From a virus: a DNA stretch of 29,906 bases. The notes beneath the pieces are model-generated. The model did not search any database. It was given only the letters and a program-made list of their open reading frames with translations, and was not told the origin of the DNA. Made by a program: the position numbers and the translations under genes. Positions 1 through 29,906 of the stretch are shown here, piece by piece; the stretch's first letter is position 1; every line of letters starts with the position of its first letter. The stretch spans positions 1-29,906 of the IMG/VR virus record IMGVR_UViG_3300045972_000799, one strand, 5' to 3'.

Positions 1-258
1 CACGCAAAATTGGTAATCATCGCCAAAGCTATCAATGGTGATTGGGTACCAGATTGGACAGATTCAAGTCAATGGAAATATTATCCGTGGTTTGAGATGG
101 GTTCTTCTTCGGGCGTCGGTTTTTCGTACCACGACTACGTTGCTTGGCGTACGTATTCGACTGTCGGCTCGCGCCTTTGCTTTAAATCTTCTGATTTAGC
201 AAAACACGCTGGACAACTTTTTGAACAAGAAATTTATAAACCACTTTTTACAATTTAA
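1..258 (+). CDS. DGR target (variable) protein 1, 5' end outside window
   Basis: Partial gene: the frame is open from base 1 (H-A-K-L-V-I-I...), so the start lies upstream of the window. By comparison with its neighbour about 40 residues are missing. The protein ends in the C-type-lectin-like variable segment typical of Bacteroidetes phage DGR targets (PWFEMGSSSGVGFS ... VGSRLCF). Codons in this segment that align with adenines of the template repeat are the ones that vary. Bases 1-127 are identical to 384-510 of the next gene, so the two are recent tandem copies. The stop at 258 is 2 nt before the next ATG. Family knowledge says such proteins display a ligand-binding face, but the ligand and location here are unknown. 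A 6-bp hairpin sits 3 nt beyond the variable repeat. Confidence 0.9.
   Translation, partial: HAKLVIIAKAINGDWVPDWTDSSQWKYYPWFEMGSSSGVGFSYHDYVAWRTYSTVGSRLCFKSSDLAKHAGQLFEQEIYKPLFTI
101..180 (+). repeat. DGR variable repeat VR1
   Basis: Aligns without gaps to the template repeat at 673-752. There are 14 mismatches, 13 of them at template adenines (TR positions 683, 690, 702, 712, 714, 715, 720, 721, 726, 733, 738, 745, 750). The only other one is G749 to T, at the 3' initiation end. At protein level the asparagine codons of the template become H, A, R, Y and T. The perfect hairpin TAAATC-TTCT-GATTTA follows at 183-198, where DGR targets often have a cruciform. Confidence 0.95.
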
Positions 259-260
259 AA

Positions 261-641
261 ATGAACTACACAGAAATCAAAACATTTGAAGATGCTTGCA
301 ATGCCATTGGACTTCAACAGCCGGAATTAGTAATTCCAGATTTTTTAAGCTTTCCATCAACAGATAGAGAAGCTATGATTGCACACGCAAAATTGGTAAT
401 CATCGCCAAAGCTATCAATGGTGATTGGGTACCAGATTGGACAGATTCAAGTCAATGGAAATATTATCCGTGGTTTGAGATGGGTTCTTCTTCGGGCGTC
501 GGTTTTTCGTTCGACGACTACGATCTTTGGCGTGCGTATTCGACTGTCGGCTCGCGCCTTTGCTTTGAAACAAGAGAAAAAGCGAAGTATGCAGGAACTC
601 AATTTGAAGAATTGTACAAAATCTATTTTGTAAAAGAATAG
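261..641 (+). CDS. DGR target (variable) protein 2, C-type-lectin-like
   Basis: Complete 126-residue protein. The N-terminal half (MNYTEIKTFEDACNAIG..., residues 1-50) is a constant region. The middle (KAINGDWVPDWTDSSQWKYY) leads into the variable face at about residues 73-102 (GSSSGVGFS-FDDYDLWRAYSTVGSRLCF). The pattern of W, G and VGSRLCF is that of small DGR targets common in gut and environmental Bacteroidetes phages, which take the FGE/C-type-lectin fold. The gene starts 2 nt after the paralogue upstream. It ends 31 nt before the template repeat. It is not fused to any tail domain, so how it is displayed is not evident from the sequence. Likely cotranscribed with gene 1. Confidence 0.93.
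   Translation: MNYTEIKTFEDACNAIGLQQPELVIPDFLSFPSTDREAMIAHAKLVIIAKAINGDWVPDWTDSSQWKYYPWFEMGSSSGVGFSFDDYDLWRAYSTVGSRLCFETREKAKYAGTQFEELYKIYFVKE
484..563 (+). repeat. DGR variable repeat VR2
   Basis: Aligns without gaps to the template repeat 673-752 with 15 mismatches. Fourteen are at template adenines (683, 690, 700, 702, 714, 715, 720, 721, 723, 726, 733, 738, 745, 750), and one is the same G749 to T seen in VR1. VR1 and VR2 differ from each other at six positions only (template 700, 702, 712, 714, 715, 723), all of them adenines in the template. No clear 3' hairpin follows this copy. Confidence 0.95.
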
Positions 642-672
642 GAAATTAAGGTTGTGTGATGTCGTTGCTGTA

Positions 673-752
673 GTTCTTCTTCAGGCGTCAGTTTTTCGTA
701 CAACGACTACGATAATTGGAATACGAATTCGAATGTCAGCTCGCACCTGAGC
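673..752 (+). repeat. DGR template repeat (TR)
   Basis: Non-coding 80-nt copy of the variable repeats. It contains 20 adenines, many in AAT/AAC codon positions when read in the target frame (S-Y-N-D-Y-D-N-W-N-T-N-S-N-V), and ends in a stop codon. It lies between the second target gene and the reverse transcriptase on the same strand, the standard layout. Homology to the targets begins abruptly at 673. Its RNA would be copied by the RT with misincorporation opposite adenine, and the cDNA would replace VR1 or VR2. Position 749 (G in TR, T in both VRs) marks the IMH*/IMH difference known from other DGRs. Confidence 0.95.
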
Positions 753-854
753 TAAAAAATATTATACATCACAGGCCTTGCCAACATGGCAAAAAAATAC
801 AAATTAATAGGTTCGTTAGTAATGAAAATGAAAGCGAACCAATCAAAGCAAAGT
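753..854 (+). other. TR-to-RT spacer with two hairpins
   Basis: About 100 nt between the template repeat and the most likely RT start. It holds a hairpin TTGCC-AACAT-GGCAA (778-792) and a 6-bp inverted pair GGTTCG/CGAACC (about 813-843). In the Bordetella phage DGR the equivalent spacer RNA is needed to start cDNA synthesis, so a structured spacer is expected here. That role is inferred from position alone. Confidence 0.45.
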
Positions 855-1817
855 ATGAAACGATTCAAAAATATATACCAACAAATTATTTCACCGGAAA
901 ACTTAATCCTTGCTGAAGCGAAAGCACGCAGAGGCAAAGCCAAACAATATGGTGTTAAGGTTTTTGATAAAAATCCACAAGAAAACCTTGTAGAACTTCA
1001 TAAGATGTTGCTTGAAAAGAATTACCAAACATCAGAATACACCACTTTCAAAATCTTTGAACCAAAAGAAAGGCTAGTTTTTAGATTGCCATACTTTCCT
1101 GATCGCATTACCCATCACGCTGTTATGAATGTTCTGGAGCCAATATTTACCAAATTATTCACAGCTGATACTTACAGTTGTATCAAAGGAAGGGGAATTC
1201 ACGGAGCTGCCAATAATTTAAAAAAAGCATTGAAGGACCAGGAGAATACAAAGTACTGTATGAAACTAGATATTGTCAAGTTCTATCCAAATGTAGATCA
1301 TGAGGTTCTAAAGCAGCTATTTAGAAAAAAGTTTAAGGACCAGGATTTACTTTGGTTGTTGGATGAAATTATTGATAGCGCCGATGGATTGCCAATAGGA
1401 AATTATTTAAGTCAATATTTTGCAAACTATTATCTGACCTATTTTGACCACTGGATTAAAGAAAACAAAGAAGTGAAATATTACTTCAGGTATGCTGATG
1501 ATATTATTATTCTATCGAACAACAAACCACATCTTCACGAGCTGTTGGCAGAAATAAAAAGCTATTTGAATGATAATCTAAAGCTTCAGGTAAAAGGGAA
1601 TTATCAAGTATTCCCAGTTGAAGCACGTGGAATTGATTTCGTTGGGTATAAGTTCTATCACACGCACACATTGCTTAGGAAATCAATCAAAAAAAGATTT
1701 GCCAAAGCAATATCAAAAACAAAAAACAAAGCCACAATAGCCGCTTATTTCGGGTGGGCTAAACATTGCAATTCAAAACACCTATTAAAAAAATTAATAC
1801 CAAATGAACGCATTTAA
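855..1817 (+). CDS. DGR reverse transcriptase
   Basis: RNA-dependent DNA polymerase that would copy the template RNA into mutagenised cDNA. Counting from the ATG at 855, the protein has 320 residues. Seen motifs: motif A with catalytic Asp139 in LDIVKFYPNVD; the DGR-type motif 4 LPIGNYLSQ from residue 179, where group II intron RTs have a QGSP-like sequence; and the YADD box at 213-216. The frame is open further up to an ATG at 786. I chose 855 because MKRFKNIYQQIISPENLILA matches the usual DGR-RT amino terminus and keeps the spacer hairpins non-coding. The length is normal for the family, with no maturase or endonuclease domain. The 3' end overlaps the next gene by 14 nt. No frameshift or lost catalytic residue is visible, so it looks functional. 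Confidence 0.95.
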   Translation: MKRFKNIYQQIISPENLILAEAKARRGKAKQYGVKVFDKNPQENLVELHKMLLEKNYQTSEYTTFKIFEPKERLVFRLPYFPDRITHHAVMNVLEPIFTKLFTADTYSCIKGRGIHGAANNLKKALKDQENTKYCMKLDIVKFYPNVDHEVLKQLFRKKFKDQDLLWLLDEIIDSADGLPIGNYLSQYFANYYLTYFDHWIKENKEVKYYFRYADDIIILSNNKPHLHELLAEIKSYLNDNLKLQVKGNYQVFPVEARGIDFVGYKFYHTHTLLRKSIKKRFAKAISKTKNKATIAAYFGWAKHCNSKHLLKKLIPNERI

Positions 1818-2100
1818 AGATTTAGGAATAAAGGCCCAACCCAACTCATTTGTTGGAGACAAATTGAAATTAGATAAAATTTTAAACCAAGAAATAAAAG
1901 TACTTGAATTTAAAATTGACAAATCAATTAAAAAAGAAAACTCAGATTATTTGACATTACAAATTGAAAAGAATGAAACAAAATATGTTGTTTTTACTAG
2001 TTCAAAAATACTGATGCAAATGATAAGTGAGGTGCCTAAAGATAAATTTCCATTTACAACAACAATAGTAAAAAGCAATGATTATCCTGAATTTACATAG
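1804..2100 (+). CDS. Conserved small protein overlapping DGR RT; accessory candidate
   Basis: A 98-residue protein whose ATG lies inside the last codons of the RT gene, so the two are translationally coupled. It looks beta-rich with alternating charged and hydrophobic residues (KLDKILNQEIKVLEFKI ... KYVVFTSSKILMQMI) and ends FPFTTTIVKSNDYPEFT. There is no signal peptide or membrane segment. It does not resemble Avd, the four-helix accessory factor of many DGRs. No Avd-like gene is seen elsewhere in the visible cassette. Similar short proteins are, to my recollection, found next to Bacteroidetes DGR RTs, but I cannot name a family. A nucleic-acid-binding role is a guess. Confidence 0.75.
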   Translation: MNAFKDLGIKAQPNSFVGDKLKLDKILNQEIKVLEFKIDKSIKKENSDYLTLQIEKNETKYVVFTSSKILMQMISEVPKDKFPFTTTIVKSNDYPEFT

Positions 2101-2130
2101 CATACAATAAATAATCAAATTTTAGAAAAA

Positions 2131-4533
2131 ATGAGTAAAAACAATCAAACCTTAGAGGTTATTTCAATCAATCAGATTGATGTGTCAAAAACAAATCCAA
2201 GAAAGCATTTTGATGAGAATGCGCTTAGGGAATTATCGCAAAGCATAAAAGAGCACGGAATTTTACAGCCGGTGTTAGTCAGGCCGACAAATGATCCAGA
2301 AGAAGGATTCCAGCAATTTGAGTTAGTGTGTGGTGAGAGACGTTATCGTGCTGCCATACTTGCAGAACTAGAAGAGATTCCTGCAAATATCCGAGTTCTA
2401 ACAGATGACGAAGCTTTCGAACTTCAAATTGTGGAGAACCTGGAAAGAAAAGATGTGCATCCACTCGATGAAGCTGATGCTTTCAAAAAGATGCTTGATT
2501 CAGGAAAATATACCATTGCTGATATTGCAGCAAAGATGGCAAAAGCTGAAAGCTTCATAGCGCAACGTTTGAAACTGGTTGACCTCATCGATGATGTTAG
2601 AACCGACTTTATCGCTGGTCATTTGGGAATTGGTCACGCCATTCTGATTGCAAGATGTGACGAATTTAAACAATTAGATATCTACAAAAACGCACAGCCA
2701 TATCGAGAAGGCATACCTGAGTATGGTACTATTTCAGATTTGAAAGAAACTATCGAAGATGATAGTTATCTGTTAACAGAAGCAAAGTTTGACACGGCAG
2801 ATGAGAAGCTGCTTACTGATACATGTGCTTGTACTGTTTGCCCAAAACGCTCAGGAGCTAATCCTGTTCTATTTGAAGATATGGCAGAAGATAGATGCTT
2901 TGATAAAAGTTGTTTTGATAACAAAAACGACGCTTTCTTAGAAAAGGAAGTTGCTAAAATTATTACTGAAGGTAAAAATATAATCTTAGTAGCAGGTTGG
3001 AATAAACCAAGTAAAATGATAATTGATATTTGTTCAAAATTTGGAGTCAACATTTACCAGCAATATACTTGGTATGATCATTTACAAAAGGACAATCAAG
3101 GCAATGAATGGGATTGCGTGAAAGCTTTCGGAGTAACTGGAATTAAAGAAGGAATTTATTTAGATGTTTGGATTAAACCACAAGATGTTGATTCAGTGAA
3201 TAATCGTAAAGCTACATCTGAAGTAATAACAGAAGTGTCAAAAGAAGAGATTGAAGCTAAAGAAGAGATTGCTAAAATTGAAACGAGAGCAGCCAGAGCT
3301 GTAGAATTAGACGGCGAGAAAGTTTGGACCGAAATTCGCGCAATCGATACGTCAGAAATTAAAACTATCATAGGTGGGTTATTTGAAGTTGAAGTTGATG
3401 CTGTTTGTTTGGCTATGATTTCTAAACTGGGTTATTTTGGCAATAGAGAAGTAGAAAAGATTGTAGGTAAATTTAATTTAGAAACTCTTGAAGATAGACA
3501 TTTCACAAATTTTGAGTACAATCAAATTCAAAGAATTTTCTTTTTGTCAATACTTCCAGAAGGATATGGTTCACACATTACCAACATCAATAATTTTGGT
3601 TATACAAAAGCCCTAATGCACTATGAAGCGGAGAAAATAAACAAAATAATTGCTAATCAAAAAGCAGTATCTGATGTGAGAATGGACAAAACTGATACTA
3701 GAATAAAAGCTTTAAAAGCAAAAATTGAAGCTTTTAAACCTATTGAAGAACCAAAAAAGCAAGCTCCGGAAAGAACAGAAGATGAAGTTGAAATTAAGCA
3801 TTTTGTGAATGATGTTAAGGAATTTGATAGAGTAGACAAAAAGTATGCGCTCAATAATTCTTACTTCAAAAACAGAAAGAATACTTATCCTGCCAATCCT
3901 TTAGAAGTTGCAATGTATCACGAACAGCACGGTACTCTTCCATTTGATTACACAGGAACTGATTGGTTGTATGAAACCTATATCGAGTATCAAAAAAAGA
4001 ATAGTGTTTATCATTCTCAATTCTTTACACCGCCAGCAACTGCACAAAGGATTGCATCATTAGCAGACAAATATTTTATTGATCCAAAAGGTGAAGCAAA
4101 TGGTAGACCTTGGGTAATGGATATGTGTTGCGGTTTCGGAATGCTTTCTAAACCAATTAGAGAAAAAGGATTCATTGTGAGAGGATTTGATTTTAGCCAG
4201 GAAATGGTTGACTTGTATAATTTCTCTCAAGACTGCATAGCTGAAAGATGTGATTACGAAAATGATGCAGTAGAACTTTATGACTGGGTTGTTTCTAATC
4301 CTCCTTATGAAGTTCCAAAGCTTACTAAATTCTTTGAACGTTTGCATTTAGATATTTTGGCTGATAATGGAAAAGCAATTATTTTATTGCCAAAAGGATT
4401 TATGCTTAAAGAAAAACCAAAGGCATTAGTTGAAATACTTGAAAAATTCAACATCATTTATTCAGAAGATATGACTGAGGATTTTGCTCACACAAAAATC
4501 AAAGCTGAAATAGTGGTTTTAGAGAAAGCATAA
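2131..4533 (+). CDS. ParB-like domain fused to N6-adenine DNA methyltransferase
   Basis: An 800-residue two-domain protein. Residues about 8-105 are a ParB/Spo0J-type domain (TNPRKHFDENALRELSQSI, then the phosphate-binding GERRYRA at 68-74, then QIVENLERKDVHPLDEA) followed by a KorB-like helical part. A cysteine cluster (CACTVCPKRS ... CFDKSCFDNK) lies around residues 232-270. The C-terminal 180 residues are a class I SAM methyltransferase: motif I DMCCGFG at 664-670 and the catalytic NPPY at 723-726. That motif order, with NPPY, points to adenine-N6 methylation. It probably modifies phage DNA. The ParB part may give sequence-specific loading. A strong terminator follows directly. The 30-nt upstream gap shows no clear promoter. 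Confidence 0.9.
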   Translation: MSKNNQTLEVISINQIDVSKTNPRKHFDENALRELSQSIKEHGILQPVLVRPTNDPEEGFQQFELVCGERRYRAAILAELEEIPANIRVLTDDEAFELQIVENLERKDVHPLDEADAFKKMLDSGKYTIADIAAKMAKAESFIAQRLKLVDLIDDVRTDFIAGHLGIGHAILIARCDEFKQLDIYKNAQPYREGIPEYGTISDLKETIEDDSYLLTEAKFDTADEKLLTDTCACTVCPKRSGANPVLFEDMAEDRCFDKSCFDNKNDAFLEKEVAKIITEGKNIILVAGWNKPSKMIIDICSKFGVNIYQQYTWYDHLQKDNQGNEWDCVKAFGVTGIKEGIYLDVWIKPQDVDSVNNRKATSEVITEVSKEEIEAKEEIAKIETRAARAVELDGEKVWTEIRAIDTSEIKTIIGGLFEVEVDAVCLAMISKLGYFGNREVEKIVGKFNLETLEDRHFTNFEYNQIQRIFFLSILPEGYGSHITNINNFGYTKALMHYEAEKINKIIANQKAVSDVRMDKTDTRIKALKAKIEAFKPIEEPKKQAPERTEDEVEIKHFVNDVKEFDRVDKKYALNNSYFKNRKNTYPANPLEVAMYHEQHGTLPFDYTGTDWLYETYIEYQKKNSVYHSQFFTPPATAQRIASLADKYFIDPKGEANGRPWVMDMCCGFGMLSKPIREKGFIVRGFDFSQEMVDLYNFSQDCIAERCDYENDAVELYDWVVSNPPYEVPKLTKFFERLHLDILADNGKAIILLPKGFMLKEKPKALVEILEKFNIIYSEDMTEDFAHTKIKAEIVVLEKA

Positions 4534-4538
4534 ACATA

Positions 4539-4573
4539 AAAAATGCGAGGTTCTAACAAAATCTCGCATTTTT
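4539..4573 (+). terminator. Rho-independent terminator after ParB-methyltransferase gene
   Basis: Perfect 11-bp stem AAAAATGCGAG / CTCGCATTTTT (4539-4549 and 4563-4573) ending in a T run, 6 nt after the stop codon. The A-run on the left arm makes it potentially bidirectional. Confidence 0.9.
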
Positions 4574-4610
4574 AAAAACCTAGTAAAATCAATGCTTCGG
4601 TCAACGGCGG

Positions 4611-4721
4611 ATGCTACACGATGGCTGGGAAAAGCACACACCCAAACTTCGGATAATGACAGATTAAAAAGGTGCAAAACAGACTTTAAATTTAACCCGA
4701 AACCCAGCTATTGTGTAGCAT
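4611..4721 (+). ncRNA. Long inverted repeat; candidate structured RNA
   Basis: Arms 4611-4629 (ATGCTACACGATGGCTGGG) and 4703-4721 (CCCAGCTATTGTGTAGCAT) pair over 19 bp. The only two deviations from perfect complementarity are G·U pairs, as if the RNA rather than the DNA is conserved. The 73-nt loop contains further short pairing segments (TTCGG ... CCGAA). There is no credible protein in this stretch. The element lies between a terminator and the 90-residue gene at 4759. No TAnnTTTG promoter is seen for it. It may be a leader structure, a standalone RNA or part of a dispersed repeat. Confidence 0.4.
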
Positions 4722-4758
4722 ATGTTACTGGCTGTGTTTTTATTCAACAACAAATATT

Positions 4759-5031
4759 ATGGCAACAAAAAACGGAATTGGATATTCTCCATTATCAGAC
4801 AAAGTTTATTTAGGAAAACAGAATACAGAAAAAGGAATGTGGACAGGCGCAAAAGAAGATATTACGCATCAATTTTTAGATGTATCGTTTGCTTATTTTA
4901 AAGAAAATACAATTAGAAATATTGGAAGTTCCAGCGGAAAAGAAAACCTATTTATCAATGTGAAAAATGATAAAGAAGGAATTGAGAAAATTATTAAAAA
5001 CCTCAATAAGCGGTTAGTTGAGCTAACATAG
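4759..5031 (+). CDS. Small hypothetical phage protein inside inverted repeat
   Basis: A 90-residue protein from the ATG at 4759 (MATKNGIGYSPLSDKVYLGK...). The frame is open slightly further up, but the upstream part looks non-coding. It contains SDKVYLGKQNTEKGMWTGAKEDITHQFLDVSFAYF (written here in part: KVYLGKQ and KEDITHQFLD) and a lysine-rich helical C-terminus (EGIEKIIKNLNKRL). There is no signal peptide or membrane segment. I do not recognise a function. The gene is bracketed by 14-nt inverted repeats at 4724-4737 and 5026-5039, the second overlapping its stop codon. This gives it the look of a small cassette. Confidence 0.75.
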   Translation: MATKNGIGYSPLSDKVYLGKQNTEKGMWTGAKEDITHQFLDVSFAYFKENTIRNIGSSSGKENLFINVKNDKEGIEKIIKNLNKRLVELT

Positions 5032-5071
5032 CCAGTAACTATCCGCTAACAGCATAAAATGTATTACAATT

Positions 5072-5254
5072 ATGCAAAAATACACCAAAACAAAGGTTAT
5101 CCGCATTTCAGAAACGCAACTGAAAACACTTCAGAAAATGAAATCCTATAATGTAGATGTTGCAGAATTCATTCGTAATGCAATCAAAGAAAAAATCAAT
5201 AGGGAGTATAAAGATTTAATCCCTAAACCTGAAAAATTAAAAATTCCATTTTAG
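5072..5254 (+). CDS. Ribbon-helix-helix DNA-binding protein
   Basis: A 60-residue protein with the Arc/CopG/MetJ-like layout: a short basic beta strand (TKTKVIRISE) followed by two helices (TQLKTLQKMKSYN and VAEFIRNAIKEKINREY). Such proteins dimerise and bind short palindromes. Its stop codon overlaps the first palindromic operator (5253-5271), and a half-site (TATTAC) lies just upstream of its own start. It is therefore a reasonable candidate for the regulator of that operator family. That link is inference only. The position between two methyltransferase genes suggests control of early/late switching or of the modification genes. Confidence 0.75.
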   Translation: MQKYTKTKVIRISETQLKTLQKMKSYNVDVAEFIRNAIKEKINREYKDLIPKPEKLKIPF

Positions 5255-5287
5255 TAATAATTTGTATTACTAAATTTAATATATTTG
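5253..5287 (+). promoter_or_regulatory. Operator palindrome and -7 element, site 1
   Basis: AGTAATA-ATTTG-TATTACT (5253-5271) followed by a TATATTTG -7 element (5280-5287), 4 nt before the ATG at 5292. The operator differs from site 3 (17124-17142) at one of 19 bases. There is no canonical TTTG -33 box at the usual 19-nt spacing. Confidence 0.65.
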
Positions 5288-5291
5288 AAAA

Positions 5292-5672
5292 ATGAAAACG
5301 AGTTTCACGTTCATTATGACTCTTATCTGTATGGTGAGTTTCACGGCTGGAGCAACTACTACCAAGCCGGAACAAAAGCAAAAAACAGAATTTATCAAAG
5401 GTGTTACAACCCAGATTAATGCTGTAAGTGTAGAAAATCATTACCAAGTTGTATTTGTAAATACAGATGCAAAAATCAAAACAGAATTCAAAGTGAAATC
5501 CTTTGAGGTAAACAAACCCATTACATCCGAAGCAACAAATGACGATGTCGGTTGGAAGGTTTCAAAGAAAAATTACACTAACTATTCCAAAAGTAATTTG
5601 TCAGAAACTAATCGAATACCAATTGTCAGTCTATGCCATAAGACAAAAACAAGGATTAGAAGCGATTGCTAA
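5292..5672 (+). CDS. Hypothetical protein, possibly exported; frame uncertain at 3' end
   Basis: A 126-residue frame with a hydrophobic amino terminus resembling a signal peptide (MKTSFTFIMTLICMVSFTAGA) and a plausible beta-rich middle (HYQVVFVNTDAKIKTEFKVKSFEV). After about residue 85 the composition degrades, and a second frame (from 5539) looks more protein-like. It starts 4 nt after a TATATTTG promoter, so the mRNA would be leaderless or nearly so. A competing frame at the 5' end (ENEFHVHYDSYLYGEFHGWSN...) is also stop-free for 40 codons. The region may therefore hold a decayed or frameshifted gene. No function is recognised. Confidence 0.5.
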   Translation: MKTSFTFIMTLICMVSFTAGATTTKPEQKQKTEFIKGVTTQINAVSVENHYQVVFVNTDAKIKTEFKVKSFEVNKPITSEATNDDVGWKVSKKNYTNYSKSNLSETNRIPIVSLCHKTKTRIRSDC

Positions 5673-5709
5673 GACTCAATTCAATATATCAAAAGCCTTT
5701 CAGAAATGA
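5539..5709 (+). CDS. Possible 56-residue protein overlapping the preceding frame
   Basis: A short frame beginning MTMSVGRFQRK at 5539 and ending ...QGLEAIAKTQFNISKAFQK at 5709. Its second half (LIEYQLSVYAIRQKQGLEAIAKTQ) reads as a helical, possibly helix-turn-helix-like segment. It is more convincing than the 5292 frame over the same bases. The stop codon lies inside the terminator hairpin. It could be a separate small gene, the displaced end of the 5292 gene after a frameshift, or chance. Confidence 0.35.
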   Translation: MTMSVGRFQRKITLTIPKVICQKLIEYQLSVYAIRQKQGLEAIAKTQFNISKAFQK

Positions 5710-5722
5710 GAGGCTTTTTTTA
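5691..5722 (+). terminator. Rho-independent terminator before second ParB-methyltransferase
   Basis: Stem AAAAGCCTTTCA / TGAGAGGCTTTT: 12 bp with one G·U pair, closed by a GAAA tetraloop and followed by a T run. Confidence 0.85.
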
Positions 5723-5730
5723 TTTCAGTT

Positions 5731-5756
5731 AGTAATATAAATTATTATTATATTTG
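5731..5756 (+). promoter_or_regulatory. Operator palindrome and -7 element, site 2
   Basis: AGTAATA-TAAAT-TATTATT (5731-5749), same 5-nt spacer as sites 1 and 3. It runs directly into TATATTTG (5749-5756). A regulator bound here would cover the -7 region. Drives the methyltransferase and possibly the packaging genes beyond it. Confidence 0.65.
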
Positions 5757-5780
5757 TGTCAAATAAAGACGATTCAATCT

Positions 5781-7235
5781 ATGGAAGCAATTACAATCAG
5801 TTCGCGAATAATTAAAACAATTCCAATCAAATGGATAGACTTAGAATTTATCCAGCAGGAGAATTTTAAAGAGTGGATTGAAGATGCCGACGTAAAACTA
5901 AAGGAATCATTGATTAAGTATCAGTTTGTTGATCCGTTTAAGGTTTGGGAGAATGATGGTAAACTTTATTGTTTGGATGGAAAGCATAGATTTTTAGATT
6001 TGTGCTCATTGGTAGAACTTGGTTATAAAATCCCTGAAGAACTTCCTGCCACTTTTATGAATTGCGATGATATTAATCAGGCCGCCGAATTGGTTTTGGT
6101 TTATTCCAGTGCTTATGCAAAGATTACCCAACAAGGATTGTTTGATTTCGTTTCAAACTTCAATCTTGATATTCCTTCTTTGAAAGATGTGATTAACATT
6201 CCAGAGTTTTCAATGCAACGCTTTGAGCAAAAGTTTGATTTGTTTGACACTCAAAACGGAGAAGAGCCATTTGTTGAAGTTGATGATAAAAATATCATTG
6301 TTGGTCCTGGAGATGTATTTCAACTTAACGGACATCGTTTGATTTGTGGAAGCTTTACCAGCGATGATGATGTCAAAGCTTTGATGCAAGATGATAAAGC
6401 ACGAATTGTCAATTGTGATCCACCTTATAATTTACCTGCTAATTTCTTCACGAACAAAGATGAACAGCGCCATAAAGATTTTGCTATGGGCGCTGGTGAA
6501 ATGACAGACGAGGAGTTTGTTAAGTTCCTTGCTTTGATTATGACCACATCGGTTAATAATTCCGTTCCGGGTGCAATTCATTACATCTTTATGGATTTTC
6601 GACACAGCTGGCATATGACAGAAGCAGCTCGAAGAGTGTATGGTAATCCTCAACCAAAACAAGTTTGCGTTTGGGAAAAGGATTTGTTTGCCAATGGAAG
6701 TTTCTACAGAGCACAGCACGAGCTTTGTTTTATATTCTCGGATGAGAAATCGAAAGCCCTTTGGCAAAAAGATTTAATAGATGAGGGCGGTGAGTTCTAT
6801 AAAAATAATAACGAATGGTGTTTCATTTTTAAGAATGGAGAAGCTGCCAAACATCTTTCGCACCTGGAACTTAAAAACAGAATCCGATCCAATGTTTGGA
6901 AATATCCGAGCGCCACCTCAATGGCAAATCCTGACCGATTCGAACTAAAGAATCATCCAACCCCAAAACCTGTAGTAATGATTGCCGATGCAATCCTTGA
7001 CACAACAAATGAAAACGACATTGTCATTGACTGGTTCCTTGGTTCCGGCACTTGCCTAATCGCTTGCGAGCATACTAACAGACGTGGTCGATTCACAGAA
7101 ATTGAGCCTATGTATGTTCAATCAGCAATCCAACGATATGTTAATTATTGTAATAAACGAAGCATTGATATTAGCTTTACCCACTTAAACGGTAAACTAA
7201 CATTAAAAGACTTTGCAAATGAATCCAAACTATAA
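5781..7235 (+). CDS. ParB-like domain fused to beta-class DNA methyltransferase
   Basis: A 484-residue protein from the ATG at 5781. An in-frame TTG at 5754 overlaps the -7 element and is rejected as start. Residues about 9-75 form a ParB-like nuclease/sulfiredoxin-type domain (KWIDLEFIQ ... KLYCLDGKHRFLDL). The remainder is a methyltransferase with catalytic DPPY at 213-216 well before the SAM-binding DWFLGSGT at 417-424. This is the beta-class order (motif IV, target recognition, then motif I) of CcrM- and Dam-like enzymes, usually N6-adenine. PTPKPV lies between them as expected. It is the second methyltransferase in 5 kb with a different architecture from the first, so they are not duplicates. 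It sits at the head of the packaging operon, downstream of operator site 2. Confidence 0.92.
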   Translation: MEAITISSRIIKTIPIKWIDLEFIQQENFKEWIEDADVKLKESLIKYQFVDPFKVWENDGKLYCLDGKHRFLDLCSLVELGYKIPEELPATFMNCDDINQAAELVLVYSSAYAKITQQGLFDFVSNFNLDIPSLKDVINIPEFSMQRFEQKFDLFDTQNGEEPFVEVDDKNIIVGPGDVFQLNGHRLICGSFTSDDDVKALMQDDKARIVNCDPPYNLPANFFTNKDEQRHKDFAMGAGEMTDEEFVKFLALIMTTSVNNSVPGAIHYIFMDFRHSWHMTEAARRVYGNPQPKQVCVWEKDLFANGSFYRAQHELCFIFSDEKSKALWQKDLIDEGGEFYKNNNEWCFIFKNGEAAKHLSHLELKNRIRSNVWKYPSATSMANPDRFELKNHPTPKPVVMIADAILDTTNENDIVIDWFLGSGTCLIACEHTNRRGRFTEIEPMYVQSAIQRYVNYCNKRSIDISFTHLNGKLTLKDFANESKL

Positions 7236-7452
7236 AATATTAATCGAGATGCGAGATACAATACTTGAATATCTAGAGAAAGAAAAAAGCATAAATGAAG
7301 ATGCTTTGGTAGCTTATGAACCTAAACCAATTGCGGAAACTGATTCCGAAATTAGAATAATGCGTGAGCGAGAGGCTATCAAATTGCGTGATAGGATATA
7401 TGAATTGAAGCGACACATTGAAGTAATCAAAAGAATGTATCCAAGTGCATAA
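7219..7452 (+). CDS. Small coiled-coil hypothetical protein
   Basis: A 77-residue protein from ATG 7219 (MNPNYKILIEMRDTILEYL), overlapping the methyltransferase end by 17 nt. It is highly charged and helical (SEIRIMREREAIKLRDRIYELKRHIEVIKRMY), probably a coiled coil. Its stop codon overlaps the start of the terminase small subunit by one base, so it belongs to the packaging operon. It may be a packaging accessory protein, but no family is recognised. Confidence 0.75.
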   Translation: MNPNYKILIEMRDTILEYLEKEKSINEDALVAYEPKPIAETDSEIRIMREREAIKLRDRIYELKRHIEVIKRMYPSA

Positions 7453-7856
7453 TGGCAAAACAAAGAGCTACAGCGATTGAGAAAAACAATAGATTGTTTA
7501 CGATTCAAGGATGGATTCTCGAAGGAGTTCCTGACCGTTTAATCGTTAAACAAGTTTTACAGTTGTGGCCCATTGATATTAGACAGGCTGAGCGATATGT
7601 GAAAGAAGCGTATTCGAGCTGGTCTCAAATTCAAGGTATCAGTATTCAAATGAAACGTGATTTGAAGATTGCAGAGCTGAAACAATTGAAGCGTTCACTC
7701 GGACAGCAACACAAAGGATCGCCTGCTGGAATTTCTGCTATTATGTTGGTTGAAAAGGAAATCATCAAACTGGAAGGTATTGTACTTCCAAAATATATTG
7801 AGGTTCAGACAGCAGTTAAACCAATTGAGTTTACGATTTTAAAAAATAAAGAATAA
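7452..7856 (+). CDS. Terminase small subunit (probable)
   Basis: A 134-residue protein directly before the terminase large subunit, with a 1-nt overlap. The amino-terminal third (AIEKNNRLFTIQGWILEGVPDRLIVKQVLQLWPIDIRQAERYV, cited in part: DRLIVKQVLQLW) has the layout of the helix-turn-helix that recognises the packaging site. A helical oligomerisation region follows (KRDLKIAELKQLKRSLGQQ). The role, pac/cos recognition and regulation of the motor, is inferred from position and this layout. Confidence 0.75.
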   Translation: MAKQRATAIEKNNRLFTIQGWILEGVPDRLIVKQVLQLWPIDIRQAERYVKEAYSSWSQIQGISIQMKRDLKIAELKQLKRSLGQQHKGSPAGISAIMLVEKEIIKLEGIVLPKYIEVQTAVKPIEFTILKNKE

Positions 7857-9091
7857 TGCAACTCCTAGAGCATCAAGCCGAATTTATCGAAAGCGAATTC
7901 ATTCACACAGGAATCGTTGGCGGTTTTCGTTCAGGCAAGTCTGAGGCTGGTGTTATCAAAACTTCTTTGAAGAAATTAAAGTACCCGGGAATTGACGTTG
8001 CTTATTACTTACCAACTTATGATTTGGTTAAAAATATTGCTTATCCCAAGTTTAAAACTTGTTTGGATAGACTTGGGATTAAATACGTTCTTAACAAAAC
8101 AGACCACGAATTCTTAACCTCATATGGGCGCATTATTTTGCGCTCAATGGATAATCCAGATAGCATCATTGGTTATGAAGTTGGATATAGTTTGATTGAC
8201 GAAGCGGATATCTTATCTATATCTCACATGAACGATGTATTTGTGAAAGTTGTTGCAAGGTTAAGTATTCCTCTTCCAGACGGAAAGCCTAACTGTTTAG
8301 ATTTCGTTTCAACTCCTGAGGGTTTCAAGTTCCTGTACGACTTCTTTATTAAAAAGCCACACGAAAAGAAGAAACTGATCCGTGCCAAAACAAAAAACAA
8401 TCCATTTATATCTGAGAGTTACATCGATACTTTGAGAATGAGCTACACTGAGCAGCAGCTAGAAGCTTATTTAAATGGTGAGTTTGTCAATCTTACTACA
8501 GGAAGCGTTTATCATAGATTCAATAGATTGGTAAACCATAGTAATCGTATCATTGAACCAAAGGATGTGCTACACATTGGGATGGATTTCAACGTCACAA
8601 AAATGAGTGCAGTTATTCACGTTGTTGATAGAGTAGTTACTGGCTTAAAACTAACAGCCGTTGACGAAGTGGTCAATGCTTATGATACTGATGAGATGTC
8701 TGAAATATTAAAAGACAGATACAAAGGACATCAGATTGTAGTTTATCCTGATGCAAGTGGTCAAAGCCGTAAAACTTCAAGTTCTACAACTGACCATAAA
8801 ATTTTAAAGAAAGCTGGTTTCAAACTTGTAGTTGATGAAAGTAATCCAGCCGTGAAAGATAGAGTTACCACTATGAACATGGCTTTCAAAGATAACAAAG
8901 GAGTTGCTTCTTATTTTGTTAATACAAATACTTGTCCAACTTATACAGAGAGCTTGGAGCAATTGGTTTATAAAAATGGAGTTCCAGATAAAACAAGCGG
9001 ACATGACCACGTTACTGAAGCTGGAGGTTACTGCGCATGGCACCAATTCAAAATCAAAACAAACAAATCGTTTAAAATTTATAGTTCATGA
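7856..9091 (+). CDS. terL: Terminase large subunit
   Basis: A 411-residue packaging motor. The amino-terminal ATPase carries Walker A in GGFRSGKSEAG (residues 22-32, Lys28) and Walker B in YSLIDEADIL. The C-terminal RNase H-like nuclease begins at GMDFNVTKMSAVIHVV, whose Asp is a predicted metal ligand, with the second acidic strand VVYPDASGQSR. Length and motif order are normal for phage terminases that cleave and pump DNA through the portal. Its ATG overlaps the small-subunit stop, and its own stop overlaps the next start (ATGA). Confidence 0.96.
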   Translation: MQLLEHQAEFIESEFIHTGIVGGFRSGKSEAGVIKTSLKKLKYPGIDVAYYLPTYDLVKNIAYPKFKTCLDRLGIKYVLNKTDHEFLTSYGRIILRSMDNPDSIIGYEVGYSLIDEADILSISHMNDVFVKVVARLSIPLPDGKPNCLDFVSTPEGFKFLYDFFIKKPHEKKKLIRAKTKNNPFISESYIDTLRMSYTEQQLEAYLNGEFVNLTTGSVYHRFNRLVNHSNRIIEPKDVLHIGMDFNVTKMSAVIHVVDRVVTGLKLTAVDEVVNAYDTDEMSEILKDRYKGHQIVVYPDASGQSRKTSSSTTDHKILKKAGFKLVVDESNPAVKDRVTTMNMAFKDNKGVASYFVNTNTCPTYTESLEQLVYKNGVPDKTSGHDHVTEAGGYCAWHQFKIKTNKSFKIYSS

Positions 9092-9642
9092 GTTCATTAC
9101 AAAAAATATCTTTCAGACAGTTGTTCCAATTAAAAAATCATAGGTTCGAAGAGTATCATAAAGTATTGCAGCATTTAGAAGCGATACCATTGAATGATAG
9201 AATCGAATCATTAACTGATTTAACTTTCGGAGAAGTGGCAGGAATCAAATTGAATTTGAAGCAACCGACATTTTTAAACATGATTGAGATATTCAAAACC
9301 ATTTTTGGACTGAGCCAAAATGAAATTTATAAAATAAATGTGATTGAGTTTTACCATGCGCTGAATTGGATTAAAGAGGAGATTCAAAACATCTATGATC
9401 GAGAGATTCAAAACCTATCATCAACTCCAGATTCAAAATTGAAAGATGCAGGGATTGATGACTTGAATATTTTTGGAGAGATGAACACTTTGATTGCATT
9501 TGGCGAAAAGTTTGGGAAAGCTCCTCAGGAAGTTGAGAACTGGAATTACAATCTAGTGTTTAGCTTGATGTTGCATCAAAAGATTTCCAGTGATATAAAC
9601 AAACGATACGTTGAATTAAATAAACTAGTAATCAATGAATGA
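9088..9642 (+). CDS. Hypothetical neck/tail region protein
   Basis: A 184-residue, mainly helical protein with no membrane or signal segment. It overlaps the terminase gene by 4 nt and the next gene by 8. Recognisable stretches (LTDLTFGEVAGIKLNL, NVIEFYHALNWIKEEIQ) do not place it in a family I can name. The position between terminase and neck genes suggests a structural or assembly role. The acidic helical C-terminus would also fit a chaperone. Confidence 0.7.
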   Translation: MSSLQKISFRQLFQLKNHRFEEYHKVLQHLEAIPLNDRIESLTDLTFGEVAGIKLNLKQPTFLNMIEIFKTIFGLSQNEIYKINVIEFYHALNWIKEEIQNIYDREIQNLSSTPDSKLKDAGIDDLNIFGEMNTLIAFGEKFGKAPQEVENWNYNLVFSLMLHQKISSDINKRYVELNKLVINE

Positions 9643-10051
9643 TTTAGTAGAAGTATTAAAAACCAAAACCGAAAGCATTGGCTGGGTATTCAATTATGGC
9701 CGTGCCGACTTTCAAAATCTAGTAGAGACTGAAAGCGAGACTGATCCTAAGTGGTATTTCTTTTTGGACCCAATTTCAACGGATAATACTAATCCAGTTA
9801 TGCCAGTTAGTACAGGACATTTTATGATATTATCCAAATCTGATTTAGACCAGAAATATGATGGAGTTGATGGAAAATTTACACTAGGTATATTACCTAA
9901 AAAGGAATATTTGAGGAATGATTTTAGAAACTTAATTGAATGCGGTGGCGATTTGGAAATAACTAAATCGGTTACAACTGATATTATAAACTTCTTTGAT
10001 GATAATCTTGATGGTGTACTGGTAGCTTTCACAATAACTCAGTTCTTATGA
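9635..10051 (+). CDS. Hypothetical tail-completion-like protein
   Basis: A 138-residue soluble protein, mixed alpha/beta, with ESIGWVFNYGRADFQNL at the start and an acidic C-terminus (IINFFDDNLDGVLVAFTITQFL, in part). It overlaps both neighbours by a few bases. Size and place between terminase and the gp10-like gene fit a tail terminator or completion protein. Sequence alone does not prove it. Confidence 0.65.
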   Translation: MNDLVEVLKTKTESIGWVFNYGRADFQNLVETESETDPKWYFFLDPISTDNTNPVMPVSTGHFMILSKSDLDQKYDGVDGKFTLGILPKKEYLRNDFRNLIECGGDLEITKSVTTDIINFFDDNLDGVLVAFTITQFL

Positions 10052-10521
10052 CAACTAATGAAATCCTAGCCGTAGAATTTGAAGCCATTAAAAAGGATTT
10101 GATAAAGAGGCATAATGATTTAAAAATGAAAGCTTCAGGAAAATGGGAAAGCTCGTTGAAAGTTGATGTTTTGGGAAGTCAAGATTTATATATTGCTAGA
10201 ATTTACGGTGTGCAATATACTGAACAATTGGTTTTCGGTAGAAAGCCCGGGAAGTTCCCACCGATAAAAGCAATAGAGCAATGGATAAAAGATAAAGGCA
10301 TTGCAGGAATCGGAAAACAAATTAAAATTAGTTCATTGGCTTTCCTGATTGCTCGCAAGATTGCACAAGAAGGAACAAAATATTTCAAGCAAGGTGGAAC
10401 GGATTTGATAAGTTCAGTTTTCACAGCCGAAAGAATACAAAGTATCATTGATAAAATCAGAGAAATAAATTTGACTTACATCACAAACGGATTAATTGAA
10501 CAATTAAAAGCAGTAGCATAA
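10048..10521 (+). CDS. HK97 gp10-like neck protein (probable)
   Basis: A 157-residue protein containing the region typical of gp10-like head-tail joining proteins. GRKPGKFPPIKAIEQWIKDK lies in the middle, and a following helix (LAFLIARKIAQEGTKYFKQGG) has the ARKI..EGT motif of that group. Such proteins form part of the neck that seals the head and joins the tail. It overlaps the preceding stop by 4 nt and the next start by 1. Confidence 0.7.
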   Translation: MTTNEILAVEFEAIKKDLIKRHNDLKMKASGKWESSLKVDVLGSQDLYIARIYGVQYTEQLVFGRKPGKFPPIKAIEQWIKDKGIAGIGKQIKISSLAFLIARKIAQEGTKYFKQGGTDLISSVFTAERIQSIIDKIREINLTYITNGLIEQLKAVA

Positions 10522-11636
10522 TGGCAATAGTACTTACAACAGCAGATCCATCTTATAAATTATTAATGGCTTTCAATAATAATGTTATTCGATTCAATTC
10601 AGATAGTGTATTGGTTCCGGCGAAAGCTGAAATAATCGGACTAGGTTTTGATGTGGTTCTTTATCCACATCCTAATGGAAGCTTCTATTTCAATTTCAAA
10701 GATTACATTTCTGCAATTATCAATACTGACAATTTCAAAGATGATTTAAACGTTGCGCTGCCAACTTATAATTACAATTGGACGTCAAAAATATATTTAC
10801 AAAATGCCATCACGCTTAAAATACATTTCACAAATTCCACATTTGAAACAAAAGTTTTAAACATGTCTTGGATTTCTGCTTACTTGCAAGTTGATGAATT
10901 TAGTCAAACATATCCAGTAGTAAACTTTGACGACTTATTTGTGTTGACTCCTAGAGTTAAATCTGTACTTCCACGAATGAAATATTGGGAAGGATATCCT
11001 TTTGATATTACTTTTTATACTCTTGGTGCCACCATAAATATAGAAAATTCAAGTAATACAGATACAATAAACAATTTAATAGACCCTTTTATCATCAATA
11101 GATTTGTTATTTCAGACGGTACAAATGAAAATTATTCTTTGCTTTTAACTCCTGGAGAAAACTCTTTAAATTTTAGTGAAGAAACTACAAATGACACAAT
11201 CATCTTAGAAAAAATAATTCCAAACTGTTCCGGAAAGCATTACATAAAATGGATTAATCGATTTGGCGGATGGAACTATTGGCTATTCGATAGAGGGAAA
11301 AAAACTTTAACGCCAAAAGCACTAGGAGAAATCAATAATGATTTCAATAATATTGAAGATACATTAAGTCCCACTTTGAATATTGGAGTTTCCAGCAAGA
11401 AATCAACAATTGTAAATGATGATGTCCACGAAAGAGATATGTTATTGCTTTCTGATTTATTCGAAAGCCCTAAAATTTACTTATTCACGGGAGAACCCAA
11501 CACAGTTTCTAACTTCAACAACTGGTTAGAAGTTGGAATCAAAGAAAAATCTACAAAGATTCAAGATCCAAAATACAATTACATAAATGTAGAAGTTGAA
11601 ATAGAACTACCTGCAAGAACCACACGCACGCTATGA
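10521..11636 (+). CDS. Tail structural protein, unassigned
   Basis: A 371-residue beta-rich protein with aromatic-rich strands (FDVVLYPHPNGSFYFNFKDY, KYWEGYPFDITFYT). It lacks signal and membrane segments. It lies immediately before the long tail-tip gene with a 4-nt overlap, so it probably belongs to the tail tube or distal tail assembly. The repeated short beta-hairpin texture suits a receptor-facing or tail-tip component. I do not recognise a named family. Confidence 0.7.
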   Translation: MAIVLTTADPSYKLLMAFNNNVIRFNSDSVLVPAKAEIIGLGFDVVLYPHPNGSFYFNFKDYISAIINTDNFKDDLNVALPTYNYNWTSKIYLQNAITLKIHFTNSTFETKVLNMSWISAYLQVDEFSQTYPVVNFDDLFVLTPRVKSVLPRMKYWEGYPFDITFYTLGATINIENSSNTDTINNLIDPFIINRFVISDGTNENYSLLLTPGENSLNFSEETTNDTIILEKIIPNCSGKHYIKWINRFGGWNYWLFDRGKKTLTPKALGEINNDFNNIEDTLSPTLNIGVSSKKSTIVNDDVHERDMLLLSDLFESPKIYLFTGEPNTVSNFNNWLEVGIKEKSTKIQDPKYNYINVEVEIELPARTTRTL

Positions 11637-13531
11637 GTTATATTGCTTACATAAACGGTCAAGAGCTTGAGATTTCTGATTCCAAACCGATAGCTCAAAC
11701 AAAACAAGTCAATGATATTGCTAGTTTGGAAAGTCGTCAAAGCAATTTTACAAATACTTTCACAGCTCCTTTAACGGCCAATAACATTAAGGCAATGGAG
11801 TTTGTTTATTTTGTAGGGAATCAAAGCAACATTCCATATCAAAAAAATGAATTCGATTTGATTGATGCCGATACTGGGTTGCATTTAATTTATAAGGGAT
11901 GGGCCAACGTTACCAAAGGTTCTAATAAAGGTTATGAGATTTACGTGTATGATGGTAATTTAGATTTTTACAAAGCTATCGAAAATCAAACAATGGGAGT
12001 TTTAGATTTGACTGCTTTAGCTCATTCGAAAACTCTTGCAGAAGTTGTATCGACGTTTGATGATTCAAAACCATACAAATATATACTAGCAGACTACAAC
12101 GGAAAAGCACTGTATGATACTAATAAAATCAATATTGATTATTTGGTACCAAGTGTTAGAGCGAGCTGGCTTGTAAGTCAAATCGAATCATATATAGGCT
12201 TCACGTTAAATGGTAGTTTCAAAACTAATCCCGATTACCTTAGTCTATGGATGACCTATCCAAAAGGAACGGTGTCGGATTTAGGAACTACAGATACATT
12301 TTTAACAAACGATTGTACGCAAGAAATAACTTCATTTCAAGCAATTTCTTATTCAATACTTGATGGATTTACCTTAGATGTTGACCAAGTTAATTTAATT
12401 TCAACAAAATCTCAATATGTTGATATAACAGCATCACACAATGCAATAGCACAAGGAGAGGATGTTTATGGTGAACAATATGCTGTTAATTTAATAGTAG
12501 TTACAACAATTAATGGAGTAGATTATTCTGGAGATAAAGTATCGAAACAATTAGAGATCGGAGATGTGATAAGTTTTAGTTTAGTTCCTGACGGTTTGGC
12601 TATTGGCATTGTTAGCTGGTATCTTATCAGTGGTGGATTTCAAGAAGTTCTTGTAAAAACATATAATTCTTTAAATATTGATTTTTTGGAAGAACTCAAT
12701 GGCATAACAATTCGTGAATTTTTAGACGAAATCATTTGGAGATTTGGATTGACTTTGTTCAAAAAAAAATATGAAAATGTTTTTGATTTCAAAACCATTT
12801 CTGAAATAACTAATCTTGAAAATACAATAGATTGGTCACCAAAGGTTAGTTCAAAAGAAGGAGAAATTTATGTTTCTGGAAGTTATGCACAACAAAATTA
12901 CATGCGTTACAAGTACAATGATGATAAATCAAACTATAATGATAGTTATTTATTGATCAATAATAAAAACTTAGATGACTTCAAAACAATAATACAATCA
13001 AAGATTTTCAGCCCAGAATTATCTTCAAGTAATAATTTAGGATTTGTTTCAAAAGTATATAAGTTATGGGATAAAGAGCCAAAAGATGACGGAACAGTTA
13101 CGTACAAACCACTTCAAAATAGATTTTATTTTACACGAAGCATCAATAAAATTTTCGATACTGAAATTTCCATTGGAAGTGAATCTATTCTAACTTCTTT
13201 GATGATAACTATGGCTCCAGTGGAGAGTTTCAAAGGATTAAGTTTCTTAGAAATAATTGGACTTTACTATCCTGATATAATTAAAATACTCAATAAATCT
13301 TTAAAAATCACTTGTAAAATGTGGTTAAAAAACATAGATGTAAGTAACATAAGATTCGATGTCCCTTACTATATCGAACAAGAAGCAGGTTATTTTATGC
13401 TAAACAAAATCAATAGTTTCATTCCTGGGAAAGAAACATTAGTAGAACTCATTAGACTAAACCAACCTAATGAAATACAACAAATTCAACTAGATTATTC
13501 ATTCGATTATTCAAACGACTATTCACATTAA
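11633..13531 (+). CDS. Tail tip/baseplate hub-like protein
   Basis: A 632-residue protein starting MSYIAYINGQELEISDSKPIA, then a region KQVNDIASLESRQSNFTNTFTAP that I associate with large tail proteins of Bacteroidetes siphophages. The middle is beta-rich (LHLIYKGWANVTKGSNKGYEI, in part: GWANVTKG). The C-terminus repeats F/Y-D-Y-S motifs (QLDYSFDYSNDYSH). Length, beta content and place upstream of the tape measure suggest a tail hub or baseplate role. There is a 10-nt gap to the next gene. Confidence 0.7.
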   Translation: MSYIAYINGQELEISDSKPIAQTKQVNDIASLESRQSNFTNTFTAPLTANNIKAMEFVYFVGNQSNIPYQKNEFDLIDADTGLHLIYKGWANVTKGSNKGYEIYVYDGNLDFYKAIENQTMGVLDLTALAHSKTLAEVVSTFDDSKPYKYILADYNGKALYDTNKINIDYLVPSVRASWLVSQIESYIGFTLNGSFKTNPDYLSLWMTYPKGTVSDLGTTDTFLTNDCTQEITSFQAISYSILDGFTLDVDQVNLISTKSQYVDITASHNAIAQGEDVYGEQYAVNLIVVTTINGVDYSGDKVSKQLEIGDVISFSLVPDGLAIGIVSWYLISGGFQEVLVKTYNSLNIDFLEELNGITIREFLDEIIWRFGLTLFKKKYENVFDFKTISEITNLENTIDWSPKVSSKEGEIYVSGSYAQQNYMRYKYNDDKSNYNDSYLLINNKNLDDFKTIIQSKIFSPELSSSNNLGFVSKVYKLWDKEPKDDGTVTYKPLQNRFYFTRSINKIFDTEISIGSESILTSLMITMAPVESFKGLSFLEIIGLYYPDIIKILNKSLKITCKMWLKNIDVSNIRFDVPYYIEQEAGYFMLNKINSFIPGKETLVELIRLNQPNEIQQIQLDYSFDYSNDYSH

Positions 13532-13541
13532 ATAAAAAATT

Positions 13542-14033
13542 ATGACACCATTAGAAATTGAAGCTCTAATTAATCTCAATTTAGCAGATGCTTCAAACAT
13601 AACACCAGCAGAACACAGAGACGTTGAAATAGCTTTGTTAAATTATGCAAAATTAAAACCAAGTATAAAAGTTTTGAGTATAGACACTTTTATAACTAAT
13701 AGAAATTACAGTGTAGATACTGGATTAGCTACTGGTAGTATCATACTTGAAGCAATAGCTATGCTCGAATGCAAAACCGCAAATAACGGCTTTGCAGTTG
13801 GCGATATAGTGACTGCCCCAACTCCTTATCCTGTAGACAGTGGAAGAACCGCAGCGCAAGGTATAGGTGTTCAATTTAATAATTTAAATATTGATACTAT
13901 CAAAGTTATGGTAAATGACCAGATTATCATTATGACTGCTTATGATGGGACAACTGACGCGGGGGTTAGCAATATATCTATATCTACATCAGATTGGAAA
14001 ATAAAACTATTCGTTAACTTTTTAGAAGCATAA
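13542..14033 (+). CDS. Tail-associated protein with short N-terminal module shared with 23022 gene
   Basis: A 163-residue protein. Its first 40 residues (TPLEIEALINLNLADASNITPAEHRDVE) match in pattern the start of the protein encoded at 23022 (AQELIDLINTNLEDNNTKDI, then TPAILR). This suggests a shared docking or oligomerisation module. The rest is beta-rich with no obvious motif. It lies 3 nt before the tape-measure gene. Function not known. Confidence 0.7.
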   Translation: MTPLEIEALINLNLADASNITPAEHRDVEIALLNYAKLKPSIKVLSIDTFITNRNYSVDTGLATGSIILEAIAMLECKTANNGFAVGDIVTAPTPYPVDSGRTAAQGIGVQFNNLNIDTIKVMVNDQIIIMTAYDGTTDAGVSNISISTSDWKIKLFVNFLEA

Positions 14034-14036
14034 ATT

Positions 14037-16853
14037 ATGGCGGAGCAAATAGTAATAGCCGAATTGCAAATCAATACAAAATCATTGCTGGATAGTAATA
14101 CAAAACTCATCCAGCAAATTGCATTATTGAAAGCAGAGCAGAAAGATTTACAAAGTACTACAAAAAATTTATCTACTGCCTCCGAAGAACAGAGCAGGAA
14201 GTTTATAGAAAATGATGCAGCGCTTAAAAGTTTGAATTCAGAATATTCAACTAATAAGAAAGTATTGTCAGAAGCAGTCACTGGAGTAGCTGGACTTAAT
14301 GAAGAATTAGGAAAAGAAGCCAAATCAGTTTATGAAGCAACAAATCAAAATACAAAGCTTAATATAATAAAAAAGCAAATTACAACTTCAACACAAGCAG
14401 GAAGAGATGCTATTGAAGAAATTAATATTAAGCTGGACCAAAATACAGAATATATAAAAGCAAATTCCTCTGAAACTGAAAAGCAAAAGATGAATATTGG
14501 AAACTATAAAGATTCTATCAAAGGAGCATTAGCTGAATTAAATCCTTTCAATGGTGGACTTTCTGGTTTTATGGAACGTAGTCAAGCAGCTGGAGGAACT
14601 GGAAAACTATTGACGGAAAGTTTCAAAGGAATAATGACTGGTGTGAAAGGCGCAACGATGGCAGCCTGGGAATTTATCGCAACTCCAATTGGTGCAATAA
14701 TAGCAGCCATTGTCTTAGTGGCAACTTTGCTTTATGATATTTTCAAAAACTTTGCACCGGTAATCAACCCGATTAAAGATGCAATGGCAGCTTTGGGTGC
14801 AGTTTTCGAAGTAGTCAAGTCTAGTATTTTTGCGCTGATAACTGGTACAAAATCTTTAGGCGAAGTATTTTCAAGTTTTACAAGTGAAGCAGGTAAAGCA
14901 GCCGATGAAGCTTTGAGACTAGCACAAGCTCAAAGAGACGTAGTAAAAGCAGATAGAGAGCTTGAACTATCCACTGCAAAAGCACAGGCAGAAATAACTA
15001 AGCTAATAACCCAGTCAAAAAACAGAACTCTTTCAGAAGAGGAGAGAATGGGTATGCTAAACAAAGCAATAAAACTGGAAGAGGAAAGCGTAGGAAAACA
15101 ATTGAAAGTAAACAATCAAAAAATCGCTAATGCAAGATTAGTTTTAGCTGAAGGGAAAACCATTTCTGAGGAAGATATGGTACAATTAGCCAAAGGAAAT
15201 GCTAATTATGCTCAAAGTATCAAGAAAAAATATAATTTGGACCAGGCTTATATCGATGATTTGAGAAAATTGCAAGTTGAACGCTATGGAATCGAAGAAG
15301 CCTCTTCAAGAGTAATCGAAAAAGCAAACAATTTCAGCGATAAGTTGGCAGAAAACAAAGCCAAAAAAGAAGAAAAAGCAATTGAGGACCAAAAAAAGGC
15401 ACAAGAAGATGCTGAAAAAGCCAAAGATAAAGCCATTGAAAACAATAAAAAAAGACAAGATAAAGAAATTCAAGAAATGAATGATGAGGTTTCGTTATTT
15501 ATCGCCAAAGAAAATCTAAAATCTAAAACACTTGAACAATCAATTGCTTTCGAAGAAACTTCCAGTCAAAAAAGAATTGCGATCCTGGACAAAGAATATG
15601 CCTATGGCAAAATATCTAAGGCAAAATATGATGAAGATATAATTACCATCACGAATGAAACTGCGTTAAAACAAACTCAGTTACTTTTAAATCATTCAAA
15701 GGCAGAACTAGATTTATTCATTTCTGAAAATGTTTCGAAGCTAGACTCTAAAAAATTACTTTCTCAGGCTTTAATTGATGAGGAATCAAAACGATTAGAA
15801 TCTATAAAACTTGACAAGCTTAATCTTATTGAGCAAGAAAAGAAAACAAATCAAGACATAATTGATTTGAAGATTGCTAACAATGAGGAGCTTTCAAATA
15901 ATGATATTGAGTTTTTAACAGCTAAAAATAATTTAGAATCAGAATTTAGAAATCAAAATAAAGCTAATCAAGATGCTTTTGATGAGCAAGTAAAACAGCA
16001 AAAAGCATCTCAATTACAAGCACAAAATGAAATTGATTTAGCAAATTCGCAAACTGAATTAGAGCAGCGTTTGCTAAATAATCAAATAGCTTTTGACTCT
16101 GAAAATTTACAGTTACAAGAAGCTCTTAATAAAAAGTTACTAACTCAACAACAATATGATGATAAAGTAGCAATATCAAAAAGAAAATTAAAAGTACTAG
16201 ATGATTATGAAAAAGCTAGTCAATTAAAAAGTACTATTGATTTATATTCAGGATTAGGAAATGCAGCCCAAGGATTGTTTGGAAAAAGTAAAGCATTATC
16301 TACGGCATTGGCATTGGCGGATACCTATGCAAGCGCAAACAAAGCTTATTATTCTCAATTTTTACCGATACCTACAGTGGATAGTCCTGTTAGAGGTACA
16401 ATTGCAGCAGCCACAGCTGTACTCGGTGGATTGGCAAATGTAGCATCAATTAATAAAATTAAATTTGAAAAAGGCGGACTTCAAGAAATCGGCGGCAACC
16501 GACATAGTGATGGCGGAACTAAATTTGTTGGCGAAGACGGAACCAGATTTGAAGCAGAACAAGGCGAACTGATAGGGGTTATGAATAGAAATGCCGCCCG
16601 GGCTTTTATGAATTTCAACAATGCTTATCCGAGTGGTTCAAGTATTACTCAGCCTAATGTATTTGCCAGTGGTGGAATTGTTACTCAACAAAGCTTTCTA
16701 AATCCAAATGTAAGTTTAGGTATTGACTATGATTTGCTGGCAATGAAAATTAGTCAAGCCAATATGAGTTTGCCATCGCCAGTTGTTGCAGTAACAGATA
16801 TCAATTACGGACAAGGAAACTATGCACAAGTAGTTGCTGGTGCCAATCATTAA
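14037..16853 (+). CDS. Tail tape measure protein
   Basis: A 938-residue protein, the longest in the window. Long alpha-helical coiled coils (heptads rich in K, E, Q, N; for example KAEQKDLQSTTKNLS and KAKKEEKAIEDQKKAQED) flank a hydrophobic stretch near residues 213-240 (IATPIGAIIAAIVLVATLLY). The C-terminal part is Gly-rich (GGLQEIGGNRHSDGGTKFVG), as in many tape measures of this phylum. It sets tail length and probably enters the cell envelope during DNA ejection. By the usual 1.5 A per residue rule the tail would be roughly 140 nm (inference). It starts 3 nt after the upstream stop. Confidence 0.93.
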   Translation: MAEQIVIAELQINTKSLLDSNTKLIQQIALLKAEQKDLQSTTKNLSTASEEQSRKFIENDAALKSLNSEYSTNKKVLSEAVTGVAGLNEELGKEAKSVYEATNQNTKLNIIKKQITTSTQAGRDAIEEINIKLDQNTEYIKANSSETEKQKMNIGNYKDSIKGALAELNPFNGGLSGFMERSQAAGGTGKLLTESFKGIMTGVKGATMAAWEFIATPIGAIIAAIVLVATLLYDIFKNFAPVINPIKDAMAALGAVFEVVKSSIFALITGTKSLGEVFSSFTSEAGKAADEALRLAQAQRDVVKADRELELSTAKAQAEITKLITQSKNRTLSEEERMGMLNKAIKLEEESVGKQLKVNNQKIANARLVLAEGKTISEEDMVQLAKGNANYAQSIKKKYNLDQAYIDDLRKLQVERYGIEEASSRVIEKANNFSDKLAENKAKKEEKAIEDQKKAQEDAEKAKDKAIENNKKRQDKEIQEMNDEVSLFIAKENLKSKTLEQSIAFEETSSQKRIAILDKEYAYGKISKAKYDEDIITITNETALKQTQLLLNHSKAELDLFISENVSKLDSKKLLSQALIDEESKRLESIKLDKLNLIEQEKKTNQDIIDLKIANNEELSNNDIEFLTAKNNLESEFRNQNKANQDAFDEQVKQQKASQLQAQNEIDLANSQTELEQRLLNNQIAFDSENLQLQEALNKKLLTQQQYDDKVAISKRKLKVLDDYEKASQLKSTIDLYSGLGNAAQGLFGKSKALSTALALADTYASANKAYYSQFLPIPTVDSPVRGTIAAATAVLGGLANVASINKIKFEKGGLQEIGGNRHSDGGTKFVGEDGTRFEAEQGELIGVMNRNAARAFMNFNNAYPSGSSITQPNVFASGGIVTQQSFLNPNVSLGIDYDLLAMKISQANMSLPSPVVAVTDINYGQGNYAQVVAGANH

Positions 16854-16855
16854 TT

Positions 16856-17107
16856 ATGGGAAGTTTAAAAGATATTTATAGCGGTTGGAAATCATATTTA
16901 ATTAATGATCCAATCGCTTTAGAACTTGCAAAAGAAAGAGCTGCTATCTGTTCAGCTTGTGATAAAGCAGAACACGGAACTTTCGAAATATTATTAACAG
17001 ACTTTGAAATAAAAGAAATTCAAGGATTGAAATGTGGCGTTTGCAATTGTCCATTATCAACTGCAACTAGGAGTAAAGATTATCATTGTCCGATTGGACT
17101 TTGGTAA
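16856..17107 (+). CDS. Small Cys-rich (putative zinc-binding) protein
   Basis: An 83-residue protein with six cysteines: CSAC at 32-35, CGVC at 60-63, Cys65 and Cys78. Two CxxC pairs 25 residues apart fit a zinc ribbon. It starts 2 nt after the tape-measure stop, so it is the last gene of the tail operon. Zinc-ribbon-like proteins in this place recur in Bacteroidetes phages, as far as I recall. Its role is unknown. It ends 17 nt before operator site 3. Confidence 0.75.
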   Translation: MGSLKDIYSGWKSYLINDPIALELAKERAAICSACDKAEHGTFEILLTDFEIKEIQGLKCGVCNCPLSTATRSKDYHCPIGLW

Positions 17108-17123
17108 AAAAATTTGATTAGTC

Positions 17124-17149
17124 AGTAATAATTTATATTACTATATTTG
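17124..17149 (+). promoter_or_regulatory. Operator palindrome and -7 element, site 3
   Basis: AGTAATA-ATTTA-TATTACT (17124-17142) merging into TATATTTG (17142-17149). The ATG follows 5 nt later. It is nearly identical to site 1 and has the same geometry as site 2, where the palindrome overlaps the first base of the -7 box. Confidence 0.7.
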
Positions 17150-17154
17150 TAAGG

Positions 17155-17382
17155 ATGTATAAAATTCTCCAGCAATTAGAAGACGTGAATTTACTTGACA
17201 AATTAGTTAAGCAAGGAATTGTCTCTATAACTATTGCTGGGCACAAAATGATTTATGAAGTATATCTCAAGGAATTGAAAACGGTTAAAAAAGCTCAAGC
17301 AATTACAAATACTTCCATCGATACAAAAACACCGGAAAGAACAATCTACAGAATTATTAAAGTGATGGAAGATTCAAAATAA
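17155..17382 (+). CDS. Small helix-turn-helix-like protein
   Basis: A 75-residue protein. The C-terminal part (AQAITNTSIDTKTPERTIYR, then IIKVMED) has the spacing of a helix-turn-helix with the ...PERTIYRII recognition-helix pattern of small Bacteroidetes regulators. The start at 17155 is only 5 nt after a TATATTTG -7 element, so the transcript is probably leaderless. It is isolated from the tail operon by its own promoter and ends converging with the minus-strand gene (9-nt tail-to-tail overlap). It could regulate late genes or the divergent promoter at 17689-17758. Confidence 0.65.
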   Translation: MYKILQQLEDVNLLDKLVKQGIVSITIAGHKMIYEVYLKELKTVKKAQAITNTSIDTKTPERTIYRIIKVMEDSK

Positions 17383-17688
17383 TTTATCATCATCAGTAAA
17401 TTTTCGTCTAGGTATCAACTGCCTAACTTTTACACTAGCTTCTTTTTCGTCAGGAGCTTCAACCTTTTCTAAAGGAGTTCCGTAAACCTCTTTATTTTTA
17501 GTCCACTCCAAATATTCCTCGTAGTTGTCATCATTTACCATTTTCATTTTATGGTATTCGATGTAAGGATTCAATTTTTCTTTTGGTTTTTCACTGTAAA
17601 ATTTTAGCAATACAAATTTTGCAATCTGTCGGATGACAATTGCAAAGAATAAAATTAGTAGTGTGATATAAATCAAAGCTTTAAGCAT
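17374..17688 (-). CDS. Single-pass membrane protein on opposite strand (moron candidate)
   Basis: A 104-residue protein, the only minus-strand gene inside the morphogenesis block. Residues about 4-30 form a membrane anchor (LIYITLLILFFAIVIRQIAKF). The remainder is a charged cytoplasmic or periplasmic tail (EYHKMKMVNDDNYEEYLEWT). It has its own TATATTTG promoter on the minus strand 4 nt before the ATG, so it can be expressed in the lysogen independently of late genes. These are the marks of a moron (extra gene acting on the host). No known family is recognised. Confidence 0.75.
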   Translation of the reverse strand: MLKALIYITLLILFFAIVIRQIAKFVLLKFYSEKPKEKLNPYIEYHKMKMVNDDNYEEYLEWTKNKEVYGTPLEKVEAPDEKEASVKVRQLIPRRKFTDDDKLF

Positions 17689-17758
17689 AACACAAATATA
17701 AGAATTTTTGACAAAACATTGGCGAATTACTCCTAGTTACTGAAAGTAATTTTGAAGT
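17689..17758. promoter_or_regulatory. Divergent promoter region between membrane gene and capsid operon
   Basis: Seventy bases hold two outward -7 elements: TATATTTG on the minus strand (17693-17700) and TAATTTTG on the plus strand (17747-17754). Each lies 4 nt from its ATG. A 7-bp inverted repeat AATTACT (17725-17731) / AGTAATT (17745-17751) uses the same half-site letters as operator sites 1-3 and overlaps the plus-strand -7 box. Confidence 0.6.
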
Positions 17759-18895
17759 ATGAAAATAGCACACGTTTACATTTACGGTATTATAGACTAT
17801 AATCAGGACAATTGTGCTGATGATTATGGCTATGTAAATTTAAAATCTATCAAAAATCAACTTGAAAATCAGGCAGGTTTTGAAGAAATTATAGTTCACA
17901 TCCATTCTGAAGGTGGCGATGTTACTGAAGGTTTCGCTATTCATGACTTCCTAAAAAGTCAAGGTAAACCAATTACGACAATCATTGAAGGAATGTGCGC
18001 TTCAATTGCTACAGTTCCGGCGCTTGCTGGAGACAAAAGACAAATGACTGCTAACTCTACTTTTTTTATTCACAACCCCTGGGGAGTTGTTGGCGGAGAA
18101 AAAGAAGAAATGAGAAAGTATGCAGATGAATTAGAAACTATTGAAAATAAAATTTCTGAGTTCTATGCAACTAAATCGAATTTATCAAAAGAAACTATTC
18201 TTAACCTGATGAAAGTTGAAACCTCATTTACTGCTGAAGAGGCAATTGCTAATGGTTTTATTACTGAAATCGTTGGGCAAATAAAAGCAGTAGCTCTTTT
18301 TAAAAAGGAAAATTTTAAACCCGATAATATGAATTACACTAAAAAAGAACTTGATGAAAAGTTCGAAAAGTCAGAAGGAATTTTACAAAAAATCCTGAAT
18401 AAACTTACTGGTAGAACAAAGCCAGTTGCTTTGGTTCTACAAGATGCCAATGCACAAGAAATTGATTTCACTGATTTAGCCGATGGTGACACTCCTAAAA
18501 TTGGAGACAAAGCCACGCTAGACGGAAGTCCAATTCCAGACGGAGACTATGTTTTCCCATCATTGGAAAATATTACAATCTCATTCTTAAACGGAGAGGT
18601 TGCTGAAGTTGCAACAGCAGCTGAAGAAGGAGCTGAAACAGAAGCTTTGAAACAAGAAAATGCAGATTTGAAAGCTGAGATTGAGACTTTAAAAACTCAA
18701 AATTCAACTCAGGCAAATGATTTGAAAGAAGCTACAACGGCTATCAAAGCTTTGAAAACAGAATTCGATGGTTTGAAAAAATCAGTAGGTTCTACTTATG
18801 CTTATAAAGCAGATAAAAATGGAAATCAAGAAGGAGGAGCTACTGAAGGTAAAAATTCAGAAGGAACTACTAGAACTCCAATTAAGAAAAAATAA
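17759..18895 (+). CDS. ClpP-like prohead protease fused to scaffold domain
   Basis: A 378-residue protein. Residues 1-180 are a ClpP-fold (S14-like) prohead protease: IHSEGGDVTEGFAI, the nucleophile Ser82 in GMCASIATVPALAG, and the general base His105 in FIHNPWG. From about residue 190 the protein changes to a charged linker and then a coiled coil (EALKQENADLKAEIETLK ... DLKEATTAIKALKTEFDGLK), typical of a scaffold. It ends in a basic tail. In-frame protease-scaffold fusions cut themselves and the capsid protein during head maturation. The -7 element is 4 nt from the ATG. The gene leads the head operon. Confidence 0.92.
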   Translation: MKIAHVYIYGIIDYNQDNCADDYGYVNLKSIKNQLENQAGFEEIIVHIHSEGGDVTEGFAIHDFLKSQGKPITTIIEGMCASIATVPALAGDKRQMTANSTFFIHNPWGVVGGEKEEMRKYADELETIENKISEFYATKSNLSKETILNLMKVETSFTAEEAIANGFITEIVGQIKAVALFKKENFKPDNMNYTKKELDEKFEKSEGILQKILNKLTGRTKPVALVLQDANAQEIDFTDLADGDTPKIGDKATLDGSPIPDGDYVFPSLENITISFLNGEVAEVATAAEEGAETEALKQENADLKAEIETLKTQNSTQANDLKEATTAIKALKTEFDGLKKSVGSTYAYKADKNGNQEGGATEGKNSEGTTRTPIKKK

Positions 18896-18913
18896 TCTTT
18901 AAAATAAAAAATT

Positions 18914-19990
18914 ATGAATTTATTAGACGTAAGCGCATTAACGCTTAATCCAGTAGAAGCACAAGAGTTATCAAAATTTATTTTTGAGACATTACTTGAA
19001 ACAGGAGAGCTTCAAAAATACCATGATATCCAAACAGGTATTTTCTATAAAGAACAAATTCCATTCGTTGGAACTTTGGGACTTGTAGGTAAAAAATCAA
19101 CTGGATGTGCGCCAGAGGCAAACGAAGGAACTGTAACTTTTACAGAGAAATTCTGGACTCCAGAAATGATTGAAGATCGTTTCAAAAATTGTGCGAAAGA
19201 TGCAAATCGTTTGTTCAAGGGTTTCAAACGTAAACAAAAAATCAATCCTGATTTCTTTGATAACATTGGAAGCGAAGAAGAAGGCGTGATTTTCACATTA
19301 ATCGAAGGAGCTTTGCGACTTATGATTAATCGTAAAGTTTGGTTTGATGATAAAACAATTGAAAATGTTGTTGATGGAGGTTATTTGAAAAATGGAATAG
19401 ATGCAGCTTATTTCAATGTAATTGATGGACTTTGGAAACAAATCATTTCAATTGATATTCCAACTACAGCTCCAAACTATGTAGCTATTGCACAAAATGC
19501 AACCGCGACTTATGTTTTACAAGCTACATATGCAACTGATTTTGCTTTACAATTATTCCGAAAAATGTGGAATAAAGCAGATAGCCGCTTGAAACAAGCA
19601 ATCGGAAACGGTGAAAAATTGTTCTTGCACGTAACTCCTGAAATCGCTCAAAACTGGGCCGATTACAAAGAGGACAAATCTTTGGTTTTCACGTTAGCAA
19701 ACGCTGAAAATGGTGGATTAAAAGATGTGTACAGAAACATTGAAATCGTTACCCGTTACGATTGGCAAGCAGATATTCAGGCTTATTTTGATAATGGTAC
19801 AAAATACCATCTTCCAAATAGAGCATTGATGACAGTTGCAACGAACATTCCTATCGGAACTCCAGCACTTGAAGACTTGAACACGTTGACTTCATTTTAT
19901 GACCCAATCGGAAAACAAAATATCACCGATTTCGCTTTTATGTTGGATGCTAAATTCTTGCAACCATACATGGCGGTAGCTGCATATTAA
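18914..19990 (+). CDS. Major capsid protein (probable)
   Basis: A 358-residue protein right after the protease-scaffold gene, the usual place for the major capsid protein. Size and composition fit the HK97-like fold: an amino-terminal helix region (LSKFIFETLLETGELQKYHD), a long middle and a compact C-terminal domain (ITDFAFMLDAKFLQPYMAVAAY, in part). There is no signal or membrane segment. Its leader (TAATCTTTAAAAT before the ATG) is nearly the same as that of the next gene, consistent with strong coordinated expression. The assignment rests on position and size rather than a diagnostic motif. Confidence 0.8.
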   Translation: MNLLDVSALTLNPVEAQELSKFIFETLLETGELQKYHDIQTGIFYKEQIPFVGTLGLVGKKSTGCAPEANEGTVTFTEKFWTPEMIEDRFKNCAKDANRLFKGFKRKQKINPDFFDNIGSEEEGVIFTLIEGALRLMINRKVWFDDKTIENVVDGGYLKNGIDAAYFNVIDGLWKQIISIDIPTTAPNYVAIAQNATATYVLQATYATDFALQLFRKMWNKADSRLKQAIGNGEKLFLHVTPEIAQNWADYKEDKSLVFTLANAENGGLKDVYRNIEIVTRYDWQADIQAYFDNGTKYHLPNRALMTVATNIPIGTPALEDLNTLTSFYDPIGKQNITDFAFMLDAKFLQPYMAVAAY

Positions 19991-20008
19991 TCTTTAAAAT
20001 TAGAAATT

Positions 20009-20596
20009 ATGAGTATATGCGCTAAAATAGGCGAAAATATTGTTTACGATTGTAACAATAGATCAGTTCAAGGAATTGAACAAAGATTGGTATTGATAAA
20101 CGAAGCTGATTTATTGGCTTCGGGTATCACTTTCGATGCTGTACTACCAAACGCTCTTATCACAGGATTAGAGTTGGTTACTGGTAAAATTGGATATGAA
20201 ATCGAAGGTATTAAGCAAATTATGAATTACACAAATTCTTTAGTTGCTGATGACAATTCAGAAGATGGAGTGAAGCATTCAATCACGGGGGTTAAGATTT
20301 TTGACCCTTCAGAAGAAATCAGAAATGAAGTAAACAAATACGTTGCTGGAGCGAAAGTTTATGCAGTATTAGAAAGAAAATGGAAAGGTATTGACAACAA
20401 ACACGCCTTCTTATTCTTTGGTTTGAAATTCGGATTGATGATCTCAGAAATGAAAGACGATTCAGCCGATGGTGTAATCACAATGAGCTTGTCTACACCG
20501 GGTAAATTTAAAGAACCATACTTACCTCACATCTTTCGAGATACTGATTATGCCACAAGTTTGACAGCTTTCAATAACAAGTTCTCAAATTTATAG
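20009..20596 (+). CDS. Structural protein with candidate -1 frameshift extension to 20649
   Basis: A 195-residue protein of mixed beta structure following the capsid gene, which I would guess to be the major tail or a head decoration protein. The zero frame ends at TAG 20594-20596. The last codons form a perfect slippery heptamer A-AAT-TTA (20587-20593) in the correct phase. Four bases on is a GC-rich stem GCCTCC/GGGGGC (20598-20603 with 20610-20615). In the -1 frame an 18-residue tail follows (IEPPGEGAFSDGFSNGFS) to TAA at 20647-20649, giving a 213-residue form and closing the gap to the next gene to 4 nt. Either programmed frameshifting or a recent indel explains this. Frameshifted capsid and tail proteins are known, for example in Listeria phage PSA. 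Confidence 0.85.
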   Translation: MSICAKIGENIVYDCNNRSVQGIEQRLVLINEADLLASGITFDAVLPNALITGLELVTGKIGYEIEGIKQIMNYTNSLVADDNSEDGVKHSITGVKIFDPSEEIRNEVNKYVAGAKVYAVLERKWKGIDNKHAFLFFGLKFGLMISEMKDDSADGVITMSLSTPGKFKEPYLPHIFRDTDYATSLTAFNNKFSNL

Positions 20597-20649
20597 AGCC
20601 TCCGGGCGAGGGGGCATTTTCAGACGGATTTAGTAACGGATTCAGCTAA
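20587..20649 (+). promoter_or_regulatory. Candidate -1 programmed frameshift site and extension
   Basis: Heptamer A-AAT-TTA in zero-frame phase, stop codon directly after it, 6-bp GC stem with one G·U pair and a 6-nt loop starting 4 nt downstream, then a coding-like Gly/Ser/Phe-rich extension. The GC content of the stem is conspicuous in such AT-rich DNA. Confidence 0.6.
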
Positions 20650-20653
20650 TAAA

Positions 20654-21301
20654 ATGTTAGAAAAATGGAAAAAATATCAAGCGAAGGAAATTCAATCAGG
20701 AAAAGATGAGAATGGAAATCGCTTGATTTCTTTGTTTGCAAAAGATTATAAGCAAGTTATGAGAAGTGAAATTTGTCCAGCTTGCAACGACTTCACAGTA
20801 AAATACCAAAACTTTATAAAAAAATTAGAAACAATGACAAAAGTAAAAAATAGTGGTTTTTCTTTAAAACCAATTTATGATAATATCACGCTTCATGGAA
20901 GCCAAAAATATTTCAACAATGCAAATCTAACGGATGAGTCTGCACTTGAATTGCTAGAGAACCATCCAAAAGGAGAAGATTTGTTTGCAACTCTTCCTGA
21001 AAATTTGGAAGAATTGAAAAATCCAAAACCAATTGTTCCAACTACTGAATTAGTTGAATTGTTTGGTAAAAAATTCACAGTTGAACAAACTAAAGACTTA
21101 TTCAAAGAAGCAAAAATTGAAACTAAAGCAGCTTCAGTAAAAGGTTTTGAAGATAAGTTCGAGAAGCTTACAGCTGAAGAAAAAGAAGCTTTGGAAACTC
21201 TTGTGAATCCAAAACCAATTGTTCCAATTGTTCCATCTGGTGAATTGGAAGTAAAGGATCCAATAGATGTTACTCCAGGCCCTGAAACTCCAACGGTGTA
21301 A
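20654..21301 (+). CDS. Hypothetical head-operon protein with NPKPIVP repeat
   Basis: A 215-residue charged protein. An early CPAC pair (SEICPACNDF) is followed by a globular middle (SGFSLKPIYDNITLHGSQKY) and a low-complexity C-terminal half. There a 21-nt direct repeat (21020-21040 and 21206-21226) encodes NPKPIVP twice, the second followed by IVPSGELEV and a Pro/acidic end. It lies between the tail/decoration gene and the portal gene. The linker-like repeats suggest a flexible structural or chaperone protein. No family recognised. Confidence 0.7.
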   Translation: MLEKWKKYQAKEIQSGKDENGNRLISLFAKDYKQVMRSEICPACNDFTVKYQNFIKKLETMTKVKNSGFSLKPIYDNITLHGSQKYFNNANLTDESALELLENHPKGEDLFATLPENLEELKNPKPIVPTTELVELFGKKFTVEQTKDLFKEAKIETKAASVKGFEDKFEKLTAEEKEALETLVNPKPIVPIVPSGELEVKDPIDVTPGPETPTV

Positions 21302-21311
21302 AAAATAAACT

Positions 21312-22532
21312 ATGCAACCGAAATTAATTTCAGTAAAATTATTTGAATTAGCTAAACGCCTAATAAAGTTTGATAAACAATTAGGCGTTTATCATAATGG
21401 GATAGACAATAACTATCCAGAGCGTGTGGAGCGAATCATTAATAATTCTGCCACAGCCAAACCCGCTGCCAAATTATTTCGAAAGTATGTTGTTGGGAAA
21501 GGATTTGGAGATGTCTTAAATAATTTCATTGTAAATAAAACATTAGGAATCACTTTAAGAAAGTTCTTTACCAAATTGGCTCATTCATATTCCTATCAAA
21601 ACGGTGTATTCATTCACGTCAATTATAACCTAAACTTCAAAATCATAAGTTTAGATGTATTGCCTTTCGGTCATTGTCGAGTTGGAAAAAAAGATGATAA
21701 ACATTACAATGGAAAAATCATAGTTTATGACAATTTTGACGGATTAAACGGAGCTGTCGACAAAAAGAAGTTTGATGCAATTGATGTTTACAATTCAGAT
21801 CCAAAAGTTATTGAAGCTCAGATAAAAAAAGCTGGAGACATTACAAAATACAAAGGTCAAGTATTCTTTTTCAATCCTGAAGAAACTATCTACCCATTAG
21901 CGCACATTGACAATGTAATCGATGATGCTGATTCAGAAAAGATGAGTAGTGTTTTCAAAAACACTTCTTTACGCAAAGGTTTCTTTGGCAAAAAGATAGT
22001 TGTTACACCTCCGATGCTTGGTGAAGACTTAAGGCATCCTGATAATTTACTTACGGATGATCAACTTCTAGAAAAAAGATATGTAGAGACTGAAAGAACC
22101 AATTTCAGAAACTCAATGCAAAGTTTTATAGGCGCTGACAATGCAGACGGAATGTTGCACCTGGAGATGGAATTTGAAGGAGACGATATTAAAAAAATCA
22201 TCAATTTTATAGATGTCAACACTAATATTAATGACAAACTTTTCGAATATACTGAAAAATCAACCGCCAACAATATTAGAAAAGCATTTGGAAACATTCC
22301 AAGCATTTTGATTGAGAATAATGAAAGTTCAGTCTTTGGAAATTCAGGTGAGATGCTAAAACAGGCAAAACTATTCTATCAGGACCAAACTGAAGAGGAT
22401 AGAGATACAATTGAAACTGATGTATTAAAACCATTGCTTGAAAAATTTGAAGGGTTTATAATGCCAGCAGCCGGATTAAAAATTTTACCATTAATCGAAA
22501 ATGTAAAAATCAATGAGCCAATTAATAACTAA
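21312..22532 (+). CDS. Portal protein (probable)
   Basis: A 406-residue protein with portal features: an amino-terminal region KPAAKLFRKYVVGKGFGD, a central beta part, and a late helical section (DKLFEYTEKSTANNIRKAFG ... SSVFGNSGEMLKQAKLFYQD) that resembles the stem/crown helices of phage portals. In most siphophages the portal precedes the capsid gene, but here it follows it by two genes. The gene ends overlapping the connector gene by 20 nt. The role is to form the DNA-translocating ring at one head vertex. Confidence 0.8.
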   Translation: MQPKLISVKLFELAKRLIKFDKQLGVYHNGIDNNYPERVERIINNSATAKPAAKLFRKYVVGKGFGDVLNNFIVNKTLGITLRKFFTKLAHSYSYQNGVFIHVNYNLNFKIISLDVLPFGHCRVGKKDDKHYNGKIIVYDNFDGLNGAVDKKKFDAIDVYNSDPKVIEAQIKKAGDITKYKGQVFFFNPEETIYPLAHIDNVIDDADSEKMSSVFKNTSLRKGFFGKKIVVTPPMLGEDLRHPDNLLTDDQLLEKRYVETERTNFRNSMQSFIGADNADGMLHLEMEFEGDDIKKIINFIDVNTNINDKLFEYTEKSTANNIRKAFGNIPSILIENNESSVFGNSGEMLKQAKLFYQDQTEEDRDTIETDVLKPLLEKFEGFIMPAAGLKILPLIENVKINEPINN

Positions 22533-23025
22533 AACAGATATTGCTTCAAAAAGACAGATTTCAAAATCTGTTGCTGATGCAAAAATAGATCCATTTATTG
22601 AAGATGCGGAACTTTTAGACCTTTTGCCATTACTGGGAGAGAAATTTTATTTTGCTGTCAAAGAGAACCCAACTGATTATGTAGATTTATTGGAAGAAAA
22701 GCTATATCAGTATGATAAGCAAACAATAAAAAGCCCTGGAATAAAAAGAGTATTAATTGACTTTGCTTTTGCAAGATATATGATGCACGGGAGTGTGACT
22801 GATACTCCTTTCGGAATGGTTCAAAAAGAAAGTCAAGATTCGACAGCTGTGAGCAGAACCGACAAAAAAGAAAGCTACAAATTACACCAGCAAACAGCAA
22901 TGCAATACTGGGCTCAAGTTGAGAATTATTTGGTTAGAAATTCAAATTTATATCCACTTTTTAGGCAATATGACTGTGTACAATCGCAAAGAAGAACTTT
23001 TAAACTAAACCACATTACAAGATGA
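22513..23025 (+). CDS. Head-tail connector-like protein
   Basis: A 170-residue, mostly helical protein starting in the 3' end of the portal gene. It has the layout of the short gp6-type connector adaptors: helices DPFIEDAELLDLLPLLGEKF and KRVLIDFAFARYMMHG, then a conserved-looking YWAQVENYLVRN near the end. I associate this with a Bacteroidetes-specific family of unknown-function connector proteins. The position directly after the portal supports head completion. Confidence 0.75.
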   Translation: MSQLITKTDIASKRQISKSVADAKIDPFIEDAELLDLLPLLGEKFYFAVKENPTDYVDLLEEKLYQYDKQTIKSPGIKRVLIDFAFARYMMHGSVTDTPFGMVQKESQDSTAVSRTDKKESYKLHQQTAMQYWAQVENYLVRNSNLYPLFRQYDCVQSQRRTFKLNHITR

Positions 23026-23774
23026 CAGCACAAGAATTAATTGATTTAATCAACACCAATTTAGAGGACAATAATACAAAAGATATTACTCCAGCTATTT
23101 TAAGGAATCTTTTACTTTCATTATTTCAGAGTCAGGATTTACAAACTATAATCAATAATGGAGGAGTTGCATTTATAGAAAATTTAACAGCAAATAATAG
23201 CAATGCTTACGTAAGAGTAGAATCTGAGGAATTTTACAGCAAAGCAACTTTTTGCAGTTCCTTTGGAAACTTGGCGGCTATTATTGGTTGTGAAAGTGGC
23301 GAAGCTTTGTTTTCTCAAATAAAATTGAATCCTGGAGATCTAAGTTTTTTATCAAAATTATGTTTTGAAGAGCCAATAGGTACTGAGGCTATTTTTAAAA
23401 TTCCTGCAAAACCAAACGGTAACTATGTTTTGGCAACTATGCAAGATTTAGCAAATTTAAGACCTTACAAAGTCTACACAGCATTATTAACACAATCAGG
23501 AACGGATGCGCCCGTTGCTACAGTTCTTGAAAATACATTGGGATATGCAATTACTTTTAATTATCAAGGTGTTGGAATGTATAGTGTAAATGAGAATCCT
23601 TTTGATATTAATAAAACTTTTTGTTTGTTAAATCAATTTGGAGGCAACATAGGGACTTACAATTCTGCAATAAATATTGAAGAAGGTGCAATTGTTTTAA
23701 GAACTAGTCTAGATGGAGTAGCTTATGATACTTTATTACAAAGTACACCAATCGAAATAAGAGTTTATAACTAA
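23022..23774 (+). CDS. Tail fibre/baseplate-associated protein
   Basis: A 250-residue protein overlapping the connector stop by 4 nt. The amino-terminal helix (AQELIDLINTNLEDNNTKDI) has the same pattern as the start of the protein at 13542 and may be a docking module. The remainder is beta-rich with Gly/Asn turns, as in fibre or baseplate wedge proteins. It is the first gene of the fibre cluster. Confidence 0.65.
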   Translation: MTAQELIDLINTNLEDNNTKDITPAILRNLLLSLFQSQDLQTIINNGGVAFIENLTANNSNAYVRVESEEFYSKATFCSSFGNLAAIIGCESGEALFSQIKLNPGDLSFLSKLCFEEPIGTEAIFKIPAKPNGNYVLATMQDLANLRPYKVYTALLTQSGTDAPVATVLENTLGYAITFNYQGVGMYSVNENPFDINKTFCLLNQFGGNIGTYNSAINIEEGAIVLRTSLDGVAYDTLLQSTPIEIRVYN

Positions 23775-23778
23775 AAAA

Positions 23779-24096
23779 ATGGAATCAAAAATAACCTTAG
23801 ACCCTTCTATTGCTTCGACGATTGATATTTCTCCTGTTGGATTTGAAGAGCAAGTTAATATCTATTTCACAGCTAGCGAAAATTGGACTGGTGATTTTGA
23901 ATTTGTGGTCTACAATTCTGCTCAAAAAAACAGATTTGTAAAACCAACAAATGCTTTGACCGTGGTTGAAAAGCGCATGCATTTAGTGATTAATCCAAAA
24001 ATTCAAGGATTGACAGCTACTGCCAATTATTACGAAATTGTGAGTACGACAACCAAAAGGGTAATTTTCAAAGGACTTTTAAATATTGTAAAATGA
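23779..24096 (+). CDS. Small beta-sandwich fibre-cluster protein
   Basis: A 105-residue beta-rich protein (EQVNIYFTASENWTGDFEFVVY) ending with FKGLLNIVK. Size, beta pattern and place immediately before the collagen-like fibre gene (4-nt overlap) fit a BppU-type or fibre-attachment module. This is an inference from context. Confidence 0.65.
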   Translation: MESKITLDPSIASTIDISPVGFEEQVNIYFTASENWTGDFEFVVYNSAQKNRFVKPTNALTVVEKRMHLVINPKIQGLTATANYYEIVSTTTKRVIFKGLLNIVK

Positions 24097-25757
24097 TAGT
24101 AGAAATTACCACAGATTCACCAGACATCGTCTTTGGAAACTCAGGCGAAAAAATGATCGTTACTGTCGATTTGAAAAAAGATGGTATTGATGGACTAAAA
24201 GGTGACACTGGAGAACAAGGTATTCAAGGGGAAAAGGGTGACAAAGGCGACAAAGGAGATACTGGCGACACTGACGCTTACACACAATCTGAAGCAGATA
24301 GTTTATTAGCTAATAAAGTTGACAAAGTTTCAGGAAAATCACTTATTGACGATACTGAAATAGAACGTTTGGCTGATGTTTTCAATTTTGATAACTCAAC
24401 AAACGAAGTAGATTTAGGAAATAAAGTAGATAAAGAATTAGGTCTTAGCTTGTATTCTGATTCATTAACTGACACAAGAGCCAAGCTAAGATACACAGAT
24501 GAAGAGAAGACGAAACTTGCAGCGTTAGACGGTAATCATTTTAGAGGAAAATTTACTAGCGAAGTATTGTTAAGTGCTATTACTGGTATCATTGGAGATT
24601 ATGCAGCAGTAGATTTAGGAGTTGGAAGCGATGTGATTGGATACATTTGGGATGACAACGATAATATTTGGGTAAAGCAATTAGGAAGTTCTACTGCAGA
24701 AACTCCAGCAAGTATCAAAAGCAAATATGAAAGCAATGCGGACACAAACTCATTGACTGATATTTTAAAGTCAAATTTCATATCAGCTTACAACTGGATA
24801 GCTACTAATGGAGCAAGTTTATTAGGTCATTTGTCAAGCAATTCTAATCCACATAACGTAACCGCTTCTCAAGTTGGTGCGCCAAGTGGAAGTGGAACTT
24901 CTAGCGGAAGTAATACAGGTGACAATGCCGCTAACTCATTATACAGTGGTTTAGCTTCGAGTAAAGAAGATGCAAGCAACAAATCTACGTCAACTTCTGA
25001 AAGTGCGAGTAGTGTAAAGTTTCCTGTTTGGAGTGCTATTTTATCTTATTTTGATGCTGCAAGAATTAGAACAATTTTAGGAATTATAACTTTAAGTGGA
25101 AGTAACACTGGAGACCAAGATGAGAATTCAATTTACGTTACACATGATTTTCTAAACATTGCCGGTGACAGCAATTGGACTCTTGCTTCAATTCTTTCAG
25201 GAACTTTTGCAAGTAATACTACGAATGTCACGGTTAACAATCCAGGAGTAGGTAGAGTAACATCGTCAACAACACCAAACAGTGGTTATCAAGTCAAGAA
25301 CGCAGGAACTAATATGAAACTTAAAGGCGGTGAGGTTTTTACCGAAATCATCAATCCTTTAACGTTCACAAATACAACTTTTAGATTTGGCGAAATGGAC
25401 GCATTTTCCTCCATCGATGCTACTAATGGAATTTATTGTGAATATGCAAATTCAGGAGCCTTAGCTTTAAAAACTGCTAATGCTGGCAATAGAACAAGTG
25501 TAACAGTTGGTACTTTATCTTTAAATAACTGGTACAAACTTAGAGTTACTGTCAATCCAACTGCTACAAGTGTTGTTGCAGAACTATTTAATAATGTAGG
25601 AGCTTTAATAGCTACTAGCGCTCCAATTACAACTAATATCCCGTCAAATTCAACGTTGATGAACGTTGGTTTTGTTGTTACCAATAGTGGTTCAACAGCT
25701 ACTGCATTGTTGGATGTAGACCTTATAAATTTAAAATTAAATAACCTAACAAGATAA
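24093..25757 (+). CDS. Collagen-like tail fibre with lectin-like C-terminus
   Basis: A 554-residue trimeric fibre candidate. A short beta module is followed by a collagen-like Gly-X-Y run (about residues 31-59: GLKGDTGEQGIQGEKGDKGD...). Next come coiled and fibre repeats (HLSSNSNPHNVTASQVGAPS, then two SGSNTGD motifs). The last ~190 residues form a jelly-roll/concanavalin-like domain (WYKLRVTVNPTATSVVAELF). Such fibres carry the receptor-binding tip. Notably this gene, not the DGR targets, is the obvious adsorption protein, and it contains no VR copy. Confidence 0.85.
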   Translation: MIVEITTDSPDIVFGNSGEKMIVTVDLKKDGIDGLKGDTGEQGIQGEKGDKGDKGDTGDTDAYTQSEADSLLANKVDKVSGKSLIDDTEIERLADVFNFDNSTNEVDLGNKVDKELGLSLYSDSLTDTRAKLRYTDEEKTKLAALDGNHFRGKFTSEVLLSAITGIIGDYAAVDLGVGSDVIGYIWDDNDNIWVKQLGSSTAETPASIKSKYESNADTNSLTDILKSNFISAYNWIATNGASLLGHLSSNSNPHNVTASQVGAPSGSGTSSGSNTGDNAANSLYSGLASSKEDASNKSTSTSESASSVKFPVWSAILSYFDAARIRTILGIITLSGSNTGDQDENSIYVTHDFLNIAGDSNWTLASILSGTFASNTTNVTVNNPGVGRVTSSTTPNSGYQVKNAGTNMKLKGGEVFTEIINPLTFTNTTFRFGEMDAFSSIDATNGIYCEYANSGALALKTANAGNRTSVTVGTLSLNNWYKLRVTVNPTATSVVAELFNNVGALIATSAPITTNIPSNSTLMNVGFVVTNSGSTATALLDVDLINLKLNNLTR

Positions 25758-25760
25758 CTT

Positions 25761-26195
25761 ATGAATGAAATTATATCCCAATTAGTATATCCGAAACCTA
25801 TTCTACTTATAGGCTTGCTTTTTTTAATGTTTTTCGATTTAATAACAGGAGTCACTAAGGCAAACAAGGCAGGAAATGCCACAACTTCAAGAGGATTGCG
25901 AGATACTTTCGACAAAGGTTCAACTTATCTTATTTTCATTTTGTCGCTCGTTGTTTTGGCTAATATTATCAATATTGCCGATAATGACAAGCAATTTACT
26001 AACATGTTATTGTTTTCATTGAGCACAGTTACTTGCGGAGCTTGCTATGTTGAATTCAAATCAATAATTGAAAATCTTATCGCTATAAATGTAGACAAAG
26101 AAGGAAATGAAAGTGATTTTGCGGTCTATTTTCTTTTACCAATGCACAAACTATTAATTCTGAAACTTAGTAAAAAGCAAAATGATGAAAGCTGA
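25761..26195 (+). CDS. Phage holin
   Basis: A 144-residue membrane protein with three hydrophobic segments (about 10-30 PILLIGLLFLMFFDLITG, 52-72 STYLIFILSLVVLANIINI, 80-98 NMLLFSLSTVTCGACYVEF). It has the arrangement of the toxin-secretion/phage-lysis holin family common in Bacteroidetes phages. It would form the inner-membrane lesions that release the endolysin. It overlaps the endolysin start by 14 nt, which is the expected lysis cassette. Confidence 0.9.
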   Translation: MNEIISQLVYPKPILLIGLLFLMFFDLITGVTKANKAGNATTSRGLRDTFDKGSTYLIFILSLVVLANIINIADNDKQFTNMLLFSLSTVTCGACYVEFKSIIENLIAINVDKEGNESDFAVYFLLPMHKLLILKLSKKQNDES

Positions 26196-26616
26196 TAAGT
26201 CAACATACGATTTCATTCGATCGCCATTAATCGAAGGAGAAAAACTAAAAGCTTACAAGTGTACAGCTGGTAAATGGACAATAGGCCCTGGACTTTGTTT
26301 CTATGCAAATGGAAAAGCGGTTAAACAAGGTGACGTTATCACACAGGCACAATCAGAAAATGAATTTTATGCACGTGCAGTAGAATTCGAGAAAGATGTA
26401 AATAGTTGCCTAGACCGTGAGTTAACTAGAAAAGAATGGAATGTTTTATTTTCTATTGCCTGGAACTATGGCACTGGGTGGTTTCAAAAGAAACGCCTTA
26501 TTGTAGCACAATTCAATGAAAACCCTAAAGATTTTGCAGAAATTGAAAGGATTTTGAAGTTAATGGACAATAGAAATAGAAGGATGAATGAATTAAATTA
26601 TTTAAAATCAATATAA
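26182..26616 (+). CDS. GH24 endolysin (T4-lysozyme-type) with catalytic Cys
   Basis: A 144-residue muramidase. The catalytic pattern E-8aa-C-5aa-T is present: Glu18 in IEGEKLKAY, Cys27 and Thr33 in CTAGKWTIGPG. T4 lysozyme has Asp in place of Cys, while several phage lysozymes (for example P1 Lyz) use Cys. The later helix KEWNVLFSIAWNYGTGW matches the family. No signal-anchor segment precedes the domain, so export depends on the holin. Length is normal for a single-domain enzyme. Confidence 0.93.
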   Translation: MMKADKSTYDFIRSPLIEGEKLKAYKCTAGKWTIGPGLCFYANGKAVKQGDVITQAQSENEFYARAVEFEKDVNSCLDRELTRKEWNVLFSIAWNYGTGWFQKKRLIVAQFNENPKDFAEIERILKLMDNRNRRMNELNYLKSI

Positions 26617-26617
26617 A

Positions 26618-26782
26618 ATGTCAAAAGAAATGCCGCCCTTAGTAAAAGTAGTTTTGGATGATGCCGCCAAAACTTATTCAGAAAGTAAAGCCACAACGAA
26701 TGCGGGTTTTATCCTTCGATTCGTAGCAAGATTTATAACTGTTGATACCGTTATAAAATTGTTCGCTCACAAATTAAGTTAG
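26618..26782 (+). CDS. 54-residue protein after endolysin
   Basis: A small intact frame starting 1 nt after the endolysin stop (MSKEMPPLVKVVLDDAAKTY..., ending KLFAHKLS) and followed directly by a terminator. It is amphipathic without a clear membrane segment. The context suggests the last gene of the lysis operon, perhaps a lysis accessory, but there is no recognisable family. Confidence 0.65.
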   Translation: MSKEMPPLVKVVLDDAAKTYSESKATTNAGFILRFVARFITVDTVIKLFAHKLS

Positions 26783-26806
26783 TTTTTGGTTTTTTGGTTA
26801 GTTGGG

Positions 26807-26837
26807 AAAGCAGTTCAGAGATGGACTGCTTTTTTAT
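26807..26837 (+). terminator. Late operon terminator
   Basis: Stem AAAGCAGTTCA / TGGACTGCTTT: 11 bp with one G·U pair, loop GAGA, followed by a T run. It ends the whole plus-strand late block. Confidence 0.9.
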
Positions 26838-26975
26838 TTATGTCTATTTCTCCAACTCTCATTGTGATACTTGTCACTTGGTTTGCTTTTTAATTTAAAC
26901 CACAAAAAACAAGCAAGAAAAATGAAAGCCGCTGCCGAAATTAAAAAGTCTACTATTGTCATATATGCAAATTTA
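26838..26975. other. Convergent intergenic stretch, no supported gene
   Basis: About 140 bases between the late terminator and the integrase stop. A short open frame here (MKAAAEIKKSTIVIYANLLN) continues into the integrase on the opposite strand and is not convincing. No promoter seen. Confidence 0.5.
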
Positions 26976-28238
26976 TTAAACCGTTATTCTTTTCAAAATT
27001 TCATTTTTTCTTTTGGTTCTGCCAGTGGTATAAACCCCATGAGTAATTTTATCAGTTCTGTGGCTTGCCATTTCTTTTGCTGTATTGATTTCTGTATCAT
27101 TAATTGAGTCTAACAAGTCCAGAAAGTTGTGTTTCATTGAATAAAAGTCCGCGGTTATACTTTCGTACTCAAAATCATTTTCTTTGTCTAATTCTGCCTT
27201 TAATCGAATAGCTCCATCTTTGATTACTATCTTATTTTTTACGTGAGTTCTCCAGCGAATTGTAATTTGTTTAGCGCAATTCTTTTCAGGTCCTGGAACT
27301 AATCCATACGAAAAAAGAAAGTCGTCTTTTGATTTACACATTTGGATAATTTCAGTCCAAAACGGGATTGCATTTTTAATTATGATTTTAGTTTCCCAAA
27401 CATACTGCTTTCCTTTCTTAATCAGGACGTCATATTCCTGTTTTTCCAATCTAATATGTTTTCTTTGAACTGTAAACAACTCTGTACTTCTTGCTCCGGA
27501 ATAAAAAAACACTTTCCCATAACGGTAAAATTCATAATGATTAACTCTTAGGTGCTCCAGAACCAAGTCCAAAGAATCCATCTCGAGAACTTCGCGTTGA
27601 TTCTTTACAATTACTCTTTTTTGGATGTCCCGGGTTAAATTAGTTTCGCAGCATTCGTATTCAATTAATTCTTTGAATAGACTTGAAAAGTAAGCTTTGA
27701 ACTTGTTGAAATAGTTATCGGTTAGGTTGAGGAAATCAAAAATTTCTTTGAGTTCACTTCTACGGAATTTGTAAATAGTAATTTCAGACATTCGAAGCTT
27801 CTTTACTGCCTTCTCAAATCGATTAATAGCATATTCAATTTGCTTCAGGTGCTCAGGAGATCCTTTAATTTTTGAATGAGCTAATCGGAAAGCTTCAATG
27901 ATTAATAAATCAGGGTGCATTATTCCTTTTGGCTTTTCAGGTTTAGCCGCTATATATTTTTTAGTATATGGATTGTAACCTAAATTCTTGAGAGCGTTTA
28001 ACTCATCTTCTAAAATTGTTTTGGTTACATTTCTTCTATTATCCAAATCGCGATAAGAGTTCATTCCTTTTATGACTACTGGGTGAGTTGGTTTAGGAAA
28101 TTCAGGATCGTAGAAATAATATTGAATTTGCCAGTCTTTTTTCAGAGCTGACTTATTACAAGTTTTCCAGTTTTTTGGATTAACTGAAGGTGTACTGCAA
28201 GAGCAACCATTTGGTAAAAGGATTTTGTTGTTTTTCAT
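26976..28238 (-). CDS. int: Tyrosine recombinase / phage integrase
   Basis: A 420-residue integrase. Residues about 100-200 form the core-binding helical domain. The catalytic domain has Arg250 (FFYSGARSTEL), a beta-turn Lys near 274-277, His393 (MASHRT) and the nucleophile Tyr403 (THGVYTTG), ten residues after His393. Box II is unusual: where most family members read H-x-x-R-H, this has Y366-S-M-K369-H370, so the second Arg is replaced by Lys. The rest of the domain is intact, so this is probably a divergent active subgroup. It points away from the tRNA, whose 3' side it borders, as expected for an integrase next to its attachment site. Its upstream region carries an 8-bp inverted repeat that may be an operator or arm site. 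Confidence 0.93.
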   Translation of the reverse strand: MKNNKILLPNGCSCSTPSVNPKNWKTCNKSALKKDWQIQYYFYDPEFPKPTHPVVIKGMNSYRDLDNRRNVTKTILEDELNALKNLGYNPYTKKYIAAKPEKPKGIMHPDLLIIEAFRLAHSKIKGSPEHLKQIEYAINRFEKAVKKLRMSEITIYKFRRSELKEIFDFLNLTDNYFNKFKAYFSSLFKELIEYECCETNLTRDIQKRVIVKNQREVLEMDSLDLVLEHLRVNHYEFYRYGKVFFYSGARSTELFTVQRKHIRLEKQEYDVLIKKGKQYVWETKIIIKNAIPFWTEIIQMCKSKDDFLFSYGLVPGPEKNCAKQITIRWRTHVKNKIVIKDGAIRLKAELDKENDFEYESITADFYSMKHNFLDLLDSINDTEINTAKEMASHRTDKITHGVYTTGRTKRKNEILKRITV

Positions 28239-28240
28239 TT

Positions 28241-28289
28241 TTGTAGCAAAAAATTATTGACGTTTTTATGGACGATAATGATGCTACAA
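28241..28289. repeat. Inverted repeat upstream of integrase
   Basis: TTGTAGCA (28241-28248) and TGCTACAA (28282-28289), perfect inverted 8-mers separated by 33 nt and flanking the integrase promoter area. They could be regulator half-sites or integrase binding sites. No second copy of either type is placed elsewhere in the window. Confidence 0.4.
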
Positions 28290-28302
28290 TGCTGATGTTT
28301 GT

Positions 28303-28347
28303 TAAAAAAATAAACGGCAATCCTTTGTGGTGTTGGATTGCCGTTTT
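28303..28347 (-). terminator. Terminator of tRNA-Asn
   Basis: Perfect 12-bp stem AAACGGCAATCC / GGATTGCCGTTT (28312-28323 and 28335-28346) directly after the tRNA on the minus strand, followed by a run of T on that strand. Confidence 0.85.
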
Positions 28348-28348
28348 G

Positions 28349-28422
28349 CTCCCTCTCTTGGGCTCGAACCAAGGACCCTCTGATTAACAGTCAGATGCTC
28401 TAACCAACTGAGCTAAGAAGGA
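28349..28422 (-). tRNA. tRNA-Asn (anticodon GTT)
   Basis: Minus-strand sequence folds as a canonical cloverleaf: a 7-bp acceptor stem (TCCTTCT with AGAGGGA), D arm TTAGCTCAGTTGGTTAGAGC (AGCTCAGTTGGTTAGAGC core), anticodon loop CTGTTAA giving GTT, T loop GGTTCGAGCC, discriminator G as expected for Asn. CCA is not encoded. Phage DNA starts on its 3' side, so the gene is the probable attachment target, kept intact after integration. Confidence 0.95.
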
Positions 28423-28501
28423 AACTGTATTTATTATTCTTGTCTTTGAATGAACGTTTGGTGTCGCTTTAACTAGTAATTGTTGTTTGTTTAAGCGGTT
28501 G

Positions 28502-28532
28502 CAAATATAGTGCTAAATTTAATTTTTGCAAA
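28502..28532 (-). promoter_or_regulatory. Promoter of tRNA-Asn
   Basis: On the minus strand TTTG (28529-28532) and TATATTTG (28502-28509) are separated by exactly 19 nt, the Bacteroidetes -33/-7 consensus spacing. It is a useful reference for the non-canonical phage promoters. Confidence 0.75.
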
Positions 28533-28559
28533 CAAAATTGAAAAAAATATCGAAAAAAA

Positions 28560-29906
28560 TTATTTCCCTACAATTGCCTTGTAGATGTCATTCCCATTGG
28601 CAAACAACAACAAAGCGATAAGTAGAAAGAAACCAACCATTTGAGCATTCTCTAAGAACTTGTCACTTGGTTTTCTGCCGCTAATCATTTCGTATAACAA
28701 AAACACCACATGGCCACCATCAAGTGCTGGAATAGGCAATAAATTCATTACTCCTAGCATTATCGACAACAAAGCGGTAATATTCCAGAACACTTCCCAG
28801 CTCCAACTGCTTGGGAAAATGTTAAAAATTGCTGCAAATCCACCCACCCCTTTATAAGCACCTGTGTCTGGATTGAAAATCAATTTTAACTGTTTTCCAT
28901 AACCCATTAGCTGGTCTTTTCCTTTTTCGAGTCCTACAGGTATTGATTCAATAAAGCTATAGTTTTCTTTGCTAAATTTATAATAGCCTAATTTCTCCAG
29001 GTTATCCTCTGTCAAAGATCCCAAACCAACACCTAATTTGCCTTCGTTATTGACTTCAACCGTAATAGGAGTTTCTTTTAGATTTCTTAAAACTACAGCA
29101 GGTATTTTTTTGCCTTTATTGGACTTTAAAACGACAGCGGCTTGATCAAAATATTTTATAGGAGTTCCATTTAAAGAAACAATCATATCTTTTGGTTTTA
29201 AAACTTCTTTATTTTTAGAAGTATCAGAAAGCGCGCCCACTACAAAAGGCATTCTTAAAGTAATCACCCCTTTTTTATCGGAATCTAAAAATTTACCAAT
29301 AAAATTTACGGGCATATTGATTGTCATTTCCTCGCCATTTCTTTTAACAAGGACAACTTTTGAGGTTAAAATATCCATAGATACTGAGGGAACAAATCGT
29401 TCTACTTTTTTACCATCAATCGATACAATTTGATCTCCAGTTTTGATTCCTGCATTTTCTACGACAGGACTAGTAACCCAAATACCATCATTTAAAGAGC
29501 TGTTATCAATATAATTATCACCATAGCTAAATGCCATTCCTATATAAATGATAAACGCTAAGATAAAGTTAACGGTAACACCGCCCAACATAATAATCAA
29601 ACGTTGCCAAGCAGGTTTAGAACGAAATTCCCAAGGTTGTGGAGGCAAAGCCATTTGTTCCTTGTCCATACTTTCGTCAATCATCCCTGATATTTTTACA
29701 TAGCCACCCAAAGGCAACCAACCAATTCCATACTCGGTTTCGCCAATTTTCTTTTTGAACAAAGAATATTTGACGTCAAAAAACAAGTAGAATTTTTCTA
29801 CTCTAGTTTTAAATATTTTGGAAGGAATAAAATGTCCTAATTCGTGTAGTATAATTAGTAATGATAAGCTCAATAAAAATTGAGAAAGCTTGATAACTAT
29901 TTCCAT
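28560..29906 (-). CDS. rseP: RIP metalloprotease RseP (site-2 protease)
   Basis: Complete 448-residue chromosomal gene; the ATG is the last three bases of the window. It cleaves transmembrane substrates such as anti-sigma factors during envelope stress. Seen: membrane helix with the zinc-binding HELGH at residues 21-25; a second membrane helix near MLGGVTVNFILAFIIYIGM; PDZ-type region (SPVVENAGIKTGDQIVSIDG) and a second one (KPKDMIVSLNGTPIKYF); and the C-terminal zinc ligand in NLLPIPALDGGH (Asp396) before a final membrane helix. Length and layout match Flavobacteriaceae RseP. It is the host gene that marks the prophage right flank. Confidence 0.97.
   Translation of the reverse strand: MEIVIKLSQFLLSLSLLIILHELGHFIPSKIFKTRVEKFYLFFDVKYSLFKKKIGETEYGIGWLPLGGYVKISGMIDESMDKEQMALPPQPWEFRSKPAWQRLIIMLGGVTVNFILAFIIYIGMAFSYGDNYIDNSSLNDGIWVTSPVVENAGIKTGDQIVSIDGKKVERFVPSVSMDILTSKVVLVKRNGEEMTINMPVNFIGKFLDSDKKGVITLRMPFVVGALSDTSKNKEVLKPKDMIVSLNGTPIKYFDQAAVVLKSNKGKKIPAVVLRNLKETPITVEVNNEGKLGVGLGSLTEDNLEKLGYYKFSKENYSFIESIPVGLEKGKDQLMGYGKQLKLIFNPDTGAYKGVGGFAAIFNIFPSSWSWEVFWNITALLSIMLGVMNLLPIPALDGGHVVFLLYEMISGRKPSDKFLENAQMVGFFLLIALLLFANGNDIYKAIVGK

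Follow-up and report, generated by a model that had tools for sequence, protein, structure and literature searches.

The left end of a viral contig raises the question of whether one template repeat diversifies two neighbouring genes there, and by what machinery. The contig (IMG/VR record IMGVR_UViG_3300045972_000799) is 29,906 bases long, and the whole of it, called the window below, was analysed. A first-pass annotation had placed in positions 1–1817 a diversity-generating retroelement (DGR) with two tandem targets, active now or recently. The cassette in fact continues past 1817, to the end of a further ORF (orf98) at 2100; this ORF, and a spacer RNA ahead of the reverse transcriptase (RT) gene, had been missed. 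The cassette is made up of the following features.

1–258 (+): target gene A, 3′ part, 85 codons, truncated by the contig start
101–180 (+): variable repeat 1 (VR1), ungapped alignment to the template repeat at 673–752
261–641 (+): target gene B, 126 aa, phrog_11581 family (E 2.6e-30), no Pfam domain
484–563 (+): variable repeat 2 (VR2), ungapped alignment to the template repeat at 673–752
673–752 (+): template repeat (TR), non-coding, with an adenine pattern (almost) invariant across related loci
700–733 (+): mutable core of the TR, 15 adenines in 10 codons
738–752 (+): 3′ edge of the TR, IMH*-like; A738, A745, G749 and A750 differ from all or nearly all VRs
754–854 (+): predicted spacer RNA (Sp-like), conserved hairpins 778–782/788–792 and 810–817/833–840
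855–1817 (+): DGR reverse transcriptase, 320 aa, ORF open from 786
1804–2100 (+): orf98, 98 aa, overlapping the RT stop; predicted SSB-like OB fold, candidate DGR accessory protein

Template and variable repeats

Recomputing the 80 nt alignment of the TR with each VR returned the counts given in the first-pass annotation: of the 20 template adenines, 13 are changed in VR1 and 14 in VR2, against 1 of the 60 other bases (G749 in each). The bias towards adenine is strong in both repeats (Fisher test, p = 3e-9 for VR1 and 4e-10 for VR2). VR1 and VR2 differ from one another at six positions, each of them a template adenine (p = 1.3e-4). Both VRs lie inside coding genes, and the TR is non-coding and invariant.

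The reading of all these changes as hypermutation needed trimming. Across 25 VRs from 13 loci, A683, A690, A738, A745 and A750 are replaced by a constant or nearly constant base, as is G749 (by T), and by this pattern of conservation the six sites are fixed TR/VR edge differences rather than products of hypermutation. The hypermutation counts of 13 and 14 of 20 were therefore cut to those of the core at 700–733, where 8 (VR1) and 9 (VR2) of the 15 adenines are changed and 0 of the 20 other bases. As 9 of the 15 core positions are shared between VR1 and VR2, neither count is wholly independent of the other. The fixed difference at A683, a synonymous site, cannot be put down to selection on the protein, and A683 probably lies outside the segment that is usually replaced. 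Five of the ten core codons are AAY, and the core could specify about 7.8e8 proteins. The differences at the 3′ edge (738, 745, 749 and 750) would fit an IMH/IMH* pair, by analogy with known DGRs. TR bases G749 and A750 close a hairpin (739–742/749–752), and the VR sequence cannot form the same hairpin.

Spacer RNA and reverse transcriptase

The hairpins predicted between the TR and the RT gene are well conserved among relatives, with 97.6% of cells paired against 27–45% in slid controls, and they covary (17 double-change cells against 5 in shuffles). One related locus (L011, 8922–9062) carries a 20 bp palindrome (GTCCCGATAGCTATCGGGAC) inserted in the loop of a spacer hairpin; it lengthens the stem and so supports the hairpin. 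The Rfam family RT-17 matches window positions 774–855 with 36.8 bits, short of its 40.4-bit gathering score (E 1e-5 for a 301 nt query), and exceeds that score directly upstream of the RT in four relatives (L050, L070, L073 and L079). In Rfam, RT-17 and RT-14 are candidate RNAs beside reverse transcriptases, whereas the placement of RT-17 here, between TR and RT, identifies it as the 3′ spacer of the DGR template RNA in this clade. The spacer found at the same position in Bordetella phage BPP-1 recruits the RT-Avd complex and primes cDNA synthesis (PMC12875486).

The RT frame is open from 786. The stretch 786–854 carries in-frame stops in many relatives, which places the RT start at 855, where a conserved M is found. 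From there the ORF is intact and contains LPIGNYLSQ (1389–1415) and YADD (1491–1502), corresponding to the GxxxSQ and YxDD motifs of DGR RTs. Its best match among solved structures is 8ub7 (E 2.5e-45; next 5e-15), one of a series (8ub7–8ube) that we take to be the BPP-1 DGR RT. The dN/dS of the RT against three relatives (L004, L005 and L016) is 0.04–0.08. The DGR-type RT of the first-pass annotation, with both motifs, is thus present; what changes is the layout around it, with the start at 855, spacer RNA at 754–854 and a cassette that runs on to 2100.

Related loci and evidence of activity

Searches with target B, the RT and the TR pattern gave 31 loci from viral contigs, 80 loci from genomes (mostly of Bacteroidota) and 23 stretches (several from contigs already found), respectively; an exact 36 nt stretch of the window had no match in the viral contigs searched. 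Loci that share the target family are laid out as target A, target B, TR, RT, orf98. Tandem targets number two in 45 loci and three in 12.

The 13 loci closest to the window together have 25 VRs, in which 239 of 373 core adenines depart from the template, compared with 2 of 502 other bases (p ~1e-113, the loci being related and the events not independent). The adenine pattern of the TR is almost invariant among these loci. Where a TR has acquired a lineage-specific non-adenine change, the same change recurs in the VRs of its own locus in 71 of 71 cases, the outcome expected of repeated copying from TR to VR, and more loci with the same concerted pattern were found beyond the 13. Two relatives (L075 and L076) are identical over about 2.4 kb around the cassette save for 15 VR positions, and all 15 are template adenines. 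Comparison of related strains, which the first-pass annotation had proposed as a check, thus shows VR variation at template adenines, and its central claim of a DGR with two tandem targets is borne out by the target–target–TR–RT order in dozens of loci, by invariant TRs, by VRs that vary only at TR adenines and evolve in concert with the TR, and by the conservation and structural match of the RT. The claim of present or recent activity holds in part: the adenine-only differences between VR1 and VR2 stand as evidence, and the identical constant regions of the two targets are uninformative, as set out below. Direct evidence of recent activity comes from the sequences of L075 and L076, not from the window contig, and we infer mutagenic homing in the window phage itself by comparison with relatives.

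Bases 1–127 of the window, at the contig end, match bases 384–510 of gene B exactly, and the identity breaks off where the first variable base is reached. Gene A ends in a tail (184–258) of the A paralogue type, as in relatives. A length of 127 is a common largest k-mer of assemblers. An unrelated viral contig (L021) likewise starts with 127 bases (1–127) that recur before the VR of its second target (378–504). Apart from this signature, other tandem pairs have diverged and are 51–78% identical in the matching region (properly aligned pairs, a few badly aligned ones being left out). Because its length is that of a standard k-mer, it lies at a contig end and it recurs in L021, the identity is no evidence of recency; counting it as a recent duplication was dropped, and with it the use of the identical regions as a sign of activity.

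Three other explanations of the locus were weighed against these data. Gene A could be a real hybrid, with a B-type 5′ part and an A-type tail, produced by unequal crossing-over within the VRs and giving a tandem unit of 383 bp. The exact match joined to an A-type tail would suit such an event, as would the arrays of three targets in relatives, but the k-mer length at a contig end, the same signature in unrelated L021 and the divergence of other pairs make an assembly graph that joined B-type upstream sequence to gene A the likelier cause, and a true hybrid is unlikely, if still worth keeping in view. A decayed or silent DGR, in which the TR/VR differences record past activity only, is a much slimmer prospect. 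For the window contig, it is true, the divergence is read from one assembled sequence rather than from polymorphism data, VR1 and VR2 share those nine core positions, and an assembly overlap probably accounts for the identical 127 nt. Against this, the RT is intact and under strong purifying selection, the TR is invariant and its changes are carried into the VRs at every locus, and near-identical relatives differ only at VR adenines. The element might instead be another kind of RT (a retron, a defence RT or a group II intron) beside a chance repeat family, and RT models of group II introns and of Drt3a do match the protein. Those matches fall far under the curated cut-offs where such are given (118 against 300 bits, 84 against 200), the BPP-1 DGR RT is the best solved match by 30 orders of magnitude, and the adenine-only TR/VR pattern at all loci already refutes this reading, to which we give virtually no credence.

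orf98 and its linkage to the RT

In the predicted structure of orf98 (pLDDT 89), strands and helix follow one another as in an OB fold. Its best matches in VIA include bacterial and mitochondrial SSBs, with Z of about 6 (best 6.9). Foldseek returned no match to the model at E <= 0.001, and no significant match to the sequence was found in Pfam, NCBIfam, PADLOC or PDB sequences; in PHROGs it matches phrog_19665 (unknown function; E 1e-8). Given these middling Z scores and the lack of a Foldseek hit or PDB sequence match, the modelled SSB-like OB fold is likely, not certain.

An orf98 gene lies beside the RT in 71 of 71 loci with an RT identity of at least 60% (counting loci with room to see orf98, and including the duplicates L006/L007, L015/L035 and L016/L115), in 14 of 16 loci at 45–60% and in 1 of 11 below 45%. 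It is absent at L092 and L093 (RT 49%) and was not found at L141 (RT 63%), a locus outside the 71/71 count. A change of target family, or of phage type, does not separate the gene from the RT. Its position varies between sub-lineages: it may overlap the RT at its downstream end, lie 300–1200 nt downstream, or stand upstream, between VR and TR (L068, L073, L075, L079, L082, L084 and L096). Among 395 Bacteroidia genomes there were seven matches to orf98, six of them directly adjoining the RT or forming one protein with it; the seventh, a weak one (G366, E 3e-4), lies in an unrelated non-RT ORF and was dropped. In two genomes (G084 and G205), each with a TR/VR pair at the locus, the RT protein has orf98 as its C-terminal part.

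The fusion in G205 (L138, 6870–8180) joins an orf98-like domain to an RT whose TR/VR pair (within L138, 3–6296) has 14 adenine differences and 0 others; the VR is inside an ORF of >2000 codons. In G084 (L139, 6172–7446, minus strand), RT and orf98 share one frame of 425 codons, which adjoins a phrog_11581-type target.

The window cassette contains no Avd-type ORF. The Avd family (PF05635) was found at none of the DGR loci of 13 genomes, though it is present elsewhere in most of the host genomes, and in none of 101 ORFs neighbouring DGRs, a search that may miss diverged Avd. From its linkage to the RT, its fusions with the RT and the lack of Avd at these loci, orf98 is taken as a candidate DGR accessory subunit, which may bind the RT, the template RNA or the cDNA. 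It might instead be a mere phage SSB-type gene that happens to lie beside the RT. SSB genes are common in early phage regions, the fold is SSB-like, and orf98 diverges faster than the RT in some pairs (47% identity to L004, while the RT has 96%). Such a bystander would hardly be expected to follow the RT across phage types, target families and three positions, to have true matches only at DGRs in 395 genomes, or to be fused to the RT, and we consider this account improbable.

Target proteins

Family phrog_11581, to which target B belongs, is of unknown function in PHROGs. The model of target B is helical, with low confidence in the VR stretch (pLDDT 43). Comparison with the PDB (Foldseek, VIA and sequence) gave no useful match, so that target B may or may not have the usual DGR lectin fold, and in BFVD only uncharacterised phage proteins matched. 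Compared with L004, target B has a dN/dS of 0.03 outside the VR; inside the VR, dN is 0.24 and dS is 0.

L009 and its relatives are Mu-type phages (Portal_Mu, Phage_Mu_F) with the cassette among their early genes; in L022 it lies near a primase and in L004 near an SMC-like ATPase. A target homologue without a DGR is found among DNA-modification genes of Phocaeicola phage PV4-TP1. Because the cassette neighbours early genes in unrelated temperate phages, the targets look like small early-region proteins rather than tail parts, a reading of gene context with which a virion destination would still be compatible. Our hypothesis is that they have their effect within the host cell, at an early stage of infection or during lysogeny.

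Target-family homologues with no DGR RT detected nearby occur in L144 (PV4-TP1, 5881–6465), L026 and L027. In L062, extra copies of the target family (4818–5557 and 16886–17230) are separated from the DGR by several kb within one genome region.

Genomic context and host

The cassette of the window precedes a ParB-methyltransferase gene and a terminase gene. The former (2131–4533) is a single ORF in which ParB N-terminal and HTH domains are joined to a C-terminal methyltransferase-like part. Towards the right end, the contig carries an integrase gene (26976–28238), a tRNA-Asn gene (28348–28422) and a host rseP-like gene (28560–29906). The integrase adjoins the tRNA (26976–28422), a likely attachment site, and the host gene lies beyond. 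The RseP of the window shares 73% identity with its counterpart in Flavobacterium sp. AED (G001), which is among the two best of 249 Flavobacteriaceae genomes, so the host is probably a member of the Flavobacteriaceae. The best explanation of the DGR region is that it is the left end of a prophage contig from such a host.

A collagen-like tail fibre with an SO2946-like C-terminal domain is encoded at 24093–25757. No VR was found in this gene, which means that its product is not a target of the DGR.

Discussion

To our knowledge, the DGR mechanism is known almost only from BPP-1 (mtd, avd, TR, brt), in which Avd is essential. The window resembles BPP-1 in its adenine-specific TR/VR differences, in a TR just upstream of the RT, in a structured spacer between them, and in 3′ edge differences that recall IMH* and IMH; the BPP-1 RT (8ub7) is also the nearest solved relative of the window RT. 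It differs in having no Avd at the locus and an ORF with an SSB-like OB fold in its place, in diversifying at least two tandem targets, each about 126 aa long and encoded in an early module, rather than a tail fibre, in the 24 residues that follow the VR in the target, and in that no clear stem-loop of the BPP-1 type was noticed directly after the VR.

DGRs in phages of Bacteroidota, and DGRs with two targets, are already known (PMC6199706, PMC8143477, PMC10743442, PMC6642488). In the Bacuni phages (PMC8143477) and the tentaclin phages nd4 and nd12 (PMC10743442), phages of gut bacteria that in part infect Bacteroides, one TR likewise serves two VRs, but the targets are of adhesin or lectin type and Bacuni has Avd, whereas the window targets are small, adjacent phrog_11581 paralogues. 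Small genes linked to the DGR RT are also known for the accessory proteins Avd, HRDC and MSL (PMC10053308), from which orf98 differs in having no Pfam match and in being modelled as an OB fold. PMC10053308 mentions one more suggested accessory protein, with no Pfam or CDD entry (its reference 12, apparently Wu et al. 2018). Neither an OB-fold DGR accessory protein nor the phrog_11581 target family is named in the open literature that we found. The additional accessory protein that Wu et al. 2018 seemingly put forward could be orf98, which may thus have been noticed before.

Taken as a whole, the locus is in all likelihood a DGR that copies its TR into the VRs of two tandem targets, and that belongs to a lineage apparently using an OB-fold partner, not Avd. 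The mechanism we propose builds on the anatomy, adenine specificity, concerted TR/VR evolution, RNA covariation and RT conservation established above, together with the RT-orf98 linkage, the natural fusions and the lack of Avd-type genes at the loci. The RT would copy TR RNA, with its structured 3′ spacer, into cDNA and make errors at template adenines, and this cDNA would replace the 15-adenine VR core in two tandem small targets (two or three in relatives), so that a loop in which ten residues vary could take about 8e8 forms. The differences fixed at the 3′ edge would act like IMH*/IMH and would confine the hairpin to the template RNA. The orf98 protein, probably translated together with the RT, would most likely bind the RT, the template RNA or single-stranded cDNA, and would promote cDNA synthesis or homing.

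Identity of k-mer length at VRs is an assembly pitfall to avoid in metagenomic DGRs. The Rfam family RT-17 gains a likely role, as the spacer of a DGR template RNA. As a tentative wider reading, and one that could well fail, a large Bacteroidota DGR lineage may have swapped Avd for a dedicated OB-fold RT partner that binds single-stranded nucleic acid and works with the RT, at times as one fused protein, in cDNA synthesis or homing, with an environmental branch that diversifies small non-virion early proteins of temperate phages towards an intracellular partner, not a receptor. If an OB-fold partner does replace Avd, its natural fusions with the RT would allow the part of the accessory protein in cDNA synthesis to be asked about, and the lineage would also offer a way to ask how the cDNA enters the target. 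Small early targets in unrelated temperate phages would, in turn, call into question the rule that phage DGRs diversify receptor binding.
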